Assembly (NCBI RefSeq): GCF_030056795.1
Contig: NZ_JASHKQ010000001.1
Coordinates: 1,736,001-1,800,000 of the forward strand
Reading direction: 5' to 3'
Length of the DNA stretch: 64,000 bases
DNA from: Rhodococcus sp. IEGM 1381
GTDB taxonomy: Bacteria; Actinomycetota; Actinomycetes; Mycobacteriales; Mycobacteriaceae
Shown: positions 1-64,000 of the stretch, in pieces
Layout of the letters: every line of letters starts with the position of its first letter
How positions within the stretch are numbered: position 1 is the stretch's first letter
Notes under the pieces: model-generated
Databases searched by the model: none
Told to the model about the DNA's origin: nothing
The model's input: the letters and a program-made list of their open reading frames with translations, nothing else
Position numbers and translations under genes: made by a program

Positions 1-84
1 GGTCTGACGGTGCTGACCATTCCGTACATCCTCGACGACGTGGCATCGGCGCTGAACACCGCCGCCGAGAACGTCCAGGGCTGA
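1..84 (+). CDS. C-terminal end of a probable iron-siderophore substrate-binding protein (partial)
   Basis: Only the last 27 codons are in the window, ending in TGA at 82-84. The tail reads LTIPYILDDVASALNTAAE, which resembles the last helix of FecB/FepB-type periplasmic siderophore-binding proteins. That identity also fits the downstream siderophore utilisation genes. The fragment is too short to prove the family. The next gene begins 63 bases further on the same strand and may be in the same transcript, since no iron box or terminator is visible between them. Confidence 0.4.
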   Translation, partial: GLTVLTIPYILDDVASALNTAAENVQG

Positions 85-147
85 TCCGAGCGCAGGCCCA
101 CCCGACGCACCACACATCTGCATTTTCGCGAAGGAGCGTGTTTCACC

Positions 148-2049
148 GTGGCAAGGTCTCATCGACTTCAGGTCGTCTTTCCCGAAGTCATCCGAACGGC
201 CTCGGTGATCGAGACACGGCAACTCAGTTCGGGAATGCGCAGGATCGTGTTGGGTGGGCCGCAGCTGCGGGACTTCTCGCGAGACGGATTCGACTTTCCG
301 GCGCTGCGTAGCGAGGGATTCGACGACTTCGTCCGCTTGTTCTTCCCGCTCGACGACCACGGCACGATGGCTCTACCGGTGCAACACGAGCGCACGGTGG
401 AGTGGCCGCGGGAGCCGCGGCCGCTGACTCGCAACTACACCGTGCGCAGCGTCGATGCCGAGACTGCCGAACTGACTCTCGATTTCGTCACCCACGACAC
501 CGGGATCGCGTCGACGTGGGGGCGTCGCTGCGCCGTGGGTGATTCCATCCCACTGCTCGGTCCGGTGCGCTCGGGTCACGCACCCGCCGAGGTGGATTGG
601 GTGCTGCTCGTCGGCGACGAGACCGCGTTGCCGGCCATCGCGCGCTATCTCGACGAAGCCGGAGCCGGTGAGCGAATCCGGGTCGTCGTCGAGGTGGCCG
701 ACGCCGAGCGAGAACTACCGCTGCCGACGGCCGCCGACGCCGAGATCACCTGGGTCCACCGCGACGGCGCGGTTGCAGGCACCGGAGACCTGCTGGAAAC
801 AGCCGTGCGTAGTGCGCCCTGGTGGGAGGGAACCGTGTTCGCCTGGGTAGCAGGCGAATCCACAACACTCAAAGGAATCAGGCGATACCTGCGCGAGGAT
901 CGCGCCATGCCGCCGGAGATGGTCGAGGTCACCGGCTACTGGCGTCGCGCAGAGGTTCTCACCCGCGCGGACGATCCGGAAGTTCCCGATCTGAACGCCA
1001 GCGAATCCGAGCCGTTCGACAGGCTCGCCGAACGAGCGGAGATGTTCTCCCCCTTCGCGATCAGGGCCGCCAACACGTTGCGCATCCCGTTGCATGTCTC
1101 CCGCGGCATACGCACCGTCGACGAACTGGCCACGGCCACGGGCACCGATACGCGAGCCTTGGCAAAATTCGTCCGCTACCTGCGGGCCGTCGACGTGCTC
1201 ACCGAGGATTCGGACGGTGGTGTGATCCTGGCCGATATCGGTGAAGCCATGCTCGGTGACGACTGGATTTCGCACTGGCTGGATTTCGACGGCATCGAGG
1301 CGCGAGTGGAATTGTCCATCACCGGACTCGTCGAGAGCCTGCGCACCGGCGCTGCCAGCGCGAGCCTGCTGACCGGCAAGACGTTGAGCGAGGACCTCGC
1401 CGGCTCGCCTCGGCTGACGGAATTGCACCACAACCACATTGCAGACGAGGCTGCATTCCTGGGTCCTGCTCTGGTACAGGATTATTCGTTCGACGGCGTG
1501 GCGACGTTGGCGGTGACCGGTGCCGCATCCGGGGTGGTGCTCGGCTCGATCCTGACCGGGCACGACGCGATGTCGGCAACCGTTCTCGGATTACCCAGCG
1601 AACTCGACCTCGTCCGACGCGATCTGCAGAAGTGGCCGGAACTGCACGGACAGGTGACCGAATGCGCTCAGAGTGTCGTGTCCGAACCGCGCACCAACCC
1701 CACGGGTGGGTTCGACGCATACCTGTTGCTCGAGGTCACCGGCCACTACAGCGACGACGATCTGGCGTTGCTGCTGGCGAGCGCGGCAGGAGGCCTGTCC
1801 GAGAGCGGGAAACTGATTGTGGTGGAACGCCTGTCGGACGATGGAGCGATCAACGAGGATCAGGCCGAGTTCGATCTGTTGATGCTCTGTATGCATGGCA
1901 GTGGAGTGCGAACCAGAGCCGAGTTCGAAGCGGTCGCAACCGCAGCAGGCCTGGCGGTGACCGCGTCTCGTCTCGTCGGTTGGGGTATCGCGGTCCTCGA
2001 CCTGCAGCGTGCGCCCGAAGCCGTTGTGCGCCAGGGCCAGTTAGGTTAG
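148..2049 (+). CDS. Siderophore-interacting (ViuB-like) FAD reductase fused to a methyltransferase-like domain
   Basis: This 633-residue protein has two parts. Residues 1-270 are a siderophore-interacting flavoreductase: the FAD-binding RNYTVR is at 95-100, and GES at 236-238 with YWRR at 264-267 form the usual C-terminal part. Such proteins reduce ferric siderophores in the cytosol to release iron. Residues about 290-630 look like the winged-helix dimerisation plus Rossmann region of small-molecule O-methyltransferases (FSPFAIRAANTL, later GGLSESGKLIVVERL). The glycine-rich SAM motif is poor: VTGAASGVVLG stands where a DVGGGxG-like motif is expected, so catalysis is doubtful. The family's normal length is about 280 residues, so this is a genuine fusion. 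The start is GTG 148 with AAGGAG at 131-136. Its stop codon lies inside the iron box of the next gene. Confidence 0.8.
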   Translation: MARSHRLQVVFPEVIRTASVIETRQLSSGMRRIVLGGPQLRDFSRDGFDFPALRSEGFDDFVRLFFPLDDHGTMALPVQHERTVEWPREPRPLTRNYTVRSVDAETAELTLDFVTHDTGIASTWGRRCAVGDSIPLLGPVRSGHAPAEVDWVLLVGDETALPAIARYLDEAGAGERIRVVVEVADAERELPLPTAADAEITWVHRDGAVAGTGDLLETAVRSAPWWEGTVFAWVAGESTTLKGIRRYLREDRAMPPEMVEVTGYWRRAEVLTRADDPEVPDLNASESEPFDRLAERAEMFSPFAIRAANTLRIPLHVSRGIRTVDELATATGTDTRALAKFVRYLRAVDVLTEDSDGGVILADIGEAMLGDDWISHWLDFDGIEARVELSITGLVESLRTGAASASLLTGKTLSEDLAGSPRLTELHHNHIADEAAFLGPALVQDYSFDGVATLAVTGAASGVVLGSILTGHDAMSATVLGLPSELDLVRRDLQKWPELHGQVTECAQSVVSEPRTNPTGGFDAYLLLEVTGHYSDDDLALLLASAAGGLSESGKLIVVERLSDDGAINEDQAEFDLLMLCMHGSGVRTRAEFEAVATAAGLAVTASRLVGWGIAVLDLQRAPEAVVRQGQLG

Positions 2050-2059
2050 CGTTGCCTAT
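2041..2059 (+). promoter_or_regulatory. DtxR/IdeR-type iron box before salicylate synthase
   Basis: TTAGGTTAGCGTTGCCTAT closely matches the 19-bp IdeR/DtxR consensus (TTAGGTTAGGCTAACCTAA); its left half is perfect. It overlaps the stop codon of the preceding gene and lies 87 bases upstream of the salicylate synthase start. It should give iron-dependent repression of the siderophore operon. Confidence 0.75.
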
Positions 2060-2145
2060 CGAAGGCGCGCAGCAATGCCTCGAGCATGTCGGTTGCGCGC
2101 GATGCGCGGTCTTGGGACCGAATCACCGTCAGGAGTGCACACACA

Positions 2146-3492
2146 ATGACCGTTGTCGAAGAAACGGCGTCGGGCACGGCCGAGGCGACCATCCTGCAGC
2201 ACGGATTGCAGACGGTGGTCACATTGGCCGAGTCCGGCTTGTTCGACGAGTACGTCGTGTACGAGGACAGAGGACGCTGGGTGTTCGCGGGCGGCGTGGT
2301 CGCTCGCATCGTCCTGCAACCGGATGTCGTCACGACCACGTGGGGGAGCGGCGAGCCGACGGTGCGTCGGTGGTCCGGTAATCCGTCGACGGCGTTGCGT
2401 GAGGCCTGCGACGGTCTGACCCGAGAATCCTGGAACGCGTACGGTTTTGTCGGATTCGGGTTCGCGGCGCACCTGCACGGTGTGACGGGCTCGTGCGACT
2501 CCGACGAGGTGCTCGGCCATCTGGTCGTGCCCCGCGTCGAGGTCCGATTCGGTGCCGACCACCACGACGTCGAGGTGACCGGGAGCGAGAAGGACCGCGC
2601 CGATGTGCTGGCCGTACTCGCGGCCGCCTCCGCCGAGGAGTCGCCGACAGTGCATTCGCTCGATGTCGGCGGCGATCTCGACGACTATCGCGGTCGGGTA
2701 CGGCAGGCCGTCACGGAAATTCACCGCGGTGACTACGCCAAGGTCATTCTCTCTCGCACGGTGCGCATTCCGTTCGATCTGGACATGCCGGGCACCTACC
2801 GGGCCGGGCGAGCAGCGAACACCCCGGCTCGCTCGTTTCTGCTGCACCTGGGCGACCTGCGCGCAGCCGGTTTCAGCCCGGAGTTGGTGGCCTCCGTCGA
2901 CGCGCACGGCGTAGTCACCACCGAACCGCTGGCCGGCACGCGGGCCTTCGGTCTCGGCTCCGAGGCCGACTCCGCCGCGAAGACCGATCTCGAGCAGGAT
3001 CCCAAGGAGATCACCGAACACGCTGTTTCCGTTCGTACCTCGTTCGAGGAGCTCGAATCCATCGCGCGCCCAGGGTCGACCGCGGTCTCGGACTTCATGA
3101 GCGTGCGCGAGCGCGGAAGCGTCCAACACCTCGCCTCGACCGTGCGGGCACGCCTGCGTGAGGACCTGTCCTGCTGGGACGCCTTCGGGGCGCTGTTCCC
3201 GGCCGTCACGGCGTCGGGAATTCCCAAACGAGAGGCCATCGAGGCGATCGGGAGGCTCGACGACCCGCCCCGTGGTCTGTACTCGGGTGCCGTCGTGAAG
3301 GCATCGTCGACGGGGGAACTCGAAGCGGCGCTGGTGCTTCGAGCCGTCTACGAGCAACGCGGATCGGCGTGGCTGCGTGCCGGCGCCGGCATCGTCGGCC
3401 AGTCGACACCCGATCGCGAATTCGACGAAACCTGCGAGAAGCTCGCCAGCGTTGCCCCATATCTCGTCCGCAAGAAGGAGGAAGACGCCTGA
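2146..3492 (+). CDS. Salicylate synthase (MbtI family)
   Basis: This 448-residue chorismate-using enzyme makes salicylate through isochorismate, the aryl cap of mycobactin-type and related siderophores. Stretches typical of MbtI are present in order: [68 protein letters not shown] and [12 protein letters not shown]. These fit MbtI better than EntC-type isochorismate synthases, which lack the same blocks. ATG 2146 is chosen because AGGAG lies at 2131-2135; an earlier in-frame start at 2086 has none. The iron box at 2041-2059 is just upstream. The stop overlaps the panD start (TGATG), so the two are translationally coupled. Confidence 0.85.
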
Positions 3493-3908
3493 TGCACCGC
3501 ACCATGTTGGGTGGAAAGATCCACCGCGCCACAGTCACTCATGCCGATCTGCACTACGTGGGCTCGATCACTATCGACTCCACTCTGATGCACGCTGCCG
3601 ATCTGATCGAGGGTGAACAGGTCCATGTCGTCGACATCACCAACGGAGCGCGCCTGGTGACGTACGTGATCGAAGGGCACCCCGGGTCCGGCGTCATCGG
3701 GATCAACGGTGCCGCAGCGCATCTGGTGTCCCCGGGCGACCTGGTGATCATCATGTCGTTCCGGCAGGTGGAAGATTCGGAGCTGTCGGCGCACAGTCCC
3801 TCGGTGGTGCACGTCGACTCTGCCAACGAGATCGTGGCCCTCGGCGTCGACCCGTCCGAGCCGGTTCCGGGCGCTCTCGATCAGATGTCGGGGGCGAGCG
3901 TTCGATGA
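3492..3908 (+). CDS. panD: Aspartate 1-decarboxylase
   Basis: This 138-residue pyruvoyl enzyme converts L-aspartate to beta-alanine. The self-cleavage site is exactly where expected, Gly24-Ser25 within HYVGSITID, with Lys9 and Tyr22 conserved. Length is normal for the family. PanD usually sits with panB or panC for pantothenate synthesis. Here it lies between salicylate synthase and ornithine hydroxylase, overlapping both by a few bases, so its beta-alanine is probably a siderophore building block. That role is inferred from context; the enzyme assignment is firm. Confidence 0.9.
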
Positions 3909-5176
3909 CCTCGCACGAGAACTACGACATCGTCGGAGTCGGATTCGGGCCGTCCAATCTCGGTCTGGCCATCGCGATCGAGGAACACAACCGAACGTGC
4001 GCGCCGGCCGAGCGGCTGACCTCGTGCTTCATCGAGTCCAAGGACGAGTTCGCCTGGCATCCCGGAATGTTGTTGCCGGGGACGACGATGCAGATCTCGT
4101 TCCTCAAGGACCTCGCTACCCAGCGCAACGCCAGCAGCGAGTACACGTTTCTGGCCTACCTGTCCGAGCAGGGCAGGCTCAATCACTTCATCAATCTGCA
4201 GACGTTCTTCCCGAGCCGGCTCGAATTCCACGACTACCTGTCGTGGGCCGCAGGCAAGGTCGACGCGACGGTGCACTACGGCACCCGAGCGGTCGATATC
4301 GTCGACACCGGTGACGGTTTCGGCGTCCGCACCGAGGGCCGACGAAGCGGCACCGTGCGAGGTCGAAACATTGTGCTGGCCGGCGGTTTGACAGCCACCC
4401 TGCCCGATGGGGTGACCGCGTCGGCGCGGCAGTTCCACAATCACGACCTACTCGGGCACTTGGGCCGACTGCCGTCGCGGACGCATCGCACGTTCGTCGT
4501 CGTCGGTGCCGGGCAGAGCGCTGCCGAGGTGGTGGACTACCTGCACTCGACCTACCGCGATTCCTCGGTGCACGCGGTGCTCCGCAAGTACGGGTACAGC
4601 CCGGCCGACGACAGCCCCTACGCCAATCGCATCTTCGATCCGACGGCCGTGGACGACTTCTATTCGTCGTCGCACACGCTGCGTGATCAGTTGCTGCAGT
4701 ACCACCGCGGCACGAACTATTCCGCGGTCGATCTGCCGCTGATCGAAGAGCTGTACGCGCGTGAGTACGCCGAACGGGTCAGCGGGGAGCGCAGGCTGTT
4801 CGTGCACGGAGCATCTCGATTGGTCGGCGCCGTCGAGGAGCCGTCCGGCATTCGGGCTGCCGTCGAGCACGGCCCTACTGGGCTGACCGAGGACGTACTG
4901 TGCGACGCTGTCGTCTATGCCACCGGCTTCACGTCCCTCGATCTCCCCGAGATCCTCGGTCCGCTGTTCGACGCCGTCGAGTTCGACACTTGCGGTCCGC
5001 GCGTGACGCGGGACTATCGGCTCGTCATGCGTGAACCGAGCGCAGGGTCGATCTATCTGCAGGGCGGGACCGAGCACACGCACGGTCTGACCTCGTCGTT
5101 GTTGTCCAACATCGCTGTTCGCAGCGGTGAGATCGTGAAGTCCGCCGTGAGCACGAGGGTGCGAACGGTGGTGTGA
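3905..5176 (+). CDS. L-ornithine N5-monooxygenase (SidA/PvdA/IucD family)
   Basis: This 423-residue FAD- and NADPH-dependent N-hydroxylase makes N5-hydroxyornithine for hydroxamate siderophores. The FAD motif GVGFGPSN is at 11-18, the substrate-region block [10 protein letters not shown] follows, a NADPH motif [13 protein letters not shown] lies near residue 200, and the ATGF motif near 340. The block [21 protein letters not shown] is more like ornithine than lysine hydroxylases, so ornithine is the preferred substrate; lysine is not excluded. It overlaps panD by four bases (ATGA) and the next permease gene starts inside its last codons. Confidence 0.85.
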
Positions 5177-6246
5177 ATCGGGTGCGGACGAGCGTGGGCG
5201 ACGAGTCGGAACAGCGAGGCGTTCCGGCTGAAGTCGTCGGTCTCGCTCGCACGAATGCGCGGCGGGCCGCGGGGTTGTTCGTCGTCATCGGAATCCTCGC
5301 CGCGCTGTGCCTGGTGAGTATCGCGGTGGGTACCGAGTACATTCCCCTCGGTTCGGTGTGGCACGGCCTGTTTTTTCCCGACGGGTCGACCGACTCCGTG
5401 ATCGTCCGCGAACTACGGCTTCCGAGAACGGTTCTCGGGCTTCTCGTCGGAGCCGCGCTCGGGGTTGCCGGTGCACTGATTCAGGCGATGACGCGAAATC
5501 CTCTGGCCGACCCGGGCATCCTGGGTGTCAATGCCGGAGCGGCATTCTTCGTTGCGATCGCCGTCGGTGTGCTGGGCTTCACCGGTATCGACTCCTACAT
5601 CTGGTTCGCGTTCGCCGGTGCCGCGCTCGCCGCGGTCGCGGTGTACGCATTGGGCTCGATGGGGCGAGCGGGCGCAACGCCGATTCGCCTGACGCTGTCC
5701 GGAATTGCGCTCGGTGCGGTACTCGGCGGCATCACCTCGGGCATGCTGCTCCTCGACCCGGACGCCTTCGACAGGATGCGGTTCTGGAGCGCGGGATCAT
5801 TGGCCGGGCGCGACCCGAACATTGCGATCACGACTGCCCCGTTCATGGCTCTCGGACTGTTGCTGGCCGCCCTCGTCGCACGTCCGCTCAACGCGATCGC
5901 CCTCGGTGACGATCTGGCGCAGTCGTTGGGGGCACGAGTGATTCGTGCGCGCATCATCGGTGTCGTCGCGGTGACTCTGCTCGCCGGCGCCGCGACCGCT
6001 GCGGCCGGGCCCATCGGATTCGTCGGACTGATGATCCCGCACATGGTGCGGTGGTTCGTCGGGCCGGATCAGCGCTGGATTCTGATCTACACGGTGTTCG
6101 CGGCACCGGGGCTCCTGCTGCTCTCCGACGTGGTGGGGCGCATCGTGATTCGGCCGGGCGAGCTTCAGGTGGGCATAGTCACCGCATTCGTCGGCGCTCC
6201 GGTACTGATCGTGCTGGTCCGCCGCAAAAAGGCGAGCGGACTGTGA
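5173..6246 (+). CDS. FecCD-family iron-siderophore ABC permease, first subunit
   Basis: This 357-residue membrane protein has about nine to ten hydrophobic segments and hallmark FecCD stretches (LRLPRTVLGLLVGAALG, QAMTRNPLADPGILG, AGPIGFVGLMIPHMVR). It forms half of the membrane channel importing a ferric siderophore. The start is GTG 5173, inside the stop region of the hydroxylase gene. The second permease starts four bases before its end, so the two are coupled. Confidence 0.88.
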   Translation: MNRVRTSVGDESEQRGVPAEVVGLARTNARRAAGLFVVIGILAALCLVSIAVGTEYIPLGSVWHGLFFPDGSTDSVIVRELRLPRTVLGLLVGAALGVAGALIQAMTRNPLADPGILGVNAGAAFFVAIAVGVLGFTGIDSYIWFAFAGAALAAVAVYALGSMGRAGATPIRLTLSGIALGAVLGGITSGMLLLDPDAFDRMRFWSAGSLAGRDPNIAITTAPFMALGLLLAALVARPLNAIALGDDLAQSLGARVIRARIIGVVAVTLLAGAATAAAGPIGFVGLMIPHMVRWFVGPDQRWILIYTVFAAPGLLLLSDVVGRIVIRPGELQVGIVTAFVGAPVLIVLVRRKKASGL

Positions 6247-7307
6247 CCCCGGGGCAGCGCGGGAACGTGGACTTCGGGCGGCGGTTGTGGATCGTTCGAT
6301 TGCGTGATCGGATCGACGGTCGAATCGACATCCGAACGGTGGCTGTCTGCGCTGCACTGCTGCTGGTGACTGCAGTGGTCGCCGTCGTTGCGGTCGGCAC
6401 CGGCGACTACTACATTCCGCCGAACGAGGTGCTCGCCGCGGTGTTCGGCGACTCCTCGCGCATCACCGAGATCATCGTCATGGAGTGGCGGTTTCCTCGG
6501 GTGGTCCTGGCTTTCCTGTTCGGAGCCGCCCTCGGCGTATCCGGTGCGGTCTTTCAATCCTTGACGCGCAATCCGTTGGGTAGCCCGGACATCATCGGAT
6601 TCGCCACCGGCGCGTACACCGGCGCGCTCGTCGTCATCCTCACCCTCGGTGGTGGTTACTACCAGACTGGAGCGGGCGCGCTCGTGGGCGGACTGGCCAC
6701 GGCCGCGGCGGTGTATCTACTCGCATACAAGCGCGGGGTGCAGGGCTTTCGGCTGATCATCGTCGGGATCGGTGTCAGCGCGATGTTGGCCTCGATCAAC
6801 ACCTGGCTGGTCGTCAAGGCCGATCTGGCCGAAGCGATCGCGGCCGCCGTCTGGGGCGCGGGCAGTCTCAACGGGTTGGGGTGGGCGCAGGTGTGGCCCG
6901 CGCTGGCTGTGTCGGCCGTCATCGCCCCGTGCCTGGCCGTGTTGTCGCGTCGGCTACCGATGCTGGAGATGGGGGACGACGCGGCACGAGCGCTCGGGGT
7001 GCGCGCCGAACCGACGCGTCTGATGCTGGTTTTTCTGGGCGTAGCGTTGATCGCACTGGTCACTGCGGCCGCGGGACCCATCTCGTTCGTCGCGCTCGCC
7101 GCGCCGCAACTTGCGCGCAGGCTCACCGGCACATCGGGAGTGGCGATGGTACCTGCGGCCTGCATGGGGGCGCTGCTGCTCGTGGTCGGTGACGTTGTCG
7201 CACAGCGTGTCTTCGCCCCGACTCAGCTGCCGGTCGGTGTCGTGACCGTGTCGGTCGGAGGCGCATATTTCGTGTGGTTGCTGGCTCGTGAAGGGAGAAA
7301 GCAGTGA
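6243..7307 (+). CDS. FecCD-family iron-siderophore ABC permease, second subunit
   Basis: This 354-residue partner permease has the same architecture: hydrophobic segments from about residue 35, EWRFPRVVLAFLFGAALG, FQSLTRNPLGSPDIIG, and a C-terminal AAGPISFVALAAPQLARR. GTG 6243 overlaps the previous stop. The membrane dimer with the first subunit would take substrate from the binding protein whose tail is at position 1. The ATPase gene follows after 13 bases. Confidence 0.88.
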   Translation: MTPGQRGNVDFGRRLWIVRLRDRIDGRIDIRTVAVCAALLLVTAVVAVVAVGTGDYYIPPNEVLAAVFGDSSRITEIIVMEWRFPRVVLAFLFGAALGVSGAVFQSLTRNPLGSPDIIGFATGAYTGALVVILTLGGGYYQTGAGALVGGLATAAAVYLLAYKRGVQGFRLIIVGIGVSAMLASINTWLVVKADLAEAIAAAVWGAGSLNGLGWAQVWPALAVSAVIAPCLAVLSRRLPMLEMGDDAARALGVRAEPTRLMLVFLGVALIALVTAAAGPISFVALAAPQLARRLTGTSGVAMVPAACMGALLLVVGDVVAQRVFAPTQLPVGVVTVSVGGAYFVWLLAREGRKQ

Positions 7308-7320
7308 CTTGGAGAAAGCT

Positions 7321-8127
7321 ATGACCGAGCCTCGGTTGCACGCAGACGCGATCACGGTCGGATACGACAAGAGCGTGATCATCGAGAACTTGACCGTCGC
7401 GATTCCCGACGGCAAGTTCACCGTTATCGTCGGGCCCAACGCCTGCGGCAAATCGACGCTGTTGCGAGCACTCTCGCGGCTGCTGAAGCCCTCCCGCGGA
7501 GCCGTTCTGCTGGACGGCAAGGCAATCGCGTCGTATCCGGCCAAGGAAGTGGCGCGACGCCTCGGCCTGTTACCCCAGACCTCGATCGCCCCCGACGGTA
7601 TCTCGGTGGCCGATCTCGTTGCGCGAGGACGATATCCGCATCAGAAGTTGATCCGGCAGTGGTCCACGGCAGACGAGGCCGCGGTGGTCCTGGCCATGGA
7701 CGCCACCGGCGTGACGTCGTTGTCGGCCCGGCAGGTCGACGAGCTGTCCGGTGGACAGCAGCAACGAGTGTGGGTGGCAATGGTTCTCGCGCAACAGACA
7801 CCGCTGTTGCTCTTGGACGAGCCCACGACATTCCTCGACATCGCGCACCAGATCGAGCTTCTCGACTTGTTGGCCACACTGCCCCGCGAGAACGGCAATA
7901 CTCTGGTCGCGGTGCTGCATGACCTCAATCACGCGTGCAGGTACGCCGATCACATCATCGCGATGAACGACGGTGCCGTGGTCACGCAAGGTCCGCCTGC
8001 GGAGATCGTCACCGCAGAGTTGGTCGAGTCGGTGTTCGGACTGCCGTGCCGCATCATCGACGATCCGGAATCACACACTCCGTTGGTGATTCCCAAGGTG
8101 GTTGGTCGCAAGCTAGGCAAGGCTTAG
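7321..8127 (+). CDS. Iron-siderophore ABC transporter ATP-binding protein (FepC/FecE type)
   Basis: This 268-residue ATPase energises siderophore import. Walker A GPNACGKST is at 38-46, the signature LSGGQQQR near 142, Walker B LLLLDEPTTFLD near 162, and the H-loop VLHDLNHA near 197. ATG 7321 is preferred because GGAG lies about nine bases upstream and the protein then begins like its relatives; an in-frame upstream extension to 7288 would overlap the permease gene. An iron box overlaps its final codons. Confidence 0.9.
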   Translation: MTEPRLHADAITVGYDKSVIIENLTVAIPDGKFTVIVGPNACGKSTLLRALSRLLKPSRGAVLLDGKAIASYPAKEVARRLGLLPQTSIAPDGISVADLVARGRYPHQKLIRQWSTADEAAVVLAMDATGVTSLSARQVDELSGGQQQRVWVAMVLAQQTPLLLLDEPTTFLDIAHQIELLDLLATLPRENGNTLVAVLHDLNHACRYADHIIAMNDGAVVTQGPPAEIVTAELVESVFGLPCRIIDDPESHTPLVIPKVVGRKLGKA

Positions 8128-8131
8128 TTTA
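8113..8131 (+). promoter_or_regulatory. DtxR/IdeR-type iron box before the second siderophore-interacting protein
   Basis: CTAGGCAAGGCTTAGTTTA matches about 15 of 19 positions of the IdeR/DtxR consensus. It overlaps the end of the ATPase gene and lies about 77 bases before the next start, so the second siderophore-interacting protein may have its own iron-controlled promoter. Confidence 0.6.
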
Positions 8132-8207
8132 GAATCGAACAAGACGGCCGCCGAGCCAGCCTGAAGGTTTTCTCGAGAAAACGACGAGATATGTATCGAG
8201 GACGAAG

Positions 8208-9101
8208 ATGAGTGAACAACCGCGTGGCTTCTACTACGCCGACGTCGTTGCGGTGGAACGACTCACGGTGCACATGGTGCGCGTGACGTTCGGCGGCGAG
8301 CATGTCGCCGGCTACCGCACACTCGGGGTGCCCGACGAATGTGTCGGCGTCTATTTTCCTCGGGCGGGCGAGACGAAGCCGCCACCGATGACCGAGGTCG
8401 GCGGCCTGTGGTGGTTCCACGGGCTGGACGACGCACCGGAGGGCCGCAACTACACCATTCGCCGCCTGGACGAGGCGCGCGGTGAATTGACCGTCGACTT
8501 CTTCGCACACGAGGGTGGCGTCGCGGCAACCTGGGCGCAGCAGGCCACCCCGGGGCAGACGGTGCTGTTCACGCGTCCGCGATCCTGGTATTCACCTCCC
8601 GCCGACGTCGAATGGCTGCTGCTGGTCGCCGACATGACCGGTTTGCCGGCACTCGGCCGGCTCGTCGAGCAGTTGCCCGCCGGTGCGAAGGCCCACGCCA
8701 TTGTCGAGGTGCTCGAGCGCGGAGATATCCAATCCTTCGAAACCCCGGCCGACGTCACATTCGATTGGCGTATCGGTTCCGGAAACGGAGACAGCGCAAG
8801 CGTTCTCGACGACGCCGCACTGGCATACCCATTACCCGAAGGACGCGGCTACGTGTGGTTCGCCGGGGAGGCGTCGTCCTCCCGTCGGGTGCGTAAGTAC
8901 TTCCGTAAGGAATTGGGCTACGACATAGCGCATTTCGACATCATCGGATACTGGCGGGCAGATTCCGAGAAGTGGCTCGAGAAGTACAAGCAGTACCAGG
9001 AGGAAGCGCTGGCGGTGTACAACGGAGTCATCGAATCCGGCCGCACCGAGCAAGAAGCCAGTGAGGCATTCGATGCGCTGCTCGAGCGGGTCGGGCTCTA
9101 A
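8208..9101 (+). CDS. Siderophore-interacting protein (FAD-dependent ferric-siderophore reductase)
   Basis: This 297-residue protein of the ViuB/SIP family contains only the reductase domain, unlike the fused copy at the start of the operon. The FAD-binding RNYTIR is at 80-85, FFAHEGGVAATWA follows, and the C-terminal AGEASSSRRVRKYFRKELG and IGYWR are typical. It should reduce imported ferric siderophore in the cytosol. It has its own iron box and ends tail to tail with the monooxygenase gene, overlapping by four bases. Confidence 0.88.
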   Translation: MSEQPRGFYYADVVAVERLTVHMVRVTFGGEHVAGYRTLGVPDECVGVYFPRAGETKPPPMTEVGGLWWFHGLDDAPEGRNYTIRRLDEARGELTVDFFAHEGGVAATWAQQATPGQTVLFTRPRSWYSPPADVEWLLLVADMTGLPALGRLVEQLPAGAKAHAIVEVLERGDIQSFETPADVTFDWRIGSGNGDSASVLDDAALAYPLPEGRGYVWFAGEASSSRRVRKYFRKELGYDIAHFDIIGYWRADSEKWLEKYKQYQEEALAVYNGVIESGRTEQEASEAFDALLERVGL

Positions 9102-10291
9102 CTCCGGAATACGTAGTTCGGCAGCTCCAGCGTCGCCGCGTCGGGACCGAGGAACTTGCTGGTGACGGCCTGCACAGGTTTCGATCCGGCCAGACGGAGT
9201 ACCCCGCGAAATGCGGCCACTCCCGCAGCGGTTTTCGGATGCGCGATGCGAGGTACGCCGGGCGGCAGCTTCTGAGCCTGCTCGACGAACGGCCGCATCC
9301 GCGTCTCGAAGGCTTCGAAGCCGGCGCGATGGTCCTCGGCCCGGGCGAGTTCGCCGGCGAGGACGTAGGCACCGGTGACCGACAACGTGGTGCCCATGCC
9401 GCTCACCGGTGTCGCGCACCAGGCGGCGTCGCCGAGCATTCCGATTCTGCCGTTCGACCAGCGCGGGGCCTTCACCTGCGCGAGGTAGTCGACGTAGAGC
9501 TCAGAATCCGGTCCGAGCGAATTCAGGATTCTGGGCACTTCCCAGCCGACGTCGGCGAACTTCGCCCGCAAGGCGGTGATCACCTGTTCGGTGGATGCGC
9601 CTTCGTACCCGCCGTCGTCGGACACCCAGGACAGGCTGAAACGCGTCGTGCCGAGGTTGTCCGGGCGAATATTGGCGACTCTGGATCCGGGGGCGTTGCA
9701 CCAACGCCACCAGCCGTCGTCGCTCGGGCCCTTCGGCAACACCCCGTAAGCGGTGTAGAGGCCGACCGGCGTGGTCTCCGCTTCGGCGGGAAATGCCAGT
9801 TCCCTGCTGCTGGAACGGATTCCGTCGGCAAACAGGACGAGATCGAACCTCTGCGATGCGTTCGACGCGAACGTGACATCCACGCCGTCGGCATCCTGAG
9901 CCACGCCGACGACGCTATCGCCGTACCGGTATTCGGTTCGCGGACCGGCTGATTCGACGAGAATCCGAGCGAACTCGCCGCGCAGAATTTCCAACTCCGC
10001 AGTCGGTCCGTCGTGGGAGCCGTCGCCGACCGGGAAAGCGGCGATGGTGGCGTCGTTCTCGTCGACGAATCGGGTGCCCTTCTCGGTGGTGCCGTTGGCG
10101 AGCAACGTTGCGTCCAAGCCCATCCGTCGCAGCACCTCGCGGCCCGATCCACGAACGTCGATGTTCTGGCCTCCGTGCCGCAAGTGCGGAGCGCGTTCGA
10201 CGACGGTGACGTCGTAACCGGCCTTGTCGAGCCAGAAGGCCACGGTGGGTCCGGCGATGCTGGCACCGGTGACGAGCACGCGAGAAGTCAT
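9098..10291 (-). CDS. FAD-dependent monooxygenase (PHBH-like)
   Basis: This 397-residue flavoprotein has a dinucleotide-binding motif GASIAGPT at 9-16, an adjacent VVERAPHLRHGGQNIDVRG, and a second FAD motif GMLGDAAWCATPVSGMG near residue 285. It resembles aromatic-ring hydroxylases of the UbiH/TetX group. The substrate is unknown. It is transcribed away from the fbp operon, and the iron box between them could control it too, which would tie it to iron limitation. It might process salicylate or a siderophore, but nothing in the sequence shows this. Confidence 0.75.
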   Translation of the reverse strand: MTSRVLVTGASIAGPTVAFWLDKAGYDVTVVERAPHLRHGGQNIDVRGSGREVLRRMGLDATLLANGTTEKGTRFVDENDATIAAFPVGDGSHDGPTAELEILRGEFARILVESAGPRTEYRYGDSVVGVAQDADGVDVTFASNASQRFDLVLFADGIRSSSRELAFPAEAETTPVGLYTAYGVLPKGPSDDGWWRWCNAPGSRVANIRPDNLGTTRFSLSWVSDDGGYEGASTEQVITALRAKFADVGWEVPRILNSLGPDSELYVDYLAQVKAPRWSNGRIGMLGDAAWCATPVSGMGTTLSVTGAYVLAGELARAEDHRAGFEAFETRMRPFVEQAQKLPPGVPRIAHPKTAAGVAAFRGVLRLAGSKPVQAVTSKFLGPDAATLELPNYVFRS

Positions 10292-10339
10292 GAGGGCGGT
10301 AATGCCCGGGCGGGTTGTCGTTCAACCCGGAAGGGGAAA

Positions 10340-10358
10340 GTAGCTGAGCCTCACCTTG
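10340..10358 (-). promoter_or_regulatory. Probable DtxR/IdeR iron box between the monooxygenase and fbp genes
   Basis: Read on the minus strand, CAAGGTGAGGCTCAGCTAC matches about 14 of 19 consensus positions of the IdeR box. It sits between two divergent starts (10291 minus, 10411 plus), so one repressor site could control both. It is weaker than the box at 2041. Confidence 0.5.
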
Positions 10359-10410
10359 GTGGTGTACTTTCATCAAATTGTCCGAATAACCCGTTTTCGT
10401 CAGGAGAACC

Positions 10411-11454
10411 GTGTTCACCGTTCGCCGTCTGGCGCTGCTCTCGTGCAGCGCAACCCTCGCCCTCGGTCTCGTGGCCTGCAGCTCGGATAGCTCTTCCGAC
10501 GAAGGCACGTCCACCTCCGAATCCGCCACCGCAGACACCGCGTTGGTGGTGTACTCCGGCCGCGGTGAAGAGCTCGTCGACCCGCTGATCGAGCGCATCG
10601 GCGGCGGTATCGAGGTCGACTACTCGGGCAATACCAACGCCCAGGCCGCGAAGATCCTCGAAGAGGGCGACGCGACGCCGGCCGACGTCTTCTACGGACA
10701 GGATGCAGGCGCCCTCGGTGCTCTCGACGAGGCGGGCGCACTCGCGCCGCTGCCCGAGGACATCCTCTCGCTCGTCCCCGAGCAGTACCGCGGCACCGAC
10801 GGCACCTGGGTCGCCACCTCTGCACGGGCCCGCGTGCTGGCCTACAACTCCGATTCGGTGCAGGCAGTAGACCTGCCGACCGGCATCGACGGACTGCTCG
10901 ATCCCCGCTGGCGCGGACAGATTGGCTACGCACCGACCAACGCGTCGTTCCAGGCCTTCGTCACTGCCCTGCGCGTGCAGCGCGGTGAGGACGGTGCTCG
11001 CACGTGGCTCGAAGGATTCGTCGCCAACGAGCCCGTCGCGTTCGAGGGCAACGGCCCGCTGCTGACCGCCGTCAACGATGGACAGGTCTCGACCGGCCTG
11101 CTCAATCACTACTACTGGTACCCGTTCAAGGACGAGAACGGTGCCGACGCGCCCGTCGAGCTGCACTACTTCGAGCCCGGCGATCCCGGCGCACTGATCA
11201 ATGTCGCCGGTGCCGGTGTGCTGGCTGCGTCGGACAACCAGGAGGCCGCATTCGACTTCGTCCGTGAGCTGCTTTCGACCGAATCGCAGACCTACTTCGC
11301 GAACGAGACCGCCGAGTACCCCGTCATCGACGGCGTCACCTCGGACTACGACCTGCCGCCGCTGTCCGACCTGGGCTCGACCGATCTCGATCTGGGCCGG
11401 CTCTCGTCCCTCGAAGCCACCCAGACCCTGCTCACCGACGTCGGAATCATCTAG
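10411..11454 (+). CDS. Ferric-iron ABC transporter substrate-binding lipoprotein (FbpA type)
   Basis: This 347-residue protein has a lipoprotein signal peptide with lipobox LVAC and lipidated Cys23, followed by a serine-rich linker. The mature part resembles FbpA/FutA iron-binding proteins: VVYSGRGEELV near the start, DVFYGQDAGALGAL, and a tyrosine-rich GLLNHYYWYPF typical of the ferric-iron site. The start is GTG 10411 with AGGAG about ten bases upstream. It heads a three-gene operon and follows a candidate iron box. Confidence 0.85.
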   Translation: MFTVRRLALLSCSATLALGLVACSSDSSSDEGTSTSESATADTALVVYSGRGEELVDPLIERIGGGIEVDYSGNTNAQAAKILEEGDATPADVFYGQDAGALGALDEAGALAPLPEDILSLVPEQYRGTDGTWVATSARARVLAYNSDSVQAVDLPTGIDGLLDPRWRGQIGYAPTNASFQAFVTALRVQRGEDGARTWLEGFVANEPVAFEGNGPLLTAVNDGQVSTGLLNHYYWYPFKDENGADAPVELHYFEPGDPGALINVAGAGVLAASDNQEAAFDFVRELLSTESQTYFANETAEYPVIDGVTSDYDLPPLSDLGSTDLDLGRLSSLEATQTLLTDVGII

Positions 11455-11457
11455 TCG

Positions 11458-13026
11458 GTGTTCGCGTCTGCACTCCAGCCGCTTCGGCGGTGCCACTTCG
11501 GCGGTCGTCCCGTTCTCGGGACGGCCGCGTTGTGCGTGGGAGCGCTGACGCTGACACCCTTGGTGTACCTGTTCGTTCGAGCGTTCGACGGTGGTACCGA
11601 GAAAGTACTGCGACTGCTCCTGCGGCAACGCACCCTCGATCTCGTCGTCCGGACGGCCACACTCGCGCTCACCGTGGTGGTCGCCTCCGTCGTGGTGGGG
11701 ACGATGCTGGCCTGGTTGACCGTGCGGACCGATCTACCGGGTCGACGCATCTTCTCGATGATCCTCGCGGCACCGTTGGCCATCCCGTCGTACGTGTCCG
11801 GCTATCTGTGGATTGCCGAATTTCCTTCACTTGCAGGATTTTCCGGCGCTGCTCTGGTGCTGACGCTGTCGTGCTTCCCGCTGGTGATGTTGCCGGTGTC
11901 CGCGGCGTTCGCCACCGCGGACCCGTCGTTGGCCGAAGTGTCCCGCACCCTCGGCCGCGGGGCGGTGCGCACCGCGTTGACCGTCGAGTGCCGTCGCGTC
12001 GTTCCGGCAGCGGCAGCAGGTGCACTTCTGGTGGCGCTGTACACCATCAGTGACTTCGGGGCGGTTGCGCTGATGCGGTACGACGCCTTCACTCTCGGCA
12101 TCTACAGTGCTTACCGCGGCGGGCTCGACCGTACCGCGGCGGCCGTCCTCGGGCTGGTGCTCGTGGTGGGTGCGTTGGTGCTGACCCTCCTCGAACGGCG
12201 TGCTCGACGCGGGGCCACGGCGCGCGTGGGATCGGGTACCGACCGAACCGCGGAGCCGATCGCCCTCGGCCGGTGGCGCATTCCAGCTGTTGCTGTCGTC
12301 GTTGCAGCACTGAGCATTTCGGTGCTCGTGCCGATTCTCGCGCTGGCGCGATGGCTCAGCCGATCGTTGCGCTTCACCGTCGACTGGTCGGACGTGCTGG
12401 CGGTCAGCGCCAAGACAGTTCAGTATTCGGCGACCGCCGCTATGGTGGTAGCCGTGCTCGCGTTGCCGGTCGCTCTCTTCGCGGCCAGATCCACCTCCCG
12501 AAGTGCCCGCACCGCCGAGTTGTCGACGTACATCGCGCACGGACTCCCGGGTATCACCGTCGGACTCGCCACGGTGTTTCTCGGAATCAGGTTCCTGCCG
12601 TCGTTCTACCAGACCGCGGTGTTGCTGGTGCTGGCGTACGTGGTGCTGTTCCTGCCGTTGGCCGTCGGTAGCACCAGGGCCGTCATCGACGCCACTCCGG
12701 TTGTGCTCGAAGATGTGTCGCGCACGCTCGGTGCCGGACGCGTGCGCACCGACCTTCGGGTGACGATTCCCGTCGCAGCACCGGGCATCGCTGCCGGGGC
12801 CGCACTGGTGTTCCTGACCGTCGCCAAGGAACTGCCGGCAACCCTGATGCTGCGCCCACGCGGAGTCGATACCCTCGCGACCACGCTGTGGTCCACCACC
12901 GAGGCGTTCCGATACGGCGAGGCGGCTCCCTACGCCGTGGCGCTGATCGTGATCTCCGTGGTTCCGACGATCGTTCTGACCCGGGCGCTGGGGCGCTCGA
13001 CACGGAAGCGAGTGGTAATGCCATGA
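11458..13026 (+). CDS. Ferric-iron ABC transporter permease (FbpB type)
   Basis: This 522-residue permease contains two tandem binding-protein-dependent transport domains, as usual for FbpB. Each ends in an EAA-like loop (LAEVSRTLGRGAVRTA near 160 and LEDVSRTLGAGRVRTDL near 420). About twelve hydrophobic segments are visible. GTG 11458 follows the fbpA-like stop by three bases, and the ATPase start overlaps its stop by four bases. Confidence 0.87.
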   Translation: MFASALQPLRRCHFGGRPVLGTAALCVGALTLTPLVYLFVRAFDGGTEKVLRLLLRQRTLDLVVRTATLALTVVVASVVVGTMLAWLTVRTDLPGRRIFSMILAAPLAIPSYVSGYLWIAEFPSLAGFSGAALVLTLSCFPLVMLPVSAAFATADPSLAEVSRTLGRGAVRTALTVECRRVVPAAAAGALLVALYTISDFGAVALMRYDAFTLGIYSAYRGGLDRTAAAVLGLVLVVGALVLTLLERRARRGATARVGSGTDRTAEPIALGRWRIPAVAVVVAALSISVLVPILALARWLSRSLRFTVDWSDVLAVSAKTVQYSATAAMVVAVLALPVALFAARSTSRSARTAELSTYIAHGLPGITVGLATVFLGIRFLPSFYQTAVLLVLAYVVLFLPLAVGSTRAVIDATPVVLEDVSRTLGAGRVRTDLRVTIPVAAPGIAAGAALVFLTVAKELPATLMLRPRGVDTLATTLWSTTEAFRYGEAAPYAVALIVISVVPTIVLTRALGRSTRKRVVMP

Positions 13027-14078
13027 GTACGGTGATCTCCGGTCTTGTTGCCTCCTATGGCAGTACGACGGTGCTGCACGGCATCGATCTCGATCTGAGC
13101 GACGGTGAGATGCTGGCCGTGCTCGGCCCCTCGGGCTGCGGCAAGACGACTTTGCTGAGGTCGATCGCGGGCCTGCACCGTATCGACGCGGGTCGTATCA
13201 CCTCCGACGGGCGGGACCTCTCCGTTGCCGGACGTGTCCAGGTCCCGCCGGAGAAGCGGGGGATAGGCCTGATGCCGCAGGAAGGTGGCCTGTTCCCGCA
13301 CCTGACCGTGCGTCGAAACATCGAATTCGGTTTGCGCACAAGGTTTCTGCGGCCATACCTGTCCGGTCGAGCGGAGCGGACACGACGCGTCGACGAAATG
13401 CTCGAGCTCGTCGGACTGCCCGACGCGGGTGGGGTCCAGCCCAGCGAACTCTCGGGTGGTCAGCAGCAACGCATCGCCTTGGCGCGTGCGCTGGCTCCTG
13501 CTCCGTCGGTGGTGCTGATGGACGAGCCGTTCGCCGCGCTCGACGCAGGACTGCGCACCTCGATCAGGCAGGACGTACGAGAGTTGTTGCAGGCCAGCAA
13601 GACCGCGTCGATCCTCGTCACCCATGATCGGGCCGAAGCACTCGGCACGGCGGATCGTGTCGCTGTACTGCTGAGCGGGCGCTGCGCCCAGGTCGACACG
13701 CCGCGCCAGGTGTACGAGCGGCCGGCCACGCCCGCCGTGGCGCGATTCGTCGGCGACGCGTACTTCGTCGATGCGGTGGGCCACGGCGATTACGCCGAGA
13801 CGATCCTCGGGCGAATCGAGACCACCACTCGCGCAACAGGAGACGGGCAGGTTTTGCTTCGCCCCGAACAGTTGGTGGTCTCGGATCCGGAGGACGGCGC
13901 ATTCGTCGTCGAGCACGAGTTCTTCACCGGCCCCGAGTCCTCGGTGACCCTGCGGCACAGCGATACCGGGCTGCGACTTCGGGTCATCGCCCGCACCTCC
14001 GATCGATTTGCCCCGGGCACCGTTGTCGCGGTCTCGGTGACATCCCCGGTGCATTGGTTCGCGAGCTCTGCGGACTAG
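13023..14078 (+). CDS. Ferric-iron ABC transporter ATP-binding protein (FbpC type)
   Basis: This 351-residue ATPase has Walker A GPSGCGKTT at 35-43, the signature LSGGQQQR near 143, Walker B VVLMDEPFAALD, and a C-terminal TOBE-like region (VLLRPEQLVV). The closely spaced order binding protein, two-domain permease, ATPase is the classic ferric-iron importer. ATG 13023 overlaps the permease stop. The gene ends tail to tail, with a four-base overlap, against the next minus-strand gene. Confidence 0.87.
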   Translation: MSTVISGLVASYGSTTVLHGIDLDLSDGEMLAVLGPSGCGKTTLLRSIAGLHRIDAGRITSDGRDLSVAGRVQVPPEKRGIGLMPQEGGLFPHLTVRRNIEFGLRTRFLRPYLSGRAERTRRVDEMLELVGLPDAGGVQPSELSGGQQQRIALARALAPAPSVVLMDEPFAALDAGLRTSIRQDVRELLQASKTASILVTHDRAEALGTADRVAVLLSGRCAQVDTPRQVYERPATPAVARFVGDAYFVDAVGHGDYAETILGRIETTTRATGDGQVLLRPEQLVVSDPEDGAFVVEHEFFTGPESSVTLRHSDTGLRLRVIARTSDRFAPGTVVAVSVTSPVHWFASSAD

Positions 14079-14641
14079 TTTCGCAACTCCACCAGCGGGA
14101 TCGGATCCTCCTGGCCGGGCCAGGTGCCGAACAAGTGCGGCAGTTCGGTGGCAGTGGAGTCGATGACGCGACGGACATGCAGGCGGGGTGTCGCCGACGA
14201 GTGCCGACCGGTACCCCGGACCCGCGTGGTGGATTCACGTACCGTTCGAGAACCGTCGGGCGAGTGCACCACCAGTTCGGCCTGTTCAGCACCGTCGACG
14301 ATGGCTGCGGTGGTCACCGCCACATACAGCGGATCGCCGACGCCGTCGTACACCCAGCGTGTGCCCAGCACCGAATGTTCCATCGTGGCAACGAAATACG
14401 CCTCGGCTCCGTTCAGTGGAGCATTGCGGTAGGTCAGGGGGACCTGAAACACCGTGCCCGACGCCGAACGCACAAGATGGGTTTCGACGCCGACGACTCC
14501 GGCCGGATCGTCGAAACGATACGCGCCGACGGCCTCGAGGTTGGTGATATCCCGACCGGCCGACCAGTCCTGCGTCGGAATCCAGGCTGCGATCGCGTCC
14601 AATTTGGAGGGAACGAGCGTGGCGCGATGAATGATGGACAT
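14075..14641 (-). CDS. Stand-alone maltokinase N-terminal cap-like protein
   Basis: This 188-residue protein starts MSIIHRATLVPSKLDAIAAW and contains LTYRNAPL, a pattern I associate with the N-terminal cap domain of actinobacterial maltokinases. No kinase domain follows. In the family the cap sits ahead of the phosphotransferase fold; free-standing versions are annotated as hypothetical or cap-like. The function is unknown. It is separated by only ten bases from the minus-strand MFS gene and could be co-transcribed with it. Confidence 0.55.
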   Translation of the reverse strand: MSIIHRATLVPSKLDAIAAWIPTQDWSAGRDITNLEAVGAYRFDDPAGVVGVETHLVRSASGTVFQVPLTYRNAPLNGAEAYFVATMEHSVLGTRWVYDGVGDPLYVAVTTAAIVDGAEQAELVVHSPDGSRTVRESTTRVRGTGRHSSATPRLHVRRVIDSTATELPHLFGTWPGQEDPIPLVELRN

Positions 14642-14651
14642 GTAGAGAACG

Positions 14652-16055
14652 CTACTGGGCTGTACGTTTCGGCATCAGTACGGCTGCGACGGTCATCAGG
14701 ACGGCGGCCACCAACACTCCGATGAAGACCAGATGGATGGCGTCGGACAGTTGTTCGGGTTCGGGATCCCCGGACACTCGCGCGTTGACTATCGCCCCGA
14801 ACACCGCGACGCCGACCGCGCTACCGAGGGAGCGGGCGAACATATTGGTGGAGGTGACGACTCCCCGCTCTGCCCAATCGACGCTCGACTGTGCGGCGAT
14901 CAACGTGGGGCTTGCGATCAACCCCATGCCGAGGCCGATGACGAAGCACATCGCGGCGACGTGCCAGATCTGCGACTCGGCGTCGAGCAGCGTCGTGAGT
15001 GCCGTACCCACGATCCCGATCGAACCGCCGACTACTGCCGTCGTGCGGAAGCCGAAGCGCAGATACACCCGACCGGACTGAGATGCGGCGATCGGCCAAC
15101 CGAGAGTCAGGGTGGACAGCGAGAACCCGGCGACGATGGCTCCGGTGCCGAACACCCCTTGCACGAATGTCGGCACGTAGGACGTCAGCCCCAGAATCAG
15201 CGCGCCGACGAGCAACGAGATGAAGCTGCTGACCACCAGAACGCGCCGGGTGAACACCCACAGTGGCAGGATCGGCTCCTCGGCGCGGGACTCCACCCAG
15301 GCGAAGACCCCCAGCAGCAGGAAGCCCACTACGAAGATCGCGATGCTGATCGGCGAATCCCAGGCCCAGGACTGGCCGCCTTCCAGCAAACCGAGTAGCG
15401 CCATCGTTGCGCCGACGGTGAGCAGGGCAGCCCCGAGGTAGTCGATCTTGGGCTTGGTGCGTTCCACGGCTCCCTCTTCGAACTTGCGCCACAGCATCAC
15501 CGCGGCCAGTCCGCACAGCGGAATGTTGACGAAGAAGATCCAGCGCCACGTCAGGAACTCGGAGAAGATACCGCCGAGGGCCGGGCCGAGTACCGAGGAC
15601 ATCGCCCATACGCTGGCGAGGTAGCCCTGCACCTTGGCGCGCTCGGCCAGGGTGTAGATATCGCCGGCGATGGTGATGGCCATCGGCTGCACGGCACCCG
15701 CGCCGAGACCCTGCACCGCCCGGAATGCGATCAGGGCGGGCATACTCCAGGCCAGGCCGCAGAGAATCGAGCCGAGCAGAAACACCGCGATGCCGAACAG
15801 CATGATCTTCTTTCGGCCGAACAGGTCGGCCAATTTTCCGTACAGCGGCACCGATACTGCCTGGGCCAGAAGATAGATGGAGAACAGCCACGGAAACTGG
15901 GTGAACCCGCCCAGGTCGTCGACGATGGACAGCACCGCTGTGGCGATGATGGTCGAGTCGAGGGCGACCAGAGAGGTACTGAGCATCAACGCAACCAGTA
16001 CCGGTCCGCGTTCGGAGCGGAATCCAACATCCGACGTCGTGTTTTTCGTAGCCAC
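14652..16055 (-). CDS. MFS drug-efflux transporter, DHA2 (EmrB/QacA) family
   Basis: This protein of about 467 residues has roughly fourteen hydrophobic segments. DHA2 motifs are clear: LDSTIIATAVLSIVDDLGG near residue 30 (motif D1), KLADLFGRKKIMLFG (motif A), and GAVQPMAITIAGDIYTLAERAK plus GPALGGIFSEFLTWRWIFFVNIP (motif C region). GTG 16055 is chosen because it gives a normal N-terminus; longer in-frame reading to 16130 would run into purC. The substrate is not predictable. Confidence 0.82.
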   Translation of the reverse strand: MATKNTTSDVGFRSERGPVLVALMLSTSLVALDSTIIATAVLSIVDDLGGFTQFPWLFSIYLLAQAVSVPLYGKLADLFGRKKIMLFGIAVFLLGSILCGLAWSMPALIAFRAVQGLGAGAVQPMAITIAGDIYTLAERAKVQGYLASVWAMSSVLGPALGGIFSEFLTWRWIFFVNIPLCGLAAVMLWRKFEEGAVERTKPKIDYLGAALLTVGATMALLGLLEGGQSWAWDSPISIAIFVVGFLLLGVFAWVESRAEEPILPLWVFTRRVLVVSSFISLLVGALILGLTSYVPTFVQGVFGTGAIVAGFSLSTLTLGWPIAASQSGRVYLRFGFRTTAVVGGSIGIVGTALTTLLDAESQIWHVAAMCFVIGLGMGLIASPTLIAAQSSVDWAERGVVTSTNMFARSLGSAVGVAVFGAIVNARVSGDPEPEQLSDAIHLVFIGVLVAAVLMTVAAVLMPKRTAQ

Positions 16056-16117
16056 GGCTACCAGTCTGATGCCTACCGGAACCCCCGCCGCCACCGGCCC
16101 AGATAGTGTTGAACACC

Positions 16118-17002
16118 GTGCGACCATCATTGAGTAGCTACGAGCATCTGGCCGGCGGCAAGGTCCGCGATCTGTACACCATCGACGACGCGCATCTGCT
16201 GCTCGTCGCGAGCGACCGCATCTCGGCGTACGATCATATCCTCGACACCCCGATCCCGGACAAGGGACGGGTGTTGACGGCGATGAGCGTCTTCTTCTTC
16301 GAGGAGCTCGGCGGCGTGAACCACCTGGCCGGTGATCCGCTCGACGAGCGCATTCCCGCCGAACTGCTCGGCCGCGCCCTGGTGGTGAAGAAGCTGAACA
16401 TGGTGCCGATCGAATGTGTCGCTCGCGGCTACCTCACCGGCTCCGGTCTGGCCGATTACAACGCCACCGGAGCCGTCTGCGGAGTCGAACTGCCGCCCGG
16501 CCTGATCGAATCCAGCAAGCTCGACGAGGTGATCTTCACGCCCGCCGCCAAAGCTGCACTCGGCGATCACGACGAGAACATCACCTTCGACCAGGCCGTC
16601 GAGCAGGTCGGTGCCGAACTTGCCTTCAAGTTGCGCGAGGACACCATCGAGATCTACTCGCGCGCAGCAAATTTCGCTCTGGAACGTGGAATCATTCTCG
16701 CGGACACCAAGTTCGAGTTCGGTACCGACGCCGACGGTAATCTCGTGCTCGCCGACGAGGTGCTCACTCCCGATTCGTCCCGGTACTGGCCTGCCGATAC
16801 GTACCAGGAAGGCCGCATCCAGCCGAGCTTCGACAAGCAGTTCGTCCGCGACTGGTTGACCGGTGAATCCGGTTGGGACCGCACATCCGACACCCCGCCA
16901 CCACCGTTGCCGGACGACATCGTCGCCGCGACACGCAGCCGCTACATCGAGGCCTACGAGCGCATCTCGGGTCTGAACTTCGACGATTGGGTCACGCCAT
17001 GA
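16118..17002 (+). CDS. purC: Phosphoribosylaminoimidazole-succinocarboxamide synthase (SAICAR synthetase)
   Basis: This 294-residue purine enzyme joins CAIR and aspartate. Conserved blocks are [38 protein letters not shown] and LADTKFEFG, and the length is normal. Two in-frame GTG codons exist at 16106 and 16118. The second gives [15 protein letters not shown], the usual actinobacterial start. It is divergent from the MFS gene and coupled to the peptidase gene downstream by a four-base overlap. Confidence 0.93.
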
Positions 17003-19128
17003 CGATCACCCCTCCCATTGCCAAGAAGGTGCCGCTCGAGCGCACCCACCATGGCGATACGTTCATCGACAACTACGAGTGGTTGCGCGCCAAGGAAGAT
17101 CCCGAGGTGATTGCGTACCTCGAAGCCGAGAACGCCTACACCGAGCAGCAGACGGCCGGTCTGGAGTCACTCCGCGGCAAGATCTTCGACGAGATCAAAT
17201 CCCGAACCCAGGAGACCGACCTGTCCGTGCCGACGCGCATGGGCCAGTGGTGGTACTACTCGCGCACCGTCGAGGGAAAGTCGTACGGCCTCCAATGCCG
17301 TTGTCCCGTCGACTCTCCCGACGACTGGACACCGCCGACGCTGTCCTCCGATGTGGACGTTCCGGGTGAGCAGGTCCTGCTCGACGCCAACGTCGAGGCG
17401 GAGGGTCACGACTTCTTCTCCCTCGGTGCGTTCTCGATCAGCCTCGACGGCACGCTGCTGGCGTACTCGACCGACACCGAGGGCGACGAGCGGTACACGC
17501 TGCGTTTCAAGAACCTCGAGACCGGAGAGCTGCTGGCCGACACCATCGAGAACGTCGCGCCGGGAGCCACCTGGACCGCCGACGCCACGCACGTGTTCTA
17601 CCTGACGGTCGACGAATCCTGGCGTCCCGACACCGTCTGGCGACACACCCTCGGTAAGCCCGAGGACGTCAAGGTTTTCCACGAGCCCGACGAAAGCTAC
17701 TGGGTCGGTTTCGGTTCCACCCGTAGCGAGAAGTACCTGATGATCTGGGTCGGTTCCAAGATCACTTCCGAGTGCCTCGTCTTGGAATCCACCGATCCCG
17801 AGGGCGAGTTTCGCGTCGTACTCCCGCGCACGGACGGCATCGAGTACAGCATCGAACACGCCGTCGTGGCGGGTGAGGATCGCTTCCTGATCACCCACAA
17901 CGGATCGGTCAACGGCTGGGGCACCGAGGGGGAGAAGGCCGAGAACTTCCTGCTCGCCGAGGCCCCGGTCTCGGACCCGCTCGATCAGCGCACTCTGGTT
18001 CCGCATCAGGGCGACGTCCGAGTCGAGGACATCGACGCCTTCGCCGGCCACCTGATCTTCACCTACCGGCGAGAAGCGTTGACCCGCATGGCGATCTGGC
18101 CGCTGACCGATGAGGGATACGGCGAATACCGCGAGCTCGAGTTCGACGAGGAGCTCTATTCGGTAGGCGCCGGCTCGAACCCCGAGTGGGATCAGCCGCT
18201 GCTGCGGATGGTCTACACCTCGTTCATCACCCCCGGTCAGGTCTACGACCTCGACATCGCCAGTGGCGAACTGCTGCTCCGCAAATCGCAGCCGGTTCTC
18301 GGTAAGTTCGATGCCGGTGACTACGTGCAGCACAGAGATTGGGCCACCGCGCCGGACGGAACGCAGATTCCGCTGTCGGTCATCGCTCGCAAGGACGTCC
18401 CTGAGGGCCCGGCTCCCACGTTGCTGTACGGCTACGGATCGTACGAGGCGTCGATGGACCCGTCGTTCTCGGTCGCGAGGTTGTCTCTGCTCGACCGCGG
18501 AATAGTATTCGTCGTCGCACACGTGCGCGGCGGCGGCGAGATGGGTCGCCACTGGTACGACCAGGGCAAGACGCTGCAGAAGAAGAACACGTTCACCGAC
18601 TTCATTGCTGCCGCACAGCATCTCATCGACACCGGACGTACCTCACCGAGGCATCTGGTCGCCGACGGCGGTAGCGCAGGCGGTCTGCTGATGGGTGCGG
18701 TGGCCAACTCGGCACCCGAGCTGTTCAGCGGCATCCTCGCCAACGTTCCGTTCGTGGATCCGCTCACCTCCATCCTCGACCCGTCGCTGCCGCTGACGGT
18801 CATCGAATGGGACGAGTGGGGAAACCCGTTGGCGGACAAAGAGGTGTACGAATACATGAAGTCGTACAGTCCCTACGAGAACGTCGAGGCCAAGGACTAC
18901 CCGTCGATCCTGGCGATCACGTCCATCAACGACACTCGTGTCCTCTACGTCGAACCCGCCAAATGGGTTGCTGCCCTTCGTGCTACGAAGACCGGTGACT
19001 CGGACCTGCTCCTCAAGACCGAAATGAGCGCCGGACACGGCGGCGTGAGCGGCCGCTACGAGAAATGGAAGGAAGCGGCCTTCGAGTACGCGTGGATCGT
19101 GAGTGCGGCTGGCACCGCAGTGGAGTGA
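16999..19128 (+). CDS. ptrB: Oligopeptidase B-like S9 serine peptidase
   Basis: This 709-residue protein has an N-terminal beta-propeller region (about 70-400) and a C-terminal alpha/beta-hydrolase domain. The nucleophile motif GGSAGG is near residue 563, the acidic residue lies in SINDTRV, and the histidine in SAGHGG. The block [13 protein letters not shown] and the typical length point to oligopeptidase B, which cuts short peptides after basic residues. ATG 16999 overlaps the purC stop, an association common in actinobacteria. Confidence 0.85.
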
Positions 19129-19132
19129 TCAG

Positions 19133-19168
19133 GTGCCCTCTGCGGCACTTATCCGCGCCACTGGCGCG
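19133..19168. terminator. Two small hairpins in a convergent gap
   Basis: Between the peptidase stop and the response-regulator stop there is GTGCC/GGCAC (19133-19148) and then CGCGCCA/TGGCGCG (19154-19168). Neither has a long T-run. The location between convergent genes suggests termination, but the stems are short. Confidence 0.35.
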
Positions 19169-19843
19169 TCAGCGCCACACATAGCGGACCTGCGGTCGCC
19201 CGGCCTTACCGTATTCGGTGTGTCGGGTGACCAGGCCGTCGTCGGCCAGTCGTTCGAGGTAGCGCCATGCCGTCACTCGGGAGACTCCGACGACCTTCGC
19301 GGCCTCGGATGCGTTGAGTCCGTCGGCCGATTCCTTGACGGAGGCGGTGATGCCGTCCATCGTCTGCGGGGCAATGCCTTTGGGGGTGGAGACGCGTTCG
19401 TCGGCTGTCCGCAGATGCGCCATGGCGCGGTCGATGTCTCGCTGACTGGACGCGTTCTCGCCGGCCGGTAATGCATCGTGGAATTCGCGGTAGCGCTCTA
19501 GCTTGTCGCGGAACGCCGCGAACGTGAACGGCTTGAGCAGATACAGCACGATGCCGTGGGCCACCGCCGAACGCACCACCGACAGATCCCGCTCGGAGGT
19601 GATGGCGATGACGTCGGGGCTCGGGCGCAGACCGCCGAGGGCGGCGGCGACGTCGATGCCACTCGCGTCGGGCAGCCCGATGTCGAGCAACACCAGATCG
19701 ACGGACTCGGTACTGGCGAATCTCATGGCAGCGGCACCAGTGTGTGCGACGCCGGCAACCTCGAAGCCTGGGGTGCGCTCGACGTACGTCTTGTGCGCCT
19801 CGGCGATCAGCGGTTCGTCGTCGACGATCAGTACCTTGATCAC
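19169..19843 (-). CDS. CitB/DcuR-type response regulator
   Basis: This 224-residue regulator has a receiver domain with the acidic pair DD at 8-9, phospho-acceptor Asp54 in LLDIGLPD, and Lys104 in LLKPF. A C-terminal helix-turn-helix is visible near 175-215 (NASEAAKVVGVSRVTAWRYL). This architecture belongs to the CitB/DcuR/MalR group that controls C4-dicarboxylate or citrate uptake. It overlaps the kinase gene by four bases (GTG start), and the dicarboxylate transporter lies just beyond, divergently, so that gene is its probable target. Confidence 0.85.
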   Translation of the reverse strand: MIKVLIVDDEPLIAEAHKTYVERTPGFEVAGVAHTGAAAMRFASTESVDLVLLDIGLPDASGIDVAAALGGLRPSPDVIAITSERDLSVVRSAVAHGIVLYLLKPFTFAAFRDKLERYREFHDALPAGENASSQRDIDRAMAHLRTADERVSTPKGIAPQTMDGITASVKESADGLNASEAAKVVGVSRVTAWRYLERLADDGLVTRHTEYGKAGRPQVRYVWR

Positions 19844-21393
19844 GACGGAGATCCAGGAATGGTGGCGATCATGACAGAGCCGTACGTCACCTCGGATGTC
19901 AAGGTGCCGCGATGGCGACCGATCACCTGAGTCACCAGGGCCAAGCCCAGCCCGCGCGACCCGGACTTGGTCGAGTAGCCGCGCCGCAGAGCCGCTTTCA
20001 ACGTCTCCGGTGGCATTCCGGGGCCGCTGTCCGCCACGCGGACGACGAGTTCGCCGTCGGCATCACGGACGGTCACTTCGACCCACGGCTGATCGGATTC
20101 TTTCGAGGCATCGATGGCATTGTCTATCAGATTGCCTACCAGCGTGACCAATTCACGCGCACTCAGAACCCCTTCGTGCTCCATCGCCGTGTCGTCGGTG
20201 ATCGTCAGCTCGACGCTCTGCTCGGCGGCCTGGCTGACCTTGCCCAGCAGCAAAGCCGCGAGTGCTGGTTCGCCGACGGCGTTCATCAGTCGGTCGATGA
20301 GAGTTTGCGAGAGCTCGAGATCGGCAGTCGCGAACTCCACGGCTTCCTCGGGTCGACCGAGTTCGACCATCGTGATGACCGTGTGCAGCCTGTTGGCCGA
20401 CTCGTGCGCCTGCGAGCGCAGCGACTCCGCGAAGCTACGCACCGAGTCGAGTTCGCCCATCAACGACCGTAATTCGGTCTGATCGCGAATCGTCAGCACC
20501 CTGCCCAGGCGCTTGCCCTCCCACATCACCGGGTCCTGATTGACGACCAGCACCCGATCCTGCGTCAGATGCAGTTCACCGCGCACGATGCCGGTGTCCA
20601 TCTGCTGCATCGACTCCGGCAACGAAGTGAACGCCACCGGGCCCTCCGGCAGGTCGAGGAGGCGTCGAGCCTCGTCGTTGACCAACTCCGCGTCGTCGCC
20701 GCGGCCGAATACCAACAGCCCTTCACCGATGGAGTGCAGGACGGCGTCGTGGTGCTCGTACATGGTGCGCAGCTCCGCCGGAGCCATCCCCAATGTCTGA
20801 CGCCGGAGCCGTCGGCTGAGCAACGTCGAACCCGCTGCCGCGACGACGAAGGCGGCGAGCACGACGGCCAGTATCAACGGCAGGCCCTGCAGAAATTGGT
20901 CACTGATCTTGGCGCGAGTGACTCCGGCCGAGACGAGTCCGACAATGTCGCCGGACGAGTCGGTGACCGGGGTGACGGACCGGATCGACGGGCCGAGTGA
21001 GCCGACGTACGTCTCGGTGAACGTTTCGCCCTGCAGTGCGCGGTCGATGTTGCCGCTGAAGGGCTTGCCGATCAGGTCGACGGTGGTGTGGGTGAAACGA
21101 GTGCGATCCGGAGCCATGACGACGATGAAGTCGACGCCGGTGACCTGCCTGATCTTCTCGGTCTCCGGTTGCAGACGCGAGGTCGGATCGTCGGACTCGA
21201 TGGCCAGCGGCGTCGACGGTTCGTTGGCGATGCTGACCGCGATTGCCGTCACCTCGCGTCGGGTCGCGTCGTCGCTGTTGGAACGTTCGTTGAGCACCGT
21301 CAGGATGCCGCCGGCGAACACGACGACGGCCATGACTACGAGCTGCAGCACCAGCACCTGGCCGGCGACGCTCAGCGGCCGCTTCGAGGACAC
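19840..21393 (-). CDS. CitA/DcuS-type sensor histidine kinase
   Basis: This kinase of about 517 residues has a transmembrane segment near the N-terminus, an extracellular PAS-like sensor of about 140 residues, a second membrane segment, a cytosolic PAS (VLHSIGEGLLVFGRGDD) and a kinase core. The phospho-accepting histidine is in RSQAHESANRLHTV, as in DcuS. N-box GNLIDNAIDAS, G1 DSGPGMP and GLGLALV are present. Several starts are possible (TTG 21411, GTG 21396, GTG 21393). GTG 21393 has AAAGGA five bases upstream and is preferred. Confidence 0.83.
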   Translation of the reverse strand: MSSKRPLSVAGQVLVLQLVVMAVVVFAGGILTVLNERSNSDDATRREVTAIAVSIANEPSTPLAIESDDPTSRLQPETEKIRQVTGVDFIVVMAPDRTRFTHTTVDLIGKPFSGNIDRALQGETFTETYVGSLGPSIRSVTPVTDSSGDIVGLVSAGVTRAKISDQFLQGLPLILAVVLAAFVVAAAGSTLLSRRLRRQTLGMAPAELRTMYEHHDAVLHSIGEGLLVFGRGDDAELVNDEARRLLDLPEGPVAFTSLPESMQQMDTGIVRGELHLTQDRVLVVNQDPVMWEGKRLGRVLTIRDQTELRSLMGELDSVRSFAESLRSQAHESANRLHTVITMVELGRPEEAVEFATADLELSQTLIDRLMNAVGEPALAALLLGKVSQAAEQSVELTITDDTAMEHEGVLSARELVTLVGNLIDNAIDASKESDQPWVEVTVRDADGELVVRVADSGPGMPPETLKAALRRGYSTKSGSRGLGLALVTQVIGRHRGTLTSEVTYGSVMIATIPGSPS

Positions 21394-21567
21394 CACTTTC
21401 CTTTCGCGCAAGAAACATCGATGTGAACAGAATGAACGTATAGGTGACTCCAGTCACTGCGTACAGCAGCATCATCTCTCAGCAGGGGTGATGCACCTCA
21501 CTCCACTCCCAGTAGTTACGAAGTCAGCAGTTCGACTCGCGCTTCACTTGAACCAGAAGGAACATTC

Positions 21568-22965
21568 ATGACAACCATTGATGCGGAGCGGAACGACAAC
21601 CCGCCCACCGAGCCCAAGAAGAAGCGCGACAGGACTCACTGGCTCTATATTGCCGTGATCATCGCCGTGATCGCCGGTGTCATCGTCGGACTGGTGGCCA
21701 AGGATTTCGCCTCGGACCTGTCCATCCTCGGCACGCTCTTCGTCAGCTTGATCAAGATGATGATCAGCCCGGTCATCTTCTGCACGATCGTGCTCGGCAT
21801 CGGATCGGTTCGCGCCGCAGCCAGCGTGGGCCGAGTCGGCGGCCTGGCGCTCGCCTACTTCATCGGTATGTCGACTATCGCCCTCGGTATCGGCATGGTC
21901 GTCGGCAATCTCATCAAGCCCGGTGACGGCCTGAACATCTCGCCCAACGACGCCGGCCTCAAGCTCGCCGACACCGCTCACGAAGCGGGCGGCACGATGG
22001 ACTTCATCGCAGGCATCATCCCGACGTCACTGCTCTCGTCGCTCACCGCCGGTTCGGTACTGCAGACGCTGTTCGTCGCCATCCTGGTCGGCTTCGCGCT
22101 GCAGGCCATGGGCAAGCAGGGCGAAGGCATCCTCAAGGGCATCGGCGCAGTACAGAAGCTCGTCTTCCGCATCCTGACGATGATCCTGTGGCTCGCCCCG
22201 ATCGGTGCTTTCGGCGCCATCGCCGGTGTTGTCGGCAAGACCGGCTTCGACGCCGTCATCCAGCTCGGCACCCTGATGCTCGCCTTCTACATCACCTGCT
22301 TCATCTTCGTGTTCTTCTTCCTCGGCCTGATCCTGAAGTTCGTCTCCGGCTTCTCGATCTTCAAGCTGGTCAAGTACCTGGCCCGTGAGTACCTGCTCAT
22401 CGTCGCCACCAGCTCGTCCGAGTCGGCCCTGCCGCGTCTGATCGCCAAGATGGAGCACGTCGGAGTCGAGCGCACCACCGTCGGCATCGTCGTCCCCACC
22501 GGCTACTCGTTCAACCTCGACGGCACCGCGATCTACCTGACGATGGCCTCGATCTTCATTGCCGACGCCATGAACATGCCGCTCTCGATCGGCGAGCAGT
22601 TCTCGCTACTGCTGTTCATGATCATCGCTTCCAAGGGTGCAGCCGGAGTCTCCGGAGCCGGTCTCGCCACCCTGGCCGGCGGTCTGTCCAGCCACCGCCC
22701 CGAGCTGCTCGACGGCGTGCAGCTCATCGTCGGAATCGACCGGTTCATGTCCGAAGCCCGCGCCGTTACCAACTTCTCGGGTAACGCCGTTGCCACCCTG
22801 CTGGTCGGCGTCTGGACCAAGACGATCGACAAGGATCGGGTCAACACCGTGCTCGACGGCAACCTGCCGTTCGACGAGGAGACCATGGTCGACGACCACC
22901 TCCCCGAGGACGAGCGGCCCGCCGACAAGCAGGTCATCATCGAAAAGAACGCCGCCAAGGCGTAA
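21568..22965 (+). CDS. dctA: C4-dicarboxylate/cation symporter (DctA, DAACS family)
   Basis: This 465-residue membrane protein shows typical DAACS features: LFVSLIKMMISPVIFCTIVLGI near residue 55, ATSSSESALPRLIAKME, the loop PTGYSFNLDGTAIY, and GVSGAGLATLAGGL. It should import succinate, fumarate or malate with protons or sodium. ATG 21568 has AGAAGGA about eight bases upstream. It lies divergent from a CitA/CitB-like pair with 174 bases between, the usual arrangement for regulator and target. A strong hairpin follows its stop. Confidence 0.88.
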   Translation: MTTIDAERNDNPPTEPKKKRDRTHWLYIAVIIAVIAGVIVGLVAKDFASDLSILGTLFVSLIKMMISPVIFCTIVLGIGSVRAAASVGRVGGLALAYFIGMSTIALGIGMVVGNLIKPGDGLNISPNDAGLKLADTAHEAGGTMDFIAGIIPTSLLSSLTAGSVLQTLFVAILVGFALQAMGKQGEGILKGIGAVQKLVFRILTMILWLAPIGAFGAIAGVVGKTGFDAVIQLGTLMLAFYITCFIFVFFFLGLILKFVSGFSIFKLVKYLAREYLLIVATSSSESALPRLIAKMEHVGVERTTVGIVVPTGYSFNLDGTAIYLTMASIFIADAMNMPLSIGEQFSLLLFMIIASKGAAGVSGAGLATLAGGLSSHRPELLDGVQLIVGIDRFMSEARAVTNFSGNAVATLLVGVWTKTIDKDRVNTVLDGNLPFDEETMVDDHLPEDERPADKQVIIEKNAAKA

Positions 22966-23012
22966 GACCTGCCGGGCGACGCGCATCCCCCCGTCGCCCG
23001 GTTCGGAAGAAT

Positions 23013-23053
23013 GCAAGTACGACCCCGCCACCAGCGGGGTCGTACTTGCTTTT
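23013..23053 (+). terminator. Rho-independent terminator after dctA
   Basis: A perfect 16-bp inverted repeat (arms 23013-23028 and 23034-23049) with a five-base loop is followed by TTTT. It lies 48 bases after the dctA stop and 46 bases before the glutathione peroxidase start. Confidence 0.9.
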
Positions 23054-23098
23054 GTACGTCGGTTCCATTCTGTCGGTACTCACAGGTAAGTTCGGGTG

Positions 23099-23605
23099 AT
23101 GACTGAAGTTCAGAACATCGGCATCAACACGCTGGGTGGTGCGCCCACCTCGCTCGACGAGTACGCCGGAAGGGCCGTTCTCGTGGTCAATGTCGCCTCC
23201 AAGTGTGGACTGACCCCGCAGTACGAAAAGCTCGAGAAGCTCGCCAACGAATACTCGGCCCGCGGCCTCTCGGTCGTCGGAGTGCCCTGCAACCAGTTCG
23301 GTGGCCAGGAACCCGGCACCGCCGAAGAAATCGAAACCTTCTGCTCCACCACGTACGGCGTCACGTTCGCAATGACCGAGAAGGTCGACGTCAACGGTGA
23401 CAACCAGCACCCGTTGTATGCCGAACTGACCAAGACCGAGGACGCCGAAGGCAAGGCCGGAGACGTTCAGTGGAACTTCGAGAAGTTCCTGATCTCGCCC
23501 GAGGGCGTCGTCACCGATCGCTTCCGTCCGCGCACCGAGCCGGACTCTCCTGAGGTGCTCGCCGCGATCGACAAGATCCTGCCGAAGGAAACGATCGCCG
23601 TTTAG
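23099..23605 (+). CDS. Glutathione peroxidase-family thiol peroxidase (Cys type)
   Basis: This 168-residue peroxidase has the peroxidatic Cys36 in NVASKCGLTPQY, the block PCNQFGGQEPG, and the Trp in VQWNFEKFLI, completing the Cys-Gln-Trp set. It has cysteine rather than selenocysteine. In actinobacteria such enzymes are probably reduced by thioredoxin rather than glutathione (family knowledge, not shown here). ATG 23099 is preferred over the overlapping GTG 23096. Confidence 0.88.
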   Translation: MTEVQNIGINTLGGAPTSLDEYAGRAVLVVNVASKCGLTPQYEKLEKLANEYSARGLSVVGVPCNQFGGQEPGTAEEIETFCSTTYGVTFAMTEKVDVNGDNQHPLYAELTKTEDAEGKAGDVQWNFEKFLISPEGVVTDRFRPRTEPDSPEVLAAIDKILPKETIAV

Positions 23606-23660
23606 CTTCTGTCTGCATCGACTTCGAGCCTCGTTCACGCTGGTGTGCGAGGCTCGAGTC

Positions 23661-24362
23661 ATGTCTGGACGCCTGATCGTGTCGGTGAGCGGAATCAAGA
23701 ACGACACCTACGAGCACGCCGCCGAGTTCGCGCGCATCCTCGATGAGCGAGGCGTTCCACTGTCATTGCTCGTCGCACCGCGGCTGAAGGACAAGTACCG
23801 CCTGGCCGCGGACGTGCCCACCCAGGAATGGTTGCGGGCCCGACGCGACGGCGGTGACGCGATCGTTCTGCACGGCTACGACCAGGCCGCGACGAAGCGT
23901 CGACGCTCCGAGTTCTCCGCACTGCCGCGTCACGAAGCTCGACTGCGCCTGATGGCCGCCGACCGCGTGATGGAACAGACCGGACTGCGCACCCGAGTGT
24001 TCGCCGCTCCGCGCTGGATCGCCTCACCCGGTGCCGTCGAAGCGCTGCCCGATGCAGGATTCCGAATGCTCGCCGCGCTGAACGGAATTCACGACCTCGA
24101 CCGCGACGGCGTCGTCCGCGCCCGAGTCTGGGGAATCGGCGAAGGCTTCAAAGCCGAACCCTGGTGGTTCAAAGCTCTGGTACTCGGGGCCGGCCGCACC
24201 GCGCGCCGCGAGGGAGTGGTGCGCCTGGCCATCAGTGCCAAACAACTCGGTCGACCGGGACCGCGCGCAGCCATCCTCGATGCCATCGACCTCTCCCTGC
24301 ACCACGGAGCGGAGGCCGGCATCTACGAATGGATCCCGCGAACCAAAGCCCGCGTGGCGTAA
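23661..24362 (+). CDS. DUF2334 polysaccharide-deacetylase-like protein
   Basis: This 233-residue protein begins MSGRLIVSVSGIKNDTYEH and contains a short LHGYD motif near residue 76, as in DUF2334 proteins of the NodB-like deacetylase fold. It ends with DAIDLSLHHGAEAGIYEW. The expected metal-binding residues are only partly visible, so activity is uncertain. It stands alone between glutathione peroxidase and a repeat-rich gap before thiM. Confidence 0.65.
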   Translation: MSGRLIVSVSGIKNDTYEHAAEFARILDERGVPLSLLVAPRLKDKYRLAADVPTQEWLRARRDGGDAIVLHGYDQAATKRRRSEFSALPRHEARLRLMAADRVMEQTGLRTRVFAAPRWIASPGAVEALPDAGFRMLAALNGIHDLDRDGVVRARVWGIGEGFKAEPWWFKALVLGAGRTARREGVVRLAISAKQLGRPGPRAAILDAIDLSLHHGAEAGIYEWIPRTKARVA

Positions 24363-24397
24363 CTCTTCGCTGCCTGACCTCCACCCCGGCCCCGCGT

Positions 24398-24504
24398 CAG
24401 TGGACCATTGCACTCCCCAGACGTATGCAAAGTGCCATTCACGCACACCTCGTAGGTGTGTGAATGTTCCATTCCAACGCTCAGACGTATGCAGTGGTCC
24501 ATTG
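24398..24504. repeat. Intergenic nest of short direct and inverted repeats
   Basis: CAGTGG(A/T)CCATTG occurs at 24398-24410 and 24492-24504. CAGACGTATGCA occurs at 24418-24429 and 24482-24493. Between them a hairpin with CACACCT/AGGTGTG at its tip spans 24436-24466. The block lies after the DUF2334 gene and ends just before thiM. It could be a dispersed genomic repeat or a transcriptional signal; no protein-coding sense is evident. Confidence 0.6.
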
Positions 24505-24528
24505 ACGCGAACGGGGCGGGTGCGGTCG

Positions 24529-24534
24529 TAGACT
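24529..24534 (+). promoter_or_regulatory. Putative -10 hexamer of thiM (leaderless transcript)
   Basis: TAGACT lies seven bases before the thiM ATG, so a transcript starting at the usual distance would begin at or next to the start codon. No Shine-Dalgarno sequence precedes the ATG, which agrees with a leaderless mRNA. TTGACG at 24502-24507 could be the -35, but the 21-bp spacing is long. Confidence 0.45.
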
Positions 24535-24541
24535 CGCAACA

Positions 24542-25351
24542 ATGAGTGCCTCGACTGTGACCCTGGATGACATCGTTGCCGCACATCGACAAATGCGTGA
24601 ACGCAATCCGCTGGTGCAGTGCCTGACCAACACCGTCTCGGTTCAGTTCGTGGCGAATGCACTGTTGGCCGCGGGGGCCGCTCCGGCAATGGTGGACAAC
24701 CCCGAGGAAGCGGCCGGCTTCGCCGGGATCGCCGACGCGGTGTTGGTCAATCTCGGAACTCCGACGGCAGCGCAGGTGGAGAGTTCTCGGCTCGCATCGG
24801 CTGCCGCGAGGGACGCGGGTAAGCCATGGGTTCTCGACCCGGTAGGGGCGGGCGGCTTGCCATGGCGTACCCAGGTGGCAGTCGAGCTACTTGCCAACCA
24901 ACCCAGTGTCATTCGCGCCAATGCGTCCGAGGTCATGGGTCTGGCAGGCGCTCGAGGTGCATCGCGAGGGGTGGATTCGTCTGCGCGAGCGGCAGATTCG
25001 GTCGATGCGGCGCGATCGCTGCTGGATCGGGCCGAGATTGTGGCGGCATCGGGGGACGTCGACCACGTCGTCGGACAAGGGTCCTTGGTGAAGCTCGGCG
25101 GCGGAAGCGCACTGCTGCAACGGGTTACGGCTACCGGGTGTGCGTTGGGTGCGTTGACGGCCGCGTACTGCTCCGTGGCTCCGAATGCGCTGATCGGAGC
25201 CGTCGCGGCGCACGCGCATGTCGCCGTCGGGTCGGAGATCGCGGCGCAGTCGACCTCGCGGCCGGGATCCTTCGCAGTCGCGTTCCTCGACGGACTCGAC
25301 ACGGTGGACGAGTCGCTACTGCGCGAGCTGGTTCGACTCGACACTGCCTGA
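24542..25351 (+). CDS. thiM: Hydroxyethylthiazole kinase
   Basis: This 269-residue enzyme phosphorylates the thiazole moiety for thiamine salvage. Conserved elements are QCLTNTVSVQFVANALLA near 26-43, LDPVGAG at 98-104, and ATGCALGAL with Cys200 in the catalytic loop. Length is typical. No thiD or thiE gene and no TPP riboswitch is visible nearby, so it is a stand-alone salvage gene, probably read from a leaderless transcript. Confidence 0.9.
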   Translation: MSASTVTLDDIVAAHRQMRERNPLVQCLTNTVSVQFVANALLAAGAAPAMVDNPEEAAGFAGIADAVLVNLGTPTAAQVESSRLASAAARDAGKPWVLDPVGAGGLPWRTQVAVELLANQPSVIRANASEVMGLAGARGASRGVDSSARAADSVDAARSLLDRAEIVAASGDVDHVVGQGSLVKLGGGSALLQRVTATGCALGALTAAYCSVAPNALIGAVAAHAHVAVGSEIAAQSTSRPGSFAVAFLDGLDTVDESLLRELVRLDTA

Positions 25352-25363
25352 CGCCTGCAACTG

Positions 25364-25424
25364 TTGCTCCACTCTGCGGCATCACCTGCGGGACTGCGCC
25401 ACGAGAGACGGCACAGTGGAGCAA
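25364..25424. repeat. Inverted repeat after thiM
   Basis: TTGCTCCACT (25364-25373) is matched by its exact complement AGTGGAGCAA (25415-25424) with 41 bases between, followed by AAAA. It lies just after thiM. It could be a long-loop terminator or a dispersed repeat. The rest of the 183-base gap before the lipoprotein gene shows nothing else clear. Confidence 0.4.
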
Positions 25425-25534
25425 AAATTGCCGGTGCTGGGGTAAGTAACGGTCCCTTGACCGAAATGTGATGTAACGGAACATGTTTGCGGGCGGACAT
25501 ACCTGGCGTCGGACAAATAAAACCAGGTGGTCTC

Positions 25535-26215
25535 ATGAAGCGAATTCTCCTCGTCACCATCACCGCGCTCACCCTCGTCGCGTGCGGAAACTCGGACGAA
25601 CCGGGCGCAGCGCCGGCCACTACTGCTCCCCCTGCTGCGCCCACCTCGAGCGCTCAGCCCCCGGCTGCCCAGCCACAGGCCCAGCCGGATCCGAGCCAGG
25701 CGACCGTCGACGCAGGGGGCGCAGAGCCGAACGGTCCGATCGACTCGAACTCCGAAGAGCTACCGGAGAACAACTCCCTGCCCGATGTCGAGCAGCATGC
25801 GCCGGGCTCGGAGTACCCCATCTGCCTGGGGCTGGACTCCACGAGGGTAGTGGATGCAGTCGCCTCGTTGCCGGAGTACTTCCCGGGCGAGCCGTGGATC
25901 GCCACGAAGATCGGCGACCTCTGCGCGCCGTTCACCTGGGTGCGAGCCGACACCGGTGGAACTGTGTCGTCCCCGACCCATCTCCTCTACTTCGCGGGCT
26001 ACAACTACGACTACCTCGGCACAGCGACACTCGAGCCCACCGCGTTCACCTCGGTGGTGGGCCAGACCGCCGACACCGTGACCGTCGAGTACCGCTGGCC
26101 GCTCGTCAACGACGCCAACGCCGATCCCACCGGCGGACCGGTGACGATCGACTACCATTGGGACGGAACGCAAGTGACCATGATCGGCACCCTCCCGCCC
26201 GAGGTGACCGGCTAG
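25535..26215 (+). CDS. LppP/LprE-family lipoprotein
   Basis: This 226-residue protein has a lipoprotein signal peptide with lipobox LVAC and lipidated Cys15, a proline/alanine-rich linker to about residue 75, and then a globular domain. ICLGLDSTRVVDAVASLP, the TWVRADTGGTVSSPTHLLYF block and TVTVEYRWPLVNDANADPTG are characteristic of mycobacterial LppP/LprE proteins, which are of unknown molecular role. ATG 25535 is chosen because it places the signal peptide at the N-terminus. Confidence 0.75.
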   Translation: MKRILLVTITALTLVACGNSDEPGAAPATTAPPAAPTSSAQPPAAQPQAQPDPSQATVDAGGAEPNGPIDSNSEELPENNSLPDVEQHAPGSEYPICLGLDSTRVVDAVASLPEYFPGEPWIATKIGDLCAPFTWVRADTGGTVSSPTHLLYFAGYNYDYLGTATLEPTAFTSVVGQTADTVTVEYRWPLVNDANADPTGGPVTIDYHWDGTQVTMIGTLPPEVTG

Positions 26216-26240
26216 CCTCGTCGACGTCGCCGACGACATT

Positions 26241-26265
26241 GATTCGGGCGGGAGTCGGCCGAATC
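26241..26265. terminator. Hairpin between convergent genes
   Basis: GATTCGG (26241-26247) pairs with CCGAATC (26259-26265). It lies between the lipoprotein stop and the stop of the minus-strand SnoaL-like gene, touching the latter. It could serve both directions. The stem is short and lacks a T-run. Confidence 0.35.
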
Positions 26266-26666
26266 TAGGGTGCGCCCCAGAACGCGTCCTCCGCTTCGCC
26301 GTCCGCGGAGAACAGGTGTATCGCAACGATCTTTCCGTCGACAACGGTGAGTAGATCGACGCCGGACATATCCATCGATGCGTCGTCTCGGCGACCGGCG
26401 AATCGAACCGGAACGGCAACCTGGTCACCGTTGACCATCATGGTTCCGTCCACCGTGAGACCGAAGGTTCCTTCGCTGGCGGTCATCATGCCGCCCAGGA
26501 GGCGGCCGACGCCGTCGACGCCTCGATGCGTCCCGGAGAACTGATTGCGGCCCGGTTGGTGCCACGTCACGTCGGTACCGAGCATGCCCATCAATGTCGG
26601 TACGTCACCGCGTCCGAGCGCATCGAAGTAATCGGTGGCAACGTTCAGTGGGGTGGGGTTCGTCAT
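26265..26666 (-). CDS. SnoaL-like (NTF2-fold) protein
   Basis: This 133-residue protein has the pattern of NTF2-like SnoaL proteins: DYFDALGRGDVPTLMGML at 12-29, TDVTWHQPG, FSGTHRGVDGVGRLL and FSADGEAEDAFW at the end. These small cone-shaped proteins can be isomerases, hydrolases or binding proteins, and sequence alone does not tell which. It is divergent from an HxlR regulator with 95 bases between, so that regulator probably controls it. Confidence 0.75.
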   Translation of the reverse strand: MTNPTPLNVATDYFDALGRGDVPTLMGMLGTDVTWHQPGRNQFSGTHRGVDGVGRLLGGMMTASEGTFGLTVDGTMMVNGDQVAVPVRFAGRRDDASMDMSGVDLLTVVDGKIVAIHLFSADGEAEDAFWGAP

Positions 26667-26761
26667 CTTCGGTCATCTCCTGTGCCGGGAACATCAACGT
26701 GGCGACAGTGGCACCCGATAACCTGTTACCTCAACGTAACTGTCGCTGAGCTGGGGGAACT

Positions 26762-27151
26762 ATGACTTCACCGGTATGGAACGTCATGATCGAATCGTGC
26801 CCGTCGCGGAAGTCTTTGGCGCGAATCGCGAACAAGTGGACGGCCATGATCGTGATTGCCTTGGGAGACGAGCGTTTACGCTTCGGCAAGCTGCAGTCGG
26901 AAGTGGGCGGCATCAGCGGCAAGGTCCTGTCCGAGACCCTTCGCGACCTGGAGCGTGACGGAATCGTCGCCAGGCATGTCCACGACGAGATACCGCCACG
27001 TGTGGAATACGAGCTCACCGAACTGGGTCGCACCCTCCGAGACCCTCTGACCGCACTACGAGTGTGGGCCGAAGCGCATGTGCACGAAGTCGACCGTGCG
27101 CGAGAGGCATACGACGCCCGGCAGGTGCCGACCCTCCACACGGCACGCTAG
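26762..27151 (+). CDS. HxlR-family transcriptional regulator
   Basis: This 129-residue winged-helix regulator has the family pattern: Cys13 near the N-terminus, ANKWTAMIVIALGDERLRFGKLQSEV, ISGKVLSETLRDLERDGIVAR and PPRVEYELTELGRTL. It is divergent from the SnoaL-like gene, its likely target. Its last bases overlap the metallo-hydrolase gene end by four, tail to tail. Confidence 0.85.
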   Translation: MTSPVWNVMIESCPSRKSLARIANKWTAMIVIALGDERLRFGKLQSEVGGISGKVLSETLRDLERDGIVARHVHDEIPPRVEYELTELGRTLRDPLTALRVWAEAHVHEVDRAREAYDARQVPTLHTAR

Positions 27152-27786
27152 ATCGAGACGGACGATTCCTCGGGAAGTTCACGGATTTCGGCGTCGGACA
27201 TCTCTTTGAAGCGGCCGTAGTAAACGCCTCTGGCCTGTTCCGCGACGATCGCCTGATGAATGGGGAACGCCATCTTCGGAGCCACCGCGCGTAGGAATTC
27301 GACGGTCTCGGAGAGCTTCGACCACGGTGCGGCCGCGGGGAGCGCGAGTACTTCGACCTGCTGCTCGGGGACGAAGAGCGAGTCGCCCGGATGGAACAGC
27401 TGGCCCGGGTTCTCCGGGGTGCCGAGCAGGTAGCCGGTGTTGTCGATCTCCGGAAGTTCGGGATGGATGACGGCGTGGGTTCCGCCCACGCCGGTGACCG
27501 TAATGCCGCCGACCGTGAAGGCCTTGCCTGCGGGAGCCGCCGCCCACTGGCCGCCCAATTGGCCCGCGGTCATCGGATCGGCATGCAGTGCCGCTCGCGG
27601 ATTTGCCTCGACCAGAGCGGGAAGTCGTTGCAGATCGACGTGATCCGGGTGTTGATGGGTGACGAGGATGGCATCGAGTCCGGTGATGCCCTCGAACCCG
27701 TGGGAGAACGTGCCGGGATCGAACAGCACGGTGGTGCCGTTGAGTTCGACGAGAACGCAGGAATGTCCGAAGTGTGTCAGCCGCAT
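27148..27786 (-). CDS. MBL-fold metallo-hydrolase (UlaG-like)
   Basis: This 212-residue protein begins MRLTHFGHSCVLVELNG and carries the metal motif HQHPDH at 44-49, a GTHAVIHPELP histidine block and FHPGDSLF. This is the UlaG/YfiM-like branch of the metallo-beta-lactamase fold. The substrate is unknown. ATG 27786 gives the standard N-terminus; a longer in-frame reading to 27918 lacks family resemblance and enters the purS promoter region. Confidence 0.82.
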   Translation of the reverse strand: MRLTHFGHSCVLVELNGTTVLFDPGTFSHGFEGITGLDAILVTHQHPDHVDLQRLPALVEANPRAALHADPMTAGQLGGQWAAAPAGKAFTVGGITVTGVGGTHAVIHPELPEIDNTGYLLGTPENPGQLFHPGDSLFVPEQQVEVLALPAAAPWSKLSETVEFLRAVAPKMAFPIHQAIVAEQARGVYYGRFKEMSDAEIRELPEESSVSI

Positions 27787-27831
27787 GCACTCCACAGTAA
27801 GCGCGGTTTCGCGCCTCCCGCCAGGGCTGCG

Positions 27832-27837
27832 TAGACT
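27832..27837 (+). promoter_or_regulatory. Putative -10 hexamer upstream of purS
   Basis: TAGACT lies 49 bases before the purS GTG. The same hexamer occurs upstream of thiM, purL and purF in this window. No convincing -35 element is seen. Confidence 0.35.
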
Positions 27838-27886
27838 CCCACCTGCCGGTAACTGTCTTGCTGTACGTATTTCAAGGAGCGCTTTC

Positions 27887-28123
27887 GTGGCCCGAGTCGT
27901 TGTCGATGTCATGCCCAAGGCCGAGATTCTCGATCCGCAGGGTCAAGCGATCGCGGGCGCGCTGGGCCGTCTTGGTATCTCCGGTGTATCCGACGTGCGA
28001 CAGGGCAAGCGTTTCGAGCTCGAGGTCGACGACTCCGTCGACGACGCGGCACTCGAGAAGATTGCGGAATCGCTGCTCGCCAACACGGTGATCGAGGACT
28101 GGAAAGTGACTCGCATCTCATGA
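27887..28123 (+). CDS. purS: Phosphoribosylformylglycinamidine synthase subunit PurS
   Basis: This 78-residue protein has the PurS pattern: [20 protein letters not shown] at the start, [18 protein letters not shown] in the middle and [10 protein letters not shown] at the end. PurS bridges PurQ and the small-type PurL in the FGAM synthase complex. GTG 27887 has AAGGAG seven bases upstream. It overlaps purQ by four bases. The partner purL lies 18 kb away, beyond the accessory island. Confidence 0.92.
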
Positions 28124-28797
28124 GCGCCCGCATCGGAGTCATCACCTTCCCAGGGACCCTCGACGACGTCGACGCCTCCCGCGCAGTCACCCTTGCCGGC
28201 GGAGAAGCCGTCAGCCTGTGGCACGCCGATGCCGATCTGAAGAACGTCGACGCCATCGTCGTCCCCGGCGGATTCTCCTACGGCGACTACCTGCGGGCCG
28301 GCGCGATTGCCAGATTTGCCCCCGTGATGGAGTCCGTCGTGAAAGCAGCCGAGGGCGGTATGCCGGTTCTCGGTATCTGCAACGGCTTTCAGGTGCTCTG
28401 CGAGGTGGGTCTGCTCCCCGGCGCGTTGACCCGCAACGAGGGGCTGCACTTCGTCTGCCGCGATCAGTGGCTGGCAGTGGAGAACACAGACACCGCGTGG
28501 TCGTCGCGATACGAGCCCGGTGCCGAGATCCTGATCCCGGTCAAGAACGCCGAGGGTCGGTTCCAGGCACCGCAGAACGTGCTCGATGAGCTCGAGGGCG
28601 AGGGTCGCGTCGTGTTCCGCTACAGCGGCACCAACCCGAACGGATCGCAGCGGGGAATCGCCGGAATCTCCTCGGCCAACGGTCGAGTCGTCGGCCTGAT
28701 GCCACACCCAGAGCATGCGACCGAGCCGCTCACCGGTCCGAGCGACGACGGCTTGGGCATCTTCTATTCGGCACTGGACACGATCGTCAACGCCTGA
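28120..28797 (+). CDS. purQ: Phosphoribosylformylglycinamidine synthase glutaminase subunit PurQ
   Basis: This 225-residue class I glutamine amidotransferase supplies ammonia to PurL. The nucleophile is Cys87 in [11 protein letters not shown], with His and Glu in [10 protein letters not shown] near 195-200. [15 protein letters not shown] near residue 50 is a PurQ hallmark. Length is normal. It overlaps purS (ATGA), so the subunits are made together. Confidence 0.93.
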
Positions 28798-28833
28798 CCC
28801 GAACCTGTCGGTGGTCGCGGTTACTGTGCCCCC

Positions 28834-29184
28834 ATGACACTGACGTTGGGGATGATCACGTTCGACACCACCGATCCGGCACCGCTCGCACGCTGGTGGG
28901 CGACGCAGGCAGACGGAACGATTGTGGAGGAGAACGACGGCTGGTTCTACGTCGTCGAACTCGCTGCTGCGCCGTACCGAATGGCCTTCCAAAAGATCGA
29001 CGACCCGACGCCCGGCAAGAATCGCATCCACCTCGACATGACGACGGAAAACCTCGACGCGGAGGTTGCGCGCCTGGTCGAGGCGGGTGCAAGTGAAGTT
29101 GCGCGACACACCATGGGCGACTTTCGCTGGGTCACCCTGACCGATCCCGACGGCAACTCGTTCTGCGTGTCCGGTTCGCACTGA
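28834..29184 (+). CDS. VOC-family (glyoxalase-like) protein
   Basis: This 116-residue protein has the VOC fold pattern: GMITFDTTDPAPLARWWA at the start, RIHLDMTTENLDAEVARLVEAGA in the middle and TLTDPDGNSFCV at the end. The function is unknown. It is the last chromosomal gene before the accessory island: its stop is followed after only seven bases by the truncated gene X copy A. Confidence 0.8.
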   Translation: MTLTLGMITFDTTDPAPLARWWATQADGTIVEENDGWFYVVELAAAPYRMAFQKIDDPTPGKNRIHLDMTTENLDAEVARLVEAGASEVARHTMGDFRWVTLTDPDGNSFCVSGSH

Positions 29185-29191
29185 GCATCGG

Positions 29192-29299
29192 ATGCCTGCC
29201 CAAGCGTGGGTAACTCTCGTGGTGGGCGTCCTCGCCGTCGTCGGAGTAGCGCTCACTGTCCGCCAGCGCACCGTCGCCGACAAACGCGCTCAGGCTTGG
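29192..29299 (+). pseudogene. Gene X copy A, 5' part (interrupted by element 1)
   Basis: Thirty-six codons of a small gene start at ATG 29192 with MPAQAWVTLVVGVLAVVGV, a single membrane segment followed by RQR. They run to Trp36 (TGG 29297-29299), where the sequence changes to the left end of element 1. The 3' part is found at 31509-31733. The second copy at 35142 breaks at exactly the same codon. Unlike copy B there is no Shine-Dalgarno upstream, and the VOC gene ends seven bases before, so the island edge probably lies here. Confidence 0.75.
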
Positions 29300-29360
29300 C
29301 TTCACTTGTCCGTTGGACACGTGTCCGGAGCTCTTCTGCGAGGTGCTCCAGCTTCTGTCG
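29300..29360. repeat. Left end of element 1
   Basis: The sequence closely matches 35250-35310, the left end of element 2, and contains the 12-bp palindrome GGACACGTGTCC at 29315-29326. TTCACT and GTTGGACA near the tip recur inverted at the right end (31491-31508). The 29361-29495 stretch up to the deformylase gene shows nothing further. Confidence 0.65.
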
Positions 29361-29495
29361 ACTTCGCAATGCACTCCGGCGCTTCAATGCGAACAGGCTA
29401 AGAGGAGTGGACCGCAGGAACGGCGGCAGTTCCTTCCCCGATGACGCGTGCATCTGTACGGTTTCTCGTTGCCACATCCAGAAGCGGAGTGGAAC

Positions 29496-30071
29496 ATGAA
29501 CGTTATGCCTGTCTCTGAACTTCTTCGTCTCGGCACCGCGCGCCCGATCGTTCGTTGGGGCACGTCGGTGCTTCACGCCCCAGCTCGACCAGTCACCGAT
29601 TTCGGCAGTGATCTCCAAGAACTGTTGGCCGACATGTTCGCCACCAACACAGCCGCTGACGGTGCGGGTCTAGCCGCACAGCAAGTCGGCGTTGATCTGG
29701 CGGTATTCATCTACGACTGCAGCGACGAGACCGGGCGACCGCGCACCGGCGTGGTCTGCAACCCGGTCGTCGAACTGCCGGAAGGAAATGATCGGCGACT
29801 CATCGATTTTGGGGAAGGGTGCCTGTCACTACCCGGCGCATACACCGATCTCGCACGACCCGAGTTCTCAACCTGCCGCGGCCAGGACCAGTACGGCGAC
29901 CCGCTCGAACTTACCGCCGGCGGCACGCTCGGACGCTGTTTTCAACACGAGACCGACCACATCAACGGGATGGTGTTCGGCGATCGACTGTCAACGCGTA
30001 AGCGCAAGCAGCTCTACCTCGACCATGAGGTGGTCTCCGACCGCTACGGAACAGAGTGGCCAGCAAAGTAA
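29496..30071 (+). CDS. def: Peptide deformylase (element cargo)
   Basis: This 191-residue enzyme removes the N-formyl group from new proteins. All three motifs are intact: GAGLAAQQ at 56-63, EGCLS at 107-111 with metal ligand Cys109, and HETDH at 151-155. The actinobacterial-type length and the C-terminal DRLSTRKRKQLYLDHE are normal. ATG 29496 has GGAG upstream and starts a typical N-terminus. As cargo of a mobile element it is presumably an extra copy; a resistance role against deformylase inhibitors is a guess. Confidence 0.88.
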   Translation: MNVMPVSELLRLGTARPIVRWGTSVLHAPARPVTDFGSDLQELLADMFATNTAADGAGLAAQQVGVDLAVFIYDCSDETGRPRTGVVCNPVVELPEGNDRRLIDFGEGCLSLPGAYTDLARPEFSTCRGQDQYGDPLELTAGGTLGRCFQHETDHINGMVFGDRLSTRKRKQLYLDHEVVSDRYGTEWPAK

Positions 30072-30090
30072 GTCCGTCAGTTCCGCAACC

Positions 30091-30849
30091 TCAGTGCTCG
30101 ATTTCGCTGTGCTGCAGATAATCTGCGCCTCCGACGTAGAACGTTTGCCCAGATTCGATGGCCGTGGTCGATGCTTGAACGACGACCTGAGCGAACTCCT
30201 CGATGGTCGGTAGGACACCGTGGTCGCGGCGTACAGCCACTGCGTCGGGGTCTCGCCGTTCGAGCAGGCGCACGATGATGGTCCCGTCGATCATGTCTCC
30301 GGACACGACGGCGAGGTCGATCTGCTGTCGTTGTAGTTCGGGAATGAGGGCTCGAAGACCGTCTTCGCCCGCCCGCTTGCTGAGAGCAATCGGCTCGTAG
30401 TCTTCGGGCACAGGTTTCTGGCCGACGAAATGAGCTTGGTGGCTGGTGACGAACACGATTCGGCTGGTACGTCGCATCAGGGGCTGTGCAAGTTTCGTCA
30501 GTCTCAGCTGTGCGTCGCGGTTCAACTGCATCGCATAGTCCGGTCCTGCGCCCAACTCCAACCCGCCGGAAGCGTTGAGGACTACCAAATCGAGGTGTCC
30601 AAATCGATCTGCGAGCAACGCGACCATGGCCTCGACGCTCTTCGCGTCGGCGAGGTCTGCCTGAAGAGCTAGAGCTTTGCTTCCGGCAGACTCGATCTCG
30701 CTGACCACCTTCTCCGCTCGAGCCCGCTTTTCGCGGTAGTTGACAACGACGAGGTAGCCAGCAGATGCGAGCTGGAGGGCAACCTCAGCACCAATCCCGC
30801 GCGAAGCGCCAGTCACCAGAGCAATCCGTTCCACCGTGTCCACTGTCAT
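30091..30849 (-). CDS. SDR-family oxidoreductase (element cargo)
   Basis: This 252-residue short-chain dehydrogenase has the cofactor motif TGASRGIG near residue 14, NASGG near 92 and the catalytic-region VFVTSHQAH with DYEPIALSKRAGE. The Tyr-to-Lys spacing is wider than the usual YxxxK, so the exact active site is unclear. The substrate is unknown. It converges with the deformylase gene (19 bases) and is divergent from the HxlR regulator, which probably controls it. Confidence 0.8.
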   Translation of the reverse strand: MTVDTVERIALVTGASRGIGAEVALQLASAGYLVVVNYREKRARAEKVVSEIESAGSKALALQADLADAKSVEAMVALLADRFGHLDLVVLNASGGLELGAGPDYAMQLNRDAQLRLTKLAQPLMRRTSRIVFVTSHQAHFVGQKPVPEDYEPIALSKRAGEDGLRALIPELQRQQIDLAVVSGDMIDGTIIVRLLERRDPDAVAVRRDHGVLPTIEEFAQVVVQASTTAIESGQTFYVGGADYLQHSEIEH

Positions 30850-30910
30850 CCCTGCCCGTCATTCGCCAGCGCTCATGCTTCTGATTCAGAAGTAACTATG
30901 ATGGTTCGAA

Positions 30911-31276
30911 ATGAGAAGCGCAAATGAGACACCACCTGATCGGGCGGGCAGCGACGAGGAAACAGCGGCCGCCCGTAGCGCAATGGATCTTCTGGGCCAG
31001 CGTTGGAGCCTGCGCATCGTGTGGGAACTCGAAGCCGGTCAGATGGGGTTCCTGGAGCTGCGTCGGCGCATGAACAACTGCTCATCGAGCATGCTGGCCG
31101 AGCGACTTCGGCAGCTGCAGGACGCGGGGGTTGTCGAGAAGAATGCGAAGCGTGCTTACGAACTCTCGTTCACCGGTATTCGGTTGAGTCAGGCGTTGGA
31201 ACCGTTGTGGGACTGGTCCCGGGTCTGGGCTTCAGGCGAGCGGTTCGACCCATTCCCTCCTGGAGGTCCGCAGTGA
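30911..31276 (+). CDS. HxlR-family transcriptional regulator (element cargo)
   Basis: This 121-residue winged-helix protein has AMDLLGQRWSLRIVWELEAG, FLELRRRMNNCSSSMLAERL and RAYELSFTGIRLSQALEPL. Two adjacent features, Cys58 and the divergent SDR gene 61 bases away, fit a redox- or electrophile-sensing HxlR/oxidoreductase pair. That is inference from the arrangement. Confidence 0.8.
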   Translation: MRSANETPPDRAGSDEETAAARSAMDLLGQRWSLRIVWELEAGQMGFLELRRRMNNCSSSMLAERLRQLQDAGVVEKNAKRAYELSFTGIRLSQALEPLWDWSRVWASGERFDPFPPGGPQ

Positions 31277-31388
31277 GCTGCTCACCTCCACACGTCATGC
31301 CGCGGTCGTGCAACATCGCCGCCTCGTTCATGGGCAGCTGGGCATTCGGTGCCTTTCCCTAGCGCGGAGTAGCAGAGGTTGCTGCGTA

Positions 31389-31505
31389 GAAGCTGTGTCG
31401 GCTCTTGTTGTCGAGCTGACTCTTGCGCAGGAGCGCAATAATTCAGTGCATCTGCGCTCGAATCGAGGCCGGGAGAATTTCGCGGACGCGACTGTCCAAC
31501 AGTGA
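31389..31505 (+). pseudogene. 3' remnant of a TnpC-like transposition gene (element 1)
   Basis: Thirty-eight codons plus TGA encode a tail (SALVVELTLAQE ... DATVQQ) that is about two-thirds identical to the C-terminus of the TnpC-like protein at 42597-43004. The rest of the gene and all recombinase genes are missing. The 31277-31388 gap before it shows no other gene. The right end of element 1 overlaps its last codons. Confidence 0.7.
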
Positions 31506-31508
31506 ACC
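31491..31508. repeat. Right end of element 1
   Basis: ACTGTCCAACAGTGAACC is identical to the right end of element 2 at 42990-43007. Read inward it gives TTCACT and GTTGGACA, which also occur at the left ends. Gene X resumes immediately after it at TGG 31509. Confidence 0.65.
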
Positions 31509-31733
31509 TGGCAACGGATCACGTGGTGCCTCGAACGCACCACCAGCGCCGACCCCGCCGAAGCCGAACTCGGATGGGACATCTACGCCACCGTCACCGA
31601 CTCACCGCTCATCACCACCACCGAACAAGACGTCCTCGTCGCCGTCGCCGACCGATCCGCCCGACGTGCACTGGCGGAACCCGACGAAACCGAGGACACT
31701 GACAACCAGAACGAGCAGGAGGACCCACGATGA
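31509..31733 (+). pseudogene. Gene X copy A, 3' part
   Basis: This is an open frame of 74 codons plus TGA with no start codon of its own, reading WQRITWCLERTTSADPAEAE and containing DSPLITTTEQDVLVAVADR. Joined to the 5' part through the shared Trp codon, it restores a gene product of about 109 residues: one N-terminal membrane segment and a soluble C-terminal part. I do not recognise the family. It overlaps gene Y by four bases. Confidence 0.7.
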
Positions 31734-31903
31734 CCACCGCAGAAGCCCGCAAGACCTGGACCCCGAACGAACGGCGCAGTGTCGCTGCCGCAGCAGCCCG
31801 CGCCTCGATCGCACTCCGTGAACGCAGCGGCCGCGAGGTACCCCAGTGGATCCGCGACGCCGCCGAAGGGCGCCCCACCACCCCACCGGCCGAGCAGCCC
31901 TGA
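31730..31903 (+). CDS. Gene Y copy A: small hypothetical protein
   Basis: This gene encodes a 57-residue protein, MTTAEARKTWTPNERRSVAA then AAARASIALRERSGREVPQW and a proline-rich end. It is coupled to gene X by an ATGA overlap. Copy B at 43231-43392 is clearly homologous, with near-identical centre and tail, so the frame is conserved and likely real. A short helical protein, perhaps a partner of X; the function is unknown. Confidence 0.65.
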   Translation: MTTAEARKTWTPNERRSVAAAAARASIALRERSGREVPQWIRDAAEGRPTTPPAEQP

Positions 31904-32025
31904 CACCGGCCACAGCCGCAGACCGACAAGGCCCGCACCCCGACACAGGTTGCGGGCCTTCTCTATTGCCTCACTGACTAAAAGCGCTGCGAGCAGGGCC
32001 GGGCCACCCTGCGGGCGTCCACCGG

Positions 32026-32059
32026 ATCGAACTCCGCTGCGCTCCGTCCTGTGGAAAGA
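32026..32059. repeat. 34-bp direct repeat, copy 1
   Basis: This 34-base stretch is identical to 33770-33803. The two copies flank the pentapeptide-repeat gene, 1.74 kb apart, and similarity continues imperfectly for about 25 bases upstream. The rest of the 31904-32165 gap holds no gene that I can support. Confidence 0.7.
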
Positions 32060-32165
32060 ATTCTTGTTTTCCTTTACTCGACGACGGGACACCGAAAACG
32101 GAAATCGCGTTAGTTCTCGGAATCGGTCGAGCCACCCTCTACCGTCACCTCAGTCCAATGGCCGG

Positions 32166-33602
32166 CTAATGCGATTCGCGCGTATCACTGCGGTTGCCCG
32201 GTAACAGTTCCCGTTGACGAGACACTTCAACCGGGTACACCAGAAGCGGTGCCAGGATGCTTGCGATCCGGTTCAGCTCAGCCTCCGACACCAAAGCCGA
32301 CAGCTCGGAGTGTTGCAGACGCTGCGTGAGCTCGGTCGTCGTCGGGGTCGCCCCCAATCGAAGAGTGTCTACTTCTGGCCCGATTGCTTCGGTGGCCGAA
32401 TTGCTTGCCGACGTTGACTTATCTCTGCGACTCTCGTGCTCCGTGGTGTCGGCGTCGGCTCGTGTTTTTCGCGATACTTCTTCAGCTGTGTCGGCGTCGG
32501 CTCGTGTTTTTCGTAAAACTTCTTCAGCGGTATTCGCCTCTGCCCGTGCATCCCGCATCGCGAAATAAGCATCCCGTTCACTGCGTCGCGCCAGCGTTAG
32601 CATCAACGAGAAGACACGGACTCCATCCTCGGCACTTTCGCGCGCGCGCTTCACGACGATTGCCGCAGGGCCCGCAACCGCAGCAGCCCCCGCCGCGAAC
32701 GCGGGGGCGGCATCCCAGAGCTGATGGAACCATAAACTTCCATACTGAATGCGCTGCAGGACAATTGGACCAAAATCGTCGCCCGCCGTTGCAGTCAGGA
32801 CGCTGGTCCCGCGACCCCTATCGTCATCACGCAGTAAACGGCGTCCGAGCTCCGCGCCAACCCGTTGTGACATCTCGGCGACCACAGCGATCGCATCCGA
32901 CAAACGCGCCAACTCGCCGGCGTCCATGCCTCCGGGGAGGTCAGGAATCGCGATTCGCACCGTCCCCGGATCCGGGACGTCGGAGCCGCCGACTTTAGAC
33001 GGGTGACGACCGATCAAAAAATCACCGACGTGCAAACCCTGAGTGTTACGCGTCGAGCCAGACACAGACAGGTCGCCAAGTCGAGTGCCGTTCAGCTTTG
33101 CGCCGGTGAGGTTTGCGCCGGCGACATTCGCGCGGGTGAGGTTCGCGCGGGTGAGGTTCGCGCGGGTGAGGTTCGCGTTGATGAGATCCGCGCCGATCAG
33201 GTTCGCGTTGGTGAGGTTCGCGTTGGTGAGGTTCGCGTTGGTGAGATCCGCGCCGGCGAGGTTCGCATAGGTGAGATCCGCGCCAACCAGGTGCGCACGG
33301 TCAAGATCCGCGCTGAGGAGGTCCGCGTCGGTGAGATTCGCGTCCTCAAGGAAGGCGTGGGTGAGGTTCACGTTGTCGAGGAAGGCGTGGGTGAGGTTCG
33401 CGCCTCCGAGAGCCGCGCCAGCGAGGTCCGAGCCCGTGAGATACACGCCCACGAGGTCGGCGTCGGAGAGGTCCGCGCCACCGAGGTCCGAGTTAGTGAG
33501 GTCGATAATCTGTCCGGCTGGTCGGAGGGCGCGTTCGCTACGAAATTCCGACCACGTCCTCCCCCCAACCAATAGAGCTTCGAGAGCCTGCTCGTCCGCC
33601 AT
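32166..33602 (-). CDS. Pentapeptide-repeat protein with coiled-coil C-terminal region
   Basis: This 478-residue protein begins MADEQALEALLVGGRTWSEF. Residues about 30-160 are a run of A(D/N)LxX pentapeptides, which fold as a right-handed quadrilateral helix. A hydrophobic stretch (FAAGAAAVAGPAAIVV) near 300 could be a membrane segment. It is followed by a helical region with a duplicated SRKTRADADT-type repeat and a tail rich in Leu. ATG 33602 is chosen since the upstream reading crosses the direct repeat. No known effector domain is seen. The gene sits between 34-bp direct repeats. Confidence 0.75.
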   Translation of the reverse strand: MADEQALEALLVGGRTWSEFRSERALRPAGQIIDLTNSDLGGADLSDADLVGVYLTGSDLAGAALGGANLTHAFLDNVNLTHAFLEDANLTDADLLSADLDRAHLVGADLTYANLAGADLTNANLTNANLTNANLIGADLINANLTRANLTRANLTRANVAGANLTGAKLNGTRLGDLSVSGSTRNTQGLHVGDFLIGRHPSKVGGSDVPDPGTVRIAIPDLPGGMDAGELARLSDAIAVVAEMSQRVGAELGRRLLRDDDRGRGTSVLTATAGDDFGPIVLQRIQYGSLWFHQLWDAAPAFAAGAAAVAGPAAIVVKRARESAEDGVRVFSLMLTLARRSERDAYFAMRDARAEANTAEEVLRKTRADADTAEEVSRKTRADADTTEHESRRDKSTSASNSATEAIGPEVDTLRLGATPTTTELTQRLQHSELSALVSEAELNRIASILAPLLVYPVEVSRQRELLPGNRSDTRESH

Positions 33603-34060
33603 GATCACGAAGAGTATAGGAAGCAGATTGGATTCCCTTAGTGTCACTTCGGGGCTGGGGAATCGCGAAGCTTGAAGATGCAAAGAGCAGAAGCCAGGGC
33701 GCAATAGCACGACCCGGGCGGCGTCCCACCCGTTGCGGCATGGCCCGGGGCCACCTGCGGTGTCCACGAATCGAACTCCGCTGCGCTCCGTCCTGTGGAA
33801 AGAGCAATTCTTTCGCACATCTGGCTTTCTCCGAGCATGCGTCACCCTGGCCCGTCTTACCCACCCCTGACTCCGCGATGCTCCGGCCCTTCGGGCTCCA
33901 GAAACTTTTCAAAGCGCCTGCGGCTGAAAACTTTCCGTCTCAGGGGTAGGACGCCGTTCCATGCCGCCGCCTTCTCTTCCCAAGCCAGATGACGGCGAAA
34001 GAAATTGGCACGAGCGAAGGGCCGGGGGGAGCCGGTCCCGCGAGAGAAGGAGACCCCGAC
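33603..34060. other. 458-base gap with direct repeat copy 2 and a leader for Z1
   Basis: This stretch holds direct repeat copy 2 (33770-33803). Its end contains a good ribosome-binding site, AAGGAG at 34047-34052, for gene Z1. I see no protein-coding or RNA gene in the rest. Confidence 0.5.
33770..33803. repeat. 34-bp direct repeat, copy 2
   Basis: Identical to 32026-32059. It lies 168 bases upstream of the pentapeptide gene start. Together the copies look like the boundaries of a cassette or of a past duplication. Confidence 0.7.
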
Positions 34061-34624
34061 ATGCCGAAGAACACCACCCGCCCCGCACGCAAGAACACCG
34101 CAGCAGGAAACGCCCAGACCCCCGCCATCGTCACCCACACCACCGCCATCATCACCGGACCCCAGAACGCCACCATCAGCATCACCGCAGCAGGCACCGA
34201 GCACGCGCAAATGGTCGTCGCGTTCGGGCACCTCATGATGACTTTCCGCAGCGCCGAAGCGGTCTGCGACGTCATCGCCGGATTCGCCACCGTCCGATCG
34301 GCCCTCGCCGGAGCCGACGGACACGCCCCGTACCCGCAGCAGCCTGGCGCGGAGTTCGGCGCACCCGCAATCTCGATTCTCTGGCTCGGCGGCCCCGAAC
34401 ACACGGTGATACCGGGCGCCCGCTACGTCCCCGAGCAACGCCGCACCGTGCACTGGGTGGACCTGCACATGGGGCCGATCACCTGGCGCGTCACCGACCG
34501 TGTCGGATACGACACCCTCATGGACGAGTTCCGCCGCGTCCACCGCGCCGCGGTCGGCGTCTTCCTAGACGGAGGCCGCTACCGCCGCGATCCGTCCAAG
34601 ATCCTCGACTCGTTCGACGACTGA
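34061..34624 (+). CDS. Gene Z1: hypothetical protein
   Basis: This 187-residue protein has a basic N-terminus (MPKNTTRPARKNTAAGN) and a globular remainder with GHLMMTFRSAEAVCDVIAGF, ISILWLGGPEHTVIPGARYV and MGPITWRVTDRVGYDTLMDE. I do not recognise the family. It has no signal peptide or membrane segment. ATG 34061 follows AAGGAG at a spacing of eight. It precedes Z2 and gene X copy B on the same strand, with codon use matching them, so the three may form a unit. Confidence 0.65.
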   Translation: MPKNTTRPARKNTAAGNAQTPAIVTHTTAIITGPQNATISITAAGTEHAQMVVAFGHLMMTFRSAEAVCDVIAGFATVRSALAGADGHAPYPQQPGAEFGAPAISILWLGGPEHTVIPGARYVPEQRRTVHWVDLHMGPITWRVTDRVGYDTLMDEFRRVHRAAVGVFLDGGRYRRDPSKILDSFDD

Positions 34625-34801
34625 CCAATAGCACACCTCGGCCCCGCACCCGCGGGGCCGAACGTGTTCATCCACAACCCCGACCCCGCTCCACAGACCA
34701 CCGGAATTCCGGTTCGCGTCGCACGACTCGCTGCGCTCCCCGGTGCGACGCTGAGCAGCACGCAGCCACCCGCCTCAGGTCAGAAAGGGAAGCCACCGTC
34801 G

Positions 34802-35107
34802 ATGATCACCTGGACCGTCACCACCCGCCCCGAGAACAGTCCCGAGCTCCTCACCGCCAGCGGAGCCGAAACCACCCTCGCCGACGCCAAGAGAGCCGCC
34901 GCAGACGCCGTCCGCTACGCCCTCCTCGACGCCACCGAGCACACCTCACCCGACAACGGCTGCGCACCGTCCTACCTCGTCACCCTCGACGGCACTTGCG
35001 CCCTCATCGTCGGACTCGGCCGTTGCCGACCCGCCAACTACAACGGCGTCCTCGACAGCCTGGAACGCTTCGACGGCACCGCACCACCACACCTGCTCTA
35101 CCTGTGA
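34802..35107 (+). CDS. Gene Z2: hypothetical protein
   Basis: This 101-residue protein reads MITWTVTTRPENSPELLTAS, then a helical LADAKRAAADAVRYALLDA and a C-terminal YLVTLDGTCALIVGLGRC. It is unrecognised, soluble and acidic. AAGGGA precedes ATG 34802. It lies 34 bases before gene X copy B and is probably co-transcribed with it. Confidence 0.6.
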   Translation: MITWTVTTRPENSPELLTASGAETTLADAKRAAADAVRYALLDATEHTSPDNGCAPSYLVTLDGTCALIVGLGRCRPANYNGVLDSLERFDGTAPPHLLYL

Positions 35108-35141
35108 GCGGACCCCGACCCAAAGGAAAGGAACCATCCGT

Positions 35142-35249
35142 GTGCCCGCACAAGCATGGGTCACCCTCATCGTCGGCATCTTCGCAACCATCGGCGTGAC
35201 CGCAACCCTCCGCCAACGCACCAGCAGCGAGAACCAAGCGCAAGCCTGG
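35142..35249 (+). pseudogene. Gene X copy B, 5' part (interrupted by element 2)
   Basis: Thirty-six codons start at GTG 35142 with AAAGGAAAGGA upstream, reading MPAQAWVTLIVGIFATIGVT and ending at Trp36 (35247-35249). It is homologous to copy A at 29192 and cut at exactly the same codon, followed by the left end of element 2. The remainder is at 43008-43234. Confidence 0.75.
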
Positions 35250-35310
35250 CTTCACTTGTCCGTCGGACACGTGTCCGGAGCATGTCTGCGAAGTGCTCTC
35301 GCCTCGTCAT
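35250..35310. repeat. Left end of element 2
   Basis: Matches the left end of element 1 (29300-29360), including the palindrome GGACACGTGTCC at 35265-35276 and TTCACT at the tip. Confidence 0.65.
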
Positions 35311-35322
35311 CTAATGCTTCCA

Positions 35323-35643
35323 TCAACTTCGCGGTGGGTCCTCGCGACGTTGCATGCTGGTGGTGAAGATCTGGTGCACCGAGCTCATCTCGGGAGGACG
35401 GATACACCTCTCGTCGAGGCTGCGACGGTACTCCTGGAACGTCGGCAGCGTTTGTAGAAGCTCGGGCTCGGCATCACCGGAGACGAGGGCGATAAATGCC
35501 CCTTCGCCAATGTGGTACGTGTCGTAGTTCAGCACGCCTGCAGGTAGCTGTTCGAGTTCGGCATAGACATCGCCCAGGCGGGTGAGTTCTTCTTCGATGT
35601 GCGCATGCTTGATCGTGTAGTGGATGACAACTGTGCCTGTCAT
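35323..35643 (-). CDS. Small antibiotic-biosynthesis-monooxygenase-like protein (element cargo)
   Basis: This 106-residue protein starts MTGTVVIHYTIKHAHIEEEL and contains DVYAELEQLPAGVLNYDTYH and FIALVSGDAEPELLQTLPTF. The ferredoxin-like pattern and size resemble ABM or quinol monooxygenase domains. It overlaps the FMN reductase gene by four bases, so the two are one operon and might act together on a quinone or other aromatic. The family assignment is tentative. Confidence 0.55.
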   Translation of the reverse strand: MTGTVVIHYTIKHAHIEEELTRLGDVYAELEQLPAGVLNYDTYHIGEGAFIALVSGDAEPELLQTLPTFQEYRRSLDERCIRPPEMSSVHQIFTTSMQRREDPPRS

Positions 35644-36230
35644 GCGATCAATTCAGGGTGCCGAATGGGTCGGAGTGCTTGAGCCCACTGTTCAAGGTCG
35701 TCCAGTGCCCGTGCGAGATCGGCTTCACGCTCTGCGGCTGGGTTGAACGTTGCATATCCTTCGAAGTCCGTTCCGAATCTGAGGGCGAGGCTCGCACGCA
35801 CGTCGGCGAGCTTCAGCTCGCCGCAGATCTGCCGCAACTGCTCGACCGCGCGAATACCGCCATCGAAACCGTAACTGACGAAGGTGGCGGCCTTGTCGTT
35901 CCACTCCGCAAACAGCAGGTCGAGGGCGTTTTTCAGCACCGCTGGAGGTGCGTGGTTGTACTCCGGAGTGACGAAGAGGAACCCGTCGTACGCCTGGATC
36001 GTCGAGGCCCACGCCACTGTGTGAGGCTGGCTGTATTGTCCGGCCATCGGCGGGAGCACTTCATCTATGAACGGCAAGTTGACCTGCGCAAGGTCGATGA
36101 CTTCGTACGTCGCCGCTGGGCGATTTCTTGACAGGCCGGCAACCCAGTCTGCGACGGTTCGGGCATGGCGACCGGGGCGAGTTGATCCAGCGATAATGGC
36201 GAGACGAAGCGGGTGAGATGACGTGGTCAA
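35640..36230 (-). CDS. NADPH-dependent FMN reductase (element cargo)
   Basis: This flavodoxin-fold reductase of about 196 residues has the FMN phosphate loop GSTRPGRHA near the start, VTPEYNHAPPAVLKNALDLL in the middle and YGFDGGIRAVEQLRQICGEL later, all typical. The start is uncertain. TTG 36230 preceded by a G-rich stretch gives a normal length, while an upstream ATG at about 36287 would overlap the TetR start. It is divergent from TetR, its likely regulator. Confidence 0.75.
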   Translation of the reverse strand: MTTSSHPLRLAIIAGSTRPGRHARTVADWVAGLSRNRPAATYEVIDLAQVNLPFIDEVLPPMAGQYSQPHTVAWASTIQAYDGFLFVTPEYNHAPPAVLKNALDLLFAEWNDKAATFVSYGFDGGIRAVEQLRQICGELKLADVRASLALRFGTDFEGYATFNPAAEREADLARALDDLEQWAQALRPIRHPELIA

Positions 36231-36269
36231 ACGGAGCCCCCGGAGGATTGATTGTATGGGAAAACGGTG

Positions 36270-36944
36270 ATGGCAGAAACTATACATAACGCTGGCGGTC
36301 CGACTGCCCGAGGCGGTCGGCCGACCAAGCGTGCGCAGATCGAGAAGGCAGCCAGGGAGGTGTTCGGACGAGTCGGGTTCGGGGACGCCACGATGGACTC
36401 CATCGCAGCTGAGGCGCAGGTGTCGACCAGGACCCTCTATCATCACTTTCGGTCCAAGAACGACCTCTTCGCTGCCGTCCTGACCGCCAGCGCGTCGTTG
36501 GTTGCGGACGATTTCTCGCGCGCAGCGGAGGAGTCCTTGTGCACCTCCGACGTGCGATCGGCGCTGCTGGTGCTGGGCCATGCGTTCGTCGAGCAGCGGA
36601 CAAGCCACCCGCAGCACTTCGCCATGGTGAATCAACTGAGGGCCCGCGCGGTTTGCCTCACCCCGGACCAAACCACAACATGGCATAACGCCGGCCCGTA
36701 TCGAGTGCAGGCCGAGGTTGCCTCGGTGCTCGACGAGCTTGGACGCCGTCGATGGCTCAGAGTCCCAGACGTTCGGCAGGCAATGTTGCATTACGTCGCG
36801 TTGACGACCGCCGAATCAACCATCCGACCCTTCGCGGCTGAAGCACTCACACCGCGTCAAGTTCAACCCATGGTCACAGCCGGCGTCGCCGCTTTCCTCC
36901 GAGCGTATGGAACGGACACTATGCCGATCCCTCCGATCAGCTGA
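36270..36944 (+). CDS. TetR-family transcriptional regulator (element cargo)
   Basis: This 224-residue regulator has an N-terminal helix-turn-helix, KAAREVFGRVGFGDATMDSI followed by VSTRTLYHHFRSKNDLFAAV, and a helical ligand-binding C-terminal part. It is divergent from the FMN reductase operon, so control of that operon is likely. ATG 36270 is preferred; an upstream in-frame start at 36252 is possible. Confidence 0.82.
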   Translation: MAETIHNAGGPTARGGRPTKRAQIEKAAREVFGRVGFGDATMDSIAAEAQVSTRTLYHHFRSKNDLFAAVLTASASLVADDFSRAAEESLCTSDVRSALLVLGHAFVEQRTSHPQHFAMVNQLRARAVCLTPDQTTTWHNAGPYRVQAEVASVLDELGRRRWLRVPDVRQAMLHYVALTTAESTIRPFAAEALTPRQVQPMVTAGVAAFLRAYGTDTMPIPPIS

Positions 36945-37002
36945 CGTCAGAATCCGACGAAATGCCCACCTCGAACGTCCGGGCGACGTCAGGATTCGTC
37001 GA
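36943..37002. repeat. Pair of imperfect 18-bp direct repeats upstream of the recombinases
   Basis: GACGTCAGAATCCGACGA (36943-36960) and GACGTCAGGATTCGTCGA (36985-37002) differ at four positions. A further GACGTCGA follows at 37008. They lie between the TetR stop and the first recombinase start (GTG 37161) and could be protein-binding sites controlling or recruiting the recombinases. The rest of this 216-base gap shows nothing clear. Confidence 0.5.
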
Positions 37003-37160
37003 CAACTGACGTCGAGGTTCACAGACAAGGCCTGGTGAAGGACCTGTTCAGGGACAGTCGGTCCGCGTGTCTGGCTCGGATTACTTGCTGGTCGGTAATA
37101 CCCTGCAGGTATGAGGCCAGGTCTGGACCGCGCTCGACTCGCTATCGGTTGAGGTGAATC

Positions 37161-38651
37161 GTGACGGTCGGCTGGTTCGTGAGGTTCTACGATTTCAGCC
37201 GCCCGTTCGCTCGAGTTGCCGTCGCGGGCGTCGCTTTCGACGATGTTCTTACACTAGCCAAAGCCAACGGTGCCAGACATGGGACGCCGTACTTCCTGAG
37301 TCCAGGAGGCAGGGTCGATGGTCGGCTCAATGCTTTCTGGCGCTCACCGGTGCTATGGGGAACAGCCGAGAGCACAGTCCGTCGCTACGCCCTCAGCATC
37401 AAAGTCTGGTTGGACTTCCTACACGTCATGGACGTCGAATGGACCGCGGCCACCCCGAACGACCTCGCAGCGTTCAAGAGCTGGCGGATGTCAGTAGAAA
37501 GCAATCCAGATCCAGTATCTGCCAACACTTTCCGGTTGGACCTGGCCGCCGTGCGGAAGCTGTATCTGTGGGCCGCAGATGAGTGCGGTGTGGCGAATCC
37601 CGTGCGGAGCCATGTGCTGTCGGGTAGCTACCGAGGTGAAATGAAACTGGACGCCACGCCCTCAGGTATCCGCAGGTCAGACGTCAAGTGGATGACGCCT
37701 TCGGCATTTCGACAGTGGCGCACCATCGGTTTGAGTGGGTACACGCGCGACGGCGAGCAGCGTGAGCAGTGGGTTGGTCGCACGGAGGACCGCGACGTCG
37801 CGTACGTGGACGGGCTTTACGGTGCCGGGTTGCGGATGGGGGAGTGGGCCAGCGTGCTCACGTCCGAGATTCCCGGGGTCTCGTCAGAGCGATTACTGCG
37901 CCTCAGACTCGCATCGGCCTGCGCAAAGTCCGGTGTCTCCCGTCCTTACTGGTTGCCGCGAGCGGTCTTGCAGGCCGTTCGGTTCTATATCGAGGACGGT
38001 AGCCGTCAGGCGGCAGTGGCAGCTGCTCGGTGCAGGGGGCTTTACGACGTCGTTCCCAACAAATGGGTGGTCGATGAGATCGGTTCGAAAGGCGTCTTGC
38101 AAGCCGTGGATCAGGACGGGATGCGACGTCGGGTGAATGTGGACAGCGTGGGTCCGTCGTTGCGGACCCGGCTGTTCATCCGTACTCCGGCGGGGTTGGA
38201 ACCGATGATGTTGTTCCTCGGTAGGGATGGTCTTCCCCGACCTAAAGCTGCTTGGTACAACACCTTTCGTGATGCAAACATGCGCGCGACGAAGGAGTTG
38301 GGTGATCGGTCCGGAAGGTTGTGGTGCCGCCCGCACATGCTGCGGCACAGCTTCGCGCTGCGGTGGTACTGCATCGCGACGTTCGTCGCCTGGCAACGAA
38401 CCGACATGCTCACCGACGCAGAGCGTCGCGATTTCCGTAATCAACTCGGAGACGTGTGGTTCTTGTTGTCGACGTTGCTCGGGCACCGAAGCGCGGAAAC
38501 TACCAGGCAGGTCTATCTGGAGCCGTTTCAAGGATTACAGGTCGAACAACTGGTGGCGCTGATGGACGCCGACGATCGGGACGCGCTGGAGCGGTTGGCC
38601 GGCGCTGTCGGCGCCGGGCACCCGCGTGTCATAGAGGGGATCGAGCCGTGA
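37161..38651 (+). CDS. Tyrosine recombinase A (Tn554 TnpA/RIT-like integrase)
   Basis: This 496-residue site-specific recombinase has a complete catalytic set: Arg225 in GAGLRMGEW, His392 and Arg395 in PHMLRHSF, His442 in LLGHRSAETT and nucleophile Tyr452 in RQVYLEPF. An N-terminal core-binding region precedes it (STVRRYALSIKVWLDFL). GTG 37161 has GAGG upstream. It overlaps recombinase B by four bases (GTGA). In the Tn554 and recombinase-trio families, such first recombinases act with one or two partners to move the element. Confidence 0.85.
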   Translation: MTVGWFVRFYDFSRPFARVAVAGVAFDDVLTLAKANGARHGTPYFLSPGGRVDGRLNAFWRSPVLWGTAESTVRRYALSIKVWLDFLHVMDVEWTAATPNDLAAFKSWRMSVESNPDPVSANTFRLDLAAVRKLYLWAADECGVANPVRSHVLSGSYRGEMKLDATPSGIRRSDVKWMTPSAFRQWRTIGLSGYTRDGEQREQWVGRTEDRDVAYVDGLYGAGLRMGEWASVLTSEIPGVSSERLLRLRLASACAKSGVSRPYWLPRAVLQAVRFYIEDGSRQAAVAAARCRGLYDVVPNKWVVDEIGSKGVLQAVDQDGMRRRVNVDSVGPSLRTRLFIRTPAGLEPMMLFLGRDGLPRPKAAWYNTFRDANMRATKELGDRSGRLWCRPHMLRHSFALRWYCIATFVAWQRTDMLTDAERRDFRNQLGDVWFLLSTLLGHRSAETTRQVYLEPFQGLQVEQLVALMDADDRDALERLAGAVGAGHPRVIEGIEP

Positions 38652-40442
38652 CGGTGGGAAGGCCCGCTACGGCGCCTCCGGCGGGGTGGGCACCGCCATT
38701 TGTATGCGGTCCAGAGCTCCAGGTGCCGTTCATCAGTGAGGACGGGACACAACGCGCCGTCTTCGATTTCCATCGCCTGCCCTGTGACGCCAGGGTGCGA
38801 AAAGAATTGGCGACGTGCTTCACCGCCGTGAACGGGCCGTTGGGGACGAGCCATCGGGTAAAGACTGCGCAATCATATTGGGGCACAGTTCGATTCGTCT
38901 CGAAATGGCTGGCCGAGACGCGCCCGGGACTGCGATCGCTGAGCGAGCTGACCGCGGCGGACATCGAAATAATCTGCATGGCACTGCGGTTGCCGAGTGG
39001 GGACAAACGTTGTTACGAGTTTCGGGTGCTTCTGCGTGCCGGCCCGGTGCAGCTCCGACCGGGCGTCATCGACAGGTTCGCTCAGTTCGACAGAAAGGTT
39101 CGATCCGACCCAGCACAGCCGTATTCCGACGTCGAATTCCAACGCATCACAACGGTATTGCGCGCGATGGTTCGGAATGCGAAAAACCGGCTGCGTGAAC
39201 ATCGTCAGCTGGTCACGGACTACCGCACCGGAAAATTCGATGACCTCGATCGAAACGAACCACGCGTGATTCTTGCCGAGGTGCTCGATCACTGCATGCG
39301 GACTGGCTCACTTCCCCTGACCGGCATACGCACTCCGAAGCGATCCGCCAGGGCGTGGCAGGCGTATCTCATCGGCGGCAGCCGTCCCCTCCGCACGCTG
39401 ATTCACCTGACCGCCGGGGAAGCGTGGGCATTTGTAATGTTGCTGGCCGCGACCACCGGACACAACCGATCGGTCATCGAAGCCCTCCCTGCCCGTCACC
39501 ATCTCGCGACCGCAGCGGACGAGCCGCAGATTGCCCTGGTTGAGATGAACAAACCGCGGAGGTCGGCGAGCTCGAATGACCGTTCCCCTGACCGACGTGC
39601 CGCCAGAGCTACAGTCCCATACAGCGGACCCCCGTCCCCAGCACATCGCAGAGTCCTCGCTGACCACCCCATTCGGGATATTCAGCCTCCTCCTCGACCT
39701 CACCGAACCCGGCAGAACACTGCTGAACACCCAGTCGGCGTTCGTCTACTACAACCCGACCCCGCCCACCCGGGGCGCGGTCGTACTGAGCGATGGACTG
39801 CCCGCTGACGGGGACCACCGCCGTTGCCATCCCCGCTGGCTGCGCTCCTGGTTGACCGGAGACGAACAGGACGACGCTCTGCTCCTCGGGATTGGCTTCA
39901 ACCGTATGCGCAAGACCTATCTGGAGCGGACCCGGACGCCGACCGCACATTCTCCGGCAACGCTGGCCGGTTACCTCTCCCGGATGGACACTGTCCGTCT
40001 CGAAGGATTTCAGATCGTCCACGAAGCATTGGCGGAACAAGTCGAGTCGGCGCTCACCCGCCGTGAGATGACACTCGTGCGGAATGCGTTGGTCGCGGGC
40101 GACGATACGGCGTTGGGGGTGTGCACCGACTTCACTCATTCACCTCTCGATGGTGGTCGGACATGCTCTCAAAACTTCCTCAGTTGTCTGGACTGTTCCA
40201 ATGCCAGAGCGTTACCTCGGCATCTTCCTATGCAGCTCGCCGTCCTCGACGCGCTGCGCGGCCTCAGAGCCGCTCTGACAGCCCATCGATGGGCACTCGA
40301 ATACGCTGGTCGTGTCGCGCAGATCGAGGACATGCTCAGCGCATACGAGCCTGCACAAGTGCGGGCGGCCCGCGAGAAGATCTCCGGCGATGAGCGCCGC
40401 CTGGCTCTGCGATTACTGGACGGAGTGTTCGACACACCATGA
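38648..40442 (+). pseudogene. Tyrosine recombinase B, frameshifted
   Basis: Two open pieces make up one gene. The first (38648 to about 39570) encodes about 308 residues including TTGHNRSVIEAL, a divergent box I. The second (39576-40442) gives 288 residues with NRMRKTYLERT, THSPLDGG, CSQNFLSCLDCSNA and LPRHLP, a cysteine-rich motif of large Tn554 TnpB-type proteins, and a Tyr candidate in SPATLAGYL. The frame changes near 39571-39580, and the first frame runs on as noise to 39808. Joined, the product would be about 597 residues. The second piece could start at ATG 39576 if both halves are expressed. Confidence 0.65.
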
Positions 40443-42615
40443 GTCGGCCAGCATCGGCATCCGTGCCCGAATTTCCCGTAATCGACGGCATTGCAGCGGT
40501 TCCCGATGCTCCCGTCTTCCACCGCAGGCCGTTACACGAAGTCGAGGCGATTGGTGCACCTCGGTTCGGTGACGATCTCTGGGACCTCACACCCGCGATG
40601 CATCTCAGACACCGGAAAGTGACAGTGAACTGGCTGGCGTTTCCTGCCGAGTTCCGTGAACCGATGAAGCTTTACACCTTCGCGCTGATCAACGTCACCG
40701 ACCGTTCCCCACGGCTCGTCGCCGCCAACAGCGGATTCCCATCCCTTCCGACGATCAAGCACGACCTGCAGCACTTGCGGCGTTTTGTCGAGTGGCTTGT
40801 CGGACGCGGCTGTCACAGGTTCGATCAGCTCGACGACGATGACCTGGACGGCTACGCCAGGCTCGTTCTTTCCAGAGAAGATACTTCGGCGAGGGTCAAA
40901 CGCTCGTTGTTGTGTGCGGTCATGAGACTGCATGCATACCGGGAATACCTGCCAGAACGCTGTCAACTGCAGGTCGTCCGTTCTTTGTGGGGAGCAGCCA
41001 CCGCAGGTCAGATCGTGGGCGTTTCAAAGGCAAGCAGATCGGAGAACGCAACACCTCGCATCACGCCGGATGTCATGGGAGCACTGCTGTCCGCTGCGCT
41101 CGTCACCATCGACGTCATCGGCCCCGACATACTCGGCGTCGCCCTCACGCTGTCGACCATGCGGCGAATTGCTCACGAGAGTATTCGCGGGCACCAGCCA
41201 TCTCGATGGGGTAAGCCTGATCTGGCCGGCGCGGCAGCCAGGTTCGAGACCGTACTTCCCGCGCTGCGGGCTGCGGGAATCCCCATACCGGGAATCGGAG
41301 GCAGCGACCCCGGCATCGATGTCGAAGGCCTTGCGGTCGGCAGTCTCATGGACACGACAACCCTCAAGGGGATGTCCTCACTGATCTGCGACATCGCTCA
41401 ACAACGGATCCCGACCACAGTGGACCTACTGCGAGTAGTCAACTTTTCAGAGATTGATGGACGTCGATGGCGAGATGAACCTGTCGAAGCCGTGAGTTGC
41501 TCAAGCTGGTCGATCACGTCGTCGCAGCGTGTTTGGTGCTCACCACCTATTTGTCGGGCATCCGGCCAGGGGAAGCACTGAACTTGCGACGCGGTTGCAT
41601 AAGCCGTTCGAAAACCCTCGAGCTCGTGTTCCTCTCGGGCACCCAAGAGAAGGCTCAACCCGTTCGCCGAGAGCGCTCACCTGCGACCATCCCGTGGGTT
41701 GTTACCGAGCATGTCGGCAGGGCCATCGCTCTCCTGGAGCAACTCGCCCCAGGCGATCTACTGTTCCCCTTCGCCGGGAGATACACACCAAATGCGTTCC
41801 GCCACGCCAATTCCCGTGTCATGTCCGCCAGTCGTGCAAACCAGCGAGTGCGTGCTTTTGTCGAGTGGTTCAACACCGACGTTGCGGGGAAAGTCGGACA
41901 CGAGCAGATAGCCGCCGACCCCCATGGGCCGATCACGCTGTCTCGTTTTCGCCGTACATTGGCCTGGCACATTGTCCGCCGACCGGGCGGGCTCATTGCC
42001 GGAGCAATTCAGTACGGTCATCTGCGAACTCAGATCACCCAAGGCTATTCCGGTCAGGCCGATTCGGGATTCAACGACGACGTTGGTTTCGAGGAGTTTC
42101 TGATGCGCTGCGAGACCATCCATGCAGATCATGAACGGCTGGGATCTGGCGAACATGTTTCCGGCCCAGCGGCCAGCAGCTACGTCAGTAGGGTCACCAC
42201 TGCCCGAGAGTTCCTCGGGCACAGTGTGAGTTCCCCAGCGCAAGCACGGGCGTTACTCGCCAACGAAACCTTGCAGATCCATCACGGAACGTTCCTCACC
42301 TGCGTTTACCGAGCTGAGACGGCAGCGTGTCGAGACTTCTCCCAAAGCGCCGCGACTCCGATCTGGCGGAAATGCAAGCCCAGCTGTCGCAACATCGCTC
42401 GAACCGACCAGGACATCGGCGCTCTCGAAGCGCACAACGACGAGTTGATCAGCGACCCACTCCACCTGCATCTACCGCTTCCGCTACGGGCGCGCCTCAA
42501 CGAACGCACAACGTCGAACTCGTCGATCATTTCCAACCATCGAGACACTGCGGCATCCGCTTCCGAACTGCGCAAACCTCAATCACAGGCGGCAACATGG
42601 ACAAGCGAGCTCTGA
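40439..42615 (+). pseudogene. Tyrosine recombinase C, frameshifted
   Basis: The first piece (40439 to about 41490) encodes about 350 residues of N-terminal and core-binding region. The second (about 41492-42615) continues LLKLVDHVVAACLVLTTYLS with box I Arg in SGIRPGEAL, a box II-like SRFRRTLAWHIV, GH in QYGHLRTQ and Tyr in ITQGYSG, and a cysteine-rich tail. The frame changes near 41490; in the original frame it stops at 41581. The joined length is about 725 residues. It overlaps recombinase B by four bases and the TnpC-like gene by 19. Confidence 0.65.
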
Positions 42616-43004
42616 TCCAGAACGCAATCGCAAACCTCACTTCGGGGAACCCGACATGCTCGGACGGCAAGCTCACAATCAGCAACTTGGCGAAGGAAGC
42701 AGGCCTGCACCGGCAGAGGCTCTACGACGAATTTCCCGACCTAGTCGAGCAATTCAGAACGCAAGCGGGGTCATTCACCTCGGTCGGTGCCCAAAAGCAG
42801 TTGCACCTCGCAGAATCCACCATCGAGCAACTCGGCAAACGTAATGACGAACTTGTCCAGCGGGCGAAGGAACTCGAACTGCGAATAGAAGCCCTTTCTG
42901 CTCTCGTCGTCGAACTGACCCTCCAGCAGGAGCCGCGCAATCTGGTGCATCTTCGTCCGAATCACGGTCGGCAGAAGTCCTCGGACACCACTGTCCAACA
43001 GTGA
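42597..43004 (+). CDS. TnpC-like transposition accessory protein
   Basis: This 135-residue protein has a helix-turn-helix-like N-terminal part (TISNLAKEAGLHRQRLYDEF) and a coiled coil over about 75-115 (ESTIEQLGKRNDELVQRAKE). It occupies the position of TnpC in Tn554, last in the transposition operon and adjacent to the element end. Its C-terminus is the part preserved as a remnant in element 1. ATG 42597 lies inside the end of recombinase C. Confidence 0.7.
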   Translation: MDKRALIQNAIANLTSGNPTCSDGKLTISNLAKEAGLHRQRLYDEFPDLVEQFRTQAGSFTSVGAQKQLHLAESTIEQLGKRNDELVQRAKELELRIEALSALVVELTLQQEPRNLVHLRPNHGRQKSSDTTVQQ

Positions 43005-43007
43005 ACC
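42990..43007. repeat. Right end of element 2
   Basis: ACTGTCCAACAGTGAACC is identical to the right end of element 1. It overlaps the stop of the TnpC-like gene, and gene X resumes at TGG 43008. Confidence 0.65.
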
Positions 43008-43234
43008 TGGCAGCGGATCACCTGGTGCCTCGATCACACCGTCAGCACAGACGACGCCGAAGCTGCCCTGGGGTGGGATATCTACGGGGCGGTTACGGAC
43101 TCCCCGCTGATAACCAGAACGGAGCAGGATGTCCTGGTGGCCCTCGCCGATCGCGCTTGCGGCATGCACTGGCGCAACCCGACGAATACGAGGACACTGA
43201 CAATCGAGGCGATGAGCTCGAGGAGTTGCGATGA
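43008..43234 (+). pseudogene. Gene X copy B, 3' part (also frameshifted)
   Basis: Resumes gene X as WQRITWCLDHTVSTDDAEAA, parallel to copy A. The frame is lost near 43155, where copy A reads ADRSARRALAEPDE; here the matching RHALAQPDEYEDTDN is in another frame and ends at TGA 43232-43234. So copy B is broken twice: by the element and by a one-base change. It ends in the same overlap with gene Y as copy A. Confidence 0.65.
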
Positions 43235-43392
43235 CCACCACGGACGAACGCAAGATCAAGGTCGGACGGCCCGAGGTCGCCGCGGCAGCTGCTCGCGCGT
43301 CGATCGCAATCCGTGAACGCAGCGGACGCGACGTGCCGCAATGGATTCGCGACGCCGCAGCGGGTCGACCTACCACCCCGCCGCCCGAATAG
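43231..43392 (+). CDS. Gene Y copy B: small hypothetical protein
   Basis: This 53-residue homologue of the gene at 31730 shares AAAAARASIA(L/I)RERSGR and PQWIRDAA-GRPTTPP. Conservation of reading frame despite codon changes supports a real gene. It is the last island gene; the minus-strand gene ending at 43418 follows after 25 bases. Confidence 0.65.
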   Translation: MTTTDERKIKVGRPEVAAAAARASIAIRERSGRDVPQWIRDAAAGRPTTPPPE

Positions 43393-43417
43393 CGGGTCGA
43401 CCGGCACGTGATCGCGG

Positions 43418-44308
43418 TCAGGCCGCGCTCGCTCGCAACTCCGTCAAGGTAGAGGCGAAGATGCCCGTCGGCCCGTGCGATACGTCGCAGTACTCGCCGT
43501 CGCGCCAGAAGAACACCGAGCGCGACAATGGGCTCGGTGTGTCACGAGAGAACAGATCTGCCAGTTCGGCCAGTGCAGCCGCTGCCGCGAGTGCCTTGTC
43601 GGCTGTGCGCGGCCGGTGGAAGGTCAATTCGTAGGCATTGGGAACGACGAACAACACGCCGTACAGGCACTCGCCGAGGTGAGTCGAGATCAACGTGGTC
43701 ATATCTGCAACCTTCGAGGCCAGGTAGATCGAATCGCCGCTGAGAACCTCGATGTCGATGCCGCCCCTGCTCATGGTCTCGGCTTCCTCGAACTTCACAG
43801 CAGCGGTGTTCTTTCGGCCGGCTGCCCATGCAGCGTCCATGTCTCGGCCGACAAGATGACAATCGGCCAGTGTCACAGCTCGATTAGGAGACGACAGATT
43901 CAGGACACGTAGCGGTGCGCCCGGCACGTCGAGCAACGGGACCGAATAGATGTACCGACCCATGGCCTCGAGTGCGGTTGGCGCGACGATGCGCTCGCGC
44001 AACCTCGAGTGGAACTCGTCGTCCGACAACGAGGTGATGAACGTCGGGTCGGCTTCGCGCATCATCTCGATCATGACGTCGACATGGCCGTCGATGATGC
44101 TGTCCCACGCAGATCTGCTTGCCCCCGAGCACCGGGCGAAGAGGTTCTCCAGTGGAAAGTGCGGGCCTGATCCCGCCGCCAATGTTGTTGCATCCACGCG
44201 GTGAACCACCACCCCGCGCCTTCGGAACGCCTCGATGGTCTTCATCCGCACGATCGCGAATGTCGTTGCGTGAACTGCGCCGTAATTCGGCAAGGACTGA
44301 AATTTCAT
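43418..44308 (-). CDS. Hypothetical protein of unknown family
   Basis: This 296-residue protein starts MKFQSLPNYGAVHATTFAIV and contains EAFRRRGVVVHRVDATTLA, IIDGHVDVMIEMMREADPTF, CHLVGRDMDAAWAAGRKNTA and VFFWRDGEYCDVSHGPTGIF. No signal peptide or membrane segment is visible, and I do not recognise the fold. ATG 44308 has GGGGGAA upstream. It lies divergent from the aminopeptidase gene at the right edge of the island and may belong to either side. Confidence 0.65.
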   Translation of the reverse strand: MKFQSLPNYGAVHATTFAIVRMKTIEAFRRRGVVVHRVDATTLAAGSGPHFPLENLFARCSGASRSAWDSIIDGHVDVMIEMMREADPTFITSLSDDEFHSRLRERIVAPTALEAMGRYIYSVPLLDVPGAPLRVLNLSSPNRAVTLADCHLVGRDMDAAWAAGRKNTAAVKFEEAETMSRGGIDIEVLSGDSIYLASKVADMTTLISTHLGECLYGVLFVVPNAYELTFHRPRTADKALAAAAALAELADLFSRDTPSPLSRSVFFWRDGEYCDVSHGPTGIFASTLTELRASAA

Positions 44309-44364
44309 GATGTTCCCCCGAGTCTGTGTGTGCTCTTGGTGCGTTCGACGCAGGGGCTGACACA

Positions 44365-45672
44365 ATGGTTCCCATGCCGTCCAACGCTTCTGCAATCGGT
44401 CTCTGCAACTTCGTCGACGTCTCGCCGTCGCCGTTCCACGTCTGCAACACGGTCTCGGTGCAGCTCGAGGAAGCCGGTTTCGTTCGGCTCGACGAGATCG
44501 ACGCCTGGCCGACCGAACTAGGTCGCTACTACTTGATCCGCGGAGGTTCACTCGTCGCCTGGAGTACCGAGAGCGATAATTCGGGTCGTTCCGCAGGCTC
44601 CACTCATGCCCCCTTTCGCATCGTCGGCGGGCACACCGACAGCCCGAACCTTCGGGTGAAGCAGCATCCCGATCTGCAATCCGCAGGCTGGCAGATGGTG
44701 GGTCTCGAACCGTACGGCGGCGCGTGGCTCAACTCCTGGCTCGACCGCGATCTGGGTATCTCCGGCCGGTTGAGTGTGCGTGACGGCAACGTTGCGCGCG
44801 AAGTGCTCGTCAAGGTGGACGAACCGATCCTGCGAGTTCCGCAGCTGGCCATCCACCTGTCCGAAGACCGCAAGGGCGTCACCCTGGACCCGCAGCGACA
44901 TGTCAATGCTGTTTGGGGCGTGGGTAATTCACCGAAGTCTTTCATCGCGTACGTCGCCGAGCGACAAGGCGTCGACCCGCGTTCGGTTCTGGGTTGGGAG
45001 TTGATGACGCACGATCTCGCGCCCAGTGCCGTCGTAGGGGTCGAGTCGGAATTGGTCAGTGCGCCGCGTCTGGACAATCAGGGCACCTGCTACGCCGGAA
45101 CTCAGGCTTTGCTTGCTGCGGTGGAGAATCCGACCGATGTGACTCCGGTGCTGGCCCTGTTCGATCACGAGGAAGTCGGCAGCATGTCCGATCGCGGTGC
45201 GTTCTCGGATCTGCTGAACACAGTGCTCGAGCGCATCGTGCTGGGAAGGGGCGGTGGGCGTGAGGAATTCCTGCGCACGATGGCCGGATCCATCTGTGCC
45301 TCAGGCGATATGGCGCATGCGACCCACCCCAACTACCCGGATCGGCACGAGCCCGCACATCGCATCGAACTCGGTGGGGGACCGGTACTGAAGGTCAACC
45401 AGAACCTGCGTTATGCAACCGATTCCGCAGGCGCAGGTGCATTCGCGCTCGCGTGCGATCAGGCCGGAGTTCCCTTGCAGCGCTACGTTCATCGCGCCGA
45501 TCTGCCCTGCGGATCGACCATCGGACCCATCACCGCGTCGCGCACCGGGTTATCGACGGTGGACGTCGGCGCGGCGCAGCTGGCCATGCACTCGTCACGA
45601 GAGTTGATGGGAGCCAACGACGTGAAGGCGTACGCCGACGCGTTGGCGGCATTCCTCGCCCCTGCGCAGTAG
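44365..45672 (+). CDS. M18-family aminopeptidase
   Basis: This 435-residue metallopeptidase has [14 protein letters not shown] near the start and the M18 metal-ligand blocks [36 protein letters not shown] and [12 protein letters not shown], then [11 protein letters not shown] at the end. It should remove N-terminal residues from peptides in the cytosol. ATG 44365 has AGGGGC upstream; ATG 44374 is an alternative. It converges with the nucleoside phosphorylase. Confidence 0.87.
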
Positions 45673-45684
45673 TCGGACGGCCAG

Positions 45685-45708
45685 TCGCAAACGCGCGCGC
45701 GTTTGCGA
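45685..45708. terminator. Perfect 24-bp palindrome between convergent genes
   Basis: TCGCAAACGCGC is followed directly by its reverse complement. It lies between the aminopeptidase stop (45672) and the phosphorylase stop (45747). The position and symmetry suggest a bidirectional terminator, though there is no T-run. Confidence 0.55.
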
Positions 45709-45746
45709 GATCCCAGGGTGAGCCAGCGACCAGAAGACCCGACGAC

Positions 45747-46511
45747 CTACACGGGATCGAGTTGCAGGCACGCATCCGCCGCGAGCCAGAACAACTGTTC
45801 GCGCACTGTTGTCGCCTTGGTCCAGCCGCGGTGGTCCCAATCGGCGGCCAGGGAGTCTCCCGCGTACAGCAGTTGCGCGAATCGCACTCCGCGGAATTGG
45901 GCGACCGCGCAGAATGCCGATGCTTCCATGTCGACCGTTCGGCAGCCCTCCTCGACGCGGCGCGAGACCCGGCCACGCGTCTCGCGGTAGAGCGCATCGG
46001 TCGTCCAGGAACGCCCGGTGACGAAGTCGATTCCGGCGTCGGTGAGTACCGACTGGAGTACGGCCACACCTGCCGGATCGGCGTCGACCACTCGCCCCGG
46101 CGGCAGGTAGTGGAACGAGGTGCCCTCGTCACGCAGGGCGCTGTCGACCACCATCACGTGTCCCATGCCCAGGTCGTCGGACAGGGCTCCTGCGCCGCCG
46201 ACGGCCACGAACTGCGTGCAGCCCATGGCGATGGCCTCTTCGAGGAACAGTGCGGCCAGTGGCGCTCCGACTCCGGGATGGAAGACGGCGAGCTTCTGTC
46301 CACCTCGTTCGATCTCGTAGACGGGGTGTTCGCCGTGCTCGGAGCGCATGATCGACACCACCCGGGCGTCGCCTTTGGCGCAGATGCTCTCGATCACCTC
46401 GGCGAAGAAACAGACGACGGCTTTCGGCGGTACGTCGACTCCCTTGGCCACCATCGACGGGTCGATGACGCCCGTTTCGTCCAGATCGTCCTCGGTCAGC
46501 GCGATGTTCAT
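45747..46511 (-). CDS. Nucleoside phosphorylase (uridine-phosphorylase-like)
   Basis: This 254-residue protein has phosphate- and ribose-site blocks of the PNP/UDP family: ARVVSIMRSEHGEHPVYEIE, GVGAPLAALFLEEAIAMGC, VAVGGAGALSDDLGMGHVMV and VDMEASAFCAVAQFRGV. It should split a nucleoside with phosphate; the base preference is not clear. ATG 46511 is the first good start; no strong Shine-Dalgarno is seen. It is divergent from purL by about 100 bases. Confidence 0.8.
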   Translation of the reverse strand: MNIALTEDDLDETGVIDPSMVAKGVDVPPKAVVCFFAEVIESICAKGDARVVSIMRSEHGEHPVYEIERGGQKLAVFHPGVGAPLAALFLEEAIAMGCTQFVAVGGAGALSDDLGMGHVMVVDSALRDEGTSFHYLPPGRVVDADPAGVAVLQSVLTDAGIDFVTGRSWTTDALYRETRGRVSRRVEEGCRTVDMEASAFCAVAQFRGVRFAQLLYAGDSLAADWDHRGWTKATTVREQLFWLAADACLQLDPV

Positions 46512-46567
46512 CAGGTGATGTTCGCACGAGGCCGATACGTCCGATGCCGTAGATGTCGGTGGCACCT

Positions 46568-46575
46568 TATAGACT
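46568..46575 (+). promoter_or_regulatory. Putative -10 region of purL
   Basis: TATAGACT lies 39 bases before the purL GTG and contains TAGACT, shared with purS, purF and thiM upstream regions. A -35 element is not evident. Confidence 0.45.
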
Positions 46576-46614
46576 CTCCCTGGCATTTCGCTCCATCGAA
46601 GGGACCTATTCCTC

Positions 46615-48906
46615 GTGTCCGCTAGCTCTGTACCCACAGACACTGTCTCCAACGCCGTCGCCACCCCCGACGTTGCGCAGCCGTACAAGGAACTCGGACT
46701 CAAGGACGACGAATACGTCCGCATCAAGGAAATTCTCGGCCGTCGGCCCACCGACGCCGAACTGGCGATGTACTCCGTCATGTGGAGCGAGCACTGCTCG
46801 TACAAATCCTCCAAGGTGCACCTGAAGTACTTCGGCGAGACCACCACCGACGAGATGCGCAAGCCGATGCTCGCCGGCATCGGTGAGAACGCGGGCGTCG
46901 TCGACGTCGGCGACGGTTGGGCCGTCACGTTCAAGGTCGAGAGCCACAATCACCCGTCGTACGTCGAGCCCTATCAGGGTGCAGCCACCGGCGTGGGCGG
47001 CATCGTCCGCGACATCATGGCCATGGGTGCGCGCCCGATCGCCGTCATGGACCAGCTGCGATTCGGTGCTGCCGATGCACCCGATACGCGCCGCGTCCTG
47101 AGTGGCATCGTCGCAGGCGTCGGCGGCTACGGAAACTCCCTCGGCCTCCCGAACATCGGCGGCGAGACGGTGTTCGACGCCTCCTACGCCGGTAACCCTC
47201 TGCTCAACGCCCTGTGTGCCGGTCTCATGCGGGTCGAGGACATGCACCTGGCGTTCGCGTCGGGGCTGGGTAACAAGATCATTCTGTTCGGTGCCCGAAC
47301 GGGTCTCGACGGCATCGGCGGTGTTTCCGTGCTGGCTTCGGAGACCTTCGACGGTGACGAGACCGGTGGGGGCCGCAAGAAGCTTCCGGCCGTCCAGGTG
47401 GGCGATCCGTTCACCGAGAAGGTGCTCATCGAGGCCTGCCTCGAGCTGTACTCGAACAAGCTGGTCGTCGGCATCCAGGACCTCGGCGGTGCCGGATTGT
47501 CTTGTGCCACTTCGGAACTCGCCTCTGCGGGTAGTGGTGGCATGCATATCGAGCTGGAGAAGGTGCCGATGCGCGCCACCGGCATGACCCCCGCAGAGGT
47601 GCTGTCGAGCGAATCCCAGGAGCGCATGTGCGCCGTGGTGACTCCCGAGAACGTCGACGCGTTCATGGCTGTCTGCAAGAAGTGGGACGTGCTGGCCACC
47701 GTCATCGGTGAGGTCACCGACGGCGAGCATCTGCAGATCACCTGGCACGGCGACACCGTCGTCGACGTTCCGCCCAAGACCGTTGCGCACGAGGGACCGG
47801 TGTACAACCGTCCGGTCCAGCGCCCGGACACCCAGGACGATCTGGTCGCGAACACCACGGCGTCGCTGCAGCGTCCGGAAACCGGGGACGAACTGAGGGC
47901 GACGCTGCTGAAGATGATCGGCTCGCCGCAGTTGTGCAGCCGTCGCTTCATCACCGAGCAGTACGACCGCTACGTGCGCGGTAACACCGTGCTGGCCGAG
48001 AACGCCGATGCCGGCGTCATCCGAATCGACGAGAAGACCGGTCGCGGAATCGCTTTGGCCACCGACGCGTCGGGTCGCTACACCGCACTCGATCCCTACC
48101 AGGGTGCCCAGCTCGCGCTCGCCGAGGCGTTCCGCAACGTCGCGGTCACCGGTGCGACACCGAAGGCCGTCACCAACTGCCTGAACTTCGGCTCGCCCGA
48201 GGATCCGGGCGTCATGTGGCAGTTCCAGCAGGCCGTGCGCGGATTGGCGGACGGCTGCGTCACCCTCGGCATCCCGGTCACCGGCGGCAACGTCAGCTTC
48301 TACAACCAGACCGGTGCCGAGCCGATCCTGCCGACGCCCGTCGTCGGTGTGCTCGGCGTGATCGACGACGTGCATCGCCGCATCTCGACCGGCCTCGGAC
48401 TCGAGCCCGGTGAGACGCTGATCCTGCTGGGCGATACCTACGACGAATTCGACGGATCCATCTGGTCACAGGTCGAGCACGATCACCTCGGCGGCGTTCC
48501 ACCCAAGGTCGATCTGGCCCGCGAACAGTTGTTGGCCGACATTCTGCTGTCGTCCTCGCGCGACGGGCTGGTCTCGGCGGCACACGACCTGTCCGAGGGT
48601 GGTCTTGCGCAGGCCGTCGTCGAAGCAGCTCTGGCCGGCGAAACCGGTTGTCGCATCATCGTTCCCGAAGGTGCCGATCCGTTCGTGACGCTGTTCTCCG
48701 AGTCCTCGGGCCGGGTGCTGGTCGCGGTGCCGCGCACGGAAGAGATTCGGTTCACCGGTATGTGCACCGCCCGCGAACTTCCGTGGGTGCGCATCGGCGT
48801 GGTCGACGAGGGTTCGAATACGATCGAGGTGCAAGGGCAGTTCTCCGTCCCGATGACGGAACTGCGCGAGACCTTCGAGAGCACTCTCCCAAGACTTTTC
48901 GGCTGA
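46615..48906 (+). CDS. purL: Phosphoribosylformylglycinamidine synthase subunit PurL (small type)
   Basis: This 763-residue ATP-dependent synthase subunit works with PurS and PurQ to make FGAM. Conserved blocks are [67 protein letters not shown] and [13 protein letters not shown]. Length fits the small type that needs PurS. GTG 46615 lies just after a purine-rich stretch. The membrane hydrolase gene follows after five bases. Confidence 0.93.
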
Positions 48907-48911
48907 CCGAG

Positions 48912-50735
48912 GTGGGGGGACAGACATCGGTCGGGGAACAGGCATCGCAGCGGCACGACAGCGAACTCGACGCCGCACTCGAGCAGGATCAGCATCATCG
49001 GTACCACCTGCCGACCCTGGAAATCTCGGTTCCCTCGCCCGACAAGCATCCGTTCGTCATGTGGGCGTGGGGCCTGTTGCGCCTCGACTTCACCGGAATC
49101 GCCTTCAGCGCGTTGTTCTTCTGCTGGTCGCTGACTCCGTCGCTGCTTCCTCGCGGGTGGCTGTTCCAGGGCATCATCGGCGGTATCAATTCGGCCATCG
49201 GTTACGCATTCGGCGTGGCGGTGGGATGGGCGGTGACGCGGTGGTGGCTGTCGTCCCGATCGTGGTGGCCGTTGCCGCGCGCGGTCGATCGCGCCGTCAA
49301 GATCGCTGTGCCGGTCGTGGCTGTCGCGGTGTCGATGATCATGCTGGCGATATCGGCGGAATCGCAGCGTGAGCTCGCTGCATTGATGGACGCCGAGGGC
49401 ACCACCACAACGGGTTACCTACGAACCGGGGCACTCAGCATCGCCATTGCGGCTCTGTTGATTTCGCTGTGGCGGGTGTTGCGCGACGTCGTTGGACTGC
49501 TGGCCCGCCAGATCAACCGCGTGGTGAAAATGCCACGGGAAGTGGCCAATGCGCTCGGGGTCGTCCTCCTCGTCGTGCTCTCCGTCGCACTGGTTCAGGG
49601 CGTACTGCTGCGTGCGGTGTCGGCGGTCACCAACTCGGCCTTCAGTCTGCAGAACGACGAAACTCGGGACGGGGCAGAACAACCCGTCGCCGACGAGCGA
49701 TCCGGGAGCCCGAACTCGTTGGCACCCTGGGACACACTGGGGTTCGAGGGTCGTAACTTCGTCTCCAGCGGTCTGCGCGCCGACGAGATGGAACGGGCCA
49801 CGGGCCGCCCGAGTGTCGAGCCGATTCGGGCATACGCAGGATTGGAAACCGCGGAGACCCAGGACGAACGACTCGACGTCGTGGTCGCCGAACTCGAACG
49901 CACCGGGGCATTCCAGCGCGAGGCTCTCATCGTCGTTCCTACGACGGGTACCGGGTGGGTGAATCCCACCGCCATCGAAGCGGAAGAGCTCATGTTCGAC
50001 GGCGATGTCGCCACCGTCGCATCGCAGTATTCGTATCTGCCCAGCTGGATCTCGTTCATCGCGGAAGGCGACAAGGCCGCTCAGGCCGGCAAAGCGCTCA
50101 TCGACAAGGTTCACGATCGCTGGCTGCAGGAGCCGGAGGCCACCCGCCCCAAGTTCTACGTCTACGGCGAGAGCCTCGGTACCCAGGCCGGGGAGGGTGC
50201 CTTCGACGGCTTGGCGGACATCAGAGCCACCACCGACGGAGTCCTGTGGGTGGGACCGCCGAACAACAACCGCATCTGGAGTCAGTTCGTCAGCCGACGC
50301 GACCCGGGCAGCCCCGAGGTTCGGCCGGTCTACTCCGAGGGTCTGACGGTTCGCTTCGCCGACAACTCGTCGGGCATCCCGCCGGAGGATCAACCGTGGT
50401 ACGCACCGCGGATCCTGTACGTCCAGCACGCCTCGGACCCGGTGGTCTGGTGGTCGTCAGATCTGCTCTTCGAGCGGCCCGACTGGCTTTCCGAACCACC
50501 GGGGCCGGACCGGCTGCCGAGTATGCGATGGTTCCCTGTCGTCACGTTCTGGCAGGTGGCAGCCGACCTGACGAACGCTGCGGGCGTCCCCGACGGACAC
50601 GGCCATAACTACGGAACCCTGGTGCTCGACGGCTGGGTCGCCGTCGCCGCACCTGAGGGCTGGATCGACCGCGACACCGAACGAGTCCGCGGAGTCATGG
50701 AGCAGTTCGCCGGGCGAGACGGTCCCGAGAAGTGA
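48912..50735 (+). CDS. Membrane-anchored alpha/beta-hydrolase of the Abhydrolase_9 type
   Basis: This protein of about 607 residues has four to five membrane segments between residues 55 and 240 (FSALFFCWSLTPSLLPRGWL, then VAVGWAVTRWW and others) and a cytosolic or external hydrolase domain. PWDTLGFEGRNFVSSGLRAD and the nucleophile-like YGESLGTQAGEGAF are typical of this actinobacterial family, whose substrate is unknown. GTG 48912 is the nearest in-frame start after purL. The protease gene overlaps its stop by four bases. Confidence 0.78.
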   Translation: MGGQTSVGEQASQRHDSELDAALEQDQHHRYHLPTLEISVPSPDKHPFVMWAWGLLRLDFTGIAFSALFFCWSLTPSLLPRGWLFQGIIGGINSAIGYAFGVAVGWAVTRWWLSSRSWWPLPRAVDRAVKIAVPVVAVAVSMIMLAISAESQRELAALMDAEGTTTTGYLRTGALSIAIAALLISLWRVLRDVVGLLARQINRVVKMPREVANALGVVLLVVLSVALVQGVLLRAVSAVTNSAFSLQNDETRDGAEQPVADERSGSPNSLAPWDTLGFEGRNFVSSGLRADEMERATGRPSVEPIRAYAGLETAETQDERLDVVVAELERTGAFQREALIVVPTTGTGWVNPTAIEAEELMFDGDVATVASQYSYLPSWISFIAEGDKAAQAGKALIDKVHDRWLQEPEATRPKFYVYGESLGTQAGEGAFDGLADIRATTDGVLWVGPPNNNRIWSQFVSRRDPGSPEVRPVYSEGLTVRFADNSSGIPPEDQPWYAPRILYVQHASDPVVWWSSDLLFERPDWLSEPPGPDRLPSMRWFPVVTFWQVAADLTNAAGVPDGHGHNYGTLVLDGWVAVAAPEGWIDRDTERVRGVMEQFAGRDGPEK

Positions 50736-51322
50736 GAACCGCCCTGACAACCGGACTCGCGACGACGGCGTGGAGTGCCTACCTCCTCCCCGCGCTCGGC
50801 CTCGATGCCCGTGTACGGGCGGTAGCCAACGCCTCGTTCGCTGTGGGTTTGGCTGCACTGTCTCGAACGAGCGCGGACAGGCTCGGTCTGCGCAACGCTG
50901 CTGACGGCCTGAAGTGGGGCGCTGCGGCGTCGGCGATTCCTGTCCTCGGATCTGCCGTCGTCGCCGCAATTCCGGCGCTGCGACGCCGGGTCCGGCCGTC
51001 CGAGGACGAGCTGGCCGAGTGGGTGCTGTTTCGAATCCCCGTGGGAACGGTGCTCACCGAGGAGTTGCTGTTCCGCGGTGTGCTCGACGCCGCGTCGCCG
51101 GTCCTGTCGCCGATCTTCTTCGGCCTGTGGCACATCCACCCGGCCCGTGCTGCCGGAGACACCGTGATCGGAACGGTACTGGCGACTACTGCGGCCGGAG
51201 TTGTCTTCTCAGGGCTCAGGGCCCGCAGTGGGAGCGTGCTCGCCCCGGCGCTGTTGCACTATTTCCTGAACGCGAGTGGCGCTGTGCTTGCGCATCTCGC
51301 TGCGAACGACAGGAGTCGGTAG
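50732..51322 (+). CDS. CPBP-family intramembrane protease (CAAX-protease-like)
   Basis: This 196-residue membrane protein carries the CPBP motifs: EELLFRG with Glu110-Glu111 and Arg115, then FFGLWHIHP, and a final HYFLNASGAV with a conserved Asn. Several hydrophobic helices are visible. Such proteins cut within membranes or process leader peptides; the target is unknown. GTG 50732 overlaps the previous stop. Confidence 0.82.
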   Translation: MRTALTTGLATTAWSAYLLPALGLDARVRAVANASFAVGLAALSRTSADRLGLRNAADGLKWGAAASAIPVLGSAVVAAIPALRRRVRPSEDELAEWVLFRIPVGTVLTEELLFRGVLDAASPVLSPIFFGLWHIHPARAAGDTVIGTVLATTAAGVVFSGLRARSGSVLAPALLHYFLNASGAVLAHLAANDRSR

Positions 51323-51324
51323 CA

Positions 51325-51711
51325 GTGCCACCGCACAAGGAAGTCAGCCCCGCCGAGGTGCGCGACGCAGTACTGGCGGTCGGGGAGTGGATCAAGGGTG
51401 AGGCGGACAAACCGGCTCGCGCACAGATTGCCGCGGCAGTGCGCACCACCGCCAGAACTCTCGGCCAGAATGCGCCCGGATCCTCGGTGGAGGTGCGCGT
51501 ACCGCCGTTCGTTGCGGTGCAGTGCATCGTCGGCCCTCGTCACACCCGTGGAACTCCGCCGAATGTGGTCGAAACCGATGCTCTGACGTGGCTGCAGGTG
51601 GTGACCGGAACCCGCGATTTCGCCGAGGCGCTCGCCGACGGTTCCATCGATGCGTCCGGCAGCCGGGCAGCCGAAGTAGGCCGCTGGCTGCCGCTGCTGT
51701 CCATCAGGTGA
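51325..51711 (+). CDS. Sterol-carrier-family protein (actinobacterial)
   Basis: This 128-residue protein reads VRDAVLAVGEWIKGEADKPA, VRTTARTLGQNAPGSSVEVR and VPPFVAVQCIVGPRHTRGTP, then LTWLQVVTGTRDFAEALADG. This pattern is annotated in mycobacteria and rhodococci as a sterol carrier or maleylpyruvate-isomerase-like C-terminal domain next to purF. Lipid binding is inferred only from the family. GTG 51325 follows AGGAG by nine bases. Confidence 0.65.
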   Translation: MPPHKEVSPAEVRDAVLAVGEWIKGEADKPARAQIAAAVRTTARTLGQNAPGSSVEVRVPPFVAVQCIVGPRHTRGTPPNVVETDALTWLQVVTGTRDFAEALADGSIDASGSRAAEVGRWLPLLSIR

Positions 51712-51788
51712 CCGACCCGAATCGGACACCAGTTCACCTGGTGGGAATCTCCCGTCCACACGATGCGTTGACTCCAGCCGTGTGCCCG

Positions 51789-51794
51789 TAGACT
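51789..51794 (+). promoter_or_regulatory. Putative -10 hexamer of purF
   Basis: TAGACT lies 42 bases before the purF start; TTGACT at 51768-51773 is a possible -35, but the 15-bp spacing is short. Confidence 0.4.
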
Positions 51795-51836
51795 CAGGCA
51801 CGGCCCCCCGCCCCGTCCCCCAAGGGAGCATTGCCC

Positions 51837-53399
51837 GTGACCAACGCCGATTTGTCGGTCGACAGTCCGAATCTTCTGCTAAGCAAACCCATCGACGAAC
51901 CGGAGAACGAGCCGCGCGAAGAGTGCGGAGTGTTCGGAGTATGGGCACCGGGCGAGGATGTGGCCAAGCTCTCGTACTACGGCCTCTATGCGCTGCAGCA
52001 CCGTGGACAGGAAGCTGCCGGAATTGCAGTGTCCGACGGTTCGCAGGTGTTGGTGTTCAAGGATCTGGGTCTCGTCAGCCAGGTGTTCGACGAGCAGACG
52101 CTCGGGGCAATGCCCGGGCACGTCGCCATTGGACACTGCCGCTATTCCACCAGTGGCTCGGTGACGTGGGAGAACGCGCAGCCGATCTTCCGTACCACCA
52201 CTGCGGGCACCGGTATTGCGCTCGGCCACAACGGAAATCTCGTGAACTTCGCCGAGCTCGCCACCAAGGCTCGCGACGCCGGCCTGATCAACGATCGGCT
52301 GCAGGGCAACGGCACGTCGGATTCCGATGTGGTGACGGCGCTGCTGGCGCACAAGGCCGCCGATTGCACCGTCGAACAGGCGGCGATGGAACTGTTGCCG
52401 CAGCTCAAAGGCGCGTTCTGCCTGACGTTCATGGACGAGCACACCCTCTACGCTGCCCGCGATCCGCACGGTGTGCGCCCGCTGTGCCTCGGCCGTCTCG
52501 ACCGCGGCTGGGTGGTTGCCAGCGAGACCTCCGCGCTCGACATCGTCGGAGCGGCGTTCGTTCGCGATATCGAGCCGGGCGAGCTGCTCGCGATCGACGC
52601 CGACGGTGTTCGGTCCTCGCGTTTCGCGTCCCCCGAGCCCAAGGGATGCGTGTTCGAGTACGTCTACCTCGCTCGTCCCGACAGCGTGATCGGTGGCCGA
52701 TCGGTCAACTCCACCCGCGTCGAGATCGGTCGGCGTCTCGCCAAGGAGCACCCGGCCGAGGGTGACCTCGTGATTCCTGTGCCCGAGTCCGGCACGCCGG
52801 CGGCGATCGGCTTCGCGCAGGGGTCGGGAATTCCCTACGGCCAGGGCCTGATGAAGAACGCCTACGTGGGCCGAACATTCATTCAGCCGTCGCAGACCAT
52901 TCGTCAGCTCGGTATCCGGCTCAAGCTCAACCCTCTCAAAGAGGTCATTCGGGGCAAAAGGCTGGTGGTGGTGGACGATTCGATCGTCCGCGGCAACACC
53001 CAGCGCGCTCTGATCAGGATGTTGCGTGAGGCGGGCGCACTCGAGATCCACGTCCGTATCGCGTCGCCGCCGGTACGGTGGCCGTGCTTCTACGGCATCG
53101 ACTTCGCTTCTCCCGCAGAGCTGATCGCCAACGGCGTCGACTCGGAGGACGGGATTCTCGAGGGCGTCCGCCAGGCCATCGGTGCCGATTCGCTGGGGTA
53201 CATCTCCATCGACGGCATGATCGCGGCGTCCGAGCAGCCCGAATCACGTTTGTGTGCAGCATGTTTCACCGGCAAGTACCCGATCGACCTACCCGCCGAC
53301 AATGCGCTCGGCAAGCACGTTCTCGAGGGTCTGCTGGCGTCGGCAGCCGGCCAGCCGGTGGCCAACGATGCGAATGTGAGCGCTCTCAGTCGTCCTTGA
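51837..53399 (+). CDS. purF: Amidophosphoribosyltransferase
   Basis: This 520-residue enzyme catalyses the first committed step of purine synthesis. A short propeptide precedes the N-terminal nucleophile Cys30 (CGVFGVWAP). Glutaminase blocks are YALQHRGQEAAGIAVSDG and GHCRYSTSG. The PRPP loop VVVDDSIVRGNTQRAL is near residue 380. Cysteines in PCFYGID and LCAACFTG fit the Fe-S form of the Bacillus type. GTG 51837 is preferred over TTG 51831 on spacing from AAGGGAG. Confidence 0.93.
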   Translation: MTNADLSVDSPNLLLSKPIDEPENEPREECGVFGVWAPGEDVAKLSYYGLYALQHRGQEAAGIAVSDGSQVLVFKDLGLVSQVFDEQTLGAMPGHVAIGHCRYSTSGSVTWENAQPIFRTTTAGTGIALGHNGNLVNFAELATKARDAGLINDRLQGNGTSDSDVVTALLAHKAADCTVEQAAMELLPQLKGAFCLTFMDEHTLYAARDPHGVRPLCLGRLDRGWVVASETSALDIVGAAFVRDIEPGELLAIDADGVRSSRFASPEPKGCVFEYVYLARPDSVIGGRSVNSTRVEIGRRLAKEHPAEGDLVIPVPESGTPAAIGFAQGSGIPYGQGLMKNAYVGRTFIQPSQTIRQLGIRLKLNPLKEVIRGKRLVVVDDSIVRGNTQRALIRMLREAGALEIHVRIASPPVRWPCFYGIDFASPAELIANGVDSEDGILEGVRQAIGADSLGYISIDGMIAASEQPESRLCAACFTGKYPIDLPADNALGKHVLEGLLASAAGQPVANDANVSALSRP

Positions 53400-53513
53400 C
53401 CTGGCCTTTTCCTCCAGGGAACAGCAGGGTTTTCTCAATGCCACATATTGGAAACAGTCCATCGGTACTGTCCCGAGTTACATAGGACACACCGATTTGG
53501 ATAGAGGCACCAG

Positions 53514-55181
53514 ATGACCCTGTCGCCCGACGACGGACGCATGCAGCGCTACAGCGCCGCATCCAAGACCGCTGTGCGCAAGCACGGCAAGAAGACCGCT
53601 GCAGTGGCAGCACTGTCAGTACTTGCATTGACCGCCGCAGCGTGCGGCTCGGGCCGCACCGATGCCGGCGGTGACGGTGACGGTGGCGGAGACACGATCA
53701 CCGTCGGCACCACCGATCAGGTGACCTCGCTCGACCCGGCGGGCTCGTACGACAACGGCTCGTTCATGGTGATGAACCAGACGTACCCCTTCCTGATGAA
53801 CTTTGCTCCCGGCAGCTCCGAGCTCGAGCCCGACGCCGCACAGAGCTGCGATTTCGCCGAGCCGACCGTCTACAAGTGCACGCTCGAGGACGATCTGAAG
53901 TTCGCGAACGGCAACCCGCTGACGAGCGAGAGCGTGAAGTACTCGTTCGACCGGATCGTCGCGATCAACGATCCCAACGGGCCTGCGTCGCTGTTGACCA
54001 ACCTCGACAGCATCGCGACTCCGGACGAGAAGACCGTCGAGTTCACGCTGAAGGCAGCAAACGATCAGACGTTCCCGCAGATCCTGGCAACACCGGCAGG
54101 TCCGATCGTCGACCAGACGGTGTTCCCGGCGGACAAGATCCTCGACGACGACGCCATCGTGGCGGGTACCCCGTTCGCCGGTCCGTACTCGATCTCGAGC
54201 TACGCCAAGAACTCCCTCGTCAGCTTCACTGCGAACGGTGACTACAAGGGCATCCTCGGCACGCCGAAGACGTCGTCGATCAACACGAAGTACTACACCA
54301 GTTCCGACAACCTCAAGCTCGACGTGCAGAACAAGGCCATCGACGTCGCGTGGCGCTCGTTGACGCCGACGGACGTCGAATCGCTCGGCGGCGTGGACGG
54401 TCTGACGGTGCACGAGGGACCCGGCGGCGAATCGCGCTACATGGTCTTCAACATGAACACGATGCCCGGCGATACCCCGGATCAGAAGCTGGCCGTACGC
54501 AAGGCAATTGCGGCCTCGGTCGATCGTCAGGCGCTGTCCGACGGCGTCTACAAGGGCACGTACACCCCGCTGTACTCCGTCGTCCCCACCGGCCTGGCCG
54601 GTGCGAACACCGCGTACGGCGATGTCTACGGCACCACGCCCAACCGCGACGAGGCAGCCGGATTCCTCTCTGCCGCAGGCGTTGCCACCCCGGTTCAGCT
54701 CAACCTGCAGTACAACCCGGATCACTACGGTTCGTCCTCTAGCGAGGAGTACGCCGCGATCAAGAGTCAGCTCGACGCGACGGGCCTGTTCAACGTGAAC
54801 CTGCAGTCCACCGAGTGGAGCACGTACACCAAGGAACGCGTCGCCGACGCATACCCGGTGTACCAGCTGGGTTGGTTCCCGGACTACCCCGACGCAGACA
54901 ACTACCTGACGCCGTTCTTTGCGCCGGACAACTTCCTGCAGTCGCACTTCGAGAGCCCGGCCATCACGTCACTGCTCGACCTCGAGCGCACGACGGCCGA
55001 CGAGAATTCTCGGATGCAGATCATCGGCCAGATCCAGACCGAGCTCGCGACGAACTACCTGCCCACGCTTCCGCTGTTGGAGGGCAAGCAGATCGCCGTC
55101 GCCACCGATGCGATCAGCGGCGTGGACGAGACGCTCGACGCCTCGTTCAAGTTCCGGTTCGTCACTCTCGCCAAGAGCTGA
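53514..55181 (+). CDS. Peptide/dipeptide ABC transporter substrate-binding lipoprotein (family 5)
   Basis: This 555-residue protein has a lipoprotein signal with lipobox ending in Cys44 (LTAAACGS) after an unusually long basic start; an internal ATG at 53541 may be the true start. The mature domain shows ITVGTTDQVTSLDPAGSYD, LTSESVKYSFDRI and LAVRKAIAASVDRQAL, all typical of DppA/OppA-like binding proteins. It starts a four-gene transport operon. Confidence 0.87.
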   Translation: MTLSPDDGRMQRYSAASKTAVRKHGKKTAAVAALSVLALTAAACGSGRTDAGGDGDGGGDTITVGTTDQVTSLDPAGSYDNGSFMVMNQTYPFLMNFAPGSSELEPDAAQSCDFAEPTVYKCTLEDDLKFANGNPLTSESVKYSFDRIVAINDPNGPASLLTNLDSIATPDEKTVEFTLKAANDQTFPQILATPAGPIVDQTVFPADKILDDDAIVAGTPFAGPYSISSYAKNSLVSFTANGDYKGILGTPKTSSINTKYYTSSDNLKLDVQNKAIDVAWRSLTPTDVESLGGVDGLTVHEGPGGESRYMVFNMNTMPGDTPDQKLAVRKAIAASVDRQALSDGVYKGTYTPLYSVVPTGLAGANTAYGDVYGTTPNRDEAAGFLSAAGVATPVQLNLQYNPDHYGSSSSEEYAAIKSQLDATGLFNVNLQSTEWSTYTKERVADAYPVYQLGWFPDYPDADNYLTPFFAPDNFLQSHFESPAITSLLDLERTTADENSRMQIIGQIQTELATNYLPTLPLLEGKQIAVATDAISGVDETLDASFKFRFVTLAKS

Positions 55182-55185
55182 CGGC

Positions 55186-56277
55186 GTGCCCACTACCGAC
55201 AGCACGACGGTAGAGGGCGAGAAGCAAGCACAGCAGGCGAGCGCGCCGTCACGGTACGGCGCGCTCGCCCGTTATCTCGGGGTCAGATTTCTGCTGATCA
55301 TTCCGACTGCCTGGATTCTCGTCACTGTCGTCTTCTTTCTGATGCGGGTGATCGGTGATCCGATCACGGCGGCCCTCGGTGGCCGCCTCCCTGCCGAACA
55401 GATCGCCCAGCGCAAGGCCGAGGCCGGCTACGACCGGCCGATTCTGACGCAGTACTGGGAGTACCTGACCGGCTTGCTGCGTGGCGACTTCGGTCGTTCC
55501 GCGACCGACAACCGCGCGATCAGCGACGTCCTGCTCGTCAACGGTGCAGCCACACTGGAACTGGCGTTCTGGGCATTGCTGGTGGCCTTCGCCGTCGGTA
55601 TCCCGCTCGGGTTCTTCGCCGCTACCCATCGCGACCGGTTCGGCGACGCCTCGTTGCGGATCTTCGCGATTCTGGCGTACGCGGCCCCGGTGTTCTTCGT
55701 CGGAATGCTGCTCAAGCTGCTGTTCGCAGTCAAGCTCGGCTGGCTCCCGGTGGCCGGACGAGCCAGCACCAATGTGGAACTGGCACTGCAGAACGTCTCG
55801 CCCAAGACCAACGTTCTGATCGTCGATTCGTTCCTGTACGGCGAATCGAGCTACACCGTCGACGTGCTCGAGCACGCGGTGCTGCCTGCTCTCGCCCTTG
55901 GTCTGTTGACGGCCGGCGTGTTCCTCCGGCTGGTGCGCGTCAACCTGATTCAGACGTTGCAGGCACCGTTTGTCGACGCAGCGCGGGCTCGCGGGTTGAG
56001 CGAGGGCACGGTGACGAGACGACATGCGTTTCGCAACGCGATGATCCCCATCGTCACCGTCATCGGCCTGCAGATCGCCGTGCTGCTCGGCGGCGCAGTG
56101 CTCACCGAAACCACCTTCGAGTGGCAGGGCCTGGGATACGAACTCGCCCGGTACCTGCAGGCACGCGATTTCGTTGCGGTGCAGGGCATCGTGACGTTCC
56201 TGGCCGTGGTGGTCGCCGTCGTCAGCTTCGTCACCGACGCGATCGTCGCACTCATCGACCCGAGAGTGAGGTTCTGA
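55186..56277 (+). CDS. Peptide ABC transporter permease (DppB type)
   Basis: This 363-residue permease has six membrane segments starting near residue 35, with LPAEQIAQRKAEAGYDRPIL and GDFGRSATDNRAI in the outer loop. The EAA motif is in DAARARGLSEGTVTRRHAFR, followed by GGAVLTETTFEWQGLG. GTG 55186 follows the binding-protein stop by four bases. It ends in an overlap with the second permease. Confidence 0.87.
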   Translation: MPTTDSTTVEGEKQAQQASAPSRYGALARYLGVRFLLIIPTAWILVTVVFFLMRVIGDPITAALGGRLPAEQIAQRKAEAGYDRPILTQYWEYLTGLLRGDFGRSATDNRAISDVLLVNGAATLELAFWALLVAFAVGIPLGFFAATHRDRFGDASLRIFAILAYAAPVFFVGMLLKLLFAVKLGWLPVAGRASTNVELALQNVSPKTNVLIVDSFLYGESSYTVDVLEHAVLPALALGLLTAGVFLRLVRVNLIQTLQAPFVDAARARGLSEGTVTRRHAFRNAMIPIVTVIGLQIAVLLGGAVLTETTFEWQGLGYELARYLQARDFVAVQGIVTFLAVVVAVVSFVTDAIVALIDPRVRF

Positions 56278-57245
56278 TGAGCACCGAAGTCGTGCTGTCC
56301 GACGTACCTCCCACCCGTCCACATCGTCGAGGATTTCCCGGCGTCGCGTTCGTCAAGTCCACCTCGGGATTGCAGCGTGTCACGCTGATCGTCGGGTTGG
56401 CGCTGATGGTGGCGTTCGTCATCGCGGCGGTGTTCGCGCCGCTTCTCGCGCCGTACGGGTTCTCGCAGACCAGCGATGCCGGGCAGGATTTCGCTCGCCA
56501 AGCGGCTCCGTCCGCCGAGCACTGGTTCGGCACATCGGTCCGCGGCGAGGATGTGTTATCGCGTGTGATCTACGGTGCCAGAACAGCATTGATGGTGATC
56601 GCGTCGTCGTTACTTCTCTCGCTGATCATCGGTGTACCTCTCGGGCTCGCCTCGGGTTACATCGGGCGCTGGTTCGACCGCGTGCTCGTGCTGTTCATGG
56701 ACGCGATGTACGCATTCCCGTCTCTGCTTCTCGCGGTGGTCATCTCGATCGTCGTGGCGGGTGGTCAGTCGTCGAGCTTCGGTGGCATCGCATCCGCGGC
56801 CATCGCCATCACGGCCATCTTCGTCCCGCAGTATTTCCGCGTGGTCCGCAACGCCACGGTGGCGGTCAAGACCGAACCGTACGTCGATGCCGCACGGGTC
56901 ACCGGTGCCGGCACGCCGCGAATCCTGTTCCGCCACATCCTCGCCAACGTGGTCCAGACGCTGCCGGTCATCATCACCCTCAACGGGGCCGAGGCCATCT
57001 TGACCCTGGCCGGGCTCGGGTTCCTCGGGTTCGGCATCGAACCCACCTCCGCCTCCGAATGGGGCTACGACATCAACAAGGCGCTGCCGGATATCTCCAA
57101 CGGCATCTGGTGGACGTCGGTGTTCCCGGGCCTCGGCATCGTGCTGGTGGTACTCGGTTTGACCATGGTGGGTGAAAGTGCAAGCGAGACACTCAACCCG
57201 CTGCTGCGCACCCGCAAGAAATTCAAGAAGGCGGTGAAGGTATGA
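56277..57245 (+). CDS. Peptide ABC transporter permease (DppC type)
   Basis: This 322-residue permease has a cytosolic N-terminus, then HWFGTSVRGEDVLSRVIYGA, several membrane segments and the EAA loop DAARVTGAGTPRILFRHILA with LTLAGLGFLGFGI. It starts at ATG 56277 inside the previous stop and overlaps the ATPase gene by four bases. Confidence 0.87.
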   Translation: MSTEVVLSDVPPTRPHRRGFPGVAFVKSTSGLQRVTLIVGLALMVAFVIAAVFAPLLAPYGFSQTSDAGQDFARQAAPSAEHWFGTSVRGEDVLSRVIYGARTALMVIASSLLLSLIIGVPLGLASGYIGRWFDRVLVLFMDAMYAFPSLLLAVVISIVVAGGQSSSFGGIASAAIAITAIFVPQYFRVVRNATVAVKTEPYVDAARVTGAGTPRILFRHILANVVQTLPVIITLNGAEAILTLAGLGFLGFGIEPTSASEWGYDINKALPDISNGIWWTSVFPGLGIVLVVLGLTMVGESASETLNPLLRTRKKFKKAVKV

Positions 57246-58927
57246 CATCGAGTGTCTCAAAGTCGAAAGAGAACACGCCACACGGGTCCGCACTGTCGGT
57301 GACGTCGCTGTCCGTCACGTTCGTCACCGATGCCGGCGAAGTCGACGCCGTCACCGAGGTCTCGTTCGAGGTGTATCCCGGCGAGGTACTGGCTGTGGTG
57401 GGGGAGTCCGGCTCGGGAAAATCCGTCAGCGTCAGATCCGCGATAGGTCTGTTGCCCGATACCGCACGCGTCGAGGGACACGTGGTGCTCGGTGGCCAGG
57501 ACGTAACGAGGCTGAGCAACAAGGCGTGGGCGCAGTTGCGCGGCAACAAGATTTCGATGGTGTTCCAGGAACCGGGCAGCGCTCTCGATCCGCTCTTCAC
57601 CATCGGATATCAGATAGTCGAGGCGCTGCGTGCGCACACACGCGCCAGGAGTGGAGCCGGCGGAACGACCCGAAGTGCGGACGGTAAGCGGATGTCGGCG
57701 AAAGATGCCAAGGCGCGGGCCGTGGAGTTGCTGACCATGGTGGGTTTGCCCAACCCCGAGCAGCGCTTCTCGTACTACCCGCACGAGCTCTCGGGTGGGC
57801 AGAAGCAACGCGTCATGATCGCGATCGCCATCTCGTGTGAGGCGAAGGTGATCATCGCAGACGAGCCGACCACCGCCCTCGACGTCACGGTGCAGGCCGA
57901 AATCCTCGAATTGCTCCGCGATCTCAAGGACCGGCTCGGCTGCGCCATCGTGCTCATCACCCACAGCATGGGCGTCGTGTCCGATCTGGCGGACCGCGTA
58001 GTTGTCATGCAGAACGGCCGCGTCGTCGAGGAAGCACCGGTGGCACAGTTGTTCGACGCCCCCGCAGACGACTACACCAAGAAGCTGCTGGCCGCGGTGC
58101 CGACACTCGCTGCAGTGGAGTCGGACAAGACCGTCGACACCTCGGGCGAACCGGTACTCGACGTCTCGCGGCTGGTGGTGCAGTTCTCCGGTGGTGTCGG
58201 CTCCCCGGCGTTCCGGGCGGTCGACGACGTCTCACTCACCATTCACCGAGGCGAGACCCTCGGCCTGGTGGGTGAATCCGGCTCGGGTAAATCGACCATC
58301 GGCAGATGCGTTGCGGCACTGCAGAAGCCGACCAGCGGCAGCGTGACGGTGTTGGGACAGAACATCGCCGGTGTCAGTGAACGCAAGCTCAAGCCGCTGC
58401 GCAAGCGCTTCGGCTTCGTCTTCCAGGACCCGTCGGCGTCACTGAATCCGCGACTGACCGTCGGACAATGTATCGCCGAGCCGATGATCGTGCACAAGTA
58501 CGGCTCCAAGGATGCGATCGCCGCCAGAACGACCGAACTTCTCGACGCCGTGCAACTGCCGTCCGGCACCGACAAGAGGTATCCGCACGAGCTCTCCGGT
58601 GGACAGCGGCAGCGCGTCAGCCTGGCGCGCGCACTGGTGCTGGGTCCGGATCTGGTGGTGGCGGACGAGCCGACCAGTGCGCTGGACGTCTCGGTGCAGG
58701 CAGCAGTATTGGACCTGTTCGAGGCACTACAGCAGGAATTCGGTTTCGCGTGCCTGTTCATCAGCCACGACCTCGCCGTGGTGGACCGCGTCGCGCATCG
58801 TGTGGTCGTGCTGCGCAACGGGGGAATCGTCGAAGAGGGAACGCCGTGGAAGATTCTGCGATCCCCCGAGGCGGACTACACCAAGAAGCTGTTGGCTGCG
58901 ATTCCTGGCAAGCGCCTGCATACGTGA
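57242..58927 (+). CDS. Peptide ABC transporter with two fused ATPase domains (DppD-DppF)
   Basis: This 561-residue protein fuses the two ATPases normally encoded separately. Domain 1 has Walker A GESGSGKS at 54-61 and signature LSGGQKQR; domain 2 has Walker A GESGSGKST near 340 and LSGGQRQR. Both have Walker B and H-loops (VLITHSMGV, LFISHDLAVV). Each domain ends with a short YTKKLLAA(V/I)P stretch typical of the oligopeptide C-terminal motif. The fusion fixes a one-to-one ratio. Confidence 0.88.
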   Translation: MTSSVSKSKENTPHGSALSVTSLSVTFVTDAGEVDAVTEVSFEVYPGEVLAVVGESGSGKSVSVRSAIGLLPDTARVEGHVVLGGQDVTRLSNKAWAQLRGNKISMVFQEPGSALDPLFTIGYQIVEALRAHTRARSGAGGTTRSADGKRMSAKDAKARAVELLTMVGLPNPEQRFSYYPHELSGGQKQRVMIAIAISCEAKVIIADEPTTALDVTVQAEILELLRDLKDRLGCAIVLITHSMGVVSDLADRVVVMQNGRVVEEAPVAQLFDAPADDYTKKLLAAVPTLAAVESDKTVDTSGEPVLDVSRLVVQFSGGVGSPAFRAVDDVSLTIHRGETLGLVGESGSGKSTIGRCVAALQKPTSGSVTVLGQNIAGVSERKLKPLRKRFGFVFQDPSASLNPRLTVGQCIAEPMIVHKYGSKDAIAARTTELLDAVQLPSGTDKRYPHELSGGQRQRVSLARALVLGPDLVVADEPTSALDVSVQAAVLDLFEALQQEFGFACLFISHDLAVVDRVAHRVVVLRNGGIVEEGTPWKILRSPEADYTKKLLAAIPGKRLHT

Positions 58928-59013
58928 GTTCTTCTCCTGACCGGGCACTCCGGTACCGTTGGGGCCGCGCCGCACCGGGCGCTGACATGAACTAGTACAC
59001 AGGCTGGAGCCGA

Positions 59014-60114
59014 ATGACCGAGGAATCCCAACCCACGAGCGCAACTCACTCGGGCGGTGCCTCCTACGCGGCGGCCGGGGTCGACATCGCCGCAGGAGAC
59101 CGAGCAGTGCAGCTGTTCGCGCCGCTCGCCAAGAAGGCCAGTAGGCCCGAGGTCATGGGCGGTCTCGGCGGTTTCGCAGGTCTCTTCGCGCTCAAGGGCG
59201 ACTACCGTGAGCCGGTCCTGGCGGCCTCGACCGACGGCGTCGGTACCAAGGTCGCCGTGGCGCAGGCCCTCGGAAAGCACGACACACTCGGCCTCGACCT
59301 GGTGGCGATGGTCGTCGACGATCTTGTCGTCTGTGGAGCCGAGCCGCTGTTCCTGCAGGACTACATCGCCGTGGGCCGCGTCGTTCCCGAGCAGGTCGCA
59401 GAGCTGGTCAAGGGCATCGCAGAGGGCTGCATCATCGCCGGCTGTGCACTGCTCGGCGGCGAGACGGCCGAACACCCGGGGCTGATGGCCGACGGCGATT
59501 ACGACCTTTCGGCCACGGGCATCGGCGTCGTGGAAGCGGATTCGATCCTCGGACCCGAGCGGGTGCGTCCCGGCGACGTGGTCATCGGAATGGGATCGTC
59601 CGGTCTGCACTCCAACGGCTACTCCCTCGCCCGCAAGGTGTTGCTCGAGATCAATCACATGGACCTCGGCGGGCACGTCGAGGAGTTCGGTCGCACCCTG
59701 GGCGAGGAATTGCTCGAGCCCACCAAGATCTACGCCAAGGACTGCCTCGCGCTCGCAGCGGAGACCGACGTGCGCACGTTCTGCCACGTCACCGGCGGCG
59801 GACTCGCCAACAACCTCTCCCGGGTCATGCCCGAGGGACTGGTGGCCGAACTCGACCGCACCACGTGGAGCCCGGCCCCGATCTTCTCGCTCATCGCTCA
59901 GCGCGGACGCGTCGAGCGGGCCGAGATGGAGCAGACGTTCAACATGGGTGTCGGCATGGTCGCGATCGTCGCTCCCGAGGACGTCGACCGAGCGCTGGCC
60001 GTGCTCACCGCACGTCACATCGACTGCTGGACGCTGGGCACGGTGAAGAAGGCCACCGGTAAGGACATCGCCGCCGAGCGTGCGCTGCTGCAGGGCAACC
60101 ACCCCAGGTTCTGA
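59014..60114 (+). CDS. purM: Phosphoribosylformylglycinamidine cyclo-ligase (AIR synthetase)
   Basis: This 366-residue purine enzyme converts FGAM to AIR. Blocks seen are SYAAAGVDIAAGDRAVQLF, LAASTDGVGTKVAVAQALGK, AEHPGLMADGDYDLSATGIG, GSSGLHSNGYSLARKVLLE and HVTGGGLANNLSRVMP. ATG 59014 has GGAG upstream. It ends against a strong hairpin shared with the convergent DUF3073 gene. Confidence 0.93.
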   Translation: MTEESQPTSATHSGGASYAAAGVDIAAGDRAVQLFAPLAKKASRPEVMGGLGGFAGLFALKGDYREPVLAASTDGVGTKVAVAQALGKHDTLGLDLVAMVVDDLVVCGAEPLFLQDYIAVGRVVPEQVAELVKGIAEGCIIAGCALLGGETAEHPGLMADGDYDLSATGIGVVEADSILGPERVRPGDVVIGMGSSGLHSNGYSLARKVLLEINHMDLGGHVEEFGRTLGEELLEPTKIYAKDCLALAAETDVRTFCHVTGGGLANNLSRVMPEGLVAELDRTTWSPAPIFSLIAQRGRVERAEMEQTFNMGVGMVAIVAPEDVDRALAVLTARHIDCWTLGTVKKATGKDIAAERALLQGNHPRF

Positions 60115-60136
60115 TCGGCTTACCGGACGAACAAGT

Positions 60137-60165
60137 GAGGGGGAGCCGCTAAGCGGCTCCCCCTC
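60137..60165. terminator. Bidirectional terminator hairpin between purM and the DUF3073 gene
   Basis: GAGGGGGAGCCGC pairs perfectly with GCGGCTCCCCCTC around a three-base loop. It lies between two convergent stops (60114 and 60185). There is no T-run. Confidence 0.75.
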
Positions 60166-60184
60166 AGTCGTTCAGTGCACAGTA

Positions 60185-60379
60185 CTAGCGTCGCCAGTCC
60201 TCGTACTCGTCTTCCTCGACTCGGGAATGCACATCCGAGTCAGAGTGGATGCCACGATGGGAGTTGGACGAACCACCGGAGAGTTCCTTCTGCAGACTCT
60301 CCAAGTCCGTTGTCGGTGAGCTGTACTTGAGCTCACGAGCGACCTTTGTCTGCTTTGCCTTAGCCCTGCCTCGGCCCAT
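60185..60379 (-). CDS. DUF3073 small protein
   Basis: This 64-residue protein begins MGRGRAKAKQTKVARELKYS and ends with an acidic DEYEDWRR. This basic-head, acidic-tail pattern is the DUF3073 family of actinobacteria, found beside purM in many genomes. The function is unknown. The 247 bases upstream to 60626 contain no other gene I can support. Confidence 0.85.
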   Translation of the reverse strand: MGRGRAKAKQTKVARELKYSSPTTDLESLQKELSGGSSNSHRGIHSDSDVHSRVEEDEYEDWRR

Positions 60380-60626
60380 GGCGGTGCCCCCTCGCGGACT
60401 TGCGGGGCGGCCTGGGGAAATTTGGCGGCCCCGTTAGAGTTGGTATTTCTTCCTGGCACACACTCTAGCGCGCGAATCGCCGCGATGCGCATACGGTGCC
60501 ACGTGTCTGTAATGAGTACGTCGGCGCGACACGCCCGGGGTCGGGGCCCACGCTGCCTGTACCTGCACATATCCGTGCGCAGGCGAACTATCTTCGCCGG
60601 GCGACACGAGAACTACGTGCTGCGCG

Positions 60627-61265
60627 TCATGGTTTGCGCGAGGATTTCAGCGCAGCTGCTGCATCGCGATGCACCTTCGGTGCCAGTCCCGGCTCATCGA
60701 GCAGTGTCCGCATTGCGGCTGCGTCCTTCCCCTCGAAGAGCATTCGTACCGTCACCCCGTGTTCGGGAATCGACTCCACGGTCACCGCGTCACCGGTGGC
60801 GAAGACACCCGGTTCGAGAACTCGGAAGTACGCACCCACATCGCCGCGTGCAGTGAACCGGCGAACCCACCCCGGCTCGCCGATCCACCGCGCGAACGTG
60901 CCGCAGGGTTTGCGAGCGATGGTCGCTTCCAGCGTCACCGTGCCGACTCGCCATCGTGAACCGATCACTGCATCGGTCACCGGCACCCCGCTGGTGCGCA
61001 GGTTCTCCCCGAATCGACCCGGCGGAACCGGCACCCCCAGCTCGTCGGCCCAATAGCGCGCCTCGTCCTCGTCGTAGACGTACACGGCCTGATCGAGACC
61101 GCCGTGGAACTTCGTGTCCCGGCAGTGATCGCCGCCGATACCCAGCTCATGGACGTCCACCGGTCCGTCGACGGGTCTCTTGTCGATGCCGCTGTCGCCC
61201 ACCGCACGGCGTCCGAACGGAACATCGGCGTGCACGACGCAGACAGCGAGAAGGGTCCCGGTCAC
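60627..61265 (-). CDS. MOSC-domain protein
   Basis: This 212-residue protein carries MOSC hallmarks: IGGDHCRDTKFHGGLDQAVY, GRFGENLRTSGV and the conserved cysteine in ARKPCGTFARW. MOSC domains bind molybdenum cofactor sulfur, and stand-alone versions may act in N-hydroxylated compound reduction; the specific role here is unknown. GTG 61265 overlaps the YgfZ gene stop by four bases, so the pair is co-transcribed. Confidence 0.85.
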   Translation of the reverse strand: MTGTLLAVCVVHADVPFGRRAVGDSGIDKRPVDGPVDVHELGIGGDHCRDTKFHGGLDQAVYVYDEDEARYWADELGVPVPPGRFGENLRTSGVPVTDAVIGSRWRVGTVTLEATIARKPCGTFARWIGEPGWVRRFTARGDVGAYFRVLEPGVFATGDAVTVESIPEHGVTVRMLFEGKDAAAMRTLLDEPGLAPKVHRDAAAALKSSRKP

Positions 61266-62386
61266 CGGCCGCGCAGGCGGTCGACGGCAGCTCGACCAGC
61301 TTGGACGTCGTCATAGGACGGGATGGAATCAGGATCGATCGACGCGGCACACGGACCTGCTTCGAGGGCGGTGTCCACCGGAATCGTTCTCTTGAGAAGA
61401 GCCAGAGCGATCGGGCCGAGCTCGAAGTGATCGATGACGGTACCCAGACGCCCCACCGATCGTCCGCCTGCGGTGACCGGGTCACCCGTGCTGGGCCGAC
61501 CGTCGGCGGAGCCGTCGAGATGCAGCAACACCAGGTGCCGCGGCGGGCGACCGAGGTTGTGGACGCGCGAGACGGTCTCCTGGCCGCGGTAGCAGCCCTT
61601 CTCCAGGTGCACGGCACCGAACTCGGCGGCACTGCCGATCCAGCGAACCTCGTGCGGAATGGTCTTCTCGTCGGTGTCGACGCCCACGCGCGGACGCAAC
61701 GATTCCACCCGCAACGCGTCGAAGGCCCAGGTTCCGGCCGGGGCGGCACCGGCGTCGCGCAGTCGGAGGAACCACTCGGTGAGATGTGCGCGGGGGATCA
61801 CCACGTCGTACGAGTTCTGGCCGGGCCACGGCATCCGCCGAACGAATCCGCCCCCGTCGATCGCCGACGCACCGTAGATCTCGCTCGGAGCCGGCACGCC
61901 GGCCTTGTCGAGGACCGACGCCGCGTCCGATCCGAGAACGGTGAGAACGGCGAGTTCGTCGGCCTCGCGGGGTTCGGCCTTGGCCCAGAACACCATCTTC
62001 TTCAGGAACGAGAGCAGATCCGGGCCTGCGGACCGCTCAGTATCGATGTACGTCACGCCGCCCAAGTCGGTCTGCACGAAGTGGTGCTCGATGCGGCCGT
62101 TGACGTCCAGGCTCAGGTTCTCGGCCGAGCTGCCGTCGGTCAGGTTCGTCACGAGTTGGCTCGAGATGGTGTTCAACCAGCTCAGGCGTTCGTCTCCGCT
62201 GATGGCGACAACGAAGCGGTGCGATCGATCGATGACGGCGGCGCCGCTCACGGCGTCGCGTTGCTCGCCGAACGGATTGCCGTAGTGCCAGGCCACCCCG
62301 GCGTCGACGCTGTCGTCCGGGGATCGAACGGCACCGGGAAGAGTGAGAAGAGGACTTGGGCTGATCGTCACGGAATCGGACACCAC
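61262..62386 (-). CDS. YgfZ/GcvT-like folate-binding protein
   Basis: This protein of about 374 residues has the YgfZ signature KGCYRGQETVSRVHNLGRPP near residue 270, preceded by an aminomethyltransferase-like fold (SGDERLSWLNTISSQLVTNL). YgfZ acts with tetrahydrofolate in Fe-S cluster protein maintenance. GTG 62386 and GTG 62383 are both possible. It is divergent from the dicarboxylate symporter by about 90 bases. Confidence 0.82.
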   Translation of the reverse strand: MVSDSVTISPSPLLTLPGAVRSPDDSVDAGVAWHYGNPFGEQRDAVSGAAVIDRSHRFVVAISGDERLSWLNTISSQLVTNLTDGSSAENLSLDVNGRIEHHFVQTDLGGVTYIDTERSAGPDLLSFLKKMVFWAKAEPREADELAVLTVLGSDAASVLDKAGVPAPSEIYGASAIDGGGFVRRMPWPGQNSYDVVIPRAHLTEWFLRLRDAGAAPAGTWAFDALRVESLRPRVGVDTDEKTIPHEVRWIGSAAEFGAVHLEKGCYRGQETVSRVHNLGRPPRHLVLLHLDGSADGRPSTGDPVTAGGRSVGRLGTVIDHFELGPIALALLKRTIPVDTALEAGPCAASIDPDSIPSYDDVQAGRAAVDRLRGR

Positions 62387-62477
62387 CCCATAGTAGGAGC
62401 CTGGGGAGTCCGACGTTTTACCTACGTGCAACGCATCGGATATCCGGGGGCGATTTCCCCTGTCTAGGTTTCGAGCC

Positions 62478-63776
62478 GTGAAAGCTATGAGACACCCGGC
62501 AGCACAAATAGGTCTGGCAGCGATCGGCGGAATCGTGTTCGGTCTGATCGTCGGTGACTGGGCCGCGAATCTGAAGTTCGTCGGCGATCTGTTCATCCGC
62601 CTGATCCAGATGTCGATCGTGCCGTTGGTCATGGCATCGGTGATCGTGGCGACGGGATCCATGTCCGGAACAGGCACCGGCAAGATCGCGGTGCGAACGT
62701 TCAAGTGGATGATCGGCTTCTCGTTCGTGGCAGCTGTGCTGGCGTGGCTGCTGAGCGTTCTCATCCGGCCCGGTGCAGGCATGGAATTCACTGCGCAACT
62801 CGACCCGAGCCTGGAAGAGAGCGCGAGCGAGGCGCTCGGCTGGCAGGACACCTTGCTCAACTTCGTCTCGACCAATGTCTTCAGCGCGATGTCCACAGCG
62901 ACGATGGTGCCGATCATCGTGTTCTCGTTGCTGTTCGGAATTGCGCTGCGCAACCACATCACCAAGACGGGCGACACCGGCGTACTGACGTTCATGGATC
63001 AGATTCAGCAGATCGTCCTGACGATGATTCGCCTCGTCATGACCATCGCTCCGGTCGGTGTCTTCTGTCTTCTCGCCGCTCTCGCCGGAGACGTCGGATT
63101 CTCCGTCGTCTCGACCGCGTTGAGCTACTTGGGGACCACCCTGCTTGGAGTGCTGATTCTCTTCGCACTGTTCGTGGTCGTGGTGACGGTACGAACCCGG
63201 TTGGATCCGAGAAGCTTGCCGAGCAAGCTCACCGAGCAGACGGCCATTGCCGTCACGACCACGAGTTCTGCAGTCACCTTCCCGACCGTTCTGAAGAACA
63301 CCGTGGAGAAGGTGGGTGTCAGCCAGAAAGTCGCCAACTTCACGCTGTCGATCGGACTCACCATGGGTTCGTACGGCGCGGTCCTCAACTACATGATCGT
63401 CGTGATGTTTCTTGCGCAGGCAGGCGACGTCGATCTCAGTGTCGGCCAGATTGCCCTCGGGATGGGTCTGGCGATCCTGCTGAACATGGGCACGATCACG
63501 GTGCCGGGTGGATTCCCGGTGATCGCGATGTTCCTCGCAACGTCGTTGGATCTGCCGTTCGAGGCGGTCGGCCTGTTGATCGCCGTCGACTGGTTCGCCG
63601 GAATCTTCCGCACCTTCCTCAACGTCAACGGCGACACGTTCGTCGCGATGTTGGTGGCCAACGCCGACGACGAGATCGACCGTGACGTCTACAACGGAAC
63701 CAAGTCGGTAGTAGCCGAGGACATCGACCTCGACGAGTACCGCGACGTGATGGCGCAGGCAGATCGAGCCGACTGA
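62478..63776 (+). CDS. Dicarboxylate/amino-acid:cation symporter (DAACS family)
   Basis: This 432-residue membrane protein is a second, distant relative of the dctA product: LFIRLIQMSIVPLVMASVIV near 35, TTTSSAVTFPTVLKNTVE, LSIGLTMGSYGAVLNYMIVV and DWFAGIFRTFLNVNGDTF. The serine-rich loop and the C-terminal Asp/Asn positions are conserved, so glutamate, aspartate or dicarboxylate uptake is likely. GTG 62478 gives a short cytosolic start. Confidence 0.83.
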   Translation: MKAMRHPAAQIGLAAIGGIVFGLIVGDWAANLKFVGDLFIRLIQMSIVPLVMASVIVATGSMSGTGTGKIAVRTFKWMIGFSFVAAVLAWLLSVLIRPGAGMEFTAQLDPSLEESASEALGWQDTLLNFVSTNVFSAMSTATMVPIIVFSLLFGIALRNHITKTGDTGVLTFMDQIQQIVLTMIRLVMTIAPVGVFCLLAALAGDVGFSVVSTALSYLGTTLLGVLILFALFVVVVTVRTRLDPRSLPSKLTEQTAIAVTTTSSAVTFPTVLKNTVEKVGVSQKVANFTLSIGLTMGSYGAVLNYMIVVMFLAQAGDVDLSVGQIALGMGLAILLNMGTITVPGGFPVIAMFLATSLDLPFEAVGLLIAVDWFAGIFRTFLNVNGDTFVAMLVANADDEIDRDVYNGTKSVVAEDIDLDEYRDVMAQADRAD

Positions 63777-63799
63777 CCGTCTGCTCTACAGTGACGGCC

Positions 63800-64000
63800 A
63801 TGGCCGATTCGGTACTGGTGACGTTGGACGGCCGAGTGCACGACGCCGGGCAGCCGTTGTTGTTCGCCGACGACCTGGCTGCCGTGCGCGGCGACGGGGT
63901 GTTCGAGACACTGCTCGTGCGGGGCGGCGCAGCCTGCGCAGTGGAGTTGCACCTGGCCCGTCTGGCGGCGTCGGCGACGGCACTGGAACTGCCTGCCCCC
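63800..64000 (+). CDS. Aminodeoxychorismate lyase-like PLP enzyme, N-terminal part (partial)
   Basis: Sixty-seven codons are present before the window ends: MADSVLVTLDGRVHDAGQPL, then FADDLAAVRGDGVFETLLVR and ELHLARLAASATAL. This is the start of a branched-chain-aminotransferase-fold class IV enzyme, in the PabC style. It should release 4-aminobenzoate for folate, which would fit the neighbouring folate-binding protein. ATG 63800 is preferred; GTG 63791 is in frame. Confidence 0.75.
   Translation, partial: MADSVLVTLDGRVHDAGQPLLFADDLAAVRGDGVFETLLVRGGAACAVELHLARLAASATALELPAP

Follow-up and report, generated by a model that had tools for sequence, protein, structure and literature searches.

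Gene X and the elements E1 and E2 in the window

The window is a 64,000-nucleotide stretch of a Rhodococcus genome, and its features lie on the forward strand unless stated otherwise. Gene X, a small multicopy gene, is present in the window as four halves of two origins. The 5' half at 29192..29299 (codons 1–36, ending RAQAW) lies in the purQ–glyoxalase locus and, together with 40 bp, is 94% identical to the 5' half of the single gene X of genome G014. The second 5' half, identified by homologue alignment, is located at 35142..35249 and ends QAQAW. As the sequence-only reading had noticed, both stop at Trp36, and both 3' halves resume with TGG, at 31509 and 43008 (WQRITWCL). The 3' half at 31509..31733 is open to its stop codon and is of a type from another lineage (Z type; 98% identity to C11 of G033 and 73% to G014). 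The one at 43008..43234, on the M18-aminopeptidase side, is frameshifted and is 95% identical to the 3' half of the G014 gene. Further genes lie between the inner halves. Gene Y (31730..31903) is small and follows gene X in other genomes; gene V (33989..34624) lies near X and Y in other genomes of the genus and has no Pfam match; gene W (34802..35107) stands before gene X in the window as well as at E5 and in C62 of G030, as recognized from homologous DNA only (the landmark query is out of frame).

Intact homologues of gene X were expected to read directly from AQAW into QRITW. This is the case for 17 of the 19 homologues aligned, out of 26 found, a few with substitutions; the stretch is absent from P0024 and P0025. 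When one locus per genome is considered in 30 genomes, a count in which L029–L031 are distant relatives, codon 36/37 is uninterrupted in 27 loci and gene X is interrupted exactly there in three (E1 itself, E3 and E4). One of the 27 loci, L014, has a TGA at codon 36/37.

The DNA that separates the halves differs in size, as first reported. Element E1 (29301..31506) is 2,206 bp in length and carries no recombinase genes; its ends, TTCACT...AGTGAA, were assessed by an inverted-repeat score against shuffles. Element E2 (35251..43005) is 7,755 bp in length, contains a four-gene recombinase operon, was delimited by end comparison and is 91% identical over 5,948 bp to an element of G022. The ends of E1 and E2 match: the first 49 bp are 89.8% identical, and the last 129 bp, into which the fourth operon gene extends with its 3' end, are 74% identical. 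Only the ends and this gene D tail are common to both, in keeping with the difference in cargo first noticed. E1 encodes a peptide deformylase-like protein (29448..30071; PF01327, E = 2.5e-40), a short-chain dehydrogenase (30091..30849, reverse strand; PF00106) and an HxlR-type regulator (30911..31276; PF01638), followed by the remnant of the fourth operon gene and the right end (31382..31506). The deformylase-like gene is also found in E6 of G030 (91% protein identity). The cargo of E2 consists of an NADPH-dependent FMN reductase (35640..36218, reverse strand; PF03358) and a TetR-family regulator (36252..36944; PF00440). A 6-bp core adjoins each end. The core at the left end of E1, CTTGGC (29295..29300), is identical to that of the empty G014 locus (L015). 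By end comparison, the cores at the right end of E1 (31507..31512) and at the left and right ends of E2 (35245..35250 and 43006..43011, respectively) are all CCTGGC.

In E2 and its unbroken G022 relative, the operon encodes three tyrosine-recombinase-type proteins and one small protein, with sizes in G022 of 496, about 598, 725, and 128 aa for A–D, respectively. Gene A (37161..38651; PF02899, PF00589) specifies a tyrosine recombinase with the full R-K-H-R-H-Y set, whose residues are invariant in 7/7 sequences. The product of gene B (38648..40442) is assigned a recombinase fold from that of an unbroken homologue, and its first catalytic arginine is not conserved. In the alignment, the large recombinase-type protein encoded by gene C (40439..42615) keeps R..R..H..Y; the first arginine, R376, is invariant in 7/7 and the box-II histidine is not conserved. 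Genes B and C are frameshifted in E2, and E2 may therefore no longer be able to move itself. Gene D (42597..43004) encodes a small protein with an HTH-like N-terminus and a coiled coil, and its stop codon lies inside the right end of E2. Like the W query, the landmark translation of D and that of a piece named after_m were out of frame in the genome comparisons, and their matches indicate DNA homology only. Matches of the G022 homologue of D to the TetR_N and DUF6262 profiles were not significant (E values of 0.05–0.07), nor was homology of the D protein across phyla.

Further insertions, element ends and the 6-bp core

Elsewhere in the genus, four genomes carry five more insertions at the gene X site (E3–E7), in accord with the prediction of further interrupted copies. 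Two of the five sit in truncated copies of gene X; the remnant at E6 is 5'-truncated and that at E7 consists of only about 8 codons. The left-end pattern gave six exact matches and one with two mismatches among 37 genomes, all directly after codon 36 of gene X or one of its remnants, which supports the suggested family of site-specific elements with an attachment site inside gene X. Three matches with three mismatches (G001, G026 and G029) lack TTCACT and were discarded. The right-end pattern gave four exact matches in 3 of the 37 genomes; it held five target bases and could thus find only gene-X-like sites. The right ends of E5–E7 were not found, and E6 runs to the end of its contig.

In the fully bounded elements E1–E4, imperfect inverted ends TTCACT...AGTGAA adjoin a 6-bp core CNTGGY. 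The inverted-repeat score was matched by none of 500 shuffles in six of seven elements (E1–E4 and three on plasmid pLPS8, with the right end of E1 placed one base short) and by 2 of 500 in E3. These end comparisons establish the core CNTGGY, which spans gene X codons 35–37, as the exchange site. All insertions seen have a single orientation, and by the same comparisons the cargo is free to vary. About 1.9 kb of cargo precedes gene A in E2, where the cargo is upstream of A, and 4.0 kb in E4, where cargo flanks the operon on both sides.

A related element of 5,991 bp is present three times on pLPS8 of R. opacus. The copies are 99.9–100% identical, and each interrupts a ligD-like gene of its own at a single codon, within flanks that are only 61–78% identical. 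The element is cargo-free, and its gene A begins 76 bp inside the left end.

The split attB is retained in attL plus attR, as judged from empty gene X sites in G012 and G014 and from empty ligase-gene sites in DK17, JS3073, R. koreensis R85, VOC-14 and B4. The 6 bp equal the nearest empty core at attL in 4/6 cases and at attR in 0/6, a count limited to cases with both an empty counterpart and a right end, and thus without E5–E7 and the inner end of each of E1 and E2. For pLPS8 copy c and E3, the 6-mer is unlike that of the nearest empty relative at both attL and attR. For E4, compared with gene X1 of G024 (147/150 on the left flank), the X1 core is CATGGT and not CATGGC.

Proposed mechanism and alternative explanations

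E1 and E2 are very probably members of an actinobacterial branch of the site-specific transposons of the SE (strand-biased circularizing integrative element) and GInt type. This placement is based on operon layout, ends and core, and the Klebsiella operon was compared by layout only. The sequence-only reading had taken such a target to be undescribed for this type of element. No description of gene X as a target of such elements was found in the open-licence PMC literature; the element type is not new, since published SE/GInt elements agree with it in four-gene operon, ends and 6-bp core. We infer from the sequence comparisons that the elements are mobile. By analogy with the literature on SEs, GInts and Tn554, proteins A and C would carry out strand cleavage and joining at the element ends and the core, with B as a recombinase-fold partner of little or no catalytic activity and D assembling or orienting the complex. 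A circle bearing 6 bp from its last home would insert into gene X, such that the 6 bp of the target remain at the left end and those carried by the element arrive at the right end. Operon-less members would have arisen by deletion or as cargo derivatives, and any movement of theirs would take place in trans.

E2, E4 and the pLPS8 elements bear the operon, and E1 and E3 are operon-less. One explanation, with a likelihood just short of even, is that E1 and E3 are relics of full elements that lost the operon by deletion, and that only operon-bearing members ever moved. A complete operon was not found in E1, E3, E5, E6 or E7. The gene D tail kept at the right end of E1 and the gene A fragment that is all of A found in E5 agree with such a loss. 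Against it, an 87% match over 800 bp to the left part of E1, deformylase gene included, lies at another locus in G030, and E3 has no DNA match to the operon; E6 in G030, however, is cut by the contig end and may be complete.

The two interrupted genes were initially read as 29192 with 31509 and 35142 with 43008. The split site stands but this simple pairing does not: G014, the closest empty locus, pairs 29192 with 43008. A single composite insertion of 13.7 kb (29301–43005) in one ancestral gene X, rather than two independent insertions, is a real but somewhat doubtful possibility. The outer halves are 94% and 95% identical to the two halves of the single G014 gene, the inner halves come from other lineages, and the left core CTTGGC is that of G014. 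However, a comparable pair of hybrid X genes stands in element-free G024: two reciprocal hybrids, uninterrupted, of the kind to which the pairs first proposed correspond. With G012, G033 and G035 as stand-ins for the parents, the switch points of these hybrids map to the core; both best points fall within one 6-bp gap there, and neighboring points cost just one more contradiction each. The X2 gene of G024 seems to be frameshifted near its start. The first ~530 bp of the G024 segment match the segment in the window at 92%, so the segment may predate E1 and E2. The position of the switch points implies that segments are exchanged at the core too, and events at the X core would also have put the segment (X 3' half–Y–...–X 5' half) between E1 and E2. 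A tentative and rather unlikely extension is that gene X serves as a permanent port for recombination, in which the recombinases act on element ends and on bare X cores, circles with an X join a chromosomal X to leave two reciprocal hybrids, and islands grow by X-to-X exchange. If so, islands like that of G024 and E1–segment–E2 would have been built by such exchange, and the multiple copies of gene X would act as a genome-wide set of sites at which cargo elements, autonomous or operon-less, can land or be exchanged.

It is improbable that the elements belong with the Tn554-like transposons, which have two recombinases plus TnpC, although Tn554-like elements are reported from actinobacterial plasmids including those of Rhodococcus (PMC3414803) and the 6-bp transfer rule is common to Tn554 (PMC10214605); the operon here has four genes including B, and Tn554 is described as having no Tfp counterpart (PMC10214605). 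The spread of one ancestral insertion by homologous recombination between X copies, with no site-specific recombination, is very improbable: gene X is multicopy and the half-gene mosaics reveal recombination between X loci, but the elements differ inside and have only short ends in common, the junctions are base-precise, the best G024 switch points both lie at the core (if by one contradiction), and the almost identical pLPS8 copies in divergent flanks strongly disfavor it.

With membership in the SE/GInt branch as the preferred reading, the empty sites and near-identical sisters in Rhodococcus, mycobacteria and streptomycetes would show the 6-bp strand-bias rule as recorded in natural genomes. 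The 5,991-bp cargo-free element would be a minimal element to work with, with gene X and the ligD-like genes as defined targets. The unusual copy-out mechanism could then be put to the test in a second phylum, and actinobacteria could gain tools for site-specific integration.

Comparison with known systems

SEs are reported from Gammaproteobacteria, with no other host taxa reported (PMC10214605). Their gene order is intA-tfp-intB-srap; Tfp adopts a recombinase fold but lacks the catalytic set, RHRY is present in both IntA and IntB, and the 6 bp of attB are found at attL and the element-carried 6 bp at attR (PMC10214605). The order here is similar: a catalytic recombinase, a recombinase-fold protein without the full catalytic set, a large recombinase, and a small coiled-coil protein. 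The imperfect inverted ends, the 6-bp spacer and the split attB kept in attL/attR are likewise shared. Retention of the target 6 bp at attL with foreign 6 bp at attR is seen in 4/6 cases. Unlike SEs, the elements here are hosted by Rhodococcus, Mycobacterium and Streptomyces, target gene X and ligD-like genes, and include operon-less members. In SEs intA adjoins the left end (motif C), as gene A does in pLPS8 but not in E2 and E4, where cargo precedes A. In protein C the box-II histidine is not conserved, a difference from SE IntB, for which RHRY is reported (PMC10214605).

In GInts, the Tn6571 family in PMC10121019, the operon likewise encodes three proteins of the recombinase type and a small one, site specificity is high and the cargo varies. 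GinC lacks the first arginine (PMC5385486), whereas here the second protein lacks it and C keeps it. In GInts the operon marks the 5' boundary and cargo comes after ginD (PMC5385486), which is not so in E2 and E4. The main text of the GInt paper never uses the word Actinobacteria (PMC5385486). The Tn554-like elements of actinobacteria have a long and a short recombinase (PMC3414803). Tn554 shares with the present elements site specificity, tyrosine recombinases, a small TnpC-like protein and the 6-bp transfer, but neither it nor the Tn554-like elements have a counterpart of gene B in the four-gene operon. RIT elements also have three tyrosine recombinases in a row and inverted repeats; the proteins of the RIT archetype are 315–410 aa in length with no fourth gene (PMC10214605), whereas those here are larger and are accompanied by D.

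Interruption of gene X

Both 5' halves of the small gene X (29192–29299 and 35142–35249) have Trp36 as the last codon, and the 3' halves from 31509 and 43008 both begin with WQRITWCL, as stated in the sequence-only reading. Use of the 31509 half as the query returned 26 homologous proteins, 23 of which contain 108–112 residues. Nineteen of the 26 were aligned; AQAW passes directly into QRITW in 17, a few of them with substitutions, as that reading had anticipated for intact copies, and the stretch is missing from the other two. Among 30 loci from 30 genomes, the junction of codons 36 and 37 is uninterrupted in 27 and split exactly in three, by element E1 of the window, E3 in genome G008 and E4 in G022. 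Chance is ruled out as the cause of the coinciding split points. In G013 (L014), TGA replaces the Trp36 codon of the purQ-locus gene X, which is otherwise counted as uninterrupted, and the window 3' half at 43008 is frameshifted; gene X therefore seems dispensable at these places.

The chromosomal order purQ-glyoxalase-X-Y-M18 aminopeptidase, where Y is a small gene, is conserved. The locus is without an element in G009, G012, G013, G014 and G024, and holds different elements in the window genome, G008 and G022. An attachment site within gene X, as first proposed, was borne out when the left-end pattern was searched in 37 genomes of the genus: there were six exact matches and one with two mismatches, all seven behind codon 36 of X or an X remnant and in identical orientation. 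E6 (G030) is located in a 5'-truncated X, and E7 (G027) is preceded by only about eight codons of X; right ends were looked for in E5–E7 and not found. A search for the exact pattern across the 84,980 species of a GTDB-based collection gave three stretches, in Rhodococcus only (one in Rhodococcus sp. AW25M09, two in Rhodococcus sp. G-MC3).

Ends, cargo and core of the elements

The lengths of E1 (29301–31506), E2 (35251–43005), E3 and E4 are 2,206, 7,755, 2,836 and 11,253 bp, respectively. TTCACTNGTCCNNNGGACACNTGTCC is common to the left ends and CTGTCCAACAGTGAA terminates the right ends. Left and right ends form imperfect inverted repeats: none of 500 shuffles attained the alignment score of E1 (right end placed one base short), E2 or E4, and two of 500 attained that of E3. 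The likeness extends over about 49–57 bp at the left ends of E1, E2 and E4 (29 bp for E3) and 26–32 bp at the right ends. Beyond the ends, the only common DNA is a 5,948-bp operon stretch of E2 and E4 (91%) and the tail of gene D, which encodes a small protein, in E1. The cargo comprises peptide deformylase, SDR and HxlR genes in E1, FMN reductase and TetR genes in E2, an Rv3651-like gene in E3, and GNAT acetyltransferase and methyltransferase genes with an IS21-type istA/istB pair (L067, 10814–13053) in E4.

The R. opacus plasmid pLPS8 carries three cargo-free 5,991-bp elements (L101, L102, L092) with little besides the operon. The copies are identical at 5988–5989 of 5991 positions and their flanks at only 61–78%. 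Each splits a different ligD-like gene at the same codon, after PPHW or LPHW, and has the ends TTCACT...AGTGAA, as in the gene X elements. All three ligases have uninterrupted relatives with the site empty and in frame. Comparison within this sister lineage points to mobility. Differences of one or two bases split an annotated gene in some copies, and some may therefore be inactive.

In published SEs (PMC10214605), the 6 bp of the target stay at attL and the element's own 6 bp go to attR. The attL sequence equals the 6-bp core of the nearest empty site for pLPS8 copies a (TGGGTA) and b (TGGGTC), E4 (CATGGC, empty site in G012) and, at its left side, the E1–E2 island (CTTGGC, G014); attR is unlike the empty core in each of these. 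Neither junction of pLPS8 c or of E3 matches the core of the nearest relative, and these two count neither for nor against the 6-bp rule, which holds in only four of six cases. X1 of G024 comes closest to the left flank of E4; its core is CATGGT, versus CATGGC at E4 attL. The right 6-mer of E3, CCTGGT, creates a stop codon after Trp36, and the base concerned was therefore probably introduced or mutated later.

Hybrid copies of gene X

Compared with the two halves of the single X of G014, the 29192 half together with 40 bp of upstream DNA shows 94% identity (runner-up, 88%) and the 43008 half 95% (runner-up, 85%). The 31509 half is 98% identical to X of G033 versus 73% to that of G014. These identities indicate that the ancestral locus gene is 29192+43008 and that an X-bounded segment sits between E1 and E2. 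This segment contains a pentapeptide-repeat protein gene (32166–33845, minus strand) flanked by 37-bp direct repeats that are 97% identical (32023–32059 and 33767–33803).

G024 (L165, L069) has two uninterrupted, reciprocally hybrid X copies 3.3 kb apart. X1 has a locus-type left half and a foreign right half, and X2 is reversed. The best switch point of each lies inside the same 6-bp gap at the element core, and the informative sites that contradict it number 3 of 70 for one copy and 5 of 71 for the other; adjoining switch points add one contradiction each. Under a uniform crossover, the gap represents 6 of 286 or 280 bp. The G024 segment is 3,295 bp, and its first ~530 bp are 92% identical to the window segment. 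Element ends were looked for in G024 and none were found. The arrangement reflects either precise loss of elements or X–X recombination at the core.

Relation to known systems

Like SEs, the elements have inverted ends and a 6-bp spacer and retain the split target, and the order of their genes fits SEs rather than GInts as described in the GInt text. A four-gene recombinase operon collinear with genes A–D was also observed on the gammaproteobacterial Klebsiella plasmid pVA172-90 (L098, 4100–9462). By layout, ends and core, elements of the E1/E2 type appear to work like SEs; excision, trans-mobilisation and transfer may occur. They were not filed as SEs because the likeness is to descriptions rather than to reference SE sequences, cargo lies ahead of gene A (a tyrosine recombinase) in E2 and E4, the fit to the 6-bp rule is incomplete (4/6), and the host range is new. 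The most fitting description is that of an actinobacterial branch within the SE/GInt type.
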